Assembly (NCBI RefSeq): GCF_000526155.1
Contig: NZ_JAFN01000001.1
Location: 1,306,501 to 1,370,500, forward strand
Origin: Deferrisoma camini S3R1
GTDB lineage: Bacteria; Desulfobacterota; Deferrisomatia; Deferrisomatales; Deferrisomataceae
DNA length: 64,000 nt
Reading direction: 5' to 3'
Below, one piece after another: positions 1-64,000 of this stretch. Every line of letters starts with the position of its first letter. Positions within the stretch are counted from its first letter, which is position 1. The translations under genes and the position numbers were made by a program. The notes below the pieces were generated by a model. The model was given only the letters and a program-made list of their open reading frames with translations, had not been told where the DNA came from and ran no database searches.

Positions 1-492
1 TTCGGGGTGGAGGCCGTGAACCGGGCCGTCGAGGCGGTGCTGGCCCGGGAGGGGTGGGTGCCCACCTCGTCGGGCTGGTACCCGGGGCGGCCGGTGCTGG
101 TGACCCGGAACGATCCGGCCCTGCGCCTGTACAACGGCGACGTGGGCCTCGTGGTGCCGGACGCCCACGCCAGCGGCGCGGTGCAGGTGCTGTTCCCCAC
201 CCCCGACGGAGGGTGGCGCCGGATCCCGCCGGTGAGGCTACCGCCCCACGAGACCGTGTACGCCATGACCGTGCACAAGTCCCAAGGATCCGAGTTCGAC
301 CGGGTGCTCCTGGTGCTCGGCGACCGGCCCAACCCGGTGCTGACCCGCGAGCTGGTGTACACCGGCCTCACCCGGGCCCGGAACCGGGCCGAGGTGTGGG
401 GCTCGGCCGGGGTGTTCACCGCGGCCGTGCGCGCCAGGGCCCAGCGCACCTCGGGCCTGCGCGACCGGGTGTGGGAAGGGCGAGCGGATTGA
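1..492 (+). CDS. RecD-like helicase, C-terminal part (5' truncated by window edge)
   Basis: This is the C-terminal 163 codons of a superfamily 1 DNA helicase of the RecD/exodeoxyribonuclease V alpha type; the reading frame is open to base 1, so the start lies outside the window. Visible are a motif V-like stretch YAMTVHKSQGSEFDRVLLVL and motif VI ELVYTGLTRARNRAEVWG, which carries the arginine finger. RecD couples ATP hydrolysis to 5'-3' DNA unwinding in double-strand-break processing. With only the C terminus present I cannot separate RecBCD-type RecD from stand-alone RecD2. It is followed by a 95-bp gap holding the rubrerythrin promoter. Confidence 0.85.
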   Translation, partial: FGVEAVNRAVEAVLAREGWVPTSSGWYPGRPVLVTRNDPALRLYNGDVGLVVPDAHASGAVQVLFPTPDGGWRRIPPVRLPPHETVYAMTVHKSQGSEFDRVLLVLGDRPNPVLTRELVYTGLTRARNRAEVWGSAGVFTAAVRARAQRTSGLRDRVWEGRAD

Positions 493-507
493 ACAAGGGG
501 CGGCGCC

Positions 508-535
508 TTGACTCGCCCGCAGCCTCGGATACCTT
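508..535 (+). promoter_or_regulatory. sigma-70-like promoter of rubrerythrin gene
   Basis: TTGACT (508-513), a 16-bp spacer and TACCTT (530-535) lie just after the RecD-like stop and about 50 bp before the rubrerythrin ATG. The -35 box is close to consensus and the -10 box is moderate. Assigned by eye. Confidence 0.45.
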
Positions 536-587
536 TTCCCGGCGATGTGGTCGATATGAACCGGGAAAAAGCTAAGGAGGAGACCGG

Positions 588-1139
588 ATGAACGCGATGA
601 CCGAGGCGAACCTGAAAAGTGCGTTCGGCGGCGAGTCCATGGCCCACATGCGCTACCTCCACTGGGCCGAACTGGCGGAGAAGGAGGGTTTCCCCGGGGT
701 GGCCCGGCTGTTCCGGGCCGTGGCCCGGGCCGAGTGGATCCATGCCGGCAACCACTTGCGGGTGCTCAAAGACCGGGTGGGCGACGCGGCGGTCACGGCC
801 GGCGGCGGGTTCGGGTACCAGTCCACGAGCCAGGCCTTGCAGGGGGGAATCGACGGCGAGACCTTCGAGATCGAGCAGATGTACCCGGTGTACAAGCAGG
901 TGGCCGAGTTCCAAGGCGAGACCGCCGCGGTGCGCAGCTTCCACTATGCCCTGGAGACCGAGAAGGTCCACCGGGCCCTGTACGAGGAGGCCAAGGCCGC
1001 GGTGGACCAGGGCAAGGACATCTCGTTCGGCACCCTCCACGTCTGCCCGGTCTGCGGGTACACGGTGAAGGGCGACGCGCCCGAGCACTGCCCCGTGTGC
1101 GGCGCCGGAGCCGACCGGTTCGAGGCCCATCAGGTGTGA
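588..1139 (+). CDS. Rubrerythrin
   Basis: A 183-residue rubrerythrin, a cytoplasmic non-haem diiron protein that reduces hydrogen peroxide in anaerobes. The N-terminal four-helix ferritin-like domain shows the diiron ligand helices (GGESMAHMRY, RAEWIHAGNHL, FQGETAAVRSFHYALETEK). The C terminus is a rubredoxin-like knuckle pair, CPVCGY and CPVCGA, that binds one Fe(Cys)4. The ATG at 588 follows AAGGAGG by 7 bp. The convergent neighbour is a thioredoxin-reductase-like flavoprotein whose stop codon lies about 5 bp away. That enzyme could supply reducing power, which is inference from adjacency. Confidence 0.96.
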   Translation: MNAMTEANLKSAFGGESMAHMRYLHWAELAEKEGFPGVARLFRAVARAEWIHAGNHLRVLKDRVGDAAVTAGGGFGYQSTSQALQGGIDGETFEIEQMYPVYKQVAEFQGETAAVRSFHYALETEKVHRALYEEAKAAVDQGKDISFGTLHVCPVCGYTVKGDAPEHCPVCGAGADRFEAHQV

Positions 1140-1143
1140 CCGA

Positions 1144-2334
1144 TTAGCCCCCCCGCCCCCTGCGCTCGAGCCATTCGCCCACCATGAACGCGGCCACCGT
1201 GCCCTCGCCCACGGCGGCCGTGATCTGCTTCCGGCTCCCGGCGCGCACGTCGCCGGCCGCGAACACCCCGGGCACCGAGGTGGCCAGGGTAGCGGGGTCG
1301 GCCTTCACGAACCCCGCATCGTCCAGCTCCAGGGTGCCCCGCAGGAAGCCGGCGTTGGGCTCGAGCCCGATGAACACGAACACCCCGTCGCAGGCGATCC
1401 GTTCCGTCCGGCCGGTGGCCGCGTCCTCCACCTCCACCCCCTCGACCGCCTCGGTCCCCAGCACCCGCCGAACCCGGTGGCCCAACCGGATCTCCACCCC
1501 GGGCAGGGCCCGCACCCGGTCCTGCAGCACCTGGCTGGCCGTGAGGCGATCGAGGTTTTGCACCAGGGTGATCCGATCGGCGAACCCGGCCAGGTGCACG
1601 GTCTCCTGGAGGGCCGAGTTTCCCCCACCCACCACCACCACGTGCTTCCCCCGGAAGAACGGCGCGTCGCAGGTGGCGCAGAAGCTCACCCCCCGGCCCA
1701 CCAGCTCCTCCTCGCCCGGAACCCCCATCCTCCGGTACACCGACCCCGTGGCCACCACCACGGCGCAGGCCCGGACTTCCCCCTGGGCCGTGCGGATCCG
1801 GAACATCCGCCCCTCGGGCTCCAGGCCCTCGGCCCCTTCGAAGGTTCGGACCTCGGCCCCGAACTTGAGGGCCTGGCGGTAGATCCGCTCCATGAGCTCG
1901 GCCCCGTTCACGGGGTCCGGGAACCCCGGGTAGTTCTCGATCCGGTCGGTCAGGGCAGCCTGGCCGCCCGGCATGCCCTTGTCCAGCACCAGGGTGCGCA
2001 TCCCCTCCCGGGCGGTGTAGATCGCCGCGGTCAGGCCGGCCGGGCCCGCGCCCAGCACGGCCACATCGTAGACCCGAGGGAGGCCCGTGAGGTCCACCCC
2101 CAGGGCCTCGCCCAGGGCTGCGGTGTCCGGATCCACCACCATCCGGTCCCCCACCCGAACAGCCGGCACCTCCAGGGCCCCGCCGGTGGCCTGCTGGAGC
2201 CGCCGGGCGGCGTCGGAGTCGTCCTCCGGGTTCACCACCCGGTACGACACCCCTGCCGCCTCCAGCAGCTCGCGCACCCGGTGACACCGCTCGCACCACG
2301 GCACGGCGTACAGAACGACCTCGTTGGGCTTCAC
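1144..2334 (-). CDS. Thioredoxin reductase with N-terminal glutaredoxin-like domain
   Basis: A 396-residue flavoprotein. Residues ~1-80 resemble a glutaredoxin/thioredoxin-like domain with the redox motif CERC and a cis-Pro-like VPAV. The rest is a thioredoxin-reductase fold: FAD-binding GAGPAGLTAA, active-site CATCDAPFF, NADPH-binding VVGGGNSALQ and the C-terminal FAD motif GVFAAGDVR. I chose the GTG at 2334 because GGGAGG lies 7 bp upstream. The ATG at 2361 sits inside a tandem repeat and would add only repeat-encoded residues. The fusion may hand electrons from NAD(P)H to a built-in glutaredoxin-like module. It converges on rubrerythrin, suggesting joint peroxide defence. Confidence 0.93.
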   Translation of the reverse strand: MKPNEVVLYAVPWCERCHRVRELLEAAGVSYRVVNPEDDSDAARRLQQATGGALEVPAVRVGDRMVVDPDTAALGEALGVDLTGLPRVYDVAVLGAGPAGLTAAIYTAREGMRTLVLDKGMPGGQAALTDRIENYPGFPDPVNGAELMERIYRQALKFGAEVRTFEGAEGLEPEGRMFRIRTAQGEVRACAVVVATGSVYRRMGVPGEEELVGRGVSFCATCDAPFFRGKHVVVVGGGNSALQETVHLAGFADRITLVQNLDRLTASQVLQDRVRALPGVEIRLGHRVRRVLGTEAVEGVEVEDAATGRTERIACDGVFVFIGLEPNAGFLRGTLELDDAGFVKADPATLATSVPGVFAAGDVRAGSRKQITAAVGEGTVAAFMVGEWLERRGRGG

Positions 2335-2349
2335 GGTGGACCTCCCTGT

Positions 2350-2445
2350 AAGTTCGGTCATTGGTCGTTGGTCGTTGGTCGTTAGTCGTTGGTCGTCGGT
2401 CGGGGGCCTTCGGCCTGCTGGGCGGCTAGGCTGCTAGGCGGCTCC
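2350..2445. repeat. Composite tandem repeat: A array, UUCG hairpin, B array
   Basis: Seven-base units GGTCGTT/GGTCGTC repeat about seven times (2356-2402), followed by GGGGCCTTCGGCC, which can fold as a UUCG-tetraloop hairpin, and then 8-bp units of the CTGGGCGG / CTAGGCGG type. The same order recurs at 16875-16932 and 46949-47040. Confidence 0.8.
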
Positions 2446-2467
2446 TGAGCCCCGCCGCCAGGACCTC

Positions 2468-2662
2468 CGGGGGGCATGGGGTCTGCTGGAGAGCCGCGCG
2501 CGGCTCCTTGGCTCGCCGCGCAGCGCCTTCAACGCTCGCACCGTGAGTTCGTTCGTGCCCCGCCGAACGGTCATGAAGCCACCGCCGGTGCCCCGTGCCT
2601 GCGCGGCGAATCCCATTGCCCGGCTTCGCGCGCGGCCGGAAGCAGGCCCCATGCCTCCGGCG
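2468..2662. repeat. Long imperfect palindrome P1
   Basis: The left arm (GGGGCATGGGGTCTGCTGG, then GCCGCGCGCGG) pairs with the right arm (CGCGCGCGGCCGG, then AGCAGGCCCCATGCC). A second nested pair is CTCGCCGCGCAG near 2510-2522 with CTGCGCGGCGAATCC near 2598-2612. Related palindromes occur at 21581-21840, 23394-23431 and within 25829-26115. Confidence 0.75.
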
Positions 2663-2684
2663 TGAAGGCCCCGGACCAACGGAG

Positions 2685-2733
2685 GTTACCCTTCCCCGTT
2701 GTACGGCCCCGCAGGGGCCTGACGAGGCTTCCC
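2685..2733 (+). repeat. Repeated hairpin element G, copy 1
   Basis: About 48 bp beginning GTTACC, then CGTTG, the stem-loop GGCCCCGCAGGGGCC, then CCTGAC and GGCTTCCCA. A second copy with only a few differences lies on the minus strand at 20542-20592, directly before the sigma-54 regulator start codon. Here it precedes trmH in the same orientation relative to the downstream gene. Confidence 0.65.
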
Positions 2734-2867
2734 AGTAACTTCGGTCGTTGGTCGTTGGTCGGGGGCCTTTGTCTCGCCCACCGTACCACCTCCGGCGCAG
2801 CCGTCCACCCCGCCCTTTACGGCCGGCCGCCCACCGCGGTACCTTGCCCGGGATGCGCGGAGGAACC

Positions 2868-3713
2868 ATGATCGAACCGATCCGGTCTCGAAGGAACGAG
2901 CGGCTCCGGTGGGCGGCCCGGGTGGTGCGCGACCGACGGTTCCGCCGGCGCGAGGGGGTGTGGGCGGCCGAGGGCATCCGCCTGGCCGAGGAGGTGGCCG
3001 GCTCCGGTCTGCCGGTGCGGCTGTGGCTGCTGGAGGAGGGGTGGGGGGCCGAGCCGGGCCGGAACCGCCGGCTCCTCGAGACGGTGACGGAGCGGGGGGA
3101 TCCGGTGGTTCGGGTGGCCCGGGGGCTGCTGCGGGAGGCAACCGACACCCAGACCCCCCAGGGCGTGGCGGTGGTGTTCCAGGCGCCCCGGTGGGCGCCG
3201 GAGGACCTGCTGGCCCGGCCCGGCCCCCTGGTGGTGCTCGACCGGCTCCAGGACCCCGGGAACCTGGGCACCCTGGCCCGCACCGCCGAAGCCACGGGCG
3301 CGGCCGGCCTCGTGCTGGTACCCGGCTCGGCCGACCCGGGCAATCCCAAGGCCCTGCGCGCCTCGGCGGGGTCGCTCCTTCGGCTGCCCGCGGTCACCGT
3401 GCCCAATGCGGCCGGGTTCCTCAAGGCGGTCGGGATCCAGGCCCTGGCCACGGTGCCCGCGGGCGGGGCCGCGCCGGACGAGCTGGACCTGACCGGCCGG
3501 TTCGCACTCCTGCTCGGCCAGGAGGGCGGCGGCCTGGCCCCCGACCTGGCCGGGTCGGCCGGCCTCCGGGTCACCCTGCCCATGGAAGGCCGGGTGGAGT
3601 CGCTCAACGTGGCCGCGGCCGCGGCCATGATCCTGTACGAGGCCCAACGCCAACGCCGCAAGGCCCTTTCCCCCATCTCAAGGAGTTCCCCATGGCCCAG
3701 ATCCAGACCCTGA
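2868..3713 (+). CDS. TrmH/SpoU-family RNA 2'-O-methyltransferase
   Basis: A 281-residue SPOUT-class methyltransferase that would place a 2'-O-methyl group on rRNA or tRNA using S-adenosylmethionine. An N-terminal substrate-binding domain (residues 1-~105, RRNERLRWAARVVRDRRFR) precedes the trefoil-knot catalytic domain. That domain shows motif 1 LDRLQDPGNLGTLARTAEA, the motif 2 region LLLGQEGGGLAPDL and motif 3 LPMEGRVESLNVAAAAAMIL, all typical of the family. The ATG at 2868 has GGAGG 5 bp upstream; a further ATG at 2853 lacks such a site. The 3' end overlaps the OsmC start by 22 bp. The substrate nucleotide cannot be read from the sequence. Confidence 0.9.
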   Translation: MIEPIRSRRNERLRWAARVVRDRRFRRREGVWAAEGIRLAEEVAGSGLPVRLWLLEEGWGAEPGRNRRLLETVTERGDPVVRVARGLLREATDTQTPQGVAVVFQAPRWAPEDLLARPGPLVVLDRLQDPGNLGTLARTAEATGAAGLVLVPGSADPGNPKALRASAGSLLRLPAVTVPNAAGFLKAVGIQALATVPAGGAAPDELDLTGRFALLLGQEGGGLAPDLAGSAGLRVTLPMEGRVESLNVAAAAAMILYEAQRQRRKALSPISRSSPWPRSRP

Positions 3714-4129
3714 CCTTCACCCAGACCCTCACCCACACCGGCGGGTTTCGGGCCCAGGCGCGCGTGCGCGACCTGCCCCCCTACGGCCTGGACGAGCCCA
3801 GGGACCTGGGAGGCGAGGACTCGGCGCCCTGCCCCATGGACTACCTGCTCACCGCGGTGGGCGGATGCCTCCTGTCGAGCCTGGCCATGTGCCTCCAGAA
3901 GAAGCGGGTGGAGGCCCCGGTGTCCATGGACCTGGAGGGCGAGGTCGCCCGCAACGACGAGGGGCTCCTCCGGGTGAAGAGGATCCGGGTGCGCATCCGG
4001 GTGGACGCGCGGGAGGAGGACCGTCGCAAGGTGGAGGGGTGCTACCAGATCTTCAAAAAGTACTGCATCGTGTCCGCCTCGGTGGCCCAGGGGATCCCCC
4101 TGGAGACCGAGCTGGTGTTCGGCGGATAG
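3692..4129 (+). CDS. OsmC-family protein
   Basis: A 145-residue OsmC/Ohr-superfamily protein. Family members are homodimeric cysteine peroxidases that reduce organic hydroperoxides, or related proteins of unknown role. The two conserved cysteine regions are AVGGCLLSSLAMCLQKK (residues ~55-71) and FKKYCIVSASVAQGIPL near the C terminus. The second lacks the CP pair of true Ohr, so peroxidase specificity is uncertain. AAGGAG 6 bp before the ATG supports the start, which lies inside the 3' end of trmH and suggests translational coupling. Confidence 0.87.
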   Translation: MAQIQTLTFTQTLTHTGGFRAQARVRDLPPYGLDEPRDLGGEDSAPCPMDYLLTAVGGCLLSSLAMCLQKKRVEAPVSMDLEGEVARNDEGLLRVKRIRVRIRVDAREEDRRKVEGCYQIFKKYCIVSASVAQGIPLETELVFGG

Positions 4130-4135
4130 CCGGCG

Positions 4136-5053
4136 TTGTCCCGGTTCGCCCGACGGTTCGATCGTTACCGGGAGATCGTCCCCGACTTCGAGGCGTTCTG
4201 CGAGGCCCACGAGCGCCCCGCTCCGGTCCACCTGCGGGTGAACCCCCGCAAGGCCGCCCCGGCCTGGGTGGTCGACCGGCTGGCCCGGGCCGGGGTGCGG
4301 GTACGGCCCGAGCCCTGGTACCCCCACCTGCTCCGGGTGGAGGCCGCACCCGAAGGGTTCGCCTTCGGCGCCACCCTGGTCCATGCCCTGGGGTTCGTGT
4401 ACATCCAGAGCGCCTCCTCCGCGGCGTCGGCCCTGGCCCTGGGGGCCCGTCCCGGCCACCGGGTGCTGGACCTGTGCGCGGCGCCCGGGTCCAAGACCAC
4501 CCTGCTGGTGCAGGAGATGGACGACCGGGGCCTGGTGGTGGCCAACGAGCCCAACCGCCGCCGCATCAAGTCGCTGGTCACGAACCTGGAGAGGATGGGG
4601 GCCGCGTCCGCCCTGGTCACGGCCTACGCTGGCCAGAACTTTCCCAAGAGGGTCCGGTTCGATCGCATCCTGGTCGACGCCCCGTGCTCGGGCGAGGGCA
4701 CCTGGCGGGGCCCCCGGGCGAAGCCCCGCCGGATCACCCCGGAGTTTCGTTCCGGCCTGGTCCGGCAGCAGACCGGCCTGTTGGAGCGGGCGTGGGACCT
4801 CTTGGAGCCCGGAGGGGTCCTGGTGTACTCCACCTGCACCTACGCCCCGGAGGAGAACGAGGCCGTGGTGGCCGACCTGGTGGAGCGAACCGGCGCCGAG
4901 GTGCTGCCGGTGCCGGTGGACGTTCCGGCCCGGCCCGGCCTGACCGCGTGGCAGGAACGGACCTTCCCCCCCTCGCTCGCCCGGACCGCCCGCCTGTTTC
5001 CGCACCGGCTCGACTCGGAGGGATTCTTTGTCGCTCGACTGGCTAAGCCCTGA
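4136..5053 (+). CDS. RNA m5C methyltransferase of the NOL1/NOP2/Sun (RsmF-like) family, catalytic part
   Basis: A 305-residue SAM-dependent cytosine-5 RNA methyltransferase. It shows SAM motif I DLCAAPGSKTT, motif IV DAPCSGEG and motif VI YSTCTYAPEEN; the PC and TC cysteines are the release and nucleophile residues of this family. The end GFFVARLAKP is typical of the catalytic domain. The start is probably TTG at 4136, 6 bp after the osmC stop; no strong ribosome site is visible. The C-terminal PUA-like part found in RsmF proteins is encoded by the next ORF in another frame, overlapping by 26 bp. Confidence 0.9.
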   Translation: MSRFARRFDRYREIVPDFEAFCEAHERPAPVHLRVNPRKAAPAWVVDRLARAGVRVRPEPWYPHLLRVEAAPEGFAFGATLVHALGFVYIQSASSAASALALGARPGHRVLDLCAAPGSKTTLLVQEMDDRGLVVANEPNRRRIKSLVTNLERMGAASALVTAYAGQNFPKRVRFDRILVDAPCSGEGTWRGPRAKPRRITPEFRSGLVRQQTGLLERAWDLLEPGGVLVYSTCTYAPEENEAVVADLVERTGAEVLPVPVDVPARPGLTAWQERTFPPSLARTARLFPHRLDSEGFFVARLAKP

Positions 5054-5501
5054 GGACGCCCGGCGGGTCACGGCCTACCTGCAGGAGCGCTACGGCATCC
5101 CTGCCGGAGCCCTGGCCGGGCTGCGCCTGTTCCGGCGAGGCGGGTACGTCTGCGCCCTGCGGGAGGAGGCCGCGGCTGCGGCCGAGACGCTCCAGGCGGC
5201 GGGGGGTGGGCTGCGCCTGGTCAAGGAGATGGGACCCGGCCGGTACAAACCCGCGACCCGGGGAATGCAGGTCCTGGCGGCCCGGGCCGGGGGGGGGATC
5301 GATCTGACCGAGGCCGAGCTCCGGGGCCTGCTCCAGGGCCAGACCCTCTCCACCCCGCTGCCCGGCAGGGGGTTCGTGCTGCTCCGGTGGGAGGGCGCCG
5401 TGGTGGGGGTGGGGCTCCTGCGCGAGTGCCGGCTGGTGGGGCAGCTGCCCCGCACCGTGACCGAGCACCTGCGCCTCGGGGGGGACCGCCCCCTGGTGTG
5501 A
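5028..5501 (+). CDS. RsmF-type C-terminal PUA-like RNA-binding protein, separate ORF
   Basis: 157 residues resembling the C-terminal RNA-binding region of RsmF-type methyltransferases: an N-terminal recognition-like segment (LSPEDARRVTAYLQERYGIP), then KEMGPGRYKPATRGMQVLA and the terminal beta-rich GRGFVLLRWEGAVVGVGLL. It starts at a TTG inside the last 26 bp of the methyltransferase, in a different frame. This looks like a two-protein version of a normally single enzyme, or a frameshift that split it. The intact end of the methyltransferase favours a genuine two-gene arrangement. Confidence 0.75.
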   Translation: MSLDWLSPEDARRVTAYLQERYGIPAGALAGLRLFRRGGYVCALREEAAAAAETLQAAGGGLRLVKEMGPGRYKPATRGMQVLAARAGGGIDLTEAELRGLLQGQTLSTPLPGRGFVLLRWEGAVVGVGLLRECRLVGQLPRTVTEHLRLGGDRPLV

Positions 5502-5603
5502 GCCCTGCTCAAGGTTCCCGACGGCCCAACCGACAAGGATAGGGAGCGGGGGCGAACGTCCGGGCGCCCCGGCCGAATCCTTACTCACAAGGGGAAGTGG
5601 CCC

Positions 5604-6461
5604 ATGGATCGACCCGCACCGGTCCTCGTGGAGATCACCGAACGGCTCGAACGTCTGCCGCCCATGCCCCAGACCGTGTCCGAGGTCATGCAGATGAGCC
5701 GGTCGGAGGACTTTGCCGTGGGCGACCTGGCCCAGGTGGTGTGCAAGGACCCCACCCTGGCCGCCCGCGTGCTCAAGCTGTGCAACTCGGGGTTCTACGG
5801 CTTGGGCAAGGAGGTCACCAGCATCCAGCGGGCGGTGGTCCTGCTGGGATTCGAGATGACCAAAAACCTGGTGCTCTCCAGCTTCGTCCACTCGGTGATC
5901 CAGGGAGACTTCGAGGCCTACGCCCAGACCTCGGACGGGCTGTGGGAGCACAGCTTCGGGTCGGCCACCGCCTGCCTGGCCCTGGCCGAGAACACCGCCC
6001 CGGACCTGGTGGAGGTGGCCTACACCGCGGGGCTGCTCCACGACATCGGCAAGGTGGTGCTGGCGTCCCTGCTGGCCGAGCGGTTCCAGGAGGTGATCGA
6101 ACGGGTGAAGACCCGGAGGATCCCGTTCCCCCAGGCCGAGCACGAGGTGCTCGGAACCGACCACGCTGAGGTGGGGGCCCTGGTGGCCGAGCGATGGAAC
6201 CTGGCCCCGGTGCTCCGGGAGGTGATCCGCTCCCACCACCACAGGGACGTGGAGGTGTCCGAGCCCCGGCTGGCCGCCCTGGTGCGCCTGGCCGACGGAG
6301 TGTGCGGCATCCTGGGGGTGGGGGCCGGGTTCGACGCCACCGACGCGGAGCTGGACGATCGGGACCTCGCCCTGGTGGGGCTCGACGGCGACAGGCTCCA
6401 GCCGGTTCTCGACCAGGTGATGGCCCGGGTCATGGACGTACGCGGGTTCCGGTTGTTCTAG
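5604..6461 (+). CDS. HDOD-domain signalling protein
   Basis: 285 residues dominated by an HDOD domain, a relative of HD phosphohydrolases found in bacterial signal-transduction proteins. Visible are the N-terminal ITERLERLPPMPQTVSEVMQ, KDPTLAARVLKLCNSGFYG and an HD-like stretch GLLHDIGKVVLAS. A second histidine-rich segment IRSHHHRDVE follows. HDOD proteins usually lack phosphodiesterase activity and act as adaptors in motility, biofilm or c-di-GMP circuits. It sits 12 bp upstream of a lone CheB-like esterase, so the two are probably co-transcribed. No receiver or output domain is attached. Confidence 0.92.
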   Translation: MDRPAPVLVEITERLERLPPMPQTVSEVMQMSRSEDFAVGDLAQVVCKDPTLAARVLKLCNSGFYGLGKEVTSIQRAVVLLGFEMTKNLVLSSFVHSVIQGDFEAYAQTSDGLWEHSFGSATACLALAENTAPDLVEVAYTAGLLHDIGKVVLASLLAERFQEVIERVKTRRIPFPQAEHEVLGTDHAEVGALVAERWNLAPVLREVIRSHHHRDVEVSEPRLAALVRLADGVCGILGVGAGFDATDAELDDRDLALVGLDGDRLQPVLDQVMARVMDVRGFRLF

Positions 6462-6472
6462 GCGGGGGCGCC

Positions 6473-7042
6473 ATGGAGAAGATCATCTGTATCGGGGGTA
6501 GCACGGGGGCGCCGGCCGGGCTCACGGACCTCCTGGCAAAGCTGCCGGCCGACCTGCCGGCGCCGGTGCTGGTGGCCCTCCACATGCCCGCGTACATGAC
6601 CGAGGGCTTCGTCCAGACCCTCGAGCGCCGTGTGGCCCTGCGGGTGGTCGTGGCCGAGAACGGCGCCCGGCCCGAGCCGGGGTGCGTGTACGTGGGCCCC
6701 GGCGGACTCCACCTGGGCCTGTCGCCTGCCGGCCGGATCGTGGTGAGCCCCAAACCCACCGAACTCCACTTCAAGCCCAGCATCGACGTGCTGTTCTTCA
6801 CGGCGGCCCGGGCCTTGAGAAACCGGGTGGTGGGCGTGGTCCTGACCGGGCTGTCGGCCAAGAAGGACGCGGTGGAGGGGGCTCTGGCCCTGCGCAAGGT
6901 GCGGGCCGAGGTGCTGGTGATCGACGATCCGTCCGCCAAGTTCCTCGGCATGCCGAAGGCCGTGATCGAGGCAGGGGGCGCCAGCCGGGTGCTCCAGGCC
7001 GCAGACCTACCGGAGGCCGTCGCACGGGCGTCCCGCGGTTGA
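6473..7042 (+). CDS. Stand-alone CheB-type methylesterase domain protein
   Basis: 189 residues equivalent to only the catalytic domain of chemotaxis methylesterase CheB; the usual N-terminal receiver is absent. The serine motif CIGGSTGA, the histidine motif ALHMPAYMTEGF and the PGGLHL segment are present. The loop that normally carries the catalytic aspartate (LTGMGxDG) reads LTGLSAKKDAVEG, with the aspartate displaced, so activity is uncertain. No other chemotaxis gene is in the window. The start is ATG at 6473 with a weak ribosome site. It may act with the adjacent HDOD protein. Confidence 0.85.
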   Translation: MEKIICIGGSTGAPAGLTDLLAKLPADLPAPVLVALHMPAYMTEGFVQTLERRVALRVVVAENGARPEPGCVYVGPGGLHLGLSPAGRIVVSPKPTELHFKPSIDVLFFTAARALRNRVVGVVLTGLSAKKDAVEGALALRKVRAEVLVIDDPSAKFLGMPKAVIEAGGASRVLQAADLPEAVARASRG

Positions 7043-7067
7043 CCGGGGCTCCCCCCACCACTAGACT
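7039..7067 (+). promoter_or_regulatory. sigma-70-like promoter of the DHH gene
   Basis: TTGACC (7039-7044), a 17-bp spacer and TAGACT (7062-7067). The -35 box overlaps the stop codon of the CheB-like gene. It lies about 57 bp before the DHH ATG. Confidence 0.5.
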
Positions 7068-7123
7068 ATAAGCCTTCGCGGGCCCGGCCCGCCTCCTCAC
7101 TCCCGAGGCCGATCGGACGATCC

Positions 7124-8551
7124 ATGGCCGTCGCCGTCATCAGTCGAACCGACTTTCCCGCCCTTCTTCTGGACCCCCGAGCCAACCCGGAACCCATGGT
7201 GTTCGTGACGGACGACCCGGCGCTGGCCCGGATGGCCCGCCGAAGGGGGTTCCGGACGGCCACCGGAGAGCTGACCGACCCCCGTCTGTTCCGACGGGCC
7301 CGCATCGGCCCGGAGGACCGGGTGCTGTTCCACCTGCCCCGGCTCACCGACCTGAACCGGTGCCTGGCCGCGCTGCTCAAGGTGGTGCCCGACGCGGCCG
7401 TGGCGGCCCTGCTGGAGCCGGGACGGGCCGCCCCGCGTCGGTGGAAGGAACGGGTGCTGTTCATCCCCACGGGCCAGATCGGCACCGTGTGCCTGCGCAG
7501 CGAGCTGGAAAAGGCCGCCACCCGCAGGATGCTGGCGGGGATCCGGTCGCTGTTCGAAGGGGCCGAGAAGGTGCTCCTGCTCGTCCAGGACGACCCCGAT
7601 CCCGACGGCCTGGCCTCGGCCCTGGCCCTGCGGGCCCTGTTGGGCCGGAACCGGCTGACCGCCGTGATCGGAGCCTTCGGGGCGGTGACCCGGCCTGAGA
7701 ACGTGGCCATGGTGAGGCTGCTGGACATCCAGGTGGAGACGATCACCCCGGACGACCTCGAGCGGTTCGACCGGATCGCCCTGTTGGACGTGCAGCCGCT
7801 GCACTCCCCCGACATTCCGCTGCGGGTGGACCTGGTGATCGACCACCACCCCAGGCGTGCCCAGTGCCGGGCCCGCATCTCGGACATCCGGCCCAAGTAC
7901 GGGGCCACCTCCACCATCATGACCGAGTACCTGCTGGCCTCCGACACCCCGATCTCCCAGCGCCTGGCCACGGCCCTGATCTACGGCATCAAGACCGACA
8001 CCCAGCTGCTCGGCCGGGACACCACCCCCATGGACGTGTCGGCGTTCGCCTCCCTCTACCCCCTGGCCAACCACGCCCTGCTGCGGCGGATCGACCGACC
8101 CCAGTTCCCCCGCCGCGACCTGCCCTCGCTCAGCCACGCCCTGAACCACGCCCGCATCGTGGACGACATCCTGTTCGCCCACCTGGGTCCCCTGACCCGG
8201 GAGGACGTGGTGCCGTTCATCGCGGACTTCGGCCTGGAGGTGGAAGCGGTGGAGTGGTCGGTGGTGTCGGGGATCTACGGCGGGAAGCTGGTCATCTCGG
8301 TCCGCAGCTACGGCACCGGCCGCAGCGCGGGCGAGGTGGTCAAGGCCGCGTTCGAGTCGTTCGGGAGCGCCGGGGGCCACAAGGCCATGGCCAAGGCGGT
8401 GATTCCCCTGGACAACGTGCCCGACGAGTGCGTGGACCACGAGACCTGGGTGCAGGGCCGGTTCCTGAACGCGCTGTACCAGAAGGCCAAGACCCGGTGC
8501 CCCGACAACGGCAGGGCCGAGGGCAACGGTCCGGCCCGGGCGTGCTCCTGA
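7124..8551 (+). CDS. DHH/DHHA1-family phosphoesterase with extra N-terminal domain
   Basis: 475 residues. The DHH catalytic core starts near residue 150: QDDPDPDGLASALALRALL (motif I, DxDG), LLDVQP (motif II) and LVIDHHPRR (the DHH motif). It ends in a DHHA1 domain with SAGGHKAMAKA. Relatives (NrnA/RecJ-like) hydrolyse short oligonucleotides, pAp or cyclic dinucleotides with Mn2+. The ~140-residue N-terminal region (MVFVTDDPALARMARRRG...) looks like a Rossmann/TrkA-N-type fold and is not part of NrnA. A regulatory ligand-binding role is inference. It converges on a thiF-like gene through a GC hairpin. Confidence 0.9.
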   Translation: MAVAVISRTDFPALLLDPRANPEPMVFVTDDPALARMARRRGFRTATGELTDPRLFRRARIGPEDRVLFHLPRLTDLNRCLAALLKVVPDAAVAALLEPGRAAPRRWKERVLFIPTGQIGTVCLRSELEKAATRRMLAGIRSLFEGAEKVLLLVQDDPDPDGLASALALRALLGRNRLTAVIGAFGAVTRPENVAMVRLLDIQVETITPDDLERFDRIALLDVQPLHSPDIPLRVDLVIDHHPRRAQCRARISDIRPKYGATSTIMTEYLLASDTPISQRLATALIYGIKTDTQLLGRDTTPMDVSAFASLYPLANHALLRRIDRPQFPRRDLPSLSHALNHARIVDDILFAHLGPLTREDVVPFIADFGLEVEAVEWSVVSGIYGGKLVISVRSYGTGRSAGEVVKAAFESFGSAGGHKAMAKAVIPLDNVPDECVDHETWVQGRFLNALYQKAKTRCPDNGRAEGNGPARACS

Positions 8552-8558
8552 CCGGGTG

Positions 8559-8604
8559 ACCGGGGGCGGCCCCGATGCCCCCCCACGGCGCCCCCCGCCC
8601 CCGG
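8559..8604. terminator. Possible bidirectional hairpin between DHH gene and thiF-like gene
   Basis: CCGGGGGCGG (8560-8569) can pair with CCGCCCCCGG (8595-8604) between two convergent genes. No T tract is present, so this is a hairpin of terminator position rather than a clear intrinsic terminator. Confidence 0.35.
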
Positions 8605-8605
8605 C

Positions 8606-9418
8606 TCAATCCCCTGACGCCGCCTCGCACACGGCCCCGGCCTCGTCCGCGAGGGGCCGCCGGTGGGGGGGGTCGCCGCAGGCCGGGCACCGGGGATCCC
8701 GCCGCACCCTCACCTCCCGGAACGCCAGGGTCTCCCCCTCGAACAGCAGCAACCGATTCACCAGGGGCTCGCCCACCCCCAGGAGCAGTTTGAGCACCTC
8801 CAGGGCCTGGAGGCTGCCCATCACCCCGGCCACGGCCCCCAGGATCCCGGCCTGGGCGCAGGTGGGCACCGCCCCCGGGGGGGGGGGTTCCCGGAAGAAG
8901 CACCGGTAGCAGGCCCCCTTCCCCGGCACCACGGTGAGCATCTGCCCCTCGAACCGCAGGATGCCGGCGTACACGTACGGCACCCCGGCCGCCGCACACG
9001 CGTCGTTCACCAGAAACTTCGAGGGGAACGTGTCGGTGCCGTCCACCACCACGTCGTAGTCCCTGACGATCTCCAGGGCGTTGGCCGCGGTGAGCCGGAC
9101 GGGGTGGCGGACCACCCGGACCCCGGGGTTCAGCCGGGCCAACGCCTCGGCGCCCGAGTCCACCTTGGGCCGGCCCACGTCCGGCGTGCCGTGGAGGATC
9201 TGCCTCTGCAGGTTGGTGAGGTCCACCCGGTCGGCGTCGCACAGCCCCACCGTGCCCACCCCGGCCGCAGCCAGGTACAGGGCCGCCGGGCTGCCGAGCC
9301 CCCCCGCCCCCACCACCAAAACCCGGGCCTCGCCCAGCCGCTCCTGCCCCTTGCCGCCCACCTCGGGCAGGAGGATCTGGCGGGAGTACCGGAGGACCTC
9401 CTCCTCGGTCAGGGTCAT
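8606..9418 (-). CDS. ThiF/MoeB/HesA-family adenylyltransferase (E1-like)
   Basis: A 270-residue E1-like enzyme that adenylates the C terminus of a ubiquitin-like sulfur-carrier protein. It has the family start YSRQILLPEVG, ATP-binding GAGGLGSPAALYLAAAGVG, NLQRQI, the acceptor region GTDTFPSKFLVNDAC, a candidate catalytic cysteine VPTCAQAGILG, and zinc cysteine pairs CYRC and CPAC. The ATG overlaps the TusA stop as ATGA, so the pair is translationally coupled. No ThiS/MoaD-like carrier is adjacent. Together with TusA and the siroheme reductase it suggests a sulfur-trafficking operon. Confidence 0.92.
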   Translation of the reverse strand: MTLTEEEVLRYSRQILLPEVGGKGQERLGEARVLVVGAGGLGSPAALYLAAAGVGTVGLCDADRVDLTNLQRQILHGTPDVGRPKVDSGAEALARLNPGVRVVRHPVRLTAANALEIVRDYDVVVDGTDTFPSKFLVNDACAAAGVPYVYAGILRFEGQMLTVVPGKGACYRCFFREPPPPGAVPTCAQAGILGAVAGVMGSLQALEVLKLLLGVGEPLVNRLLLFEGETLAFREVRVRRDPRCPACGDPPHRRPLADEAGAVCEAASGD

Positions 9419-9636
9419 GTTTTCTTGCGCACCCTCAGCCGGAACGCCTCGCCGTCGCGTTCCACGGCCAGGATCTCGTGGCCCTCGTCCCGGAGCATGC
9501 GGGGGATGCTCGTGACCGGCTCCCCGGCCGCCATCAGGATCTCCAGCTCTCCGCCGGGCTCCACCTGCTCCAGGCCCATGCGGACCCGTACCATGGTCAT
9601 GGGGCACACGTCACCGGTGATGTCCAACGTCTGCAT
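9415..9636 (-). CDS. TusA/SirA-family sulfur carrier protein
   Basis: A 73-residue TusA-like protein (N-terminal CPxxxxR motif seen as DVCPMTMVRVR). The cysteine carries persulfide sulfur in tRNA thiolation, molybdenum-cofactor or dissimilatory sulfur pathways. The strand-helix pattern and length match the family. It is the first gene of a two-gene unit with the ThiF/MoeB-like enzyme (4-bp overlap). The siroheme reductase lies 126 bp upstream on the same strand. Confidence 0.92.
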   Translation of the reverse strand: MQTLDITGDVCPMTMVRVRMGLEQVEPGGELEILMAAGEPVTSIPRMLRDEGHEILAVERDGEAFRLRVRKKT

Positions 9637-9652
9637 GTTCGGCTCCTACCCG

Positions 9653-9688
9653 TTACTTCGGTCGTTGGTCTACGGTCTCCTGGCCCCC
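9653..9688. repeat. Short A-class tandem repeat
   Basis: GTTACTTCGGTCGTTGGTC followed by a degenerate TACGGTC unit, in the gap between the siroheme reductase and tusA. The lead-in TTACTTCGGTC is shared with the copies at 2731 and 46949. Confidence 0.6.
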
Positions 9689-9761
9689 AGAGCAAGTGGA
9701 CCTCGCCAACCCGGGGGCGGGGGGCCGCTGGAGCGCCGGGCGGCCCCGGGGCGAAGGCCCT

Positions 9762-10700
9762 CTACCGGAGCGGCTGGAACCGTTCGAGGGCCTCGGGGGT
9801 GATCGCCGTCCACTTGTCCCGGTCCACCCCTTGGAGCACCTCGGCCTGGAACCGCTCGGGCCCGATCCGCAGGATGGTCTGGCCCAGGCGCTCCTTGGAC
9901 TCACCGTTGTCCCGGTACCAGGCCTTGATCCGGCCCACCGCCTCGATCGCCTCGGACTCGGTGAGGAACTCCGCGATCTGGATCCCCACCTGCTTCACCC
10001 GCCCCCAGCGGCCGCCGGCGAACAGGTGCAACCCGGTCCGGCCCGCCTTCATGGCGGCCAGGGGGCATGCTTTGATGCAGTCGCCGCAGTTGACGCACGC
10101 CTTCCGGTCTATGCGCATCATCCCCTGCTCGACCATCGCCGCACCCAAATGACACGCCTCCACGCAGACACCGCACCCCGTGCACGCCTCCGGGTCGCAC
10201 TCGGGCCGGGCTGCCCCCACGAGCCCCACGTCGTTCAACTGGGGCTTGGAGCAGCTCGACGCGCACCCCGACACCCCTACCTTGAACTTGTGGGGCAACA
10301 CCTCGGCGTCGTTGTACCGCTGGTCGATCTCCCAGGCGAGCTGGAACGTGTCCACGTTGCCGTGGGGGCAAACGGTTCCGCGGCAGGCCGTGGTGGTACG
10401 CATCCGGGGGCCGCACCCGGCCAGCCCGATGCCGGCGTCGGCGAGCTCCTGGCGCAGGGCCTCGAACCCCTCGCCGGTCACCCCGGGCAGCTCCACCCCG
10501 TACCGGGCCGTGAGCAGGATCTCTCCGCGGCCGTGCTTGCGACACAGCCGGGCCAGGCTCTCGAGGGCGTCGGCCGTGAGCAGCCCCACCGGGATCCGGA
10601 GCCGGGCGGAGTACTCGTTCTCCCCCTTGGTCTTGATCATCCCGGTGAGCTGGGCCCCCAGGACCTTGGGCGTGTAAAACTCGGACGGTTGCACGGACAT
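9762..10700 (-). CDS. Siroheme sulfite/nitrite reductase-like protein with two [4Fe-4S] ferredoxin clusters
   Basis: 312 residues resembling the short anaerobic sulfite reductases (AsrC-like) and related ferredoxin-nitrite/sulfite reductases. The coupled siroheme-[4Fe-4S] motif is CRGTVC near residue 107 followed by CASSC near 150. An inserted two-cluster ferredoxin has CTGCGVCVEAC and CVNCGDCIKAC. It would reduce sulfite or nitrite in the cytoplasm. The substrate cannot be decided, but the tusA-thiF neighbours favour sulfur. Siroheme synthesis is encoded at 41.6-46.9 kb. A strong promoter and two inverted repeats lie upstream. Confidence 0.88.
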   Translation of the reverse strand: MSVQPSEFYTPKVLGAQLTGMIKTKGENEYSARLRIPVGLLTADALESLARLCRKHGRGEILLTARYGVELPGVTGEGFEALRQELADAGIGLAGCGPRMRTTTACRGTVCPHGNVDTFQLAWEIDQRYNDAEVLPHKFKVGVSGCASSCSKPQLNDVGLVGAARPECDPEACTGCGVCVEACHLGAAMVEQGMMRIDRKACVNCGDCIKACPLAAMKAGRTGLHLFAGGRWGRVKQVGIQIAEFLTESEAIEAVGRIKAWYRDNGESKERLGQTILRIGPERFQAEVLQGVDRDKWTAITPEALERFQPLR

Positions 10701-10724
10701 GGCATTCTCCCCATCAGCCTAAAA

Positions 10725-10735
10725 GACAGGATGTC
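10725..10735. promoter_or_regulatory. Palindrome GACAGGATGTC at the likely start of siroheme-reductase transcription
   Basis: GACA-N3-TGTC, immediately downstream of the -10 box on the minus strand. The position suits a repressor operator; the binding protein is unknown. Confidence 0.35.
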
Positions 10736-10739
10736 CGAG

Positions 10740-10768
10740 ATTATGACGCCCCTATTCTGCAGTGTCAA
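10740..10768 (-). promoter_or_regulatory. sigma-70 promoter of the siroheme reductase gene
   Basis: On the minus strand TTGACA (10768-10763), exactly 17 bp, then CATAAT (10745-10740): one mismatch to consensus. It lies in an unusually AT-rich stretch (10700-10810) and gives a leader of about 30 nt before the ATG at 10700. Confidence 0.75.
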
Positions 10769-10782
10769 GATAAAGTTTACAC
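10762..10782. promoter_or_regulatory. Inverted repeat GTGTCAA-N7-TTTACAC over the -35 box
   Basis: A 21-bp near-palindrome (6 of 7 positions match between arms) overlaps the -35 element and the 3' end of truD. The geometry is that of a CRP/FNR- or Rex-type redox regulator site; the actual protein is not known. Confidence 0.45.
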
Positions 10783-11838
10783 GTCCCTATTTATACCTGT
10801 ATCAAGAGTAAATCCAGCCGGGGCCCCCGTGATCTCCCGCACGACCGAGGTAGCGAACGTGCCCGGAGGACACAGGAACTCCACTTCCGTGGCCGTGCCC
10901 AGGGGCCGCACCTCCACCCCGGCCAGGGGGATCCGCAGGGGCCGGCGGGCTCCGGCCTGCCGGGCGAACAGGTCCTCCCCTAGGCCGAACGCCCCGAGCA
11001 CCCGCGCCTCCTCCCTGGCCACCTCCCCCACGGGCCGCACCATCTTTCGGCCCCACATGGGTCCGGTGGGGGCCACCTCGAAGCGCTCCACGCGCCCTGC
11101 CTCGGCCCGGGGGTCGGTGCACACGAACAGCCCGCCCGAGTCCGCCTTCCGGAGCACGTCCCCCTGCAGGGGGCGGTCCAGGGTGTTGGCCTCGAGGCGT
11201 CTCGCCAACACCTCATTGAACACCGCGGACTGGAGGGCCGACACCAGGAGGTCCCGCTTCCACCGGCCGGTGCGTACCTCGCCCCGGAGCACCCTCGCCC
11301 CTTGGAGGGCGTTGTCCCCCTTGGCCCCGAACCGCTGGGGTCCGAAGTAGTTGGGCACCCCCCAGGAGCGGAGGATGGTCAGCACCCGCTCCACCGCCGC
11401 CGGATCCGCCCCCTCGACCACGACCCGGAACCGGTTGGCCGCCAGATGCCCCAGCCGTAGCTTGTTCCGGTGCCGGGTGGCGGTGAGGACCCGGGCGCCC
11501 TCGGCCTCGAACGCGGCCCGCGCCGCCTCGGTGGTCACCCCGGTCACGGTGAACCCCTGCACCGCGGTGCAGCGCTTGTCCTTCATGCCGGCGTACCCCA
11601 CGGCTGCCGGGCCGACCCCCAGCCGCCGGGCCACGGCCACCGCCAGGTCCCGGGTGCTCCGCCCCGCCCTCTCCACCCACAGGGCCGCGTGTTCGCCCTG
11701 CCCACCGAAGGGGTACAGGGGCACCTCCTCCACCCGGAACGTGTCCGGCCCCGGGGTCCACACCCCCCCCGCGGGCTCGGCCACGAGCCTCGGATAGTCG
11801 AAATCCCGGTACGGAGCCAGAGCGAGGTCGGTGCGCAT
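10777..11838 (-). CDS. truD: tRNA pseudouridine(13) synthase TruD
   Basis: A 353-residue TruD, which converts U13 of tRNAs to pseudouridine. The catalytic region GYAGMKDKRCTAVQGFTV (near residue 75) holds the essential aspartate of the family. Other family segments are RHRNKLRLGHLAANRFRVVV, VPNYFGPQRFG and the C-terminal CPPGTFATSVVREITG. The length is typical. The start is the ATG at 11838, divergent from an orphan response regulator. The final codons overlap the promoter region of the siroheme reductase gene. Confidence 0.95.
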   Translation of the reverse strand: MRTDLALAPYRDFDYPRLVAEPAGGVWTPGPDTFRVEEVPLYPFGGQGEHAALWVERAGRSTRDLAVAVARRLGVGPAAVGYAGMKDKRCTAVQGFTVTGVTTEAARAAFEAEGARVLTATRHRNKLRLGHLAANRFRVVVEGADPAAVERVLTILRSWGVPNYFGPQRFGAKGDNALQGARVLRGEVRTGRWKRDLLVSALQSAVFNEVLARRLEANTLDRPLQGDVLRKADSGGLFVCTDPRAEAGRVERFEVAPTGPMWGRKMVRPVGEVAREEARVLGAFGLGEDLFARQAGARRPLRIPLAGVEVRPLGTATEVEFLCPPGTFATSVVREITGAPAGFTLDTGINRDV

Positions 11839-12078
11839 CCTGTGCCCTCGGAAAAAGAACGGTTCTCGGTGCGTTGAACAGCCGTTTTCCCCTATGCTAC
11901 CGTACCTCGGCACCCGCCGCACCGTGGCCCGGACCGTTCGGGGCACCTCGTGCCGCAACCGTCGATCCCGCCCGCGGCGACCGCCCCGGTTCGGGGCACG
12001 CCCGGGGACCCCGCGGCAAGCCCTCGGAGCCGCCGGGGCCGGGGCTCGGGACGGTTTTCGTATCCATGGGGGCTCTTG

Positions 12079-12717
12079 ATGCCGATTCGCGTTCTCATCG
12101 CAGAGGATCAGCGCCTGCTGCGCCAGTGCTTCGAGGAGGTGCTGGCCCTCGACGACAGCCTGGTGGTGGTGGCCACCGCCTCCGACGGCACGGAGGCGGT
12201 GGTCCTCACGCAGAAGCACCGGCCCGACATCGTGCTGATGGACTTGGCGATGCCCCGGCTGGACGGAATCCGGGCCACCCGGCTGATCCGAGAGCGGGTC
12301 CCCCAAACCAGGGTGCTGATCCTGTCCCTGCACGACGCCCCCACCAAGGTGGATCAGGCGATCAAGGCCGGGGCCTGCGGGTACGTGCTCAAGGACGTGG
12401 ACTTGGACGAGCTCGTGCGCATCCTCAAGGCGGTGTACCACGGCGAGGAGATCCACTCGCCGTTTCTGGCCGACCAGAAGCTCTCCCAGGCCCAGGACCC
12501 GGCCCGGTACGGCCTGACGGCCCGGGAGCTCAAGGTGCTGCGGTTCCTGGCCCGGGGCGACAACAACGCGGAGATCGCCGAGAAGCTGTGCGTGTCGGAG
12601 CAGACCGTCAAGAAGGAACTGGTGAGCCTGTTTGAGAAGCTCGGGGTCAAGAACCGAACCCAGGCCGCCGTGAAGGCCGTGCAGCTGGGGTTCGTGGAGT
12701 CCGAGGGGACCACCTGA
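12079..12717 (+). CDS. NarL/FixJ-family response regulator (orphan)
   Basis: 212 residues. The receiver domain (1-~120) has the acidic pair AEDQ, the phospho-acceptor aspartate in DIVLMDLAMPRLDG and the lysine in GYVLKDVD. The C-terminal LuxR-type helix-turn-helix is YGLTARELKVLRFLARGDNNAEIAEKL with the recognition part SEQTVKKELVSLFEKLGV. It would bind DNA when phosphorylated. No histidine kinase lies nearby. The ATG at 12079 is preceded by a weak GGGGGC site. The next gene begins 16 bp downstream, so co-transcription is likely. Confidence 0.93.
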   Translation: MPIRVLIAEDQRLLRQCFEEVLALDDSLVVVATASDGTEAVVLTQKHRPDIVLMDLAMPRLDGIRATRLIRERVPQTRVLILSLHDAPTKVDQAIKAGACGYVLKDVDLDELVRILKAVYHGEEIHSPFLADQKLSQAQDPARYGLTARELKVLRFLARGDNNAEIAEKLCVSEQTVKKELVSLFEKLGVKNRTQAAVKAVQLGFVESEGTT

Positions 12718-12733
12718 GGGCAGGAGGACGGCC

Positions 12734-13288
12734 ATGATCCTGGGCGTGGCGGGAAGCGGCAGCGTCCCTTCCAACTCGCGGCGGCTCCTGGAGGAGGCCC
12801 TGGCCGGGGCGGCCGAGGCCCGGCCGGTGGAGCGGCGGGTGGAGTGCCTGGCGGACCTGCGGTTCCGGGGGTGCGTCGGCTGCCGGGCCTGCCGGACCGG
12901 GGCCGACGGGTGCGTGCTGCAGGACGACCTCACTCCCGTGCTCCGGGCCACGGCCGAGTGCAGCGCCCTGGTGCTCGCCACCCCCATCTACTACGGGTAC
13001 GCGAGCGGCCTGTTCAAGTCGTACTTGGACCGGTGGTACTCGTTCCGGGACGCCGGCCGGAACCTGCGGGTACCCTCGGGCCGGCCGGCCCTGCTCATCG
13101 TCACCCAGGGTCATCCGGAGCCGGAGGCCTACGCCTGGACCCTGGGCAGCCTGGAGAGGGTCCTGGCCTCGTACGGGTTCGAGCCCCGGGCCCTGGTGGC
13201 GACCGGGCTCGAGGAGGCCGGGGCGGCCGACCGCTCGCCCGAGATCCTCTCCCGCGCCCGGGACCTGGGCCGGGCCTTGACCTCCTGA
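12734..13288 (+). CDS. NAD(P)H-dependent FMN reductase / iron-sulfur flavoprotein-like
   Basis: 184 residues with a flavodoxin-like fold: phosphate-binding VAGSGSVPSNSRRLLEEA at the N terminus and the FMN-contact region ATPIYYGYASGLFKSYLDRW. Residues ~46-59 hold CVGCRACRTGADGC, a compact cysteine cluster like that of iron-sulfur flavoproteins (CX2CX2CX4-7C), so a [4Fe-4S] cluster is possible. Such proteins transfer electrons in oxygen or peroxide detoxification in anaerobes. AGGAGG is 8 bp before the ATG. It converges with the CoA-transferase gene after a 22-bp gap. Confidence 0.85.
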   Translation: MILGVAGSGSVPSNSRRLLEEALAGAAEARPVERRVECLADLRFRGCVGCRACRTGADGCVLQDDLTPVLRATAECSALVLATPIYYGYASGLFKSYLDRWYSFRDAGRNLRVPSGRPALLIVTQGHPEPEAYAWTLGSLERVLASYGFEPRALVATGLEEAGAADRSPEILSRARDLGRALTS

Positions 13289-13310
13289 TCCCCGTCGCCG
13301 GCTTCGCCCC

Positions 13311-14867
13311 TCACACCGCCCGGGTCACCCCCATGCCTCCGGGCCGGAACACCACCGCCGGCATGGGCCGCAGGTCGGAACTCACCCGCGGCCGGAACCC
13401 CATGTGGGCCATCACGTCCCGCTCCAGATCCACCCCCGGAGCGAGCTCCACCACCTCCAGACCGTCGGCGGCCAGGCGCAGGACCGCCCGCTCGGTAATG
13501 TACAGAACCCGCTGGCCCAGGTCCCGGGCGCGCGTCCCGCTGAACGTGACCTGTTCCACCCGTTCCGGGAACTTGGGCCGGGCCCCCTCCCGCACGATCT
13601 CCAACCGCCCGTCCGCCACGCGGGCCTCGAGCCCGCCGGCCGTGAACGTGCCCAGGAAGTAGAGCCGCTTCGCGGTCTGGGTGATGTTGATGAACCCCCC
13701 GCACCCGGCGAACCGGTTCCCGAACCGCGACACGTTCACGTTGCCCTGCCGGTCGGCCTGGGCCATGCCCAGGAACGCCTGGTCCAGGCCGCCGCCGTCG
13801 TAGAAGTCGAACTGGCTGGGCTGCTCGTAGATGCACTCGGGGTTCGTGGCCACCCCGAAGCTCAGCCCCCCCGCGGGGATCCCGCCGGTCATGCCCGACT
13901 CCACCGACAGGGTGAACCCCTCGAACACCCCCTCCTCTGCCGCGCACCGGGCCACGCCCTCGGGCATCCCGATGCCCAGGTTCACCACGGCCCCGTCCTC
14001 GACCTCCATCAGGGCCCTGCGGGCGATCACCTTGCGAACGTCGAGGGGCACCGGGTCCCACCGGTCCACGGCCAGCCGGATCTCCCCCGAGAAGCCCGGA
14101 TCGTAGGCCGCGGCAAAGGTCTGCATGTGGTGCTCGGGGCGGGCCACCACCACGTAGTCCACGAACACCCCCGGCACCCGCACGTCCTTGGGTTTCAAGG
14201 TGCCGGCCTGGACCACCCGCTCCACCTGGGCGATCACGATCCCCCCCGAGTTCCGGACCGCCTGGGCGATGGCCAGGTTCTCGAGCACGGCGGCCTCCCT
14301 CTCGTAGGACAGGTTGCCCCTCGGGTCGGCCGACGTGGCCCGGATCAGCCCCACGTGCACCGGAAACGCCTTGTACCACAGCCACTCCCGGCCCCCGAGC
14401 TCCACCACCTCCACCAGGTCCTCGGTGGTCCGGGCGTTCACCTTGCCCCCGTCCAGGCGGGGATCCACGAAGGTTTGCAGCCCCACGTGGGTGATGGTGC
14501 CGGGCTTGCCGGCGGCGATGTCCCGGAACAGGTGGGAGATCACCCCCTGGGGCAGGTTGTAGGCCTCGATCCGGTTCTCCAGGGCCATCCGGCCCAGCTT
14601 GGGCGCGAGTCCCCAATGCCCCCCCACCACCCGCCGCACCAGCCCCTCGTGGGCCACATGGTTCATGCCCCGGTCCCCGCCGTCTCCCTGCCCCGCGGCG
14701 TACACGAACGTCAGATCCCGGGGTTCCCCCGTGTCCAGGAACCGGCGTTCCAGGGCCACGGCCAGGGCCTCGGCAAAGCCGGTGCCCACGAACCCGCCCG
14801 TGGCCACCGTGGCCCCCGAGGGGATGAGCCGGACCGCCTCGTCCGCGGTCACGATCTTTGCGCACAT
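13311..14867 (-). CDS. Acyl-CoA:carboxylate CoA-transferase (propionate/acetate CoA-transferase type, fused alpha-beta)
   Basis: 518 residues of the class I CoA-transferase family in which both half-domains are on one chain. The N-terminal half has the CoA-binding [12 protein letters not shown]. The C-terminal half has [15 protein letters not shown] and the catalytic glutamate in [17 protein letters not shown]. It moves CoA from an acyl-CoA such as acetyl-CoA to a free carboxylate. It is the last gene of a TRAP transporter operon, which suggests that the imported acid is activated by CoA transfer. The start is the ATG at 14867, 33 bp after the dctM stop. Confidence 0.92.
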
Positions 14868-14899
14868 GAACCGGGCCTCCCTCGGCGCCGCCCCGCCCG

Positions 14900-16288
<1,389 letters not shown>

Positions 16289-16321
16289 GGTTCTTCGCTC
16301 TCTCCCCTTCCGGCCGCCGGG

Positions 16322-16855
16322 TCAGCCCCGACGACCCGAGCGGACCAGGAACGTCACGGCGCGCACCAGCCTCGTCACGGTGGCGAGCCCCACCAGCCCG
16401 ATGCTCAGCGGGATCACGGCCTTGATCACCCACCGCCAGGGCAGGCCCGAGGGCGCGTCCGACCCCTCGCCCACCCGCCAGGCGTCGTACACGAACGCCA
16501 GGCTGTGGTGGAACACCACCCACAGGAACGGCAGCAGGAACACCAGGATGCCAAACACCTCCCATTTGGCCTTGGTGCGGGGCGAGAACCGCATGTGGAG
16601 AAGGTCCACGCGGATGTGGCTGTCGTCCACCAGGGCGTAGCTGATGCCGAACATGATCCCCACGGCGTACAGGTGCCACTCCAGCTCCTCCAGGGCCACC
16701 AACCCGTGGCCGAACCCGTAGCGGAGCACCACCTGCACGATGATCACCACCACCAGAGCCGCGTTCACCCACATGATCCCGTGGCCGAACCGCCGGATGG
16801 CGCTGTCGATGGCGTCGCACCATCCGATCCGGGGCCACTCCTCGTGGCGTTCCAT
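16322..16855 (-). CDS. TRAP transporter small permease (DctQ family)
   Basis: 177 residues with four predicted transmembrane helices: [58 protein letters not shown] and a final [20 protein letters not shown]. The DDSHIRVD segment is the DctQ signature. The partner permease follows after 33 bp. Upstream, 314 bp of repeats and a terminator separate it from dctP. GGGAGAGGA precedes the ATG. Confidence 0.93.
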
Positions 16856-16874
16856 CCGATCCTCTCCCTGCGAA

Positions 16875-16932
16875 ATTCGGTGGTCGGTCTGGGCCTTCGA
16901 CCCGCTGGGCGGCTAGGCGGCCGGGCGGCTCC
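16875..16932. repeat. Composite A / UUCG-type hairpin / B array
   Basis: TTCGGTGGTCGGTC, then GGGCCTTCGACCC, then 8-bp units CTGGGCGG, CTAGGCGG, CCGGGCGG, CT. Same modular order as at 2350 and 46949. Confidence 0.75.
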
Positions 16933-16963
16933 CGGGCCTCGACTCCAAAGCTTCGGGGGGCAT

Positions 16964-17085
16964 GGGGATCAGGGATCAGAGGACAGATGTCAGTGGACGG
17001 GTCGTGGTCCCACGACGTCGCCTTGGCCACTGTGCCTTTGCCTTTTTCTGGCTTCTGTCCGCTGAATTCTGGCCCCTGAAACCCC
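16964..17085. repeat. E-class repeat element, copy 1
   Basis: Left part: 7-bp units around ATCAGGG/GTCAGTG. Right part: CTGTCCGCTGAATTCTGGCC followed by CCTGAAAC, complementary in kind to the left part, so the element can fold into a long imperfect hairpin. Copy 2 is at 20645-20762; a partial copy is at 47096-47140. Confidence 0.7.
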
Positions 17086-17127
17086 TGCCCCGCCCTCGTC
17101 AATGGGCCCAGACCAACGAACGTTGCC

Positions 17128-17162
17128 CCCCGCCGGGGACCGGGCCTCGGTCCCCGGCGGGG
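17128..17162 (-). terminator. Strong hairpin downstream of dctP
   Basis: Perfect 15-bp stem CCCCGCCGGGGACCG / CGGTCCCCGGCGGGG with a 5-nt loop, starting 7 bp after the dctP stop on the minus strand. No U tract follows, so it may act as an mRNA-stabilising or attenuating hairpin rather than a full terminator. Confidence 0.7.
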
Positions 17163-17169
17163 TTCCCGG

Positions 17170-18258
17170 CTACTTCATCTTCACGTCTTGGGGCTTCGGG
17201 CGGGGCAGGAACGCGTAGGCCTGCCACACCTTGTAGTTGGTGCGAAACGCCTTCATGTCCTCCCACACCTTCTTGAAGTAGGCGTCCTTGGCGGCCTCCT
17301 CCTCGGCCACCTCCTCCCAAGCCTTCCGGAACGTGGCCAGCATCCGGTCGTCCCAGTAGTGCAGGGTGACGCCGTGCTTCTCCACGTTCTCCTTCATGGC
17401 GTCGAACTGGATCGCCTCGCCGTAGGCGAACGAGTCCGCCACGCTCGCCTTGCACAGCATCTCCAGGACCATCTTCTGGTGCTCGCTCATCTGGTTCCAC
17501 ACCTTCTTGTTGATCAGCAGCTCGAACACCGTGGCCTGCTGGTGCCAGCCCGGGAAGTAGTTGTGCTTGGCGATCTTGTAGAATCCCAGCCGCTTGTCGA
17601 TGGCCGGCATGGAGAACTCGGTGGCGTCGATCGCCCCCTTCTCCAGGGCCGGGAAGATCTCGCCGCCCGGCAGCTGGCTGACCGATGCGCCGAGCTTCTC
17701 CATCACCTTGCCCCCCAGCCCGAAGAACCGAATGCGCAGGCCCTTGAGGTCCTGGGGCCCCTTGATCTCCTTGAGGAACCACCCTGAGGTCTCCGGCGCG
17801 ATCACCCCGCAGACCAGCACCTTCACGTTGTACCCCGCCCGGTCGTACATCTCCTGGTAGAGCTTCAGGCCGTTCCCGTAGTACAGCCACGCCAGGTACT
17901 CCCCGGCCTCGGGCCCGAACGGCACCGCGCTGAACAGGGCGGCCGCCGGCATCTTGCCCTGCCAGTACCCGGCCGTGGAGTAGCCCGCGTTCACCTTGCC
18001 CGTGCTCACGGCGTCCAGGATCTCGAACGGGGCCACCAGCTTGCCGGGCTCGTACACCTTCATACGGATCGTGCCGCCGCTTAAGGTCTCCACCCGGTCG
18101 GCCATCCACTGGATGGTGCTGCCCAGCGCGGGCAGCGCCGTCGAGAACGCGATCGGCACCTTGAGCAGGATCTTCTTCTCCTTTGCCCACCCCGACCCAC
18201 CGGCCAGGACCAGTCCCAACGTCAAGACCGCCGCCAACAGCCTCCGTCCCCTGTTCAT
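17170..18258 (-). CDS. TRAP transporter periplasmic substrate-binding protein (DctP family)
   Basis: 362 residues. It has a Sec signal peptide (MNRGRR, a hydrophobic [14 protein letters not shown] core, likely cleavage near GWA-KEK), then the DctP fold: [60 protein letters not shown] and the substrate-contact strand [20 protein letters not shown]. It captures a carboxylate in the periplasm for DctQM. AGGAGG lies 6 bp before the ATG at 18258. Upstream are a sigma-54 promoter and three operator copies, so regulation by the sigma-54 activator directly upstream is likely. Confidence 0.95.
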
Positions 18259-18314
18259 GGCTCTCCTCCTTTTCGTGAGGGGGGAACGCAACGGGTCGCT
18301 CGGGACCGGCCTGC

Positions 18315-18330
18315 TGCAGCTTCCGTGCCG
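18315..18330 (-). promoter_or_regulatory. sigma-54 (-24/-12) promoter of the TRAP operon
   Basis: On the minus strand CGGCACGGAAGCTGCA fits the -24/-12 consensus (TGGCAC-N5-TTGCA), with the invariant GG and GC separated by 10 bp. It is about 57 bp before the dctP ATG. The gene upstream encodes a sigma-54-dependent activator. Confidence 0.75.
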
Positions 18331-18371
18331 GGATGAAAACACCGTGTTCACGGGGCACGAAACCGGCGTGT

Positions 18372-18385
18372 TCCGGAATTCCGGA
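18372..18385. promoter_or_regulatory. Operator copy 1, TCCGGA-N2-TCCGGA
   Basis: A perfect palindrome (extended TTCCGGAATTCCGGAA, 18371-18386), about 70-80 bp upstream of the sigma-54 start site. Likely upstream activator binding site. Confidence 0.7.
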
Positions 18386-18429
18386 ACCGAGAGGACAGAA
18401 AACAGGGAAGATCGGCCCACGGAAGGGTT

Positions 18430-18443
18430 TCCGGATCTCCGGA
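18430..18443. promoter_or_regulatory. Operator copy 2, TCCGGA-N2-TCCGGA
   Basis: TCCGGATCTCCGGA, the same 14-bp arrangement as copy 1, 58 bp further from the promoter. Confidence 0.68.
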
Positions 18444-18448
18444 CTCTT

Positions 18449-18462
18449 TCCGGACATCCGGA
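18449..18462. promoter_or_regulatory. Operator copy 3, TCCGGA-N2-TCCGGA
   Basis: TCCGGACATCCGGA, 19 bp from copy 2 start to start, close to the 3' end of the regulator gene. Confidence 0.68.
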
Positions 18463-18481
18463 CTCAAGGGAGGGGAAGGGC

Positions 18482-20541
<2,060 letters not shown>

Positions 20542-20542
<1 letters not shown>

Positions 20543-20592
20543 GGGAAGCCCTGTCAGGCCCCCTGCGGGGCCGAGCAACGAGGAAAGGTAAC
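20542..20592 (-). repeat. Repeated hairpin element G, copy 2
   Basis: On the minus strand it reads GTTACC..., CGTTG, GGCCCCGCAGGGGGCC, CCTGAC, GGCTTCCCA and runs straight into the ATG of the sigma-54 regulator, supplying its ribosome-binding region. Copy 1 is at 2685-2733. Confidence 0.65.
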
Positions 20593-20644
20593 GTGCCGTG
20601 ATCCCGGGCCCTGGCGGCCGCGGCAGGGGGCCTGCGCGATTTGG

Positions 20645-20762
20645 GTGTCAGAGGCCAAAGGTCAGAAGGCAGAAGTTCGGGCAGGGTGCACACTCTGCGA
20701 GGAGCTTTACAACGCGGAAGGTTTTTCCTGTCCACTGCCCGCTGAATTCTGACCCCTGATAC
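20645..20762. repeat. E-class repeat element, copy 2
   Basis: Left arm TGTCAGAGGCC...GGTCAGAAGGCAGAAG; right arm CTGTCC...CTGAATTCTGACC and CCTGATAC, sharing the CTGTCC/CTGAATTCTG core with copy 1 at 16964-17085. The right end lies 10 bp from the stop codon of the FmdB-like gene. Confidence 0.7.
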
Positions 20763-20771
20763 GACCGGGGC

Positions 20772-20975
20772 TCACCGGCACCCCGCGCACGACTTGGCGG
20801 TGCACCCGGAGCACCCGCCGCCGGAGGCCCCTGCCCCGCCCCCCACGGCGAACGGCGAGAGCTTCCGCTCCGGGTCCGGTGCCCCGCACCGGGGGCACGG
20901 CGGGACCCTGCCCGGCCGCACCAGAGCCTCGAACTCGTGGCCGCACCCCCGGCAGGCAAAGTCGTACAGCGGCAC
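20772..20975 (-). CDS. FmdB-type zinc-ribbon protein
   Basis: 67 residues: a FmdB-family zinc ribbon with CRGCGHEF and CPRCG knuckles, beginning PLYDFACRGCGHEFEA. A C-terminal cysteine- and glycine-rich tail ends in CSGCTAKSCAGCR. The role of the family is poorly defined; regulatory or metal-binding functions have been proposed. I chose the GTG at 20975, preceded by GGGGGAGGG. It lies 15 bp after the YbhB-like stop, in a probable two-gene unit. Confidence 0.88.
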   Translation of the reverse strand: MPLYDFACRGCGHEFEALVRPGRVPPCPRCGAPDPERKLSPFAVGGGAGASGGGCSGCTAKSCAGCR

Positions 20976-20990
20976 GGCACCCTCCCCCGG

Positions 20991-21467
20991 TCAGCGGGCC
21001 CGCCGGTAGGTCCCCACCAGCTCGGCCTTGCCCAGGATCTTTCCCTCCATGGCCCGCAGCAGGGCGGCCTTGGTGGGGGTGCCCAGGTCGGGGAGCCGCT
21101 CGGACAGGGCGTAGAGCTTGTGGAAGTACCGGTGCCGCCCCACCGGCGGGCACGGCCCGCCGTAGCCGGTGCGCTTCCAGTCGTTGAGCCCCTGGCCGGT
21201 GCCAGGGGGCAGGTCCGAGGCCGTCACCCCCTCGGGCAACCCGCGGGTCTCGGCCGGGAGGTTGTAGAGGACCCAGTGGACCCAGGTCATGCGGGGGGCC
21301 CGGGGGTCGGGCGCATCGGGGTCGTCCACGATCAGGACCAGGCTCTGGGTGCCGGCCGGCACCCCGGTCCACTCCAGGGGCGGGGACACGTCGTCCCCGT
21401 CGCAGGTGTAGCGCACTGGGATCTCCGCGCCGGCGGCAAAGGCGGGGGAGCGGATCTCGAAGGCCAT
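20991..21467 (-). CDS. YbhB/YbcL-family phosphatidylethanolamine-binding-like protein
   Basis: 158 residues of the PEBP family (Raf-kinase-inhibitor-like). Conserved segments are YTCDGDDVSPPLEWTGVPAG, LVLIVDDPDAPD, TWVHWVLYNLP and GRHRYFHKLYAL. The bacterial members' role is largely unknown. A strong GGAGGTGACGCC site fixes the ATG at 21467. An in-frame ATG at 21539 would add 24 hydrophobic residues resembling a signal peptide, but its upstream is tandem repeat and it lacks a ribosome site, so I did not use it. Confidence 0.92.
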   Translation of the reverse strand: MAFEIRSPAFAAGAEIPVRYTCDGDDVSPPLEWTGVPAGTQSLVLIVDDPDAPDPRAPRMTWVHWVLYNLPAETRGLPEGVTASDLPPGTGQGLNDWKRTGYGGPCPPVGRHRYFHKLYALSERLPDLGTPTKAALLRAMEGKILGKAELVGTYRRAR

Positions 21468-21841
21468 GGCGTCACCTCCTCGGAACACCGCAATGCCCAA
21501 CGCACAAGCGCACACCGCGAGGAACAGGTTGTTGGTCATCGGTCGTCGGTCCGTCGGGTCGGGACGTTAGGACGTCATTACCCCGGCGGATAAACAGGCG
21601 CTATCGCTCCCTGGTCGGAGGGGCAAGGGACCTGTCGGAGAGCCGGGCGCGGCCCCTTAGCTCGCCGCGCAGTGCCTCTGACGCTTGGACCGCGAAATGG
21701 TTCGAATTCCACAGAGTTGTCAGGAAACCAGCTCTTCGGTCCCGTGCCTGCGCGGCGAATCTCATGCCCGGCTTCGCGCCCGGCCGGAGGCAGGTCCCTT
21801 GCCCCGCCCTCCGAGGTGACGCGCCTAATTTGTCGCCGGGT
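21468..21841. other. 374-bp intergenic region between ybhB-like gene and thrC
   Basis: No gene is seen. It holds an A/F-class repeat run (21533-21580: GGTCATCGGTCGTCGGTCCG, then GGACGTTAGGACG) and the 260-bp palindrome P2 that runs up to the thrC stop codon. Confidence 0.75.
21581..21840. repeat. Long imperfect palindrome P2
   Basis: Outer arms CCCCGGCGGATAAACAGGCGC and GCGCCTAATTTGTCGCCGGG; middle arms GGGGCAAGGGACCTGTCGG and GGCAGGTCCCTTGCCCC; inner arms CTCGCCGCGCAG and CTGCGCGGCGAATC. It is the largest member of the P family and ends 1 bp from the thrC stop codon. Confidence 0.75.
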
Positions 21842-23275
21842 TCATAGGACGTTGGGACGCCTCCCAGCCTTCCTGGGCCGCAGGCCCAGGTGCTCGGCCA
21901 CGGCCTCGGCCGAGGCCTCCAGCGCCACGGGGCGGTTCACCAGCTCCGGCCGGGGCTCCACCTCGTACTCCGGGTCCAGAGTACCCGCGAAATACGCCTC
22001 TTGGAACCCCGCGAACTTGAGCTGGTGGCTGGTGGAGTCGCACACGAACCGGCCCGTGGCCGGGATCAGCCCCTGGGCCAGGGCCTTGCGCAGGCCGGCC
22101 ACGGCCTCTCCGCCCTGGGTGCACACCACGTGGCCGTGGCGGTTCACGTGGAGCATGGTGTCCAGGATCTCCTGCTCGGTCACGCTCACGCAGGTGAACC
22201 GGTCCCGGTACTCCTCCTCCACCAGCTGGCGCACCTTGGGGAACGACACCGGGTTGCCGATCATCGCGGCCTGGGCCACGCTGGGCCGCACCCGCACGGG
22301 CTCGTACCGGCCGGTGCTCCGCCACCGGGCCACGGGGTCGGCGTGCTCGCTCTGCACTCCGAGGATCCGGGGCAGCCCGTCGGTCACGCCCAGGCGCCGC
22401 AGGTCCCAGAACCCCTCCAGGATGGCGGTGACGTTGCCCGCGTTGCCGATGGGCACGGCCACGGTGGCGTCCTCCACCGCCCAGCCCAGCTGCTGGGCCA
22501 CCTCGAAGGCGAAGGACTTCTGGCCGTTGATCCGCACCGGGTTCTTGGAGTTGAGCAGGAACACCTCGTAGCGGTCGGCCAGCTCCTCCACCAGCCGCAT
22601 GCAGTCGTCGAACACCCCGGGCACCTCGATCACCCGGGCCCCGCTGCCCAGGGGCTGGGAGAGCTGCTGGGGGGTCACCCTGCCCCGGGGCAGGAGCACG
22701 GCCGAGCGCACCGCGGCCTTGGGCAGGTACGACAGGTACAGGGCGGCTGCGGCCGAGGTGTCGCCGGTGGAGGCGCAGATGCCCAGCACCGTGCCCGGCC
22801 GGCGGGTGCGCAGGTAGTGGTTCAGAAAGCTGATGGCGCTCGCCATGCCCCGGTCCTTGAACGAGGCCGAGGGGTTCTGGCCGTCGTTCTTGACGAAGAA
22901 CTCGGCGCCCACCCAGTCCGCCAGCTCGGGGTTCGCCCGCACGAGCGGGGTGTGGCCCTCGCCCAGGTACACCACGTCCTCCAGAGGCACGTGGGGCAGG
23001 ACGAGCTCGTGGAAGCAGAAAATCCCCTGCAGGGCCTCCACCCCCACGGCCCGCCGCAGGTCGAACACCCGGCGCCACTCGTCCCCGCCGCGGTCCCGGA
23101 GCGCCTCGAAGTTCTCGTCGCGCACCCGCAGCAGGCCCCCGCACGAGGGGCAGGTGTAGAGCAGCCGGTCCAGGTCTTCGGTGGCCCCGCACCGGATGCA
23201 GGCGTACACCATGCGGGGCCGATGGTGGGGCATCACGTCGATGCCCGTCAGATCTCGGATCTCTTCGGGAAGCAC
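21842..23275 (-). CDS. thrC: Threonine synthase
   Basis: A 477-residue PLP-dependent threonine synthase, converting O-phosphohomoserine to threonine. An N-terminal zinc-ribbon-like stretch (CIRCG...CPSCGG) precedes the catalytic domain. The PLP lysine is in NPSASFKDRGMA, the phosphate-binding loop resembles GNAGNVTAIL, and the asparagine-rich NDGQNPSAS is typical. I prefer the GTG at 23275 because AGAGGAG lies 5 bp upstream; an upstream ATG at 23314 would translate repeat DNA. The last ~10 residues (KAGRRPNVL) are encoded by B- and F-class repeat sequence. Confidence 0.93.
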   Translation of the reverse strand: MLPEEIRDLTGIDVMPHHRPRMVYACIRCGATEDLDRLLYTCPSCGGLLRVRDENFEALRDRGGDEWRRVFDLRRAVGVEALQGIFCFHELVLPHVPLEDVVYLGEGHTPLVRANPELADWVGAEFFVKNDGQNPSASFKDRGMASAISFLNHYLRTRRPGTVLGICASTGDTSAAAALYLSYLPKAAVRSAVLLPRGRVTPQQLSQPLGSGARVIEVPGVFDDCMRLVEELADRYEVFLLNSKNPVRINGQKSFAFEVAQQLGWAVEDATVAVPIGNAGNVTAILEGFWDLRRLGVTDGLPRILGVQSEHADPVARWRSTGRYEPVRVRPSVAQAAMIGNPVSFPKVRQLVEEEYRDRFTCVSVTEQEILDTMLHVNRHGHVVCTQGGEAVAGLRKALAQGLIPATGRFVCDSTSHQLKFAGFQEAYFAGTLDPEYEVEPRPELVNRPVALEASAEAVAEHLGLRPRKAGRRPNVL

Positions 23276-23287
23276 GGGACTCCTCTT

Positions 23288-23350
23288 TGGGCCTTCGGCC
23301 CGCTGAAAGGCCAAAAGGCTGGAAGGCTAGGAGGCTGGGAGGCTAGAAGG
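23288..23350. repeat. UUCG hairpin plus B-class array
   Basis: GGGCCTTCGGCCC then 8-bp units GCTGGAAG, GCTAGGAG, GCTGGGAG, GCTAGAAG. The array lies just upstream of the thrC ribosome site. Confidence 0.75.
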
Positions 23351-23393
23351 CCTGAGACTCTCCTAGCGGTTACAGGATCACGGTCCGGGACAC

Positions 23394-23431
23394 GGGGCTG
23401 TTGGAGGGCCGCACGCGGCCGGAAGCAGCCC
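23394..23431. repeat. Short P-family palindrome (P3)
   Basis: GGGGCTGTTGGAGGGCCGC paired with GCGGCCGGAAGCAGCCCC: the end arms of the P family joined directly, as if the interior had been deleted. Confidence 0.65.
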
Positions 23432-23557
23432 CCATGCCCCGCCGCCGGGCACCGTTGCGGCGCCCGCGGCGGGCCGGACCACCCCCATTCAACGGGCAAA
23501 CCCGGCCGCGGGTCAAGGGCAGGTTGCGGCGGCGCGGGCCTTTGGGGTACTAGAGCA

Positions 23558-23594
23558 GAATCCGCCCCCGGGGGCGGTCGCCGGGGGCGGATTC
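23558..23594. repeat. Perfect 14-bp stem hairpin
   Basis: GAATCCGCCCCCGG (23558-23571) pairs perfectly with CCGGGGGCGGATTC (23581-23594). No T tract. It borders the DnaA-box cluster. Confidence 0.6.
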
Positions 23595-23595
23595 C

Positions 23596-23795
23596 GTTTC
23601 CACACGGGCCTGTGGATAACGTGTGGACGACGGTGTGGATACCCGGGAAAACCTCCGGGACCAAAGGGCCCCTGGCCAAATCGCACATTTTTTGTGCAAC
23701 GATAAACACTCAACGATTTCAATATATTATGAAAAACCCGTTGATCCGCCCCGGCTTTTCGGCCCTGCCGGCCGATCCGAGGGCGATTATCCACA
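23596..23795. other. DnaA-box cluster with AT-rich stretch: candidate replication origin or DnaA-binding locus
   Basis: Perfect DnaA boxes TGTGGATAA (23611-23619) and TTATCCACA (23787-23795) flank near-matches TGTGGACGA (23622-23630) and TGTGGATAC (23634-23642); a weak inverted GTTTCCACA lies at 23596-23604. The first three boxes start 11 and 12 bp apart, about one helical turn. Between them and the last box is an AT-rich segment (about 23680-23745) unique in this GC-rich DNA, with two CAACGAT repeats and a GCACA/TGTGC hairpin. No dnaA, dnaN, gidA or parA gene adjoins, so chromosomal oriC is unproven; DnaA titration or autoregulated transcription are alternatives. Confidence 0.5.
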
Positions 23796-23832
23796 TGCCG
23801 CTTCGGCGACACCCGCGAAAGGAGGAGTTCCC

Positions 23833-24522
23833 ATGGTCGACGTCACCTACCACGGACACGCCTGCTTCCTGCTGGACGACGGCGCCCACCGGGTCCTCAT
23901 CGACCCGTTCCTCTCGGGCAACCCCAACGCCCGGGTCGGGCCCGAGGCCTTCGACCGGCTCGACGCGATCCTGGTCACCCACGGCCACGCCGATCACCTG
24001 GGGGACGCCGTGGAGATCTCGAAGCGCACGGGTGCGCCGGTGGTGGCCCCGTTCGAGCTGGCCATGTTCTGCCAGCGCCGGGGGGCCGTGGTGCACCCCA
24101 TGCACATCGGGGGCGGCCACCGCTTCGAGTTCGGTCGGGTGAAGCTCACCATCGCCCACCACGGCTCGGCGTTCGTGGACAAGGGCACCGAGTACACCGG
24201 CAACCCCTGCGGCTTCGTGCTCGAGCTGGGGGGACTCACCCTGTACCACGCCGGCGACACCGGGCTGTTCTACGACATGAAGCTCATCGGCGAGATGAAC
24301 CGGATCGACGTGGCGTTCCTGCCCATCGGCGACAACTTCACCATGGGGCCCGAGGACGCGGCCAAGGCCGTGGAGCTGATCCGCCCCCGGTACGTGGTGC
24401 CCATGCACTATGCGACCTTCGACGTGCTGGTGCAGAGCCCGGGCGAGTTCGCGTCCCTGGCCGGCGGGCACGGAGCCGACGTGGTGGTGATCGGGTTCGG
24501 CGACACCCACCGGTTCGGCTGA
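23833..24522 (+). CDS. UPF0173-type metal-dependent hydrolase (metallo-beta-lactamase fold)
   Basis: A 229-residue protein of the UPF0173/YtkL-like family. The metal motif THGHADHLGD is near residue 49, with further ligands in IAHHGSAF and LYHAGDTGLF and the final PMHYATFD. The fold binds two metal ions and hydrolyses an unknown substrate. AAAGGAGGAG sits 6 bp before the ATG. The upstream region is the DnaA-box cluster, so this gene's promoter would lie within it. Confidence 0.9.
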   Translation: MVDVTYHGHACFLLDDGAHRVLIDPFLSGNPNARVGPEAFDRLDAILVTHGHADHLGDAVEISKRTGAPVVAPFELAMFCQRRGAVVHPMHIGGGHRFEFGRVKLTIAHHGSAFVDKGTEYTGNPCGFVLELGGLTLYHAGDTGLFYDMKLIGEMNRIDVAFLPIGDNFTMGPEDAAKAVELIRPRYVVPMHYATFDVLVQSPGEFASLAGGHGADVVVIGFGDTHRFG

Positions 24523-24674
24523 CCCGGCCCGGGGGGGCGGCCGCCCGCCCCCCGTTGATCGCCCCCCCCGCCTGAAGTATGCTTTCGGTCCGGCGCCCGA
24601 AGCCGGAGGGTCGGGAGGTTCGTCGGACTCCGGAGCCCGGTGCCGCAACCACGCCCCCCGGGAGGCTACCCACG

Positions 24675-25337
24675 GTGAAGTTCCAACTCGACCCCGAAGC
24701 AGCCGAAGCCCTGGAGCAGGCCTCGATCGTACACGACCTGAACCGGTCGGGGCTGCCCCACTTCCTGGTGCGCGTGCCGGACCTGGCCAAGGCGTTCGAG
24801 GCGGATCTGGGCATCGAGATCAACCGGGAGGACGACGGGTGCGTCGCGCTGTCGATCCTCCTGTACGACATCCCCAGCGAGCCGGTCAGCTACGACCTGC
24901 GGCTGTACCCCGACCAGCCCGAGGACCTCCGGTTCCTGTGGGCGTTTTTGGAGACCAAGCAGTTCCGGGTGCATCCGTGCCAGCCCGGGCCGGCGGGGTG
25001 GAGGGTAGGCGAGGCCCAGACCTTCCGGCTCCCCCCCAGCGTGGTCCTGAGGCTCAAGCACTACTCCCTGTCCTGGCCGGCGCCGCCGGACGGCCCCACG
25101 GCCGAGGCCCCGCCCGAGCCGGCCGCTTCTCCCCCGCCGCCCGCGGCCCGGGGGCCGGACCCCCGGGACACGGTGATCCGCAAGCTCAAGGAACAGGTGC
25201 AGGCCCTGCGGGAGCAGATTCAAGAGCGCGACAAGCGGATCATCGAGCTGGAGGACGAGCTCCACGAGCTGAAGAGCCGGGGCCGCACCTACCGGCTCAC
25301 GGGGGAGAAGCGCTCCTGGTGGAAACCCTTCTCCTGA
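24675..25337 (+). CDS. Unknown protein with C-terminal coiled coil
   Basis: 220 residues; I do not recognise the family. Residues 1-~135 form a soluble alpha/beta-looking region (FQLDPEAAEALEQASIVHDL, VRVPDLAKAFEADLGIEINR). A proline/alanine-rich linker follows, then a strongly charged coiled coil (KLKEQVQALREQIQERDKRI and on) and a short basic end GEKRSWWKPFS. The GTG at 24675 is chosen because GGAGG lies 8 bp upstream. No signal peptide or membrane segment. It precedes rpmB by 162 bp, but rpmB has its own promoter. Confidence 0.7.
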   Translation: MKFQLDPEAAEALEQASIVHDLNRSGLPHFLVRVPDLAKAFEADLGIEINREDDGCVALSILLYDIPSEPVSYDLRLYPDQPEDLRFLWAFLETKQFRVHPCQPGPAGWRVGEAQTFRLPPSVVLRLKHYSLSWPAPPDGPTAEAPPEPAASPPPPAARGPDPRDTVIRKLKEQVQALREQIQERDKRIIELEDELHELKSRGRTYRLTGEKRSWWKPFS

Positions 25338-25354
25338 GGGCGCGCCCCTTCGGC

Positions 25355-25383
25355 TTGAGTCCGCTCCAGATTCGTGGTAGAAA
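25355..25383 (+). promoter_or_regulatory. sigma-70-like promoter of rpmB
   Basis: TTGAGT (25355-25360), a 17-bp spacer, TAGAAA (25378-25383). It leaves a leader of about 110 nt before the L28 start. Confidence 0.5.
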
Positions 25384-25499
25384 GGCGGGCCTTTGTTGCC
25401 GCCCCCCTTCTCGATCCAGCCGGACCGGGGCGGTGCACACGAACCCAGCCGGGAAGGCCCGGGGCCTTCCCTCGCACGGATCCGGAGGAGGAACGTCCC

Positions 25500-25694
25500 A
25501 TGGCCAGACGGTGTGAAATCTGCGGCAAGGGCCCCACACGGGGCAACAACGTGAGCCACGCGAACAACCGCACGAAGAAGATCGTGCTGCCCAACCTCCA
25601 GGTGGTGCGGGCCAAGGTGGGCGGAAGCACCCGCCGGATCAAGGTGTGCACCCGCTGCCTGCGCTCGAACCGGGTGGAGAAGGCGGTATCGTAG
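25500..25694 (+). CDS. rpmB: 50S ribosomal protein L28
   Basis: 64 residues beginning [20 protein letters not shown], the L28 signature, with two cysteine pairs (CEIC and CTRC) that mark the zinc-binding form. It also has the basic segment [15 protein letters not shown]. The length is typical of short bacterial L28. GGAGGAGG is 7 bp before the ATG. A clear intrinsic terminator follows, so the gene is monocistronic. Confidence 0.97.
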
Positions 25695-25718
25695 CACCCC
25701 GAACCCGCGACGCCCGAA

Positions 25719-25754
25719 CGGGCCGGAGAGCAAGAGCTCCCGGCCCGTTTTTTC
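25719..25754 (+). terminator. Intrinsic terminator of rpmB
   Basis: The stem CGGGCCGG(GAG) / (CTC)CCGGCCCG is followed by TTTTTT (25748-25753). The best intrinsic terminator in the window. Confidence 0.85.
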
Positions 25755-26157
25755 GTAACCGCGGTCCTCGGTCGCCATTTCGGCGCCCGATCCCACCGTA
25801 TCCCCTGCGCTATCGGGTCCCTGCCCTCATACCAAGTTGCGTTCAAAGCCATCAGACCCCTGAACCGGCGGGGCAAGGAGCCTGGTGGAGCGCCGGGCGT
25901 GGCTCCTACAGTCGCCGCACCCGGCTCTCAGCCGATGTTTGCCTCGCGACAATCCCGAACATGCCTTGTCAAGGTTCGTTTTCCCAGCGTCCAAGGAGTA
26001 TAGGGCTGAGTGCCGGGTGCGGCGTAAGTCGGATGCTGCACTCACGCACGGCCGGAACCAGGCTCCTTGCCCCGGCCCCCCCGGGATGGATCTTGCTTTG
26101 AACGCAACTTGGTATCAGACCGCTGACCAGAGACCGACGACCGCACGCCCCCGTTCC
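25755..26157. other. Intergenic region rpmB to tauE-like gene
   Basis: Apart from the MITE-like element, I see only a short A-class remnant (CAGAGACCGACGACCG near 26126-26143) and no gene. Confidence 0.6.
25829..26115. mobile_element. 287-bp MITE-like element with perfect 21-bp terminal inverted repeats
   Basis: ATACCAAGTTGCG... at 25829-25849 is the exact reverse complement of 26095-26115. Inside are P-family palindrome arms: GGGGCAAGGAGCCTGG near 25870 with CCAGGCTCCTTGCCCC near 26058-26073, and GTCGCCGCACCCGGCTC with GTGCCGGGTGCGGCG. It has no coding capacity. It looks like a non-autonomous transposable element; no clear target duplication is visible. It sits between the rpmB terminator and a TauE-like gene. 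Confidence 0.7.
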
Positions 26158-26901
26158 CTACCCCATCAGCAGCAGCTTCACCGCAAACACCACCACCGCC
26201 ACGGTGACCACCCCCTTGACCCACCCGTGGCCCTTGAGCACCGTGAGCCTCACCCCCACCTGGCTGCCGGCCACGGTGCCCACCGCCAGGGCCAGGCCCA
26301 GGTCCCACACCACCTTGTCCTGCCACGCGAACAGCCCCAGCGACAGGGCCGTGTACACCAGCACGCTCAACACCTTGACCGCGTTGCCCCGCACCAGGTC
26401 CAGCCCGGCCAGGGTGGTGGTGGCCAGGATCAGAAACCCGACTCCGGCCTGCACGAACCCACCGTAGATCCCCACCACGAAGAATCCGGCCGCCAGCCAC
26501 CCCACCCGGGGCCGGTCGCCGGGGTTCAGGAACGCCCGATGTTTCCGCAGGGGATCCCACAGGGTCCACAGGGTCACCGCGATCATCAGGAACGCCAGCA
26601 CCCTTCGGAACGCCGCATCCCCGATGCTCACCGCGGCCCAGGTGCCGAGGCCGGCCCCGAAGGTGGCCGGCACGGCCGCCCACAGCACGTAGCGCCAGTC
26701 CATCACCTTGTGGCGGTTGAACCCCCACACGGCAGCCACGTTCTGGAGGAAGATCCCCACCCGGTTCGTGCCGTTGGCCACCGTGGCCGGCAGCCCCAGG
26801 AAGATCAGGATCGGCAGGGTCAGGAACGACCCCCCGCCCGCGATCACGTTCAAGGCCCCGGCCACCAGCCCCACCCCGAACAGCAGCGCGTAGTCCGTCA
26901 C
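26158..26901 (-). CDS. TauE/SafE-family membrane transporter
   Basis: A 247-residue protein with about eight transmembrane helices, a family that exports sulfite, sulfoacetate or other small organic anions. The N-terminal signature GALNVIAGGGSFLTLPIL and a second-half repeat AAGFFVVGIYGGFVQAGVGF are characteristic of the internally duplicated fold. Substrate unknown; sulfite is plausible given the sulfur genes elsewhere but there is no direct link. The start is the ATG at 26901, next to a repeat array. Confidence 0.92.
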   Translation of the reverse strand: MTDYALLFGVGLVAGALNVIAGGGSFLTLPILIFLGLPATVANGTNRVGIFLQNVAAVWGFNRHKVMDWRYVLWAAVPATFGAGLGTWAAVSIGDAAFRRVLAFLMIAVTLWTLWDPLRKHRAFLNPGDRPRVGWLAAGFFVVGIYGGFVQAGVGFLILATTTLAGLDLVRGNAVKVLSVLVYTALSLGLFAWQDKVVWDLGLALAVGTVAGSQVGVRLTVLKGHGWVKGVVTVAVVVFAVKLLLMG

Positions 26902-27190
26902 CCGCTCGCCTCCCTTCTGCCCGTAGCTTCGGTCGTCGGTCGCCGGTCGAAAGCCCGCCTCTACATCGGAGCCGGGGCGAGGGACCAGGGAATGGACCCG
27001 AAGTCCCAGATCCTCTAGTCTCTAGTCTCTGACCGGGGGCAGCAACGGCCCCCGTTCGGGTCTTCGGCCCGCCGTCACCCCACCCGGATCACGGGCGGAC
27101 GGCGGCCCGTTTGCCCACAGCCCGTTCAGGATGCCGTGGTCCCGGGATGTTTGGCAAGGCGAACGGCGGGGAAGCGGCGGGGCGGGGGTC
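26902..27190. repeat. A- and D-class repeats in the tauE-like/tpx gap
   Basis: TAGCTTCGGTCGTCGGTCGC with a further CGGTCG (26926-26950) is an A array; CTCTAGTCTCTAGTCTCTG (27012-27030) is a D array of period 7. A UUCG-like GTCTTCGGCCC lies near 27058-27070. No gene. Confidence 0.65.
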
Positions 27191-27709
27191 TCACCCTGCC
27201 AGGGAGCGGACGGCGGCCAGGGCCCGGTCGTAGTCGGGGTGGGTCCCCACCTCGGGCACGATCTCCACGTACCGGACCACGTCGTCCGGGCCGATCACGA
27301 AGATCGACCGCGCCAGGAGCCGCACCTCCTCGATCAACACCCCGTAGGCCAGACCGAACGAGGCGTCCTTGTAGTCCGAGAGCACCCGGATCCGGTCGAT
27401 CCCGTGGGTGGCGCAGAACCGCTTCTGGGCGAACGGCAGATCCATGGAGATCGTGGCGATCGTCACCTCCGGGGGCAGCGCCGCCGCCTCCTGGTGAAAC
27501 CGCTTCGTCTGGAGCTCGCACACCGGGGTGTCCAGGCTGGGCACCGCGCTCAACAGCCGCACCCCGCCCCCCAGGTCACCGAGCCCCACCGGCTTCAGGT
27601 CGGCGTCCACCACCGTGAACGCCGGCGCCGGGTCGCCGGGCTTCAGCTCGGGGCCCAGCAGGGTCATCGGGTTGCCCGCCAGGGTCACGATTCCTTTTCG
27701 TCGGTCCAT
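27191..27709 (-). CDS. tpx: Thiol peroxidase (Tpx-type peroxiredoxin)
   Basis: A 172-residue atypical 2-Cys peroxiredoxin that reduces peroxides at the expense of thioredoxin. The peroxidatic cysteine is in VPSLDTPVCELQTKRF and the resolving cysteine in QKRFCATHGI, spaced as in Tpx. The N-terminal LAGNPMTLLGPELKPGDPAP is the family start. GAGGAGG precedes the ATG at 27709. It is divergent from the phosphohexomutase gene. Confidence 0.95.
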   Translation of the reverse strand: MDRRKGIVTLAGNPMTLLGPELKPGDPAPAFTVVDADLKPVGLGDLGGGVRLLSAVPSLDTPVCELQTKRFHQEAAALPPEVTIATISMDLPFAQKRFCATHGIDRIRVLSDYKDASFGLAYGVLIEEVRLLARSIFVIGPDDVVRYVEIVPEVGTHPDYDRALAAVRSLAG

Positions 27710-27886
27710 GGTCGCTCCTCCTCGGTCGTCGGGCGCGGCGGGGCTTGCCGCGCGCCAGGGGACCACCGAGGATACCCCGCCGGTGTCGGGCCGCAAGCCC
27801 GGCCGGGCTTGACGCCGGGGCCGAACAGCCCCATGGTTTCGGCTCGAAACCCGACCCGAGGAAGCCCAGCGCGAGGAGGGAGCGCC

Positions 27887-29365
27887 ATGAGCTCGGTTCG
27901 AATTCAGGACCTGATGGAGGAAAGCGGGGTGAAGTTCGGCACCAGCGGGGCCCGGGGCCTGGCCGAGGCCATCACGGACCGGGTGGCCTACGCCTACACC
28001 CTGGGTTTTCTGCAGCACCTGGAGCGCCTGGGCGAGTTCGGCCCCGACACGCCCGTGGCCATCGGAGGGGACCACCGGCCCTCGACCCCCCGCATCCTGC
28101 GGGCCGTGGCCCGGGCCGTGGCCGACCGGGGCGGTCGGGTGCGCCACTGCGGGCTGCTGCCCTCCCCCGCGCTGGCCCTGTACGGCATGACCGAGGGGAT
28201 CCCCTCGGTCATGGTGACCGGCAGCCACATCCCCGAGGACCGAAACGGCATCAAGTACACCCGGCCCGGCGGCGAGATCCTGAAACGCGACGAGGCCGCG
28301 ATCCGGGAGCAGGTGGTGGAGGTCCCTGACGAGGCGTTCGACGACCGGGGCGCGCTGCGGCAAGCCCCGGCGCTGGGGCCCGACGACCCCACGGCGCGCC
28401 GCCGATACGTGGATCGGTACTTCGAGGCCTTTCCCGAGGGCTTCCTGGCCGGGAAGCGCGTGGGCCTGTACGAGCACTCGGCCGTGGGCCGGGACCTGCT
28501 TGCCGAGCTGCTCGAGGGGTTCGGGGCCGAGGTGGTGCGGCTGGGCCGGAGCGACCGGTTCGTGCCGGTGGACACCGAGGCGATCCGGCCCGAGGACGTG
28601 GACCTGGCCCGGCAGTGGGCGGCCGAGCACCGGCTCGACGCCCTCGTGTCGGCCGACGGCGACAGCGACCGGCCCCTGGTGGCCGACGAGACCGGTCGGT
28701 GGCTCCGGGGCGACGTGCTGGGCATCCTGGTGGCCCGGCTCCTGGGGGCCGACGCGGTGGTGTGCCCGGTGAGCTGCAACACGGCCGTGGAGAAGTGCGG
28801 CTGGTTCCGGAAGGTGGTGCGGACCCGGATCGGGTCGCCCTACGTGATCGAGGGGATGGCCAGGGCCGCGGCCGAGGGGTTTCGCACCGTGGTGGGGTAC
28901 GAGGCCAACGGCGGGTTCCTCACGGCCTCGCCGATCCGGCTCGACCGGGGGGAGCTCGCGCCCCTGCCCACCCGGGACGCGGCCGTGGCGATCCTGGGGG
29001 TGCTGCTGCTGGCCGTGCGCGAGGGGAAGACCGTCTCGGAACTCCGGGCCGCCCTGCCCCCACGGTACACCGCGAGCGACCGCCTCAAGGAGTTCCCCAC
29101 CGAGGTCAGCCGGGCCCGGGTCGAGGAGCTGATCGCCGGGGGGCCCGAGGCGGTCGAAGCCGCCTTCGACCGCCGGTTCGGGCCGGTGGCCTCCCTGGAC
29201 ACCACCGACGGGCTCAGGGTCACGTTTCGGTCCGGCGAGGTCGTGCACCTGCGGCCCTCGGGCAACGCGCCCGAGTTCCGGTGCTACACCGAGGCCGACT
29301 CGGAGGAGCGAGCCCTGGAGCTCCTGCGCGAGGCATTGGAGGTGATGGAGACCTGGAGAGTCTGA
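27887..29365 (+). CDS. Phosphoglucomutase/phosphomannomutase family protein
   Basis: A 492-residue alpha-D-phosphohexomutase, interconverting hexose-1- and hexose-6-phosphates. The N-terminal KFGTSGARGL is followed by the phosphoserine loop VMVTGSHIPEDRNGIK, the metal loop SADGDSDRPLV, the sugar-specificity loop GYEANGGFLT and the C-terminal phosphate loop RPSGNAPEFR. Glucose versus mannose preference cannot be called. GAGGAGGG precedes the ATG at 27887. A C-class repeat array starts at the stop codon itself (TGAAGGGACC). Confidence 0.93.
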   Translation: MSSVRIQDLMEESGVKFGTSGARGLAEAITDRVAYAYTLGFLQHLERLGEFGPDTPVAIGGDHRPSTPRILRAVARAVADRGGRVRHCGLLPSPALALYGMTEGIPSVMVTGSHIPEDRNGIKYTRPGGEILKRDEAAIREQVVEVPDEAFDDRGALRQAPALGPDDPTARRRYVDRYFEAFPEGFLAGKRVGLYEHSAVGRDLLAELLEGFGAEVVRLGRSDRFVPVDTEAIRPEDVDLARQWAAEHRLDALVSADGDSDRPLVADETGRWLRGDVLGILVARLLGADAVVCPVSCNTAVEKCGWFRKVVRTRIGSPYVIEGMARAAAEGFRTVVGYEANGGFLTASPIRLDRGELAPLPTRDAAVAILGVLLLAVREGKTVSELRAALPPRYTASDRLKEFPTEVSRARVEELIAGGPEAVEAAFDRRFGPVASLDTTDGLRVTFRSGEVVHLRPSGNAPEFRCYTEADSEERALELLREALEVMETWRV

Positions 29366-29440
29366 AGGGACCCAAGGGACAGCAGGGACGCAAGGGGCGG
29401 CGGCCCCTGTGTCCCTCACGTCCCTTCGGCCCTTTGGGCG
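29365..29440. repeat. C-class inverted tandem array
   Basis: About 9-bp units AAGGGACCC, AAGGGACAG, CAGGGACGC, AAGGGGC on the left and the complementary CCCTCACGTCCCTTCGGCCC on the right, so the array folds into a long hairpin. It begins with the last base of the preceding stop codon. Confidence 0.75.
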
Positions 29441-29452
29441 CCGACCCGGCGT

Positions 29453-29482
29453 TTGCTCCGGGCGCCCGCCCCCGGCTACAAT
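29453..29482 (+). promoter_or_regulatory. Possible sigma-70-like promoter before the hsd locus
   Basis: TTGCTC (29453-29458), an 18-bp spacer, TACAAT (29477-29482). A transcript from here would meet the terminator-like hairpin about 100 nt later. Confidence 0.4.
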
Positions 29483-29488
29483 CGCCGC

Positions 29489-29590
29489 CGCCAGCAGAAA
29501 GGGGGCCGCGTGGCACACCGAACGTAATGCAAAACCACCAACCGGCCGATCCCCGCCCCCACGAGGGCGCGGGGCGGCCGGTTTTCGTTT
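29489..29590 (+). ncRNA. Candidate ~100-nt small RNA or attenuated leader of hsdM
   Basis: It is delimited by the candidate promoter and by a terminator hairpin. No ORF of note lies inside. Whether it is a stand-alone RNA or a leader controlling hsdM is not decidable from sequence. Confidence 0.3.
29540..29590 (+). terminator. Intrinsic-terminator-like hairpin before hsdM
   Basis: AACCGGCCG and TCCCCGC pair with GCGGGG and CGGCCGGTT, followed by TTTTCGTTT. The hsdM ribosome site begins 12 bp later, so hsdM must be reached by read-through or by a promoter within the hairpin. Confidence 0.6.
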
Positions 29591-29616
29591 GTCCATTGTA
29601 CGGAGGTGTCGCGAAC

Positions 29617-31944
<2,328 letters not shown>

Positions 31945-31953
31945 GGGTAAGGG

Positions 31954-32031
31954 CCAGGGACCCAAGGGACTCGAGGGACAAAAGGGAGGCGCAGCCACCT
32001 TGCGTCCCTTCGGTCCCTTGAGTCCTGGTGG
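31954..32031. repeat. C-class inverted tandem array inside the hsd operon
   Basis: CCAGGGACCCAAGGGACTCG and further GGGAC units pair with CCTTGCGTCCCTTCGGTCCC and TTGAGTCCTGG. It begins 9 bp after the hsdM stop and ends shortly before the next start codon. Confidence 0.75.
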
Positions 32032-32054
32032 TTCTGGCGAAACCGAGGCACACC

Positions 32055-32648
32055 ATGCCTGACCGGTTTCTTCCGCCCCACGGCGGGTACAAGAAGCTCC
32101 TGAGCTACCAGCGGGCCCTCGTGGTGTACGAGGCCACCGTGCGGTTTTGCGAGCGCTGGTTCGACCGGCGCGACCGCACCGTGGACCAGATGGTGCAGGC
32201 GGCCCGGTCGGGCAAGCAGAACATCGTCGAGGCGAGCATGGCCTCGGGCACATCAAAAGAGATGGAGATCAAGCTCACCAACGTGGCCCGGGCGAGCCTG
32301 GAGGAGCTGCTGGAGGACTACCGGGACTTCCTGCGGCTCCGGGGGATCGAGGAGTGGCCGAAGAACCATCCCTACGCCAGGCGCCTCTCCGAGCTCGCCC
32401 GGACCCCGGGCGCCGACTACGAGACCTTCCGCCGGGCCGTGGAGCACCCCGACCCGGCCATCGCGGCCAACGCCATCATCGGGCTCATCAAGATCACGAC
32501 GTACCTGCTCGACCGGCAGATCGGGCAACTGGAAAAGGCTTTTCTCGAAGAGGGCGGCCTGCGCGAGCGCATGACCCGTGCGCGCCTCGAGGCGCGGGAG
32601 GAACAACGGCGCAAGAGGCGCGGACCACCCCAACGCCGCACCAAGTAA
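32055..32648 (+). CDS. Four-helix-bundle (suffix-domain type) protein within the type I R-M operon
   Basis: 197 residues, almost entirely alpha-helical. The N-terminal part (KLLSYQRALVVYEATVRFCE...QAARSGKQNIVEASMAS) resembles the four-helix-bundle/23S rRNA intervening-sequence protein family. The C-terminal part (ANAIIGLIKITTYLLDRQI...FLEEGGLRERMTRARLEARE) is the suffix region found in larger members. The role is unknown; such proteins recur beside type I R-M genes. The ATG at 32055 is preceded by CGAGGCACACC. The basic tail RRKRRGPPQRRTK suggests nucleic-acid contact (inference). Confidence 0.8.
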   Translation: MPDRFLPPHGGYKKLLSYQRALVVYEATVRFCERWFDRRDRTVDQMVQAARSGKQNIVEASMASGTSKEMEIKLTNVARASLEELLEDYRDFLRLRGIEEWPKNHPYARRLSELARTPGADYETFRRAVEHPDPAIAANAIIGLIKITTYLLDRQIGQLEKAFLEEGGLRERMTRARLEAREEQRRKRRGPPQRRTK

Positions 32649-32677
32649 CCGAACCCGAAAGGAGGGCCGGGAAGCCG

Positions 32678-32788
32678 ATGTCCATGCAGAGGTTGGAAGA
32701 CGGGAGCCTCTTCGACTACGGACGATTCCTCTCGGAGCGCCCCAGGCTCATGGCTCTGTGGATCAAGCGCTGGCTCGAGGGCCTGTGA
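32678..32788 (+). CDS. 36-residue ORF coupled to hsdS
   Basis: A small ORF starting MSMQRLEDGSLFDYG and ending in LMALWIKRWLEGL. An AAAGGAGG site lies 12 bp upstream. Its TGA overlaps the hsdS ATG as TGATG, the geometry of termination-reinitiation coupling. It is amphipathic, with no recognised family. It could be a translation-coupling leader peptide that sets HsdS levels, or a small functional protein of the complex. Reality as a protein is uncertain but the signals are good. Confidence 0.55.
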   Translation: MSMQRLEDGSLFDYGRFLSERPRLMALWIKRWLEGL

Positions 32789-34218
32789 TGCTGAAGGACC
32801 TCAAACCCTACCCCGTGTACAAGGACTCCGGCGTCGAGTGGTTGGGGGAGGTGCCGGCACATTGGGAGGTGCGGAAGGTCCGCGATGTTGCACGGGTGAT
32901 CAACGGTTATCCGTTCGACTCAGGGAGGTTTTCACAGCCGGCTGGTGTCCCGCTGATACGCATTCGTGATCTCAACAAAACGCAGACAGCAGTTCGGTAC
33001 GATGGACCGTTTGTTGAGGCCGCCAGGGTCAATCCGGGAGATGTCCTCATCGGAATGGATGGCGACTTCAACGTTGGTATCTGGAGGGGGTCCGAACCTG
33101 CCCTGCTTAACCAGCGAATGTGTTGTGTCAGGAGCGCGAACCCTGCGACGGAAAAGTTCCTCGCGTACTTGCTACCGCGACCTCTGAAGGTGATCAACGA
33201 TGTGACATGGTCAACGACTGTAAAACATCTTTCCTCCGGCCAAGTGGAGCGAATTCAGTTCCCCCTCCCACCCCTCCCCGAACAAACCGCCATCGTGCGG
33301 TTTCTGGACTATGTGGACCGGCGGGTGCGGCGGGTGATTCGGGCGCGGCGGAGGCGGATCGAGCTGCTCGAGGAGTACAAGCAGGCCCTCATCCACCAGA
33401 CCGTCACGGGCCAGACCGACGTCCGCACCGGCAAGCCCTACCCCGCCTACAAAGACTCGGGCGTCGAATGGCTGGGCAAGGTGCCGGAGCATTGGGAGAT
33501 CCGTGCACTGGGGCGGGCCGGCAGCGTGGTTGGCGGAATGACACCGAGCATGGATAAGCCGGAGTACTGGGGCGGCGCAATCCCGTGGGTCACCCCGAAA
33601 GACATGAAGCATGCCGAGATCCGGGACTCGATCATCCGGGTGACAGATCAGGCTCTCGCGGAGACCCCTTTGCACGTTATCGAACCACCCGCGGTCCTGG
33701 TCGTCGTAAGGGGCATGATCCTTGCGCGACATATACCGATCGCGTGGACTAGTGCGCCAGTAACAATCAACCAAGATATGAAAGCACTTGTCACTCATAC
33801 TGGCATCTTACCTCAATTCATCGTACACTTCCTCAATACAAACCAAGATGCCCTAGCACCCTTGATCGATGAGGCGGGACACGGGACAAAAAGACTACCC
33901 ATGGAACATTGGACCAAATTCCCAGTATTGGTGCCGCCTCCGGCCGAACAATCCGCCATTGTCGAGCGCATCGAAACGCAACTCGCGACGTTCGACGCCA
34001 CGATCGCCGCCACACGCCGCGAGATCGAGCTGCTTCAGGAGTTTCGCACCAGGCTCGTGGCCGACGTGGTCACGGGCAAGCTGGACGTACGCGAGGTGGC
34101 GGCCCGGCTGCCCGAGGAGGAACCCGACCTGGACGACCTCGAGCCGGAAGACGACGAGGCCGGCAATGAGCCGGATGAGGAAGACCCGGGGGCGGAGGAT
34201 GACGACGACCAAGGGTAA
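32788..34218 (+). CDS. hsdS: Type I restriction-modification specificity subunit HsdS
   Basis: 476 residues with two half-repeats. Each begins with near-identical copies of KPYPVYKDSGVEWLGEVPAHWE (residues ~5 and ~215), followed by a target-recognition domain and then a conserved helix (LPPLPEQTAIVRFLDYVDRR; PPPAEQSAIVERIETQLATF). The two target-recognition domains read one half each of a bipartite DNA target. Both are much richer in A+T than the flanks, especially 33.7-33.95 kb, as expected for domains exchanged horizontally. The tail after residue ~440 is extremely acidic (EEEPDLDDLEPEDDE), unusual for HsdS. It overlaps the next gene by 20 bp. Confidence 0.95.
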   Translation: MLKDLKPYPVYKDSGVEWLGEVPAHWEVRKVRDVARVINGYPFDSGRFSQPAGVPLIRIRDLNKTQTAVRYDGPFVEAARVNPGDVLIGMDGDFNVGIWRGSEPALLNQRMCCVRSANPATEKFLAYLLPRPLKVINDVTWSTTVKHLSSGQVERIQFPLPPLPEQTAIVRFLDYVDRRVRRVIRARRRRIELLEEYKQALIHQTVTGQTDVRTGKPYPAYKDSGVEWLGKVPEHWEIRALGRAGSVVGGMTPSMDKPEYWGGAIPWVTPKDMKHAEIRDSIIRVTDQALAETPLHVIEPPAVLVVVRGMILARHIPIAWTSAPVTINQDMKALVTHTGILPQFIVHFLNTNQDALAPLIDEAGHGTKRLPMEHWTKFPVLVPPPAEQSAIVERIETQLATFDATIAATRREIELLQEFRTRLVADVVTGKLDVREVAARLPEEEPDLDDLEPEDDEAGNEPDEEDPGAEDDDDQG

Positions 34219-35263
34219 AGCCTCGGGAAGCCCCGCCGGCGGGAGCGGGAAGGCTACCTCGATCGGTGCGCCGCACGGCGAGGTGGTGATCTACGAGGAC
34301 CCCGCTCACGGGGTCCGGGTGGACGTGCGACTCGAGCAGGACACGCTTTGGCTCAACTTGAACCAGATCGCAGAACTCTTCGGGCGGGACAAGTCCGTGA
34401 TTTCCAGGCACTTGCGCAATGTGTTCCGGGAGGGTGAACTGGACCGGGAGTCAACTGTTGCAAAATTTGCAACAGTTCAGCAAGAAGGGGGACGGACCGT
34501 CACCCGACAGATCGAGCACTTCAACCTCGACGCCATCCTCTCCGTGGGATACCGGGTCAACTCCAAGAGGGGGACCCAGTTCCGCATCTGGGCAACCCGG
34601 GTGTTGCGTGACCACCTGCTCAAGGGATACACGGTAAACGCCCGTCGCTTAGAGCAGTTGCGCCAGACCATCAGGGTGGTGAGCAAGGCCGCGGGCCACC
34701 CGGAACTTTCGAGCGACCAAGCCGGCGCGCTACTGCGGGTGTTGCGTGACTACAGCTACGCACTCGACCTACTCGACGCGTACGACCACAACCGCCTTCC
34801 TCCGCCCAGCGAGGACTACTTCCCGGCCGAGGCGATCACACCCGACGAGGCCCGACGCGTGGTGGCTGTACTGAAGGAGCGGTTCGGTGGTTCCCCCCTG
34901 TTCGGCCAGGAGGCCCGGGAGGGCGCACTGGAAAGCTCCTTGGCAACGGTGTTCCAGACCGCAGCGGGCCGCGACCTGTACCCTTCGCTGGAGGAAAAGG
35001 CGGCGCACCTCCTCTATTTCCTCGTCAAGAACCACCCGTTCGTGGATGGCAACAAGCGGATTGGGGCCGCGCTGTTCCTACGGTTTCTCGACAAAAACGG
35101 CGCGCTGATCGGGGCCGACGGTGAACCCGCCATCTCGCAGGAGGGATTGGTGGCGGTCACGCTCCTCATCGCGGAGAGCGCGGCCGAGGACCGGGATACA
35201 GTGATTCGGGTGCTTATGGCACTGATCCGGAAGAACCGGGCGGGCATGGGGGAGCGGAGATGA
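34199..35263 (+). CDS. RhuM-Fic/DOC fusion protein
   Basis: 354 residues. The N-terminal half (VDVRLEQDTLWLNLNQIAEL...DKSVISRHLRNVF...IEHFNLDAILSVGYRVNSKR) is the RhuM-type DNA-binding-like domain. The C-terminal half is a Fic/DOC domain with the motif HPFVDGNKRIGAALFLRFL. Fic proteins transfer AMP or other phosphate-containing groups to target hydroxyls, so this could modify an R-M subunit or act as a toxin. It lies between hsdS and hsdR with overlaps on both sides (20 bp and ATGA), so it is an integral part of the operon. Confidence 0.9.
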   Translation: MTTTKGKASGSPAGGSGKATSIGAPHGEVVIYEDPAHGVRVDVRLEQDTLWLNLNQIAELFGRDKSVISRHLRNVFREGELDRESTVAKFATVQQEGGRTVTRQIEHFNLDAILSVGYRVNSKRGTQFRIWATRVLRDHLLKGYTVNARRLEQLRQTIRVVSKAAGHPELSSDQAGALLRVLRDYSYALDLLDAYDHNRLPPPSEDYFPAEAITPDEARRVVAVLKERFGGSPLFGQEAREGALESSLATVFQTAAGRDLYPSLEEKAAHLLYFLVKNHPFVDGNKRIGAALFLRFLDKNGALIGADGEPAISQEGLVAVTLLIAESAAEDRDTVIRVLMALIRKNRAGMGERR

Positions 35264-38200
35264 CGCGGACAACCGACACGACCGAACGGGGCTTGGAACG
35301 GCTGATCTGCACCGCGCTCACGGGGTCGGCCTGCGACCCGGGCACGGTGCCGGAGCCCGGGGCGGTCGGCGAGCGGCCCGAGGGCTTCGGGGGCTCCGGC
35401 TGGATCGGCGGCCGGCCCGAGGACTACGACCGGGACTACTGCGTGGACCTGGCGCAACTCAGAACGTTTCTTTACGTCACGCAGCCCGAGGTGGCAGAGG
35501 CCCTCGACCTCACGGCCAACAGCCCCACCCGCCGGAAGTTCCTGGCCCGGCTCCAGGGCGAGGTGGCGAAGCGCGGCGTGGTGAACGTGCTCCGGAACGG
35601 CGTCCGGCACGGGCCGCACCACGTGGAGCTCTTCTACGGCACGCCCTCGCCCGGGAACGAGAGGGCCCAGGAACTCTACCGCGAGAACCGGTTCAGCGTG
35701 ACCCGGCAACTGCGGTACAGCCGTGACGAGACCCAGCGGGCGCTGGATCTCGTGCTCTTCGTGAACGGGCTCCCGGTGTTCACGTTCGAGCTCAAAAACC
35801 GGCTCACGAAGCAGACGGTCCACGACGCGATCGAGCAGTACAAGCGCGACCGCAACCCCCGGGAGCCGCTCTTCCAGCACGGCCGGTGCGTGGCCCATTT
35901 CGCGGTGGACGACAGCGAGGTGTGGTTCTGCACCGAGCTCAAGGGCAAGGCCTCCTGGTTCCTGCCGTTCAACCAGGGCTGGAACGACGGGGCCGGAAAC
36001 CCGCCGAACCCGAACGGGCTCAAGACCGAGTACCTCTGGAAGGAGGTGCTCACCCCCCAGAGCCTGACCGACATCCTCGAAAACTACGCCCACCTCGTGG
36101 AAACCAAGGACCCCGACACGGGCCGCCGGCTCCGGCGGCAGATCTTCCCGCGCTACCACCAGCTCGACGCGGTACGAAAGCTCCTGGCCGACGCGGCACG
36201 GCACGGGGCGGGCCGGCGGTACCTGGTGCAGCACTCGGCCGGGAGCGGCAAGTCGAACTCCATCGCCTGGCTCGTGCACCAGCTCGTGGGGCTACAGCGG
36301 GACGGAGCCCCGGTGTTCGACTCGATCGTGGTGGTGACGGACCGGCGGATCCTCGACCGGCAGATCCGCGACACGATCCGGCAGTTCGCCCAGGTGAGCG
36401 CCACGGTGGGCCATGCGGAGCGCTCGGGGGATCTGCGGCGGTTCCTCGAGGGCGGCAAGAAGATCGTGATCACCACGCTCCAGAAGTTCCCGTTCATTTT
36501 GGACGAGATCGGCGCCGAGCACGCGGGCCGGCGGTTCGCCATCGTGATCGACGAGGCCCACTCGAGCCAGGGCGGCCGGACCACGGCGAGGATGCACCAG
36601 GCCCTGGCCGGGGCGGCGGGGGACGAGGGGGAGGACTTCGAGGACCGGCTGAACCGGATCATGGAGGCCCGGCGGCTCTTGCCGAACGCGAGCTACTTCG
36701 CGTTCACGGCCACGCCCAAGAACAAGACCCTCGAGATCTTCGGCGAACCCGATCCTCAGCCCGACGGCACGGTGAAGCACCGGCCGTTCCACGTCTACAC
36801 CATGAAGCAGGCGATCCAGGAGGGGTTCATCCTGGACGTTCTCGCCCACTACACCCCGGTCAAGAGCTACTACCGGCTCGTGAAGACCGTGGAGGACGAC
36901 CCCGAGTTCGACGTGAAGCGGGCCCGCAAGAAGCTCAAGCGGTTCGTGGAGGGCCACGACCACCCGATCCGGCTCAAGGCCGAGATCATGGTGGACCACT
37001 TCCACGACCAGGTGCTCGCTCGGGGGAAGATCGGGGGCGAGGCCCGGGCCATGGTGATCACGAGCGGCATCGAGCGGGCCATCCGGTTCTACCACGCCAT
37101 CGAGGCGTACCTGCGGGAGCGCAAGAGCCCTTACCGGGCCGTCGTGGCGTTTTCGGGGCAGTACGACCACGGCGGGCGGATGGTGACCGAGGCTACGTTG
37201 AACGGGTTTCCGTCCAACCTGATCCCCGAGAAGATCCGGCAGGACCCCTACCGGTTCCTCGTGGTGGCCGACAAGTTCCAGACCGGCTACGACGAGCCGC
37301 TCCTGCACACGATGTACGTGGACAAGGTGCTCTCGGGCGTGAAGGCGGTGCAGACCCTCTCGCGGCTCAACCGGGCCCATCCCAAGAAGCACGACACCTT
37401 CGTGCTCGATTTCGTGAACGATCCCGAGGTGATCCGGAAGGCGTTCGAGCCCTACTACCGCCGGACCATCCTGGCCGACGAGACCGACCCGAACAAGCTC
37501 CACGACCTCAAGGCCGCGCTCGACGGCTACCAGGTGTACGCGCCCGAGCGGGTGGATGAGTTCGTGCGGCTCTACCTCGCGGGCGCGCCCCGGGACCGGC
37601 TCGACCCGTTCCTCGACCAGGCGGTGGCCGCGTACCTGACGGAGCTCGACGAGGACGGCCAGGTGGAGTTCAAGGGCAAGGCCAAGGCGTTCCTGCGTAC
37701 CTACAACTTCCTGTCGGCCGTTCTGCCCTACACCCACGCCCCCTGGGAGAAGCTCTCGATCTTTCTGGAGTTCCTGGTGCCGAAGCTCCCGGCCCCGGCC
37801 GAGGAGGACCTGGCCCGGGGCATCCTCGAGGCGATCGACATGGAGAGCTACCGGGTCGAGAAGCAGGCCGCGATGCGGATCGCCCTGGACGACCGGGACG
37901 CCGAGATCGACCCGGTGCCGGCCGGGGGCGGGGGGCACAAGCCCGAGCCCGAGCTCGACCGGCTTTCGAACATCGTGCGGGAGTTCAACGAGCGGTTCGG
38001 GAACATCCCCTGGAGCGATGCCGACCGGGTCCGCCGGCTCATCACCGAGGAGATCCCGGCCCGGGTGGCGGCCGACCCCGCCTATCGGAACGCCCGCCGG
38101 CACTCCGACCGGCAAAACGCCCGGATCGAGCACGACAAGGCCCTGGCCCGGGTGATGACCGCCATCCTCCAGGACGACACCGAACTGTTCCGCCGGTTCA

Positions 38201-38277
38201 TGGACGACGAGGGGTTCAAGCGCTGGCTCACCGACACGGTGTTCGGGCTGACCTACGAGGAGGAGCAGGCGGCGTAG
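35260..38277 (+). CDS. hsdR: Type I restriction endonuclease subunit HsdR
   Basis: A 1005-residue ATP-dependent restriction subunit. The N-terminal nuclease domain has ALDLVLFVNGLPVFTFELKN, the PD-(D/E)xK core with E-x-K. The motor follows with Walker A HSAGSGKSNSIAWL, Walker B VIDEAHSSQGG, motif III AFTATPKNK, and the second RecA domain including DKFQTGYDEPLLHTMYVDK and LSRLNRAHPKKHD. A C-terminal helical domain binds HsdM/S. It cleaves DNA away from unmethylated sites after translocation. ATG overlaps the rhuM-fic stop (ATGA). No premature stop is seen, so the system looks intact. Confidence 0.96.
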   Translation: MTRTTDTTERGLERLICTALTGSACDPGTVPEPGAVGERPEGFGGSGWIGGRPEDYDRDYCVDLAQLRTFLYVTQPEVAEALDLTANSPTRRKFLARLQGEVAKRGVVNVLRNGVRHGPHHVELFYGTPSPGNERAQELYRENRFSVTRQLRYSRDETQRALDLVLFVNGLPVFTFELKNRLTKQTVHDAIEQYKRDRNPREPLFQHGRCVAHFAVDDSEVWFCTELKGKASWFLPFNQGWNDGAGNPPNPNGLKTEYLWKEVLTPQSLTDILENYAHLVETKDPDTGRRLRRQIFPRYHQLDAVRKLLADAARHGAGRRYLVQHSAGSGKSNSIAWLVHQLVGLQRDGAPVFDSIVVVTDRRILDRQIRDTIRQFAQVSATVGHAERSGDLRRFLEGGKKIVITTLQKFPFILDEIGAEHAGRRFAIVIDEAHSSQGGRTTARMHQALAGAAGDEGEDFEDRLNRIMEARRLLPNASYFAFTATPKNKTLEIFGEPDPQPDGTVKHRPFHVYTMKQAIQEGFILDVLAHYTPVKSYYRLVKTVEDDPEFDVKRARKKLKRFVEGHDHPIRLKAEIMVDHFHDQVLARGKIGGEARAMVITSGIERAIRFYHAIEAYLRERKSPYRAVVAFSGQYDHGGRMVTEATLNGFPSNLIPEKIRQDPYRFLVVADKFQTGYDEPLLHTMYVDKVLSGVKAVQTLSRLNRAHPKKHDTFVLDFVNDPEVIRKAFEPYYRRTILADETDPNKLHDLKAALDGYQVYAPERVDEFVRLYLAGAPRDRLDPFLDQAVAAYLTELDEDGQVEFKGKAKAFLRTYNFLSAVLPYTHAPWEKLSIFLEFLVPKLPAPAEEDLARGILEAIDMESYRVEKQAAMRIALDDRDAEIDPVPAGGGGHKPEPELDRLSNIVREFNERFGNIPWSDADRVRRLITEEIPARVAADPAYRNARRHSDRQNARIEHDKALARVMTAILQDDTELFRRFMDDEGFKRWLTDTVFGLTYEEEQAA

Positions 38278-38291
38278 GGGGGCGCAGACCC

Positions 38292-38891
38292 CTACACGCC
38301 GAGGAGCAGCGGCACCAAGAGCGGCACCAGCGCGCTCAGGGCGAAGCCGTTCACGAAGCCCACGAGCGCGGCGGCGTCGCCCGCGTAGCGCTCGATCAGG
38401 GGCAGGGTGGTGTCCATGGTGGTGGCGCCGCCCGGTGCCACGGCCACGTAGGGCCCGAGCCGCCGGGCCACCACCGGGATCAGGCCGATGGCCAGGAGCT
38501 CTCGGAGCACGTTGGCCAGAAACGCCACCGAGCCCAGGTCGGGCAGGCCCGCGTCCGCGATCAGCACGGCCGACAGGCTGTACCACCCGAACCCGGCCGA
38601 CACGGCCAGGCTCTCGCGCGGGCCGAGGGTCGTGACCCAGGCCGCGCACCACCCCCCGGCCAGGGTGCCCAGCACCGTGCCCACGGGCACCAGGAACGCG
38701 TACCGGTCGGCGGTGAAGAGCCGCCGCAGGGCCGCCCGGTCCCGGCCGATGTCGTACCCGATCCACACCAGCAGCAGGTACAGGGCCCACCGGGTCAGGT
38801 CGCTGCTGCGGGCCACCAGGGCCTCGGGCAGCAGCCCGGCCTGGGCGGCCGCCGCACCGGCCACCACGCTGAGCACCAGGGCCGCGGTCAC
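38292..38891 (-). CDS. LysO-family exporter, C-terminal half as a separate gene
   Basis: 199 residues with about six membrane helices, matching the C-terminal two-thirds of LysO (DUF340) lysine exporters: RWALYLLLVWIGYDIGRDRA, the charged GFGWYSLSAVLIADAG, FLANVLRELLAI and GGATTMDTTLPLIERYAG. The start is a GTG at 38891 overlapping the stop of the upstream half (GTGA) with GGAGG before it. The two proteins would have to associate in the membrane. It converges on hsdR with a 14-bp gap. Confidence 0.85.
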   Translation of the reverse strand: MTAALVLSVVAGAAAAQAGLLPEALVARSSDLTRWALYLLLVWIGYDIGRDRAALRRLFTADRYAFLVPVGTVLGTLAGGWCAAWVTTLGPRESLAVSAGFGWYSLSAVLIADAGLPDLGSVAFLANVLRELLAIGLIPVVARRLGPYVAVAPGGATTMDTTLPLIERYAGDAAALVGFVNGFALSALVPLLVPLLLGV

Positions 38892-39160
38892 GGCCGCCTC
38901 CGGGCCAGCCGGTCGAGCCCCCACACCGCGGCCACGCTGCCGGCCACGGCGAGCACGGCCACCACGAGCGCGTTCCACCCGAACCGGCCGATCTTGGCCG
39001 GCAGGTCCGGGTCCCGGCCGATCCCCACCCCCATGAAAAAGAGGAGCCCCAGGATCGTGGCGGGCAAGAACCGCTGCTGCAACCGACGAAGAAGCGGCCG
39101 GGCCCCCAGGACGACTCCCAGGGCGATCCCGGCCGCAAGGCAGGCCAAGTACGCAAACAC
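38888..39160 (-). CDS. LysO-family exporter, N-terminal half as a separate gene
   Basis: 90 residues with three hydrophobic helices (FAYLACLAAGIALGVVLGA, FLPATILGLLFFMGVGIGRD, ALVVAVLAVAGSVAAVWGL), corresponding to the N-terminal DUF340 region of LysO. I chose the GTG at 39160 (AAAGGA upstream); longer starts would translate B-class repeat DNA. Coupled by GTGA to the C-terminal half. Confidence 0.8.
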   Translation of the reverse strand: MFAYLACLAAGIALGVVLGARPLLRRLQQRFLPATILGLLFFMGVGIGRDPDLPAKIGRFGWNALVVAVLAVAGSVAAVWGLDRLARRRP

Positions 39161-39177
39161 GTTCGGGTCCTTTCGGA

Positions 39178-39205
39178 CGGCTGGGAGGCTGGAAAGCTGG
39201 GAGGC
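39178..39205. repeat. B-class array upstream of the lysO-like pair
   Basis: CGGCTGGGAGGCTGGAAAGC and TGGGAGGCG: three 8-bp units. Confidence 0.6.
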
Positions 39206-39247
39206 GAACCCCTTTAGGCATCGGGCCAAGCCTCCCAAGACCCAGCC

Positions 39248-39281
39248 TCTAGTTTCCAGTTTCTAGTCTCTAGTTTCTAGC
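39248..39281. repeat. D-class array 1 (period 7)
   Basis: Units CTAGTTT, CCAGTTT, CTAGTCT, CTAGTTT, CTAG between the lysO-like pair and hemE. Confidence 0.75.
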
Positions 39282-39340
39282 TCGCCCCTGCCCCGCCGGG
39301 CCACCGGCGCCGCGCCGCCCCTCCCCCTCCCTCCCGGGAT

Positions 39341-39380
39341 CTAGTTTCCAGTTTCTAGTCTCTAGTCTCTAGCTTCTAGC
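39341..39380. repeat. D-class array 2 running into the hemE stop codon
   Basis: CTAGTTTCCAGTTTCTAGTC and further CTAG units. The last CTAG supplies the TAG stop codon of hemE (39376-39378, minus strand). Confidence 0.75.
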
Positions 39381-40401
39381 CCGCCCCTGCCTCGTGGACC
39401 GCCTCGACCAGGGCCTTGACGTTGTCCACCGGCACCATGGGCAGGATGCCGTGGCCCAGGTTGAACACGTGGCCCTTGGCCGGCCGGCCCTTCTCCACGA
39501 TCTCGCGGGCCCGCTCCACCACCAGGTCCCGGGGGCCCAGGAGCACCGTCGGGTCCAGGTTGCCCTGCACCCCGAACTCTTGCCCCACCCGGGCCACGGC
39601 GTCGGCCAGGTCTATGTGCCAGTCGATGCCCAGCACGTCGCCCCCGGCCGTGCGGATGTGGTCGAGGAGCAGCCCGCAGCCCTTCACGAAGTGGATCACC
39701 GGGACGCTGCGGTCCAGCCCGGCGATCACCCGCTTGGAGTAGGGCAGTACGTACTCGGCGTAGTCCGCGGGCGACAGGATGCCGCCCCAGGTGTCGAACA
39801 CCTGCACGGCCTGGGCCCCGGCCGCGATCTGGGCGTTCAGGTACCGGATCACGGTCTCGGAGACCTTGTCCATGAGCGCCCGGTACACCTCGGGGGCCGC
39901 GTACATCATCCTTTTCAGGTTCTCGAAGTTCCGGGACCCCTTGCCCTCGACCATGTAGGCCGCCAGGGTGAACGGGGCGCCCGAGAACCCGATCAGCGGC
40001 ACCCGGCCGCCGAGCTCCCGGCGGATGAGCCGCACCGCGTCCAGCACGAACGGCACGTCGGCCTCGGGCTCGCAGATCCGGAGCTTCTCCACGTCGGCCG
40101 CGGTGCGCACCGGCTCGGCGAACACCGGTCCGGGGTTGAACTCGATCGAGCACCCCATCCCCTCCAGGGGGATCATGATGTCCGAGAACAGGATCGCGGC
40201 GTCCACGCCCAGGAGGTCCACGGGCTGCAGGGTGACCTCGCAGGCCAGCTCGGGCACGTGGCACACCTCGAGGAACGAGTGCTTGGCCCGCACGGCCCGG
40301 TACTCGGGCAGGTACCGGCCGGCCTGGCGCATGATCCAGATCGGGGTGGTGTCCACGGGCAGGCCCCGGCAGGCGTTCAGGAATCGGTCGGCTCGGCTCA
40401 T
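39376..40401 (-). CDS. hemE: Uroporphyrinogen decarboxylase
   Basis: 341 residues. It removes four acetate carboxyls from uroporphyrinogen III to give coproporphyrinogen III. Family signatures are the N-terminal PIWIMRQAGRYLPEYRA with its active-site arginines, the substrate aspartate region AILFSDIMIPLEGMG, FSGAPFTLAAYMVEG and the C-terminal VFNLGHGILP. It is the terminal gene of the tetrapyrrole cluster. Its stop codon lies in a D-class repeat. Repeats also separate it from the radical SAM gene upstream. Confidence 0.97.
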   Translation of the reverse strand: MSRADRFLNACRGLPVDTTPIWIMRQAGRYLPEYRAVRAKHSFLEVCHVPELACEVTLQPVDLLGVDAAILFSDIMIPLEGMGCSIEFNPGPVFAEPVRTAADVEKLRICEPEADVPFVLDAVRLIRRELGGRVPLIGFSGAPFTLAAYMVEGKGSRNFENLKRMMYAAPEVYRALMDKVSETVIRYLNAQIAAGAQAVQVFDTWGGILSPADYAEYVLPYSKRVIAGLDRSVPVIHFVKGCGLLLDHIRTAGGDVLGIDWHIDLADAVARVGQEFGVQGNLDPTVLLGPRDLVVERAREIVEKGRPAKGHVFNLGHGILPMVPVDNVKALVEAVHEAGAG

Positions 40402-40429
40402 ATTGGGTGTCTCCCGGTGATGGGCGTTT

Positions 40430-40505
40430 CAGGGACGAAAGGGACGCAAGGGACCCAAGGAAAGGCATCCCGGCTTCCCAGCCTCCTAGCTTTCCAGCCT
40501 CCTCG
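40430..40505. repeat. C-class array followed by B-class array
   Basis: CAGGGACGAAAGGGACGCAA and GGGACCCAAGG (40430-40460, period 9), then CTTCCCAGCCTCCTAGC and TTTCCAGCCTCC (40473-40503), which is the B word on the opposite strand and encodes the end of the radical SAM protein. Confidence 0.75.
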
Positions 40506-41550
40506 GCACATACGAGCAGAACGGCTCGGCCTCCAGGTAGTCGCCGCTCACGGCGTAGGCCCGGGCCCGGCAGCCGCCGCACACGTTCAGGAACTCGCAC
40601 GCGCCGCACTTACCCTTGTAGCCCTTGAAGTTCCGAAGGTCCTGGAACAGGGGGCTCTCGAACCAGATCTTCCGGAAGGGGGTCCTCTTCACGTTGCCCG
40701 CGCTCATGGGGAAGTACGAGCACGGCTTCACCTCGCCGAAGCAGTCGATCAGGCAGATGGACTGGGCCGCGATACACCCCTTGCCCCCGCCGGTGGAGAA
40801 GGTGAGGCTGCGGCGCTGGAACCGCACGCCCTCCTTCTTCGCCATCTGGGGCACGATCCGGTAGTAGTGGGGCGCGCAGGTGGGCCGCATCAGGATCTCG
40901 TGCTCCTCCTTCTCCTGGCGGTAGTGCCACTCGAGGATCTCCTCGTAGTCCTCCTTGGAGATCAGCTCCTCGAACAGGTCCTCGCCCCGGCCGGTGGGCA
41001 CGATCATGAACAGGTACCAGGCCGTGGCCCCGAGCTCCTTGGCCAGCCGGAAGGTGTCGGCGATGTGGGCCTGGTTGCGCTTGGTGAAGGACGAGTTGAT
41101 CAGGAACTTCACCCCGTGCCTGCGAAACAGCTCGGCGGCCCGCACCACCCCCTCGAACGCGCCGGGGCACTGCCGGAAGTCGTCGTGCACCTCGGCCGTG
41201 GGCCCGTCGAGCGACAGGGAGACCATCTTGATGTCGGCCTCGAGCATCCGGCGGCACACCTCGTCGGTGACCAGGGTGCCGTTGGTGGCCATGCACATCC
41301 GGAACCCCTTGTCGGTGCCGTACCGGGCGATCTCCCAGATGTCGGGCCGCAGGAGCGGCTCGCCCCCCGAGAGCACGATCACCGGCGTGGAAACCTCGGC
41401 GATGTCGTCCAGGAGCTTCTTGGCCTCGTCGGTGGTGAAGTCGCCCTGGGCGGCCTCCAGGTCCGAGGAGCACCGGCAGTGCACGCACCGCAGGTTGCAC
41501 CGCTGCGTGGTTTCCCACGCGATCCACTTGGGAAGAAACGGTTGTGTCAT
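40486..41550 (-). CDS. Radical SAM/SPASM haem-biosynthesis enzyme, AhbD-like (AhbC/NirJ family)
   Basis: 354 residues. The radical SAM cluster motif is [11 protein letters not shown] (C-x3-C-x2-C) near residue 18, then [12 protein letters not shown]. The C-terminal SPASM region holds auxiliary-cluster cysteines ([35 protein letters not shown]). Relatives act in alternative haem or haem d1 synthesis: AhbD decarboxylates iron-coproporphyrin III to haem, and AhbC removes acetates from didecarboxysiroheme. The setting fits AhbD best, but the subtype is not certain. The last residues, RRLES, and the stop codon are encoded by B-class repeat. Confidence 0.85.
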
Positions 41551-41567
41551 TGGCTTCTCTGCTGGGG

Positions 41568-41636
41568 GTCCGAGGGACTCAAGGGACAAAAGGGACGTAA
41601 GGAAACCGGCGGCCCAGCCGCCTAGCCGCCCAGCGC
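41568..41636. repeat. C-class array followed by B-class array
   Basis: TCCGAGGGACTCAAGGGACA, AAAGGGACGTAAGG (41568-41602) then CCCAGCCGCCTAGCCGCCCA (41613-41632). The latter encodes the last residues and stop of the cobA-hemD gene. Confidence 0.75.
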
Positions 41637-43151
41637 CAAAAAATACTCCTCTGCCGCGGCCACCAGGCCCCGCAGGGTGTACTCGGCCGGCACCACGGCT
41701 ACCGGCAGGCCCAGGGTTCGGGCCGTCCGCTCCGTGGCCGGGCCGATCACGGCGCACGGGATCCGGTCGGCCGGCACCCCCAGGTCCCGGCACAGGTCGG
41801 CGTAGTTGCGGGCCGCGGACGAGCTGGCCAGGGTCACGAGGTCGAGCCGGCCCTCCTTCAGGGCCTGCAGCCCCTCGGCCGGGTGGGTGGCGGGCTTCAC
41901 GTTCTCGTAGATGGGCAGCACCTCCACCCGGGCCCCCATGCGGGTGAGCTCGTTGGGGATCACGTCCCGGGCCTCCCGGGCCCGGGGCACCAGCACCGAC
42001 GCGCCCCGGAGCTCGGCGTGGGCGGCCAGGGCCTCGACCAGGGCCTCGGCCACGTACCGCCCCGGCACCACGTCGGCCCGGATGCCCCGGCCGGCCAGGG
42101 CCTCGGCCGTGCGGGGGCCCACGGCGCACACCCGGGCGGCGCCGAAGGCCCGGGCGTCCAGGCCCAGGGCTTCGAGCCGCTCGAACAGGAACCGCACCGC
42201 GTTGGCCGAGGACAGGATCACCCAATCGTAGGCGAACAGCTTGCGCAGGGCCGCCTCGATGCCGCTCGTGTGGCCGCAGGGCCGCAGCTCGATCAGGGGC
42301 AGCTCCACGGGCTCGGCCCCGCGCTCCCGCAACAAGCCCGACAGCTCCCCGGCCTGGTGGGCCGCCCGGGTCACGAGCACCCGCTTGCCGAACAGGGGCT
42401 TGTTCCCGAGCCACTCGCACCGGGCCCGAAGGCCCACCACGCCTCCCACGATCACCAGGGCCGGGGCCTTCACCCCGGCCTCCCGCGCCCGGTCCGCGAT
42501 GTCGCCCAGGGTGCCGGTGACCACCCGCTGGCCGGGCCAGGTGGCCCGCTCCACCACGGCCGTGGGCGTGGCCGGGTCCTTGCCCCCCTCGACCAGGCGC
42601 CGGGCCACGTCGCCCAGCTGGCGGATGCCCATGTAGATCACCACCGTGCCGCTCGCCCGGGCCAAGGCCTGCCAGTCGATCTCGGGACCGGTGCCGCCGT
42701 CCCGGCGGCGGTGGCCCGTGACCAGGGTCACCGAGGGGGCGTGGTCCCGGTGGGTCAGGGGGAACCCGGCGTACACCGCCGCGGCTGACGCCGAGGTGAC
42801 CCCAGGCACCACCTCGAAGGGGATGCCCGCCCGGGTCAGGGCCGTGGCCTCCTCCCCCAGCCGGCCGAACACGGCCGGGTCCCCGCCCTTCAGCCGCACC
42901 ACCACCTTTCCGGCCCGGGCCCGGTCCACGAGGGCCTGGTTGATCTCCTCCTGGGAGTGCTGGTGCACGTGGCCGATCTTTCCCATGGGCACCCGCTCGG
43001 CCCCGGCCGGGGCCCAGTCGAGCACCCGGGGGTGCACCAGGTTGTCGTACACCACCGCGTCGGCCCGGCCCAGCACCTCGCGGGCCCGTACGGTCACCAG
43101 GCCCGGGTCCCCCGGCCCGGCGCCCACCAGGTACACGAATCCCTTGCCCAC
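41622..43151 (-). CDS. Uroporphyrinogen-III C-methyltransferase / uroporphyrinogen-III synthase fusion
   Basis: 509 residues in two domains. Residues 1-~245 are the SUMT (CobA/CysG-C) methylase: [39 protein letters not shown] and [12 protein letters not shown]; it makes precorrin-2. Residues ~255-509 are Hem[21 protein letters not shown], the [15 protein letters not shown] loop and [16 protein letters not shown]; it closes hydroxymethylbilane to uroporphyrinogen III. One polypeptide thus feeds both haem and siroheme branches. The GTG at 43151 lies 2 bp after the hemC stop. Confidence 0.95.
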
Positions 43152-43153
43152 GG

Positions 43154-44095
43154 TCAGGCCCCCTGGGGCCCGTTCAGCCGGTACACCTCGTCGAGGATCT
43201 CCCGGGCCCCCCGATCCAGCAGCTCCTCGGCCAGGCCCCGGCCCAGGTCGGCCGCGGCCTCGGCCGGCCCGGTGCGCTCGGCCCGGATCAGGGTCGAGCC
43301 GTCCAGGCTGCCCACCAGCCCCCGGAGCCGCAGGGTGCCGTCCCTGAGCTCGCCGAAGGCCGCGATCGGCACCTGGCACCCGCCCTCGAGCCGGGCCAGG
43401 AACGCCCGCTCGGCCGTCACCGTGGTCCAGGTGGGCTGGTGGCGCAGGGGGGCGATCCGGGCGTTGGTCTCGGGGTCGTCCACCCGGCACTCGATGCCCA
43501 CCGCGCCCTGGCCGATGGCCGGCAGGGTCACGTCCGGCCCCAGCAGCTCGGTGATCCGGTCGGCGAACCCCAGGCGCTTGACCCCGGCCGCGGCCAGCAC
43601 GATGGCGTCGTAGCCCCCTTCGGCCAGCTTGCGCAGCCGGGTGTCCACGTTGCCCCGCAGGTTCTCGAACTCGAGGTCGGGCCGCACGGCCCGCAGCTGG
43701 GCCTGGCGCCGCAGGCTCGAGGTGCCCACCCGGCTGCCGGCCGGAAGGTCCCCGAGGCCCGCGCCGTCCCGGGAGAACCAGGCGTCCCGCGGGTCCTCGC
43801 GCTCGCAGATCACGGGCAGGTGCAACCCCTCGGGCAGCTCGGTGGGCACGTCCTTCATGGAGTGCACCGCGATGTCGGCCCGGCCGTCCAAGAGGGCGTC
43901 CTCGATCTCCTTGACGAACAGACCCTTGCCGCCGACCTTGGCCAGGGGCACGTCCAGGATCTTGTCCCCCTTGGTGACCACCTTGACCAGCTCCACCTCC
44001 AGGCCGGGGTGGAGCCGCTCCAGTTCACTCTTGACCCAGTTGGCCTGCCACAGGGCGAGCTGGCTCTTCCGGGTGGCGATGCGCAGTGTTTTCAC
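43154..44095 (-). CDS. hemC: Hydroxymethylbilane synthase (porphobilinogen deaminase)
   Basis: 313 residues, polymerising four porphobilinogens on a dipyrromethane cofactor. The N terminus [20 protein letters not shown], the substrate loop [28 protein letters not shown] and the cofactor-attachment cysteine in [12 protein letters not shown] are all present. I chose the GTG at 44095 with AAGGAG 9 bp upstream; the longer ATG reading begins in repeat DNA. It lies between hemA and the cobA-hemD fusion in the same operon. Confidence 0.96.
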
Positions 44096-44104
44096 GAACG
44101 AAGC

Positions 44105-44180
44105 TCCTTGGTTTCGGCCAGGCAGCGAGGCGGCTGGGCGGCCGGAGCCCTCCGACATCCGCACGTCCTAGCGTCCTAAC
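44105..44180. repeat. B- and F-class repeats between hemA and hemC
   Basis: GGCAGCGAGGCGGCTGGGCG (B type), then CGTCCTAGCGTCCTAACG (F type, related to GGACGTTAGGACG at 21561). The F array supplies the hemA stop codon. Confidence 0.65.
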
Positions 44181-45456
44181 GTTGCTCTTCCTCCTCCAGG
44201 CCGAACAGGCGGCGCACCGCCTCCACCGACACCTCCAGCTCGCGGTCGCCGGCCGCCCGTTTCAGGTACACGGTGGGCTCGTGGAGGATCTTGTTGACGA
44301 TGGCCTGGCTCATGGCCTCCAGGCTCTTGCGCTGCTTGGCGGTGAGGCCGTCCCCGAACACCCGCAGGGTCTTCTCGAGCTCGGCCTTGCGGATCGCGTC
44401 GAACCGCTCCCGCAGGGCCCGGATGGTGGGGGTGACCTCCAGGGTCTTGAGCCACGCCTGGAAACTCTCCACCTCCTCGGCCACGATCCGCTCCGCCTTC
44501 TCGGCCTCCTTCTCCCGCTCCTTCTTGTTCTGCTCCACGACGCTCTGCAGGTCGTCCACGTCGTAGAGGTACACGTTGGGCAGGTCGTTGATCCGGGGGT
44601 CGATGTCCCGGGGCACGGCGATGTCGATCAGGAACATGGGCTTCTGCTTGCGGGCCTTCATGGCCGAGCGCACCGCCTCGACCCCCAGCACGAAGTGGGG
44701 CGCGCCGGTCGAAGAGATCACGATATCCACCTCGGGCAGGTGGTATGCGAACTCCTCGAACGGCACGGCACGGCCCTGGAACCGGCCGGCCAGCTCCTCG
44801 GCCCGGGCCAGGGTGCGGTTCGTCACCTGGACCTCGCGCACCCCGTTCTCCACCAGGTGGGTCACGGCCAGCTCGCACATCTCGCCCGCACCGATCACCA
44901 GCACGCTCTTGCCCTCGAGGCTGCCGAAGATCGCCCGGGCCAGCTGCACCGCCGCGAACGACACCGACACCGCGGCCTGGGCGATGGCGGTCTCGGTGCG
45001 CACCCGCTTGGCCGTGCTGAACGCCTTGTGCATGAACCTGTTGAGCACCAGGCCGGTGGCCTTGCCCGCGGCCGCCGCCTCATAGGCGTCCTTCACCTGC
45101 CCCAGGATCTGGGGCTCGCCCACCACCATGGAGTCGAGGCTCGAGGCCACCCGGAACACGTGCCGCACCGCCTCGGGCCCCTGGTACACGTACAGGTGGG
45201 GCCGCAGGTCCTCCAGGGGCAGGCCGTGGTACTCGGCGAAGAACCGCACCACCTGCTCCACGCCCTCGTCCCGGTCCCGGGCCGCTGCGTACACCTCCAC
45301 CCGGTTGCAGGTGGACACGATCACGGCCTCGGGCACCGCGTCGCCCACCCGCACCCGCTCCAGGGCGTCGTGCAGGCAGTCGGCCGCGAACGCCACCTTC
45401 TCGCGGATCTCCACCGGCGCGGTCTTGTGACTGAGCCCGACGACGATGATGTCCAT
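44176..45456 (-). CDS. hemA: Glutamyl-tRNA reductase
   Basis: 426 residues. It reduces glutamyl-tRNA(Glu) with NADPH, the first committed step of the C5 tetrapyrrole pathway. The N-terminal VGLSHKTAPVEIREKVAF, the catalytic cysteine in VIVSTCNRVEVYA, the NADPH loop VLVIGAGEMCELA and the C-terminal dimerisation helices are typical. The presence of hemA implies synthesis of 5-aminolaevulinate from glutamate. The start at 45456 lies 17 bp after the ccsA-like stop. Confidence 0.97.
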   Translation of the reverse strand: MDIIVVGLSHKTAPVEIREKVAFAADCLHDALERVRVGDAVPEAVIVSTCNRVEVYAAARDRDEGVEQVVRFFAEYHGLPLEDLRPHLYVYQGPEAVRHVFRVASSLDSMVVGEPQILGQVKDAYEAAAAGKATGLVLNRFMHKAFSTAKRVRTETAIAQAAVSVSFAAVQLARAIFGSLEGKSVLVIGAGEMCELAVTHLVENGVREVQVTNRTLARAEELAGRFQGRAVPFEEFAYHLPEVDIVISSTGAPHFVLGVEAVRSAMKARKQKPMFLIDIAVPRDIDPRINDLPNVYLYDVDDLQSVVEQNKKEREKEAEKAERIVAEEVESFQAWLKTLEVTPTIRALRERFDAIRKAELEKTLRVFGDGLTAKQRKSLEAMSQAIVNKILHEPTVYLKRAAGDRELEVSVEAVRRLFGLEEEEQR

Positions 45457-45472
45457 GGCGTCTCTTCCGGCC

Positions 45473-46312
45473 TCAGCCGGTGTAGATGTGGAGGCTCTTG
45501 AGGTCGGGGATCAGCTTCGGCAGCAGGAAGTTCACCCCCAGGAACGTGAACAGCACCGAGCCGAACCCCACGATGGACCAGATGGCCGCCCGGCGGCCCC
45601 GCCACCCCACGGTGAGCCGGCCGTGCAGGAGGGCGGCGTACAGGAACCAGGTGATCAGCGACCAGGTCTCCTTGGGATCCCAGCTCCAGTAGGTGCCCCA
45701 GACCTGCTGGGCCCAGATCGCGCCCGTGATGATGCCCATGGTGAGCAGCGGAAACCCCACGGTCAGGCACCGGTAGTTGAGATCGTCGAGCACGTCCAGG
45801 CTGGGCAGCCGCCGGAACAGGGCCCCCAGGCGCTTGCGCTTGAGCTGGCGCTCCTGGAGCAGGTACATCACCCCAGCCGCCGCGGCCACCGCGAACGCGC
45901 CGTCGCCCAGGAACAGCAGGCCCACGTGCACCGGCAGCCACCACGACTGCAGGGCCGCCGGCAGGGGCTCCACCTCGCCGTGCATCATCGTCGCCCCCAG
46001 CACGAACACCATGGCCACGGGCGTGGCGAAGGCGCCCAGGCTGGGCACGTGGTAGCGCAACTGCAGCAGCAGGTACAGGGCGGTCACGCACCACCCGAAA
46101 AAGCTCAGGGCCTCGTGCAGGTTGGTGACCGGCGTGTACCCCGCCTCGATGAACCGCACCACCAGCGCCAGCGTGTGGAGCCCGAAAGCCCCCCAGGTGA
46201 TCCGCTGGGCCCAGGTGCGCACCCCCGGCTGCAGGGTGACGAGGTAGGCCAGCTGGAGCACCGCTGCCAGCAGGTACACCAGGGCCGTTCCCTTCAACAT
46301 CCAGACGCTCAT
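45473..46312 (-). CDS. Cytochrome c assembly protein, CcsA/ResC-like (haem export)
   Basis: A 279-residue integral membrane protein with about eight helices. The haem-binding tryptophan-rich WWD-type motif reads WGTYWSWDPKETWSLITW near residue 205, with family histidines in LPVHVGLLFLGDGAF and LLHGRLTVGW. It would move haem to the cytochrome c attachment site with a CcsB/ResB partner, which is not in the window. The ATG at 46312 overlaps the upstream stop as ATGA and has GGAGG before it. Its place in the haem operon is common in cytochrome-rich bacteria. Confidence 0.92.
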   Translation of the reverse strand: MSVWMLKGTALVYLLAAVLQLAYLVTLQPGVRTWAQRITWGAFGLHTLALVVRFIEAGYTPVTNLHEALSFFGWCVTALYLLLQLRYHVPSLGAFATPVAMVFVLGATMMHGEVEPLPAALQSWWLPVHVGLLFLGDGAFAVAAAAGVMYLLQERQLKRKRLGALFRRLPSLDVLDDLNYRCLTVGFPLLTMGIITGAIWAQQVWGTYWSWDPKETWSLITWFLYAALLHGRLTVGWRGRRAAIWSIVGFGSVLFTFLGVNFLLPKLIPDLKSLHIYTG

Positions 46313-46935
46313 GGCTCCTCCGTGCCGCTCGGCCGCTCGGCGGCCCCGGCCAACACCTCGGAAACCTCCCGGTCGCCCCGGTCCAGATCGTCGGCCACCC
46401 CCCGGGCCAGCATCCGGGCCACCGCGCCCGGCTGCGCCCTTTGGCGCACCTGCCGGGCCCACTCCGCCAGATCGCCCAGGCGCCGGGGCAGGGCCTCGGC
46501 CACCCGGTCCCGGAGCCAGGCGGCCAGCTCGGGCGAGGCACCGCCCGTGGACACGGCCACGGCCACCGGCCCTTGCCGCAGCACCGCGGGCACGTGCACC
46601 TCGCTGCCCTCCGGGTCGTCTGCCACGTTGGCCCACACCCCCCGCTCCCGGGCCGCGGCCGCGGCCGCCCGGTTCACGGCCGGATCGGAGGTGGCAACGA
46701 AAGCAAGGACCGTGCCTTCCAGATCCGCCGGCTCGAACCCCCGGCAGACCCACACGAGCCGGCCCTCGGCCGCCAGACCCCGGATCTCGTCGGCAGCCTC
46801 GGGCGCCACCACCCGCACCCGGGCTCCGGCCTCCAGAAGCCCCCTCACCTTGCGCACCGCCACCCGGCCCGCCCCCACCACGAGCACGGGCTTGTCCCGG
46901 AGATCCAAAAAGACGGGGTAGCGCGGCCGGCTCAC
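46309..46935 (-). CDS. Precorrin-2 dehydrogenase (CysG-N/Met8-like siroheme synthase domain)
   Basis: 208 residues: an N-terminal Rossmann fold (FLDLRDKPVLVVGAGRVAVRK) that oxidises precorrin-2 to sirohydrochlorin with NAD+, the conserved VFVATSD-like VLAFVATSDPAVN and WANVADDPEGSEVHVPAVL. The GPVAVAVSTGGASPELAAWL segment marks the CysG-N/SirC family. Some members also chelate iron. The C-terminal helical region is short. It heads the operon and, with the CobA domain, completes siroheme for the reductase at 9.8 kb. Confidence 0.93.
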   Translation of the reverse strand: MSRPRYPVFLDLRDKPVLVVGAGRVAVRKVRGLLEAGARVRVVAPEAADEIRGLAAEGRLVWVCRGFEPADLEGTVLAFVATSDPAVNRAAAAAARERGVWANVADDPEGSEVHVPAVLRQGPVAVAVSTGGASPELAAWLRDRVAEALPRRLGDLAEWARQVRQRAQPGAVARMLARGVADDLDRGDREVSEVLAGAAERPSGTEEP

Positions 46936-47345
46936 GGCTCTCCTTCCGGTAACTTCGGTCGACGGTCCACGGTCAACGGTCGTCGGTCTGGGGCCTTCGG
47001 CCCGCTGGAGGGCTGGAAAGCTAGGCGGCCAAAAGGCTGAAAATCTCTTTCCGCTCCGAGCGCTGCCAGCGCCCCAACTCTGGGGGCATGGGGGCTACGG
47101 TTCAGGAGCCAGGACTCAGCGGACAGAGGCCAGAGGCAAACCGCCTCGTCGGACCCCTGTCGGCGTTCCTGTAGCTTCGGCTATGACGCTGGGATGCTGG
47201 GACACCAGGAGGATTAAAAACCTCACTGTTTTCCAAGCGTTCCAGGCATGGCCACGCCTCCCGGCATCACTTCACGGTCTCGGAGACCCGGACGCGTCTA
47301 TCTTGTCGCCGGAGGAACCGTTCTCTAGTTTCTAGTCTCTAGTCT
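46936..47345. other. 410-bp intergenic region dominated by repeats
   Basis: No gene is seen. It holds an A/UUCG/B composite (46949-47040), a GGGGGCATGGGGG start of the P family (47083-47095) followed by E-type CAG repeats (47096-47140), a P-type end (ACGCGTCTATCTTGTCGCCG, 47292-47311) and a D array (47324-47352). Confidence 0.75.
46949..47040. repeat. Composite A / UUCG hairpin / B array
   Basis: GTAACTTCGGTCGACGGTCC, then CACGGTC, AACGGTC, GTCGGTC units, GGGGCCTTCGGCCC, then B units GCTGGAGG, GCTGGAAA, GCTAGGCG, GCC. Confidence 0.8.
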
Positions 47346-47352
47346 CTAGTCT
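47324..47352. repeat. D-class array over a stop codon
   Basis: CTAGTTTCTAGTCTCTAGTC and further CTAGTCT. It supplies the TAG stop of the gene ending at 47346. Confidence 0.75.
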
Positions 47353-48305
47353 TCCAGCAGCTCCAGTACCCACCCGAACAGGAGCGGGACCAGGATCTCG
47401 TGGGGGCCGGTCAGGTGGTAGCCCCGGCCGCCTCCGCCGGTGGGGCGGCCCACCACGTTCACGCTGGGCCGGTAGTGGCGCACGAAGTCCAGGTTGGCGG
47501 TGGTGAAATGGGCTACCTCCCGGCCCAGGTTGCGGGCCAGGGTCAGGGCCTTCAGGAACACCTCGGGCAGCACCACCGCGCTGCCCACGTTGAGGTACAC
47601 CCCCCCCTCCAGCTCGGCCACCAGGGCCGCGAACCGGCGGAAGTCCCGGAGGCTGGCCTCGCCCAGGGCCGCGCCGTCGCACCCCGGGTGCATGTGCACG
47701 ATGTCGGTGCCCACGGCCACGTGCACCGTGGCCGTGACCCCGTGGCGGTAGGCCGCGGCCAGCAGGCTCGCCTCCCGGTGGGGCAGCCCCTCCTCCCAGA
47801 TCGCCTCGCCCACCGCGAACCCCAGGCCCACCCCCCGGTCCCGGGCCCGACGGATCACCCCGCTCACCCACTCCCCGGTCTCCCGGGCCATACCGAACCG
47901 GCCCTGCCGGAGCTGGGCGGCCACGTCCTCGGAGGTGTGGCCGGCGAGGGCGAGCTCCAGGTCGTGCACGATGCCCGCCCCGTTCAGGGCCACGCCGCTC
48001 ACCAGCCCCCGGGCCATCAGATCGGCGTACAGGGGCTGGAGGCCCACCTTGATGTTGTGGGCGCCCAGGCCCAGCAGCACCACCCGCTCCTCCCGATGGG
48101 CCCGGGCCACGGCCTCGGCCACGGCCCGCAGGTCCTCGGCCTGAAGGAAGCTGGGCAGGCTCTCCACGAACGCCCGGAACGACCCGCCGGGCCGGTACGG
48201 CGGCCGCAGCGTGCCCACGTGCACCTTGCTCGGCCGCTCCGCCAGGGGGTAGGTGCGGATCCCCGAGGGGTCCAGCTCGGCGTGGGGGGGCAGTCGGCGG
48301 GCCAT
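47346..48305 (-). CDS. Conserved protein, possibly distantly deoxyhypusine-synthase-like
   Basis: 319 residues. Segments such as VVLLGLGAHNIKVGLQPLYA, VALNGAGIVHDLELALAGHT and GRFGMARETGEWVSG suggest a Rossmann-like NAD-binding protein; they recall the deoxyhypusine synthase family, but I cannot assign an activity. No signal peptide. The ATG at 48305 overlaps the gmhA stop (TGATG), so the two are coupled, which hints at a role in sugar-phosphate or heptose metabolism rather than hypusine. The stop codon lies in a D-class repeat. Confidence 0.6.
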   Translation of the reverse strand: MARRLPPHAELDPSGIRTYPLAERPSKVHVGTLRPPYRPGGSFRAFVESLPSFLQAEDLRAVAEAVARAHREERVVLLGLGAHNIKVGLQPLYADLMARGLVSGVALNGAGIVHDLELALAGHTSEDVAAQLRQGRFGMARETGEWVSGVIRRARDRGVGLGFAVGEAIWEEGLPHREASLLAAAYRHGVTATVHVAVGTDIVHMHPGCDGAALGEASLRDFRRFAALVAELEGGVYLNVGSAVVLPEVFLKALTLARNLGREVAHFTTANLDFVRHYRPSVNVVGRPTGGGGRGYHLTGPHEILVPLLFGWVLELLED

Positions 48306-48886
48306 CAGGTCGGTTCCAGAGGAAACAGGATCTCGTCCACCAGGTCGCACAGGGCGTGGATCCAGGCGATGTGGCACTCCTGGATCCGGGGCGTGTGGCG
48401 GGAGGGGGCCCGGACCAGGTGGTCGCACAGCTCGGCCAGGTCGCCGCCGCCCTCACCGGTCAGGCCCACGCACAAGCATCCGGCCTCCCGGGCGGCCCTG
48501 AGCGCCCGCACCACGTTGGGGCTTCGTCCGCTCGTGGAGATGCCGACGGCCACATCCCCCGGCCGGGCCAAGGCCCGCACCTGCTTCTCGAACACCTGGT
48601 CGAACCCGAAGTCGTTGCCGATGGCCGTGAGCGCCGAGGTGTCGGTGGTCAGGGCCACGGCCGCCAGCGGCGGCCGGTCCCGCAGGAACCGGTTCACGAA
48701 CTCGGCCGCCAGGTGCTGGGCGTCGGCGGCCGAGCCGCCGTTGCCGAACGCGAGCACCTTGCCGCCAGACCGAAGCCTCGAGGCCACCTCGGCCGCAACC
48801 GCCGCGGCCTGGCCGGCCGCCTGGTCGGCGAACCGCTGCAGGGTGCGGGCCGACTCCAGCCACTGGCCGCGGACCCTCTCTTCCAT
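48305..48886 (-). CDS. gmhA: Phosphoheptose isomerase (sedoheptulose-7-phosphate isomerase)
   Basis: A 193-residue SIS-domain enzyme of ADP-heptose synthesis for lipopolysaccharide core. Family motifs are [52 protein letters not shown] and the C-terminal [17 protein letters not shown]. The ATG at 48886 gives the usual length; an upstream ATG at 48940 is possible. It implies a heptose-containing outer membrane. Co-translated with the gene downstream. Confidence 0.9.
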
Positions 48887-49085
48887 GCTCAACCGAGTCG
48901 ACTCCCTCCCGCGTATCACGGGGCCGCGGAACACGGGCATGCTACCACAGAGTCCAAGAAAAGAGCGCAGGATAGGGGGCCGGATTCCCGGGTGTCAAGA
49001 AACCCCGCCGGGTCTCATCGTTTCGGGGGGGCCGTCCGATCAGTGCCGGAGGCCCCCCTTCTCCCCGGACCCAGGAGCCCAACCC

Positions 49086-50375
49086 TTGCCGAACCGTTGG
49101 CTCGCCGCTCCCCGCCCACCTCTCCCCCACCTCCTGCCCGACCGCTCCGCCGTGGAGGCAGAGGTACGACGAAGCCCTGTGGCCCTGCGGTTCCAAGACC
49201 CGTTGGAGCCGGCGTTCCGCCGGTACGACCTGGCGGCCCTCCTGCCCCAGATGCGAATCTCCCTGGCCGCCGGGCTCGCGATCCTCGCCGGCTTTGGGCT
49301 CCTGGACGCGGCGCTGTTTCCCGAGCTGCGCCCCCGGCTGTGGGCCCTGCGCTACGGCGTGGCGTGCCCGGCCGTGACCGCGGCCCTCGCGCTCTCGTTC
49401 TGGAGGAGGGGGCGGCCCTACCTGCCGCTTGCCTATGTCGGGGCCCTGATCGTGGGCGGCGGGTTCCTCACCGCCGTCATGGCCCAACACCCCCGGATCG
49501 CCGTGCTGTACTATCCCAGCCTCATCCTCCTCCTCATCTTCGCCTACGCCTTCTCCGGGCTGCGGGTCGCCCCGGCCACGGCCGCAGCCGTGGCCGTGAC
49601 GATCGTGTACGTGCCCGTGGCCCTGTTCGGCGGCGTCCTTCCCCCTTCGGTGGCCCTGAACAACGTGGCCGGCCTGGCCGCCACCAACCTGATCGGCGCG
49701 GCCACCGGGTACCTGCTGGAGCGGTACCGCCGAAAGGACTTCCTCCAGACCCTGCTGCTCACCCTGGACAAGCAGGAGCTGGAGGCGTCGAACCGGGCGC
49801 TCCGGGAGCTGTCGTACCTCGACCCCCTCACCGGCATCCCGAACCGGCGGGCCTTCGACGAAGCGTTCGAGCAGGAGTGGAACCGGGCCTACCGCCACGG
49901 GTACCCCCTGTCGCTGCTGCTGGTGGACATCGACCACTTCAAACGGTTCAACGACGAGTGGGGTCACCTGGCCGGGGACCAGTGCCTGGGCAGGGTTGCC
50001 GATGTGCTCCGGTCGTTCGGGGGGCGGCCCGGGGACCTGGCGGCCCGCTACGGCGGGGAGGAGTTCGTGCTGCTGCTGGCGGGAACCGAGAAGCCGGCGG
50101 CCGCCCGCCTGGCCGACGAGATCCGGCACCGGGTCGCCGGCGTGCGGATCGAGCTGCCCCCGCCGGCGGGCTCCCGGGGGGTCACCGTGAGCGTGGGGGT
50201 GGCCAGCGTGGTGCCCGGACCCGGCCGGTGCCGGGAGGCCCTGGTGGCCGCGGCCGACGCCGCCCTGTACCGGGCCAAGGCCCTGGGCCGGAACCGCACC
50301 GAGGTGGACCGGCCCGGCGACCCGAGCGTTCAGGTCATCCTCCCCGGCGCTCCTCCCCGGCCAGGGCCTCCTTGA
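49086..50375 (+). CDS. Membrane-bound diguanylate cyclase (GGDEF protein)
   Basis: 429 residues. Six hydrophobic helices occupy residues ~55-215 (for example LAAGLAILAGFGLLDAALFP, IAVLYYPSLILLLIFAYAFS). A coiled linker (DKQELEASNRALRELSYLDP) and a GGDEF domain with DPLTGIPNRRAF and the active-site ARYGGEEFVLLLAG follow. It makes c-di-GMP from GTP; no obvious RxxD inhibitory site precedes GGEEF. I chose the TTG at 49086, with AGGAG 8 bp upstream; the GTG at 49152 is an alternative. Its last 41 bp overlap the 3' end of uvrC on the opposite strand. Confidence 0.9.
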   Translation: MPNRWLAAPRPPLPHLLPDRSAVEAEVRRSPVALRFQDPLEPAFRRYDLAALLPQMRISLAAGLAILAGFGLLDAALFPELRPRLWALRYGVACPAVTAALALSFWRRGRPYLPLAYVGALIVGGGFLTAVMAQHPRIAVLYYPSLILLLIFAYAFSGLRVAPATAAAVAVTIVYVPVALFGGVLPPSVALNNVAGLAATNLIGAATGYLLERYRRKDFLQTLLLTLDKQELEASNRALRELSYLDPLTGIPNRRAFDEAFEQEWNRAYRHGYPLSLLLVDIDHFKRFNDEWGHLAGDQCLGRVADVLRSFGGRPGDLAARYGGEEFVLLLAGTEKPAAARLADEIRHRVAGVRIELPPPAGSRGVTVSVGVASVVPGPGRCREALVAAADAALYRAKALGRNRTEVDRPGDPSVQVILPGAPPRPGPP

Positions 50376-52188
50376 TCCGCCGAGCCAAGGCCTCGGAGAT
50401 CCCCGGGACCGCGGCGATCTCGTCGACCGGGGCCTCGGCGAGCCGCTTGAGGCTGCCGAACCGGCGCAGCAGGGCCTGGCGCCGTTTGGGCCCCACCCCG
50501 GGCACCGCCTCCAGGGCAGACCCCAGGCTGGCTCGGGCCCGGCGCTTCCGGTGGAGGGCCAGGGCGAACCGGTGGGCCTCGTCCCGGACCCGCTGCAGCA
50601 GGAACAGGCCCGACGAGTTGCGGCCGAACGGCACCGGGTTGGCCCGGCCCGGCAGGAAGATCCGCTCGGGCGAGCGCACCACCTCGGCCCCGCCGCCCGG
50701 GAGCACCCGGGCCTTGGCGATGCCGGCCAGGGGCACCGACCCCCCCTCGTCCTCCAGGGCCTTGGCGGCCGCCGCCACCTGACCCCGGCCGCCGTCGATC
50801 AGCACGAGGTCGGGCAGCTCCCACCCGGGCTGGTCCCGCCGGGCCAGGCGCCGCCGCAGCACCTCGTAGAGCATGGCGAAGTCGTCGCTGCCCTCCACCG
50901 TGCGGATCGCGAATCGGCGGTAACTGCGCGGGTCGGGGAACCCGTCGGTGAACACCACCATCGAGCCCACGGCGTGCCCCCCCTGGAGGTTGGAGATGTC
51001 GTACCCCTCGATCCGCCGGGGCGGGCCGGCCAGCCCCAACCGGTCGCGCAGCTCGGCGAGCGCCGCGTCGTACCCCACCTTGGTCTTGCGCCGCTCGTCC
51101 AGGAGCTCCCGGGCGTTCTCCGCGGCCATGGCCACCAGGGCCCGCTTCTCCCCCCGCCGGGGGTGCACCACCCGGACCCGCCGGCCCCGTCGCTCCGACA
51201 GCCACTCCCCGAGCACCCGGGCCTCGTCCTCGCCCACGTCCACGCCCACCACCACCTCGGCCGGCACGATCCGGTCGCCCCGGTAGTACTGCCGCAGGAA
51301 CTGCCCCATCACCTCCGGATCGTCCCCCTCCAGGTGGGGCAGGTAGTAGGACCGGCGGTCGATCAGGTTGCCGCTGCGCACCACCAGCACCACCACCTCG
51401 GCCTCGGCCCCCTCGCGCACCATGGCCACCACGTCCCGGTCCACCGGCCGGTGGGTCACGGCCTTCTGCCGCTCCAGGGTCTCCTCCACCGCCCGGATCC
51501 GGTCCCGCAGCCGGGCCGCCTCCTCGAACTCCAGCCGCTCGGCCGCCTCGGCCATGCGGGCCCGCAGGGTCTCCAAAAGCTCCCGGCTCCGGCCCCGCAG
51601 GAACGCCACCACCTGGTCCACCATCTCCCGGTAGGCCTCGGGGGTCACCCGGCCGCAGCACGGGGCCAGGCAGCCGCGCATCTGGCAGTATAGGCACGGC
51701 CGGGTGCGGGCCCGGAACTCCCGGTCCCGGCACTGGCGCAGGGGGAAGATGCGGTGGATCAGGTCCACGGTCTCCCGCAGGGCCCGGGCCGAGGAGTACG
51801 GCCCGAAGTACAGGGACCCGTCGGGCACGATCCGGCGGGTCATGGTGAGCCGCGGGAAGGGGTTCTGCACGTCGAGCCGGAGCGAGAGGTAGGTCTTGTC
51901 GTCCCTGAGGTCCACGTTGTACCGGGGCCGGTGGCGCTTGATCAGGGTGTTCTCGAGGATCAGCGCCTCCTTCTCGGTGTCGGTGACCACGAAGTCCACA
52001 TCCGCCACCCGGGCCATCAGGAACCGCACCCGCGGCCGGCCGTCGGCCCCCTCGCGGAAGTAGGTGCGCACCCGGGCCCGCAGGTTCTTGGCCTTGCCCA
52101 CGTACAGCACCCGGCCCTGGGCGTCCTTCATGAGGTACACGCCGGGACGGGTGGGAAACCGGGCAACCTTGGCTTCGAGCTCGTCCAT
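50335..52188 (-). CDS. uvrC: Excinuclease ABC subunit C
   Basis: 617 residues. It makes both incisions in UvrABC nucleotide excision repair. The GIY-YIG domain (GVYLMKDAQGRVLYVGKAKN) is N-terminal, followed by the cysteine-rich CLYCQMRGCLAPCCG region, a UVR motif (RLEFEEAARLRDRIRAVEE), the RNase H-like C-terminal nuclease (EGYDISNLQGGHAVGSMVVF; DLVLIDGGRGQ) and tandem helix-hairpin-helix motifs at the end (AVPGVGPKRRQALLRRFGS; AAVPGISEALARRIKEAL). The ATG at 52188 gives the family start MDELEAKVARFPTRPGVY. Tail-to-tail overlap with the diguanylate cyclase gene. Confidence 0.97.
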   Translation of the reverse strand: MDELEAKVARFPTRPGVYLMKDAQGRVLYVGKAKNLRARVRTYFREGADGRPRVRFLMARVADVDFVVTDTEKEALILENTLIKRHRPRYNVDLRDDKTYLSLRLDVQNPFPRLTMTRRIVPDGSLYFGPYSSARALRETVDLIHRIFPLRQCRDREFRARTRPCLYCQMRGCLAPCCGRVTPEAYREMVDQVVAFLRGRSRELLETLRARMAEAAERLEFEEAARLRDRIRAVEETLERQKAVTHRPVDRDVVAMVREGAEAEVVVLVVRSGNLIDRRSYYLPHLEGDDPEVMGQFLRQYYRGDRIVPAEVVVGVDVGEDEARVLGEWLSERRGRRVRVVHPRRGEKRALVAMAAENARELLDERRKTKVGYDAALAELRDRLGLAGPPRRIEGYDISNLQGGHAVGSMVVFTDGFPDPRSYRRFAIRTVEGSDDFAMLYEVLRRRLARRDQPGWELPDLVLIDGGRGQVAAAAKALEDEGGSVPLAGIAKARVLPGGGAEVVRSPERIFLPGRANPVPFGRNSSGLFLLQRVRDEAHRFALALHRKRRARASLGSALEAVPGVGPKRRQALLRRFGSLKRLAEAPVDEIAAVPGISEALARRIKEALAGEERRGG

Positions 52189-52206
52189 GGGAAATAGTCT
52201 CAAAAA

Positions 52207-52288
52207 GCTGGGAAGCTGGGAGGCTAGGAGGCTGGAAGGCTAGGAGGCCGAAAACGTCCCGACGACCGGCGACCGACGACCAACGACA
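52207..52288. repeat. B-class array plus reversed A-class array
   Basis: GCTGGGAAGCTGGGAGGCTA with further GGAGGCTGGAAGGCTAGGAG units (52207-52249), then GACGACCGGCGACCGACGAC and CAACGAC (52261-52287), the A word on the opposite strand. Confidence 0.75.
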
Positions 52289-52392
52289 CCCCTTTGCCTC
52301 TCGGGCGGCAGCCGTTACATTATTGCGCCTCGGGCCCGCGCGCGGGAAGTGGTGGTGTGCGGGCGCTGCGCCCCGAACCCGGGAGAGACACC

Positions 52393-52983
52393 ATGGCGAG
52401 CGACGGCGAACGGGCCCTGTGGGCCTTCGAGGAAGCGGTGGAGGGCGTGCTGGCCTTCGTGAAGGCCGCCGAGTACGGCCTGCGGCTGGCCACCAAGCGG
52501 ATCGCCGACCTGGTGAACCAGCCCGCCGCGCCGGCGGGCCAGCTGGGCCCGGAGATCGAGTCGATCCGGTCGGCGCTGGCCGTTGCGCCCGACGGGCTCA
52601 CCGACCTGGCCGTGCTGGCCCTGGGCGACCACTTCCGGGCGTTCCTGGCCCGGGCCCTGGGCCTGGAGCACCTGCCGGCCCTGCCCGACACCCCGGCCGG
52701 AGTGGAGGACCTGGCCGGCACGCCCGGCGCCCTGTCCCGCTCGCCCTTCTGGGTGACCCTGCTGCTGCAGATGTACCGGGCCGCCCTGAGGAGGGGGGCC
52801 CTGGACCGGCGGGCCCTGGAGGCCCTGGGCGGCTCGGGGTTCGAGCTGCGCTACCCCGGGGGCAAGATCAAGCTGGTGACCGAGGGCGACCGGGTCACCC
52901 TGACCGAGGGCCAGATCGAGGAGATGGCCCGGGCCCTGGTCGAGGCCGCCCGGGCCGTGCACCTGCGGCTGCTGACCGCATAG
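52393..52983 (+). CDS. Unknown alpha-helical protein
   Basis: 196 residues, family not recognised. It is mainly helical and alanine/leucine-rich, without signal peptide or membrane helix: WAFEEAVEGVLAFVKAAEYG at the N terminus, a middle region LALGDHFRAFLARALGLEHL, and a more structured end FELRYPGGKIKLVTEGDRV then TEGQIEEMARALVEAARA. GGGAGAGACACC precedes the ATG. It is followed after 66 bp by two glycosyltransferase genes and may be co-transcribed with them, but nothing in it indicates a sugar-related role. Confidence 0.7.
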   Translation: MASDGERALWAFEEAVEGVLAFVKAAEYGLRLATKRIADLVNQPAAPAGQLGPEIESIRSALAVAPDGLTDLAVLALGDHFRAFLARALGLEHLPALPDTPAGVEDLAGTPGALSRSPFWVTLLLQMYRAALRRGALDRRALEALGGSGFELRYPGGKIKLVTEGDRVTLTEGQIEEMARALVEAARAVHLRLLTA

Positions 52984-53049
52984 CCCGAGCCGGCCCCTCC
53001 CCCATCGTCCCAACCCTCCAACCCTGTCGACCGGCGAGGTGGAGTCACC

Positions 53050-54345
53050 ATGCAACCTGGATGCACGAACGACCCGATCCGGAACGTGGGGTTCGTGTCC
53101 ACCCGGATCGCAGGCACCGACGGCGTCTCCCTGGAACTGGACAAGTGGGCCCGGGTGCTCGAACGCAACGGGTACACCTGCCACTATCTGGCCGGCGAGC
53201 TGGACCGGCCGGCCGACCGCTCCATGGAGGTGAAGCGGTTTCACTTCCTCCACCCCGACATCCTGGAGCTCCAGGCGGTGCTGTTCGGCCGCAAGACCCG
53301 GCCCCGGTGGGCCACCGAGCGGATCCACGAGCTCAAGAACGAGTTCAAGGACGCCCTGTACGCGTTCCGGGACCGGTTCGCCATCGACCTGCTCATCCCC
53401 GAGAACATCCTGGCGATCCCCCTGAACATCCCCCTGGGCCTGGCCACGGCCGAGTTCATCGCCGAGACCGGCATCCCCACCATCGCCCATCACCACGACT
53501 TCTCGTGGGAGCGCGACCGGTTCCTGGTGAGCGCCTGCCGCGACCTGCTGGACGCCGCCTTCCCCCCGGACCTGCCCACCGTCCAGCACGTGGTCATCAA
53601 CTCGCTGGCGGCCGAGCAGCTCAGCCACCGGCGGGGGGTGTCGAACACCGTGGTGCCCAACGTGTACGACTTCGCCACCCCGCCTCCCCCGCCGGACGAG
53701 TACTGCCGCAGCCTGCGCGCCCGCCTGGGATTCGACGACGGCGACGTGATGGTGCTCCAGCCCACCCGGGTGGTGCCCCGTAAGTGGATCGAGCGATCCA
53801 TCGAGATCGTCCGGTACCTCGACCTGCCCAAGCCCCGGCTGGTCATCTCCCACTCGGCCGGCGACGAAGGGGGCGAGTACACCGAGCGGGTCCGGGAGTA
53901 CGCCCAGAACCTGGGGGTGGAGTTGGTGTTCATCGACCATCTGGTGGCGCCCGAGCGGGGCACCAACGACCGGGGCGAGCGGCTCTACACCATCGCCGAC
54001 GTGTACCGGGCCGCGGACCTGGTCACCTACCCCAGCGGGTACGAGGGGTTCGGCAACGCCTTCCTCGAGGCGGTGTACTTCCGCAAGCCGATCGTGGTGA
54101 ACCGCTACTCCATCTACGTGGCCGACATCGAGCCCCGGGGGTTCGACGTGGTGGCCATCGAGGGGTTCGCGGCCCGCAGGGCCGTGGACGAGATCCGTCA
54201 GGTGCTGGCCGACCCGGAACGGAGGGAACGGATGGTGCGCACGAACTACGAGATCGCCCGGCGCTACTTCAGCTACGAGGTGCTCGAGCAGAAGCTGCTG
54301 CACCTGATCCGGTGCTGCAACGGCCAACTGCTCGGCCGCGGCTGA
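53050..54345 (+). CDS. Glycosyltransferase family 4-like protein (first of a pair)
   Basis: 431 residues with a GT-B fold. The N-terminal acceptor half begins IRNVGFVSTRIAGTDGVSLE and includes TIAHHHDFSWERDRF. The C-terminal donor half has VLQPTRVVPRKWIERSIEIV and the E-x7-E nucleotide-sugar motif in GYEGFGNAFLEAVYFRKP. It would transfer a sugar from a nucleotide donor with retention; substrate unknown. No membrane segment, so it acts in the cytoplasm. The ATG at 53050 has GAGGTGGAG upstream. A second glycosyltransferase follows after 36 bp. Confidence 0.9.
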   Translation: MQPGCTNDPIRNVGFVSTRIAGTDGVSLELDKWARVLERNGYTCHYLAGELDRPADRSMEVKRFHFLHPDILELQAVLFGRKTRPRWATERIHELKNEFKDALYAFRDRFAIDLLIPENILAIPLNIPLGLATAEFIAETGIPTIAHHHDFSWERDRFLVSACRDLLDAAFPPDLPTVQHVVINSLAAEQLSHRRGVSNTVVPNVYDFATPPPPPDEYCRSLRARLGFDDGDVMVLQPTRVVPRKWIERSIEIVRYLDLPKPRLVISHSAGDEGGEYTERVREYAQNLGVELVFIDHLVAPERGTNDRGERLYTIADVYRAADLVTYPSGYEGFGNAFLEAVYFRKPIVVNRYSIYVADIEPRGFDVVAIEGFAARRAVDEIRQVLADPERRERMVRTNYEIARRYFSYEVLEQKLLHLIRCCNGQLLGRG

Positions 54346-54381
54346 CGGCCGCCCCCGCAACCCGCGACAGGCCCTCGTCCC

Positions 54382-55620
54382 ATGCGCAAGCTCCAGATCG
54401 CCCTACTCCACTACTCCTGCCCGCCCGTGGTGGGCGGGGTCGAGGAGGTCGTGCGCCAGCAGGCCTCCCTGTTCCGGCGCCACCTCCACCCGGTCAAGAT
54501 CGTGGCCGGCGCCGGCGGCCCGTTCACCGACGAGTTCCCGGTGGAGATCAACCCCAAGCTGGGCTCCCGGTACGAGCGGGTGGCCCGGGCCCAGGAGCCC
54601 GGGCAGGAGGATCCCCGCACCTTGGACCGCATCACCGGCGAGATCCACGCCTACCTGGCCGAGACCCTGGCCGGGTTCGACGTGGTCGTGGCCCACAACG
54701 TGCTGGCCATGGCCTACAACCTGCCCCTGGCCCGGGCCCTGCACCGCCTGGCCGACGAGGGCCGCATCCGGGTGGTGGCGTGGAACCACGACAGCCCGTT
54801 CTTCTACGACCACATGGCGCCCCGGCTCGGTCACCCGGTATGGGAGATCCTACGCACCCACAACCCCAACGTGGTGTACGTGACCATCACCGAGGCCCGG
54901 CGGCGCCAGTTCGAAGACCTGTACGGCCGCGGAGCCCGGGTCCACGTGGTGCCCAACGGCATCGACCCGATCCGGTTCTTCCGGCTCGACCCCACCACCG
55001 TGCGGGTGATCCAGGAGCAGCGGCTGTTCGAGGCCGAGTTCCTGCTGGTCCACCCCTCCCGGCTCCACCCCCGCAAGAACATCGAGCTGTCCATCCGGGT
55101 GGTCCGGGCCCTCCAGGACGAGGGGCTCGGGGCCCGGCTCCTCCTCACCGGCGCTTACGACCCCCACGAGGAGAAGACCCTCGCCTACTACCGCAGGCTG
55201 CGGGCCCTGGCCCGGGAACTGGGGGTCCTGGACGACATCCTGGTCATGGCCGAGTACCGGTTCCGCAGCGGCGAGCGCCTGAGCGCCGACCGGATCACGA
55301 TCCGCGACCTGTACCTCCTTGCCGACGTGCTGTTCATGCCGAGCATCCAGGAGGGGTTCGGAATCCCCCTGCTCGAGGCCGGCATGATCAAACTGCCCAT
55401 CGTGTGCTCCGACATCCCGCCGTTCCGGGAGATCGGGGGGCAGAACGTCACCTACTTCGGCCTGGACGAGACCCCGGTCGAGATCGCCCGCAAGGTCCTG
55501 GCCGTGGCCCGGGACCCCAACACCCAGAGCATGTTCCGCCACGTCATCCGCCACTACGTGTGGGACAACCTCTACACCCGCCAGATCCTGCCCCTGCTCC
55601 AGGAGGCGGCGTCCGGGTGA
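54382..55620 (+). CDS. Glycosyltransferase family 4-like protein (second of a pair)
   Basis: 412 residues, GT-B fold. The N-terminal LLHYSCPPVVGGVEEVVRQQ carries the glycine-rich loop. The donor half shows VHPSRLHPRKNIELSIRVV, LFMPSIQEGFGIPLLEAGM (E-x7-E) and LPIVCSDIPPFREIGG. It is clearly a distant paralogue of the preceding gene (shared HHH/NHDSPF and PRK/PRKN regions), so the pair may act in sequence on one glycan or glycoside. Substrates cannot be named. No transporter or polymerase gene adjoins. Confidence 0.9.
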   Translation: MRKLQIALLHYSCPPVVGGVEEVVRQQASLFRRHLHPVKIVAGAGGPFTDEFPVEINPKLGSRYERVARAQEPGQEDPRTLDRITGEIHAYLAETLAGFDVVVAHNVLAMAYNLPLARALHRLADEGRIRVVAWNHDSPFFYDHMAPRLGHPVWEILRTHNPNVVYVTITEARRRQFEDLYGRGARVHVVPNGIDPIRFFRLDPTTVRVIQEQRLFEAEFLLVHPSRLHPRKNIELSIRVVRALQDEGLGARLLLTGAYDPHEEKTLAYYRRLRALARELGVLDDILVMAEYRFRSGERLSADRITIRDLYLLADVLFMPSIQEGFGIPLLEAGMIKLPIVCSDIPPFREIGGQNVTYFGLDETPVEIARKVLAVARDPNTQSMFRHVIRHYVWDNLYTRQILPLLQEAASG

Positions 55621-55792
55621 TCCATGTCCCCTGGGGTGAGAGGGGGGACGCAGGCAAGTTTTGAAGTTTCGGGGCCGCCGGGTGGCCCCTCGCTCGTCAC
55701 CACGTCACCCCCCACTTGCGGCACCCACCTCACCCGAGCACCATGATCGTGCGTTCCGGTCCGGATGGGCCAAGGCGCGCCCCGAACCGGAA
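55621..55792. other. Non-coding stretch after the glycosyltransferases
   Basis: I see no gene, repeat array or clear promoter here; it leads into decayed gene remnants. Confidence 0.4.
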
Positions 55793-55984
55793 ATGGCGAG
55801 GATGCGTAAACAACAGCCGGCCAAGGGAGAGCGGCTGGTGGCCACGGCCCGGGTGCTCCACCACGGCCGGAGCCAAGCGGTGTGCGCCTGAGAGATCCTG
55901 GCGGTGCACGGCTCCCAGGAGCAGACGGTGGGGTTCGCCCAGGGCACGGTGGTGAAGACCAGGCGGGCCAAGGCTGGCCCCTAG
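55793..55984 (+). pseudogene. Remnant of a hotdog-fold (PaaI-like) thioesterase
   Basis: In one frame it reads PAKGERLVATARVLHHGRSQAVCA, a TGA stop (55889-55891), then EILAVHGSQEQTVGFAQGTVV, ending at TAG. The pattern of KGERLVATARVLHHGRSQAV, a second strand E-I and the final FA-GTVV is that of the C-terminal half of PaaI-family acyl-CoA thioesterases. The N-terminal half with the catalytic region is missing and the rest is interrupted, so this is a broken gene. Confidence 0.6.
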
Positions 55985-56215
55985 CACCCTCCCCCTCTGA
56001 CGGCACCGGGACCGCTCTCGGAGCACAACAGACCAGCAGAAAGGGGTGCTCCTCGCGCCATGCCTTCCCCTGGGCCTGCCCAACGCCATGTGGCCCGCCC
56101 CACCACCCATGTTCGCCGACACCGGGTCTCCAGGGCCACAGGTCCAAACGGTCGGCGGCTCCGCCCGCAGCTCCGAAGCGCGCCACCTTAAAGCCAGGTT
56201 CGAAAAAATTGACTG
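55985..56215. other. Unassigned junction between two gene remnants
   Basis: About 230 bp without a recognisable gene on either strand. It is bounded by the thioesterase remnant and the TRAP-permease remnant, and probably records a deletion or insertion event. An AT-richer TTCGAAAAAATTGACTGACG sits at the right edge. Confidence 0.4.
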
Positions 56216-56219
56216 ACGC

Positions 56220-56498
56220 TGGATTATGGTGGCCCCCATGTTGCTGCCCGTGATCAGGGGTCTGGGGTTCGACCCGGTGTGGTTCGCCGGGATCATGACG
56301 GTGAACCTGGAGATCGGCTTGGTGACCCCGCCGGTGGGCCTCAACCTCTACATCGTCAAGGGCATCGCCCCGGACGTGCCCCTGTCGGAGGTGCTGCGGG
56401 GGGTGCTCCCCTTCGTGATCATCGAGGTGATCGTGATCGTCGCCGTGTCCGCGTTCCCCCATCTCGCCCTCTGGCTTCCGAACCGGATGATCGGATAG
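56220..56498 (+). pseudogene. C-terminal fragment of a TRAP large permease (DctM)
   Basis: About 90 codons matching only the last fifth of a DctM protein: VAPMLLPVIRGLGFDPVWFA, VNLEIGLVTPPVGLNLYIVK and two final hydrophobic helices ending LWLPNRMIG. A normal DctM has about 430 residues. Homology begins just after an in-frame stop, so the rest has been deleted. It differs clearly from the intact dctM at 14.9 kb and is therefore a remnant of another transporter, not a recent copy. Confidence 0.8.
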
Positions 56499-56587
56499 GC
56501 TCACGGGTCGGACGGTCCCCGGGGCCCCTGATTCCCGGCGGCCGGAGGAGGGCCCCCGGCGCACGAACCCCTCGACAAGGAGCCGAC

Positions 56588-57784
56588 ATGGAGCCGGAGC
56601 TTCCCCTCGCAGGCCTCAGGGTGCTGGACCTCACCCGGGTGCTGGCCGGGCCCTACTGCACCATGGTGCTCGGCGACCTGGGGGCCGAGGTGGTGAAGGT
56701 GGAGGTGCCGGGGGTGGGGGACGACGCCCGTCACTTCGGGCCCTTCGTGGGCCCGGAGAGCGCCTACTTCATGAGCCTGAACCGCAACAAGAAGAGCATC
56801 ACGCTGAACCTCAAGCACGACCGGGGAAAGCGCCTGCTCCTCGACCTGGTGCGGCACTTCGACGTGCTCGTGGAGAACTACCGGCCCGGCACCATGGAGA
56901 AGCTGGGGCTCGGGTACGAGCGGCTCTCGACCGAGAACCCGCGGCTGGTGTACGCGGCCATCTCGGGGTTCGGCCACACCGGGCCCTACCGCACCAAGCC
57001 CGCCTACGACGTGGTGGTCCAGGGGATGGGGGGCATCATGAGCATCACGGGCCACCCCGGGGGTCCCCCCACCCGGGTGGGCGCTTCCATCGGGGACATC
57101 ACCGCCGGGCTGTTCGGCACGGTGGGCATCCTGGCGGCGCTCCGGGCCCGGGAGCGCACCGGCAGGGGCCGGTTCGTGGACGTGGCCATGCTGGACGGCC
57201 AGGTGGCCATCCTGGAGAACGCCATCGCCCGGTACGAGGTGTCCGGCCGGGTCCCCACCCGCATCGGCAACCGCCACCCCTCGATCACCCCGTTCACCTC
57301 GGTCCGGGCCTCGGACGACTACCTCATCGTGGCCGTGGGGAACGACGCCCTGTGGGAGAAGCTTTGCCGTCTGGTGGGACGCGAGGACCTCATCGACCAC
57401 CCTTCCTACCGCACCAACCAGGACCGCACCGAGAACTGGGAGAGCCTCGAGCCCATCCTGGCGGCGATCTTCCGCACCCGCACCGCGGCCGAGTGGTTCG
57501 AGGCCCTGGAGGGGGCGGGCATCCCGTGCGGCCCCATCAACACCATCGACAGGGTGGTGGCGGACCCCCAGGTGAACGCCCGGGGCATGATCGTGGCGAT
57601 GGACCACCCCGTGGCCGGCCCCATGAAGATGGCCGGCTCCCCCATCAAGATGTCCGGGGTCCCACCCCAGGAGCGGCCCCGCCCCTCCCCGGCCCTGGGC
57701 GAGCACACCCGGGAGGTCCTGACCCGCCTCCTGGGCCTGCCCGACGACGAGGTGGACGCCCTGGCGGGCGAGGGGGTGATCTGA
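56588..57784 (+). CDS. CaiB/BaiF-family (class III) CoA-transferase
   Basis: 398 residues. The N-terminal LAGLRVLDLTRVLAGPYCTM and LGDLGAEVVKVE motifs, the LNRNKKSITLNLK stretch, AISGFGHTGPYRTKPAYD and the catalytic aspartate in GASIGDITAGLFG define the family. It moves CoA between carboxylic acids via mixed anhydrides. AAGGAG 5 bp before the ATG supports the start. It lies directly after a TRAP-permease remnant and a thioesterase remnant, so it may be the survivor of a decayed carboxylate-utilisation operon. Confidence 0.93.
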   Translation: MEPELPLAGLRVLDLTRVLAGPYCTMVLGDLGAEVVKVEVPGVGDDARHFGPFVGPESAYFMSLNRNKKSITLNLKHDRGKRLLLDLVRHFDVLVENYRPGTMEKLGLGYERLSTENPRLVYAAISGFGHTGPYRTKPAYDVVVQGMGGIMSITGHPGGPPTRVGASIGDITAGLFGTVGILAALRARERTGRGRFVDVAMLDGQVAILENAIARYEVSGRVPTRIGNRHPSITPFTSVRASDDYLIVAVGNDALWEKLCRLVGREDLIDHPSYRTNQDRTENWESLEPILAAIFRTRTAAEWFEALEGAGIPCGPINTIDRVVADPQVNARGMIVAMDHPVAGPMKMAGSPIKMSGVPPQERPRPSPALGEHTREVLTRLLGLPDDEVDALAGEGVI

Positions 57785-57796
57785 CGCAACTCCGAG

Positions 57797-58504
57797 CTAT
57801 GGGCGCACCAGACCGGCCCACCGCCGGTACACCGTGTCTCCCAGGCAAGCGAGCCGGTCCAGATGCGCGGCGGCATCCGCTCCGAGCACCGCGTCCTCGG
57901 TCACCCCGGCCGCCTGCATCTCCCCCCCGAACTCCGAGATCCAGTCCCGGAGGATCGCTTCGGTGATCTCCATGTGGAACAGGAACCCGTAGGCACTGCT
58001 GCCGTAGCGGAAAGCCTGGTTCTCGGTGAGCTTGGACGAGGCCAATCGCACGGCTCCGGCCGGCAGATCGAACACGTCGCCGTGCCAGTGCAGGGCGGTG
58101 AACGAGGGGGGCAGGCCTGCCAGCAAGGCGTCCGTCCGGGCCTCGTCGCTGAGGCGCACCTCGTGCCACCCGATCTCCTTCCGGGCCCCTGGCCGGACCG
58201 ACGCTCCCAACGCCGCGGCAAGGAGCTGGCTCCCCAGGCAGGTGCCGAGCACCGGTCGTCCGAGGTGCAGGGCGTCCTCGATCAGCCGCAGCTCCTTGCG
58301 CAGGAAGGGGTGCGCCTCGTGCTCGTACACGCCCATGGGCCCGCCCATCACCACGAGCCCGGCCGCATCTCCCATGCGGGGCGGCACCGGGTCTCCGGCG
58401 TAGACCCGGACGAGCCGCGGCCGCACCCCTGCCGCCCGCACCGCCGCCTCGATCCGCCCCGGGGGTTCGCACCACACGTGTTGGAGAATGTAGACGGTTT
58501 CCAT
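57797..58504 (-). CDS. Class I glutamine amidotransferase-like protein
   Basis: 235 residues of the GATase1 family, GMP-synthase-glutaminase-like. The catalytic triad is visible: cysteine in VLGTCLGSQLLAAALGA, histidine in ALHWHGDVFDLP region and FLFHMEITEAIL with the second-histidine/glutamate pair HxE. No synthetase domain is attached, so the acceptor is unknown; stand-alone members may hydrolyse gamma-glutamyl compounds. AGGGGAG precedes the ATG at 58504. Convergent with the CoA-transferase (12-bp gap). Confidence 0.88.
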   Translation of the reverse strand: METVYILQHVWCEPPGRIEAAVRAAGVRPRLVRVYAGDPVPPRMGDAAGLVVMGGPMGVYEHEAHPFLRKELRLIEDALHLGRPVLGTCLGSQLLAAALGASVRPGARKEIGWHEVRLSDEARTDALLAGLPPSFTALHWHGDVFDLPAGAVRLASSKLTENQAFRYGSSAYGFLFHMEITEAILRDWISEFGGEMQAAGVTEDAVLGADAAAHLDRLACLGDTVYRRWAGLVRP

Positions 58505-58744
58505 CGGAGCTCCCCTGACCACGAAACCAGCAGCTGTCCGGCCCAATGCCCACCAGCAACCCCCGTGCCACGGGAGCCGAGCCGGAACCGCCCGGTGCGC
58601 GGGGAGTTCGCCGTCCCGGCTCCGGCCCCATCACTACAGAACCGTCCCGACCACTACAAATTGATACGCTTTTGTCACAAACATACCGCAAGCCACCCGC
58701 CTCCCGACCTACCCCAGCTTGAACTCTGTTCGTTGGGTGCGACC
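58505..58744. other. 240-bp gap upstream of the amidotransferase gene and downstream of gcvPB
   Basis: No gene is seen. An AT-richer stretch (about 58655-58690) on the minus strand could hold the amidotransferase promoter. No clear terminator for the gcv operon was found. Confidence 0.4.
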
Positions 58745-60205
58745 TCACCCGGTCAGGCGGGGGGAGCGGGCGGCGGCGGCCTCGTCGAGGCGCCGGCGCT
58801 TGGCCCGCACCGGAGCGTCGTGCAGGACCTGGGGGTTCTCCTCGGCCTCGGCCGCGATGGCCCGCAGGGCCTCGATGAACCCGTCCAGGTCGGCCTTGGA
58901 CTCGGTCTCGGTGGGCTCGATCATGAGGGCGCCGCGCACCACCAGGGGAAAGTAGATCGTGGGGGGGTGGTACCCGTAGTCGATGAGCCGCTTGGCCATG
59001 TCGAGCGCGGTGACCTTGCGGGGGGTCTGGTTCCGGTCGGTGAACACGCACTCGTGGAGGCACGGCCGGTCGTAGGGGAGGTGGAGCACGTCCTTGAGGC
59101 GCTCCTTCACGTAGTTGGCGTTGAGCACGGCGAGCTCGCTCGCCCGCCGGAGCCCCTCGGCCCCCATCGAGCGGATGTAGGCCCAGGCCCGCACGATCAC
59201 CCCGAAGTTGCCGTAGAAGGCGTGGACCCGGCCCACCGACAGGGGCCGGTCGTGGTCCAGGTCCAGGGAGCCGTCCGGCCGCTCCACGATGCGGGGCACC
59301 GGCAGGAACGGCTCGAGGGGGGCCCGCACGCACAGGGGCCCGGACCCGGGCCCCCCGCCGCCGTGGGGCGCCGAGAAGGTCTTGTGGAGGTTCAGGTGCA
59401 TGGCGTCCACCCCCAGGTCGCCCATGCGCACGACGCCCATCAGCGCGTTCAGGTTGGCCCCGTCGCAGTACACCAGGCCCCCCTTTGCGTGCACGATCCG
59501 GGCCACCTCCTTCAGGCTCTCCTCGAACAGCCCCAGGGTGTTCGGGTTGGTGACCATGATGCCGGCCACGTCCTCGTCCATCACGGCCTCGACCGCCGCG
59601 GGCTCGAGCACGCCGTCGGGCCCCGAGGCCACCGGCACCGGCCGGAGGCCGCACAGGGCCGCGCTGGCCGGGTTGGTGCCGTGGGCCGTGTCGGGGACCA
59701 GGATCTTGGTTCGGCGCTCGCCCCTCCGGGCCAGGAAAGCCCGGATCACAAGGATGCCCGTCAGCTCCCCCTGGGCGCCGGCAGCGGGCTGCAGGCTCAC
59801 GGCGTCCATGCCGGTGATCTCGGCCAGGAACCGCTCGGTCTCGTGAAGGATGCGTAGGGGGCCCTGGGCGAGGGCGGGGGGAAGCAGCGGGTGGGCGGCC
59901 CGAAGCCCCTCCAGGGCCACGACGGCCTCGTGGAGCCGGGGGTTGTACTTCATGGTGCACGAGCCCAGCGGGTAGGTCGTGGTGTCCACCGACACGTTCC
60001 ACTGGGACAGCCGGGTGAAGTGGCGCACCACGTCCGCCTCGGTGAGCTCGGGAAGGTCCGGGGCCTCCCCCTCGAGCCCCGGCGGAAAGGCCGCCTCGGG
60101 CACGTCGCGCCGGGGCAGGGAGAAGCCGGTGCGGCCCGGCCGGCTTCGCTCCCAGATCGGGGGCTCCTCGAACACCAGCCCGGTGGTTCCGACCCGTGCG
60201 GTCAT
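58745..60205 (-). CDS. gcvPB: Glycine dehydrogenase (decarboxylating) subunit 2
   Basis: 486 residues: the PLP-carrying half of the P protein of the glycine cleavage system. The PLP lysine is in LNLHKTFSAPHGGGGPG. Other family segments are LGSCTMKYNPRLHE, SLQPAAGAQGELTG, PDTAHGTNPASAAL and YCDGANLNALMG. With GcvPA it decarboxylates glycine and loads the aminomethyl group onto GcvH. ATG overlaps the gcvPA stop as ATGA. It is the last gene of the gcv operon. Confidence 0.97.
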   Translation of the reverse strand: MTARVGTTGLVFEEPPIWERSRPGRTGFSLPRRDVPEAAFPPGLEGEAPDLPELTEADVVRHFTRLSQWNVSVDTTTYPLGSCTMKYNPRLHEAVVALEGLRAAHPLLPPALAQGPLRILHETERFLAEITGMDAVSLQPAAGAQGELTGILVIRAFLARRGERRTKILVPDTAHGTNPASAALCGLRPVPVASGPDGVLEPAAVEAVMDEDVAGIMVTNPNTLGLFEESLKEVARIVHAKGGLVYCDGANLNALMGVVRMGDLGVDAMHLNLHKTFSAPHGGGGPGSGPLCVRAPLEPFLPVPRIVERPDGSLDLDHDRPLSVGRVHAFYGNFGVIVRAWAYIRSMGAEGLRRASELAVLNANYVKERLKDVLHLPYDRPCLHECVFTDRNQTPRKVTALDMAKRLIDYGYHPPTIYFPLVVRGALMIEPTETESKADLDGFIEALRAIAAEAEENPQVLHDAPVRAKRRRLDEAAAARSPRLTG

Positions 60206-61515
60206 GGCCCGACCTCCTCGAGGAACGCGTCCAGGTCCTCCCGGCTCTTGGTCTCGGTGACGCACACCAGGTGGGCGCCCTCGAGCTCGGGAAACAGGGG
60301 ACCCAGGGGGAGCCCCGGCACGAACCCCCGGTCGCGGAGCCGCTCGGGGGCGCCGGGGGGCAGGCGCACGACGAACTCGTGGAAGGAGGGGGCCGCAAAC
60401 GGCACCTCCGCGCCGGCCCGCACGAGACCCGCCTTCAGGTACTCGGCCTTGTCGCGGTTCAAGCGCGCCAGCTCCCGGATGCCGGCCTTTCCGAGCAGGG
60501 CCAGGTAGGCGGCCGCGGTCAGGGCGCACAGGTTCTGGTTCGAGCAGATGTTGGAGGTGGCCTTCTCGCGGCGGATGTGCTGCTCGCGGGTCGCCAGGGT
60601 GATCACGAACCCGGGCCGGCCGTCGCGGTCCTCGGTGCGGCCCACCAGCCGGCCCGGCATCTGGCGCAGGAACCTCCGGCGCGCCGTGAAGATGCCCAGG
60701 TAGGGCCCCCCGAACGACAGGGGCAGCCCCAGGCTCTGGCCCTCGCCGCAGGCCAGGTCGGCCCCGCAGGCCCCGGGGCTCCGCAGGAGCCCGTAGGCCA
60801 GGGCCTCGGTGAAGGTCACCACAGCAAGCCCCCCGCGGGCCCTGGCTGCCCCGCAGGCCGCCTCCAGGTCCTCGATGCACCCGAAGAAGTTCGGGGACTG
60901 GACCGCCACGGCGGCCAGGTCCCCCTCGGCGTCCAGGCCCGACAGGTCCGTGCGGCCGTCGCCCCCCCACGGCAACTCCACGATCTCGTACCCCCCGGGC
61001 TCCAGGTAGGTGCGAACCACCTGCCGGTAGGCCGGATGCACGGCCCGCGACAGGGCCACCCGGTGCCGGCGGGTGACCCGGATGGCCAGGAGCAGGGCCT
61101 CGGCCAGAGCCGAGGCGCCGTCGTACACCGAGGCGTTGGAGATCTCCATGCCCAGGAGCCGGCTCACCAGGGTCTGGTACTCGTAGATCGCCTGGAGCGT
61201 GCCCTGGCTCACCTCGGGCTGGTACGGGGTGTAGGCGGTGAGGAACTCGGCCCGGGAGAACAGGGGGGGAATGGCGGCCGGCACGTGGTGGTCGTAGGCC
61301 CCGGCCCCCAGGAACACGCGGTGGGCCGGCGCCGGTCCGGCCAGCCCGGCCGCGTGGCACAGGAGCTCCGGCTCGGACAGGGGCTCCGGAAGGTCCAGGG
61401 GCCGGTCCAGCCGGCAGTCGGCCGGCACGGCGGCGAACAGGTCCTCGAGGCGCTCGGCCCCGACCACCCGGAGCATCTCGGCGATCTCGGCTTGGGTGTG
61501 GGGGAGGTAGCGCAT
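60202..61515 (-). CDS. gcvPA: Glycine dehydrogenase (decarboxylating) subunit 1
   Basis: 437 residues, the non-PLP half of the two-gene P protein. It begins RYLPHTQAEIAEMLRVVGAE and shows FLGAGAYDHHVPAAIPPLFS, TAYTPYQPEVSQGTLQAIYE, the QSPNFFGCIEDLEA region and SNICSNQNLCALTAAAYL. Splitting of P protein into two subunits is common in anaerobes and archaea. It is coupled to gcvPB by ATGA and starts directly after the gcvH stop. Confidence 0.97.
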   Translation of the reverse strand: MRYLPHTQAEIAEMLRVVGAERLEDLFAAVPADCRLDRPLDLPEPLSEPELLCHAAGLAGPAPAHRVFLGAGAYDHHVPAAIPPLFSRAEFLTAYTPYQPEVSQGTLQAIYEYQTLVSRLLGMEISNASVYDGASALAEALLLAIRVTRRHRVALSRAVHPAYRQVVRTYLEPGGYEIVELPWGGDGRTDLSGLDAEGDLAAVAVQSPNFFGCIEDLEAACGAARARGGLAVVTFTEALAYGLLRSPGACGADLACGEGQSLGLPLSFGGPYLGIFTARRRFLRQMPGRLVGRTEDRDGRPGFVITLATREQHIRREKATSNICSNQNLCALTAAAYLALLGKAGIRELARLNRDKAEYLKAGLVRAGAEVPFAAPSFHEFVVRLPPGAPERLRDRGFVPGLPLGPLFPELEGAHLVCVTETKSREDLDAFLEEVGP

Positions 61516-61920
61516 CTACTCGATCCCCTTCAGGTGCTCCCGGTAGGCTTCCACGTCCAGGAGCCCCTTGATCTCCGCCGGGTCGGAGGGCCGCACCACC
61601 ACCATCCACCCGCGGTCGTAGGGGCTCTCGTTCACGAGCTGGGGCGCTTCGGAGAGCCCGGCGTTCACCTCGACGATCTCGCCGCCCACCGGAAGGTAGA
61701 GCTCTGAGACGGCCTTCACCGACTCCACGGTGCCGAACGCCTCCCCCCGGGCGAAGGTCTGGCCGGGCTCGGGCAGCTCCACATAGACCACGTCGCCCAG
61801 CTGGTCCTGGGCGTAGTCGGTGATGCCCACCCGCACGAGGTCTCCCTCGACCCGGGCCCACTCGTGGTCGCGGGTGTACCGGAGGTCGTGGGGCAGGATG
61901 AGCTCGTCGAGCGTCTTCAT
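61516..61920 (-). CDS. gcvH: Glycine cleavage system H protein
   Basis: 134 residues. It carries lipoamide between P, T and L proteins; the lipoylated lysine is in FGTVESVKAVSELYLP. The N-terminal YTRDHEWARVEGDLVRVGIT and the C-terminal GGEIVEVNAGLSEAPQLVNE are typical. Its TAG stop abuts the gcvPA ATG, and its ATG overlaps the gcvT stop as ATGA. Confidence 0.97.
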   Translation of the reverse strand: MKTLDELILPHDLRYTRDHEWARVEGDLVRVGITDYAQDQLGDVVYVELPEPGQTFARGEAFGTVESVKAVSELYLPVGGEIVEVNAGLSEAPQLVNESPYDRGWMVVVRPSDPAEIKGLLDVEAYREHLKGIE

Positions 61921-63212
61921 CGCGGTTCCTCCTGGCTCGAGGCCGACCGACGGGTCCGCATCGCCCCGATGGGGACCCGGGCCGTGCGGTCGGGGCGGAT
62001 GTCGGAGACGATCTCCACGGGGATCGAGCGCCGGCCGTGCCGGAGCTCGACCCGGGTGCCGGGCGGCAGGGGCTCGCCCACCCGGACGAACCCGCAGCAA
62101 AGCCCCCGGGGGGTGAACCCGGCGGGACGGTTGGGGCTCGCCACGCTCACGATCCGTCCCTCGACCCGGTCGATGCCCATGTCGGTGGCGCAGGTGAGCA
62201 CGGTGCCGAGCTCCCGGCCCGATCCGCTGCGCACCGAGGCCCCGGAAGGGACCTTCCGCGGGTCGAACCCGGCAAAGGGCAGGGTCCACGCCGCGTCCAC
62301 GGCCGCCTCGATCGCCGCCCGGCCCAGGAACTCCTTGGTGTAGCCGGTGCCCCCTGGCCCCAGCGGCAGGACGCGGGTCCAGGGGTTTCGCACGAAGGGC
62401 CAGTCGCCGAGGTCCTGGTGCGCCAGGGGAAGGACCGCCCCGGTGCGCAGGCTGTCCCGGGCCGCCAGCCCGCAGGGGAGGAGCCCCCGGCCCTCCCCTG
62501 CCTCCACGAGGTCGGCCCAGATCGTCGGCGCCCGGCGCGCCTCCACGTAGAGCTCGAACCCGAACTCGCCGGTATAGCCGGTGCGCGACAGGAGGACCGG
62601 GGTGCCGTCGTGCCACCGCACCTGCCCGGCCTCCGGGGCCTTGGGGTCGAAGTGCCCCCGGAACCGGAAGTAGCCCAGGTCCTGGAACGCCCGGTCGGGG
62701 TCGGCCAGGAGGGGCTCGAGCACCCGCGCCGCACCGGGGCCCTGCACGTCGATCTTGCCCAGCCGGTCCGTGAGGTCCGCGATCCCAGCCCCCGGCCCGG
62801 GCGCGTGGGCCGCCAGGTGGGCGGCCACCCGGGGGCCCATGCCCGCGTTCACCACCACCAGGAACCGGTCCGGGGAGAGGCCGTAGACCACGGCGTCGTC
62901 CACCACGTGGCCCCGGGCGTCCAGAAAGACGCCGTAGGTGCACCGCGGGGGGTCTGCGGGGGGAAGGAGCGCCCCGAGGTCCCGGGTGTGGCAGCGCTGG
63001 AGCAGCCCGAAGGCCCCCGGGCCCGACACGGTCAGCACGGCCATGTGGCTCGTGTCGAACACGCCCACGGCCGTGAGCACAGCCAGGTGCTCGGCCCGGG
63101 CCCCGGCCGGGTACCACAGGGGCATCTCGTACCCGGCGAACTCGGCCGGGTTCGCGCCGTGCCGGCGGTGCCACTGCCCGAGAACCGTGTGCCGGGCCAC
63201 GGCCGCCCTCAC
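61917..63212 (-). CDS. gcvT: Aminomethyltransferase (glycine cleavage system T protein)
   Basis: 431 residues. It transfers the methylene group to tetrahydrofolate, releasing ammonia. Family segments: LWYPAGARAEHLAVLTAVGV, DTSHMAVLTVSGPGAF, DDAVVYGLSPDRFLVVVNAG, SRTGYTGEFGFELYVE and LAARDSLRTGAVLPL. It is longer than the usual ~365 residues, with an extended C-terminal part. The start is the GTG at 63212, overlapping the regulator stop (GTGA). Second gene of the gcv operon. Confidence 0.95.
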   Translation of the reverse strand: MRAAVARHTVLGQWHRRHGANPAEFAGYEMPLWYPAGARAEHLAVLTAVGVFDTSHMAVLTVSGPGAFGLLQRCHTRDLGALLPPADPPRCTYGVFLDARGHVVDDAVVYGLSPDRFLVVVNAGMGPRVAAHLAAHAPGPGAGIADLTDRLGKIDVQGPGAARVLEPLLADPDRAFQDLGYFRFRGHFDPKAPEAGQVRWHDGTPVLLSRTGYTGEFGFELYVEARRAPTIWADLVEAGEGRGLLPCGLAARDSLRTGAVLPLAHQDLGDWPFVRNPWTRVLPLGPGGTGYTKEFLGRAAIEAAVDAAWTLPFAGFDPRKVPSGASVRSGSGRELGTVLTCATDMGIDRVEGRIVSVASPNRPAGFTPRGLCCGFVRVGEPLPPGTRVELRHGRRSIPVEIVSDIRPDRTARVPIGAMRTRRSASSQEEPR

Positions 63213-63724
63213 AGCACGTAGGGGACCCGGCCCCGCACGTGGTGGTACACCACCCAGGTCTCGGTGGACTGGATGTCTGGGATCTTGGCCACCTCCTCGG
63301 TGTAGAACCGCTTGATCGTCAGCTCGTCGTTGAGGAGCACCGTGAGGATCAGGTCGTACTGGCCGGTCACCACGGCCACCGACACGACCCCCCTCAGCCG
63401 TCCGAACTCCTCGGCCTTCTCGACCAGCCTCACCGTCTTGAGCTTGACCCCCACCAGCACCAGGAAGTGGTTGGGGACGGTGTAGGGGTCCACCGTGCCC
63501 GTGATCTCCAGGATGCCGGCCCGCTCCATGCGGCGCACACGGGCGCGCACCGTGTTCTCGGTGACCCCGAGCGCGGCGGCGATCTCCCGGAACGACTTCC
63601 GGCCGTCCCTCAGGTGGCGGACGATCGCGAGGGCGAGCTCGTCCACGTGGATGTCGCGGGGACCGGGGGTGGGCTTGCGGGCCGAGGCTGCGGTGGGGGG
63701 GAAGGTGGGCTCTCGTGCGGACAC
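63209..63724 (-). CDS. Lrp/AsnC-family transcriptional regulator of the gcv operon
   Basis: 171 residues. A ~25-residue leader is followed by an AsnC-type winged helix (HVDELALAIVRHLRDGRKSF; LGVTENTVRARVRRMERAGI) and the C-terminal RAM ligand-binding domain (VVTGQYDLILTVLLNDEL). Such proteins sense amino acids and often regulate their own operon. It is the first gene before gcvT, overlapping it by GTGA, so glycine-responsive autoregulation is a reasonable inference. The GTG at 63724 has GGGAGG 8 bp upstream. Confidence 0.93.
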   Translation of the reverse strand: MSAREPTFPPTAASARKPTPGPRDIHVDELALAIVRHLRDGRKSFREIAAALGVTENTVRARVRRMERAGILEITGTVDPYTVPNHFLVLVGVKLKTVRLVEKAEEFGRLRGVVSVAVVTGQYDLILTVLLNDELTIKRFYTEEVAKIPDIQSTETWVVYHHVRGRVPYVL

Positions 63725-63765
63725 CGCGATCCTCCCGATGGGGCGGCAGGGAAGCGTTCGGTGTC

Positions 63766-63793
63766 AGGCTAGCACGTCTTCGGGATCCGTCAA
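63766..63793 (-). promoter_or_regulatory. Probable promoter of the asnC-gcv operon
   Basis: On the minus strand TTGACG (63793-63788), 16 bp, TAGCCT (63771-63766), about 40 bp before the regulator GTG. Directly upstream (63794-63825) is an AT-rich stretch with repeated ATCG/GATGA words, the kind of sequence Lrp/AsnC proteins bind. Confidence 0.45.
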
Positions 63794-63898
63794 TGATCGA
63801 TCCGAAAAATGATGAAAAAATCGGTGAGATGGCTGGCAGGAGCTAAAAAGCTCATTTGCAAGGGGAGAAAGGGATTCGCCGCCCGGCGGAGCCGCTCC

Positions 63899-64000
63899 TC
63901 AGCCGAGCAGGAGCACCCCGAAGCACAGGAACCGGCCGCCCGGCCGGGGATCGATGCCGTGGCGCTCCAGGGCCTCGAGCACCGCCACCCCGCAGGCCTC
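63899..64000 (-). CDS. Unidentified protein, C-terminal end (continues beyond window)
   Basis: The minus-strand frame is open from the window edge to a TGA at 63899-63901. The 33 visible residues begin EACGVAVLEALERHG and end FLCFGVLLLG. I do not recognise the family. A short GAGCTTTTTAGCTC hairpin lies about 50 bp beyond the stop. Confidence 0.4.
   Translation of the reverse strand, partial: EACGVAVLEALERHGIDPRPGGRFLCFGVLLLG

Follow-up and report, generated by a model that had tools for sequence, protein, structure and literature searches.

The chromosome of Deferrisoma camini S3R1 carries, upstream of a metal-dependent hydrolase gene, a cluster of DnaA boxes (site A) that we interpret, with a probability of about 0.58, as a stand-alone DnaA control element of the DARS type (DnaA-reactivating sequence) and neither as an origin of replication nor primarily as a promoter. 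We are considerably more confident that it is, in one form or another, a specific DnaA-binding locus with a control function away from the origin. At the level of sequence, site A is one of two copies of a conserved composite with fixed geometry, lying away from the origin.

The genome is a single contig of 4,236,551 bp, and the stretch analysed here, referred to as the window, covers 64,000 bp of it (G000:C1:1306501-1370500). In window coordinates, site A and its neighbouring genes comprise the following parts:

21842-23314 (ORF limits), minus strand: divergent neighbour, threonine synthase gene thrC (TIGR00260), true start probably near 23278
23596-23604, plus strand: DnaA box I, GTTTCCACA, opposed to boxes II-IV
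23611-23619, minus strand: DnaA box II, perfect TTATCCACA
23622-23630, minus strand: DnaA box III, TCGTCCACA, two mismatches, 11 bp from box II
23634-23642, minus strand: DnaA box IV, GTATCCACA, one mismatch, 12 bp from box III
23643-23680, no strand: spacer
23676-23745: AT-rich tract, where AT content over 60-70 bp reaches its maximum for the window (up to 70%)
23681-23699, no strand: dyad TCGCACATTTTTTGTGCAA, with its 15-bp core GCACA-N5-TGTGC at 23683-23697
23717-23729, plus strand: IHF-like site TTTCAATATATTA, one mismatch to WATCAANNNNTTR, inside the AT-rich tract
23787-23795, plus strand: DnaA box V, perfect TTATCCACA, downstream, kept in the sister species
23833-24522, plus strand: neighbouring gene for a UPF0173 metal-dependent hydrolase (NF001911), outside the element

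With five boxes of at most two mismatches in 200 bp, site A is the densest cluster in the window, where the next separate cluster has three. An earlier note on this DNA had described two perfect boxes and two near-matches, three of them starting 11 and 12 bp apart (23611, 23622 and 23634), next to an AT-rich stretch, and all of these features are real. Its list lacked box I, the CCACA core of which is turned towards box II, 14-15 bp away (measured between 9-mer starts), in nearly all relatives. The positions of boxes III and IV are conserved in the order and the phylum, while the spacer is conserved in length and not in sequence, with 48-49 bp from the start of box IV to GCAC. Because it is conserved in relatives, the box pattern is not a product of chance.

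Two other features of the window were recorded. A dispersed GCTAGGAGGCTGGGAGGC repeat lies beside a GGCCTTCGGCCCG motif 5' of thrC (window 23290-23352), and the same pair occurs upstream of dnaA, near G000:C1 3,125,905; in the 0.86 Mb of genome sampled, the 18-mer GCTAGGAGGCTGGGAGGC repeat has 8 occurrences and GGCCTTCGGCCCG has 38. An ORF at about 29650-31944 on the plus strand has, judging by its translation, HsdM-like features, those of the DNA methylase in a type I restriction-modification system.

The AT-rich tract adjoining DnaA boxes is what would speak for an origin at site A, be it the chromosomal one, a second one or a relic, and the earlier note had proposed the site as a candidate oriC. 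However, dnaA starts at 3,126,246, with perfect boxes just upstream and a further box cluster in the dnaA-dnaN spacer, perfect boxes thus flanking the gene on either side. GC skew, read from sampled stretches of the genome, has a broad cumulative minimum inside which dnaA falls. It is positive in the stretches up to and including the one that starts at 1.02 Mb and negative in those from 1.06 Mb onward, and this switch at 1.04-1.06 Mb puts the skew terminus at ~1.05 Mb, 0.28 Mb from site A (1.330 Mb), where the skew does not switch. The origin is thus placed at ~3.126 Mb, and site A as oriC is rejected on the location of dnaA together with the skew; another DnaA-box cluster near the skew minimum is also the counter-evidence that the earlier note had itself named. 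In addition, the dnaA-linked origin region has no match at E <= 1e-4 to our sequence model of the element (R2, below), and therefore site A is not a copy of the origin region. We give an origin at site A almost no credence. The same data lay out the chromosome as two replichore arms of ~2.08 and ~2.16 Mb, with site A ~86% and the second copy, site B, ~44% along opposite replichores. A dif site in the AT-rich tract, considered by eye, was set aside because of the distance to the skew terminus and because the tract varies.

A genome-wide count of perfect TTATCCACA boxes, suggested in the earlier note as a check, found only 8 in 4.24 Mb (2 for a control pattern), of which 5 are around dnaA and oriC, 2 at site A and 1 at site B. 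This lone eighth box belongs to a second copy of the element at 4,083,928 (~4.084 Mb), where tgt and a DUF2088-like gene (named from reading its translation) converge; the stop codon of the latter overlaps box II of site B. Boxes, spacing, dyad and IHF-like site are the same in both copies: box I is opposed to boxes II-IV, whose starts follow one another at 11 and 12 bp, and from the start of box IV it is 48-49 bp to a 15-bp dyad, GCACW-N5-TGTGC. The distance from box I to box II is 15 bp in site A and 14 bp in site B. Sites A and B account for two of the only three matches to the dyad core in the genome, and on this count the idea that the dyad marks a general regulon was rejected.

Could the element instead serve as a DnaA-controlled promoter of the UPF0173 hydrolase gene, as had also been suggested? 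It does lie 5' of this gene in six genomes of the order Deferrisomatales (G000, G001, G002, G003, G004 and G007), even where thrC no longer adjoins. Yet site B lies between convergent genes and is therefore unsuited to a promoter, four genomes of the order have the hydrolase without the element upstream (G005, G006, G010 and G011), and elsewhere the element is found at mazG 3' ends and other sites with unrelated neighbours. We rejected a promoter as the main function on the convergent second locus and the varied neighbours, and regard this alternative as very improbable.

Both copies recur in the order. A degenerate site A is present in G008. The site B layout is found downstream of tgt in 8 of the 10 genomes examined, from four families (G000, G001, G003, G005, G007, G008, G009 and G010), some copies having degenerate boxes, and in G011 the core is kept next to DUF2088 with tgt absent. 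The spacers of different copies are unrelated in sequence, yet nearly all agree in length to +/-1 bp, and across the order the last box is followed by GCAC at 48-49 bp. The triple-box pattern occurs twice each in G000, G001, G003 and G007, with one control match across all 12 genomes of the order; the second match in G003 is the dnaA-dnaN origin region and not the element. A strict pattern search recovered the element in only two families of the order, a limit of sensitivity that was exposed by a profile model.

To the phylum we applied two sequence-only models. R1, built from 14 elements of the order, found loci in other families. R2, with 20 training sequences that match by construction, has hits in 122 of the 395 genomes of the phylum (E <= 1e-4), mostly at full length and with 1-6 per genome; these E-values are rough (shortened calibration), and some of the weaker matches may be ordinary box clusters. 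In the D. camini genome R2 has exactly two matches, both far from dnaA. At all 17 phylum loci measured, the last box is followed by TTGC at 46 or 47 bp and by GCA at 60 or 61 bp, three f15 loci having TTGA instead of TTGC, and this dyad distance is kept in G207, G077 and G221 even though the local R1 match stopped before the dyad. Boxes I and II are 14 bp apart in most of the phylum.

The genomic setting of these loci varies. Neither dnaA nor dnaN was found at any of the phylum loci checked for neighbours. The 3' end of mazG lies at or near the element in 16 genomes of four families (f30, f15, f85 and f48), and other neighbours include tgt, a transporter/DUF3786-like pair and tex. The mazG product is an NTP pyrophosphohydrolase, and the element loci with this neighbour include L207-L211, L214, L215, L217, L219, L222, L223 and L225. 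Four genomes (G005, G007, G044 and G213) carry 4 to 6 element matches rather than one or two. With dnaA at 0.5 kb, G106 has its element (1.04 Mb) about two thirds of the way along the arm; the skew sampled in G324, G041 and G287 gave too noisy a signal for locating their elements on the arms.

This architecture bears on another proposal of the earlier note, a DnaA titration site, at which boxes would merely soak up DnaA. Clusters of DnaA boxes and titration loci away from oriC occur in B. subtilis, and we know of none there with a fixed composite architecture including a dyad. High-affinity off-origin boxes in two copies would suit titration, which has been reported for E. coli (PMC12371093). 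However, titration needs no fixed 46/47-bp dyad distance, no opposed box and no IHF-like site. The off-origin, DnaA-binding part of the proposal stands, while the architecture fixed across the phylum points to a specific control element rather than to simple titration, which we consider quite unlikely.

Which proteins might act at the element besides DnaA? The D. camini genome encodes IHF-alpha, above the cut-off, and an IHF-beta-like protein below it that is probably IHF-beta. An IHF-like site lies past the dyad in site A, in most Deferrisomatales copies of site A and in several relatives. Downstream sites of this kind, in the same orientation, were found at 8 of 31 loci where 1.4 were expected, other positions being near background. 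Most elements of family f30 are without one, and because it is missing from these the predicted IHF-like site is at best accessory.

A stand-alone Fis was not found in the D. camini genome, only Fis-type C-terminal domains in larger proteins. In the order, the motif GCACA-N5-TGTGC agrees with a loose Fis consensus. Fis was nevertheless rejected as the protein that binds the dyad, given the lack of a stand-alone Fis and phylum dyads (TTGCCY...GGCAA) that do not fit consistently. The product of L193:514-1749 (G000:C1, ~20.4 kb) has an N-terminus that resembles a receiver in degenerate form, its C-terminal domain matches E. coli Fis at 37% over 73 residues, and it is a possible candidate for the dyad-binding factor. 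In a PF00308 search no Hda-like protein was seen, the matches being dnaA and four low-scoring genes only. These four, with identical scores (G000:C1 218808, 786347, 1221828 and 3148009), probably encode the IstB-like transposase helper of an insertion sequence.

From the arrangement of sites we infer binding of DnaA and IHF, a dyad-binding protein and release of ADP. In the scheme we propose, DnaA would form a head-to-head pair on boxes I and II and a head-to-tail row on boxes II-IV. The protein on the dyad, together with IHF, would fold the DNA and bring both into contact with the DnaA complex. This complex would then alter which nucleotide DnaA carries, most likely through release of ADP, such that ATP-DnaA could re-form. 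The firing time of oriC would thus vary with the copy number and occupancy of sites A and B.

The main rival to this DARS reading is a datA-like inactivator, at which DnaA and IHF would stimulate the hydrolysis of DnaA-bound ATP and lower initiation after oriC has fired. Like the element, datA is an off-origin DnaA-box cluster with an IHF site. With no Hda-like protein seen in the PF00308 search, another off-switch would be useful, and tandem boxes of one direction with an IHF site are features of datA (PMC5742627). Moreover, datA-like inactivation or titration would leave similar traces in sequence, which counts against the DARS reading. The layout of datA differs, however, and in E. coli it lies near oriC, whereas site A is near the terminus. 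In addition, the essential boxes of datA share one direction (PMC5742627), whereas here an opposed box I facing box II, a hallmark of DARS, is conserved. On balance we consider a datA-type function unlikely.

We return to DARS, known from work on E. coli and related bacteria, as the closest known system. The opposed box I with head-to-head binding of DnaA is the hallmark of this class (PMC5742627; PMC8682772), and in site A, in site B and at nearly all phylum loci box I likewise runs opposite to the boxes that follow it, II and III. According to reviews, the spacings of boxes I-II and II-III are identical at DARS1 and DARS2 (PMC5742627). The DARS2 core is conserved among gamma-proteobacteria (PMC4245941), and DARS-like sequences occur in many proteobacteria (PMC10380432). 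Comparison within E. coli is uninformative because DARS1 and DARS2 are near-identical there (at least 95% in all 5374 matching genomes). A fixed composite of boxes and dyad in a separate phylum would make off-origin DnaA control older and wider. It would also point to a missing protein partner and make it testable how DnaA is switched where neither Hda nor a stand-alone Fis can be recognised.

DARS2, in the rppH-mutH region, shares the core spacing of DARS1, with box II at the same distance, and has TTGC 46 bp after box III. It also requires IHF (PMC4245941), and the element here has a predicted IHF-like site. It differs in that Fis and Fis-binding sites, which characterise DARS2, were not demonstrable in the D. 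camini genome (no stand-alone Fis), and in its right dyad arm, GCAA, which lies 58 bp from the last box as opposed to 60-61 bp in the phylum element. The alignment of R2 to DARS1 stays in register as far as TTGC but has a weak score (8.8 bits; E = 0.016 over 14 kb), without genome-wide significance. R2 scores the DARS2 core below DARS1, and it gives a stretch close to oriC of E. coli almost the score of DARS1. Because this alignment is weak and the TTGC agreement with DARS1 and DARS2 was noticed after the fact, we claim likeness of function, with an element that would work like DARS, and not proven homology.

DARS1 (101 bp) is intergenic between bioD and uvrB and does not require Fis. It has two tandem boxes 12 bp apart where the present element has three (11 and 12 bp), and its dyad is degenerate. 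In both, box I is opposed to a tandem row. From box I (TTATCCACT) to box II (TGTGGATAA) there are 14 bp in DARS1, a spacing shared by site B and by most phylum loci (site A has 15 bp), followed by 12 bp to box III, and box II is a perfect TGTGGATAA as it is in sites A and B. TTGC follows the last box of DARS1 at 47 bp and GCG at 61 bp, distances that also occur at the phylum loci, the shared right-arm motif being GCR. Both are about 100 bp overall, intergenic and on a replichore arm, and in D. camini there are two such intergenic elements per chromosome, between oriC and the terminus, as is the case for DARS. We tentatively propose, at somewhat less than even odds, that the element represents an undescribed, phylum-wide class of DnaA control, in which a putative protein on the fixed-distance TTGC-N10-GCA dyad acts on the DnaA complex, and of which DARS1 and DARS2 of E. 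coli may be derived members, with the left half-site retained.
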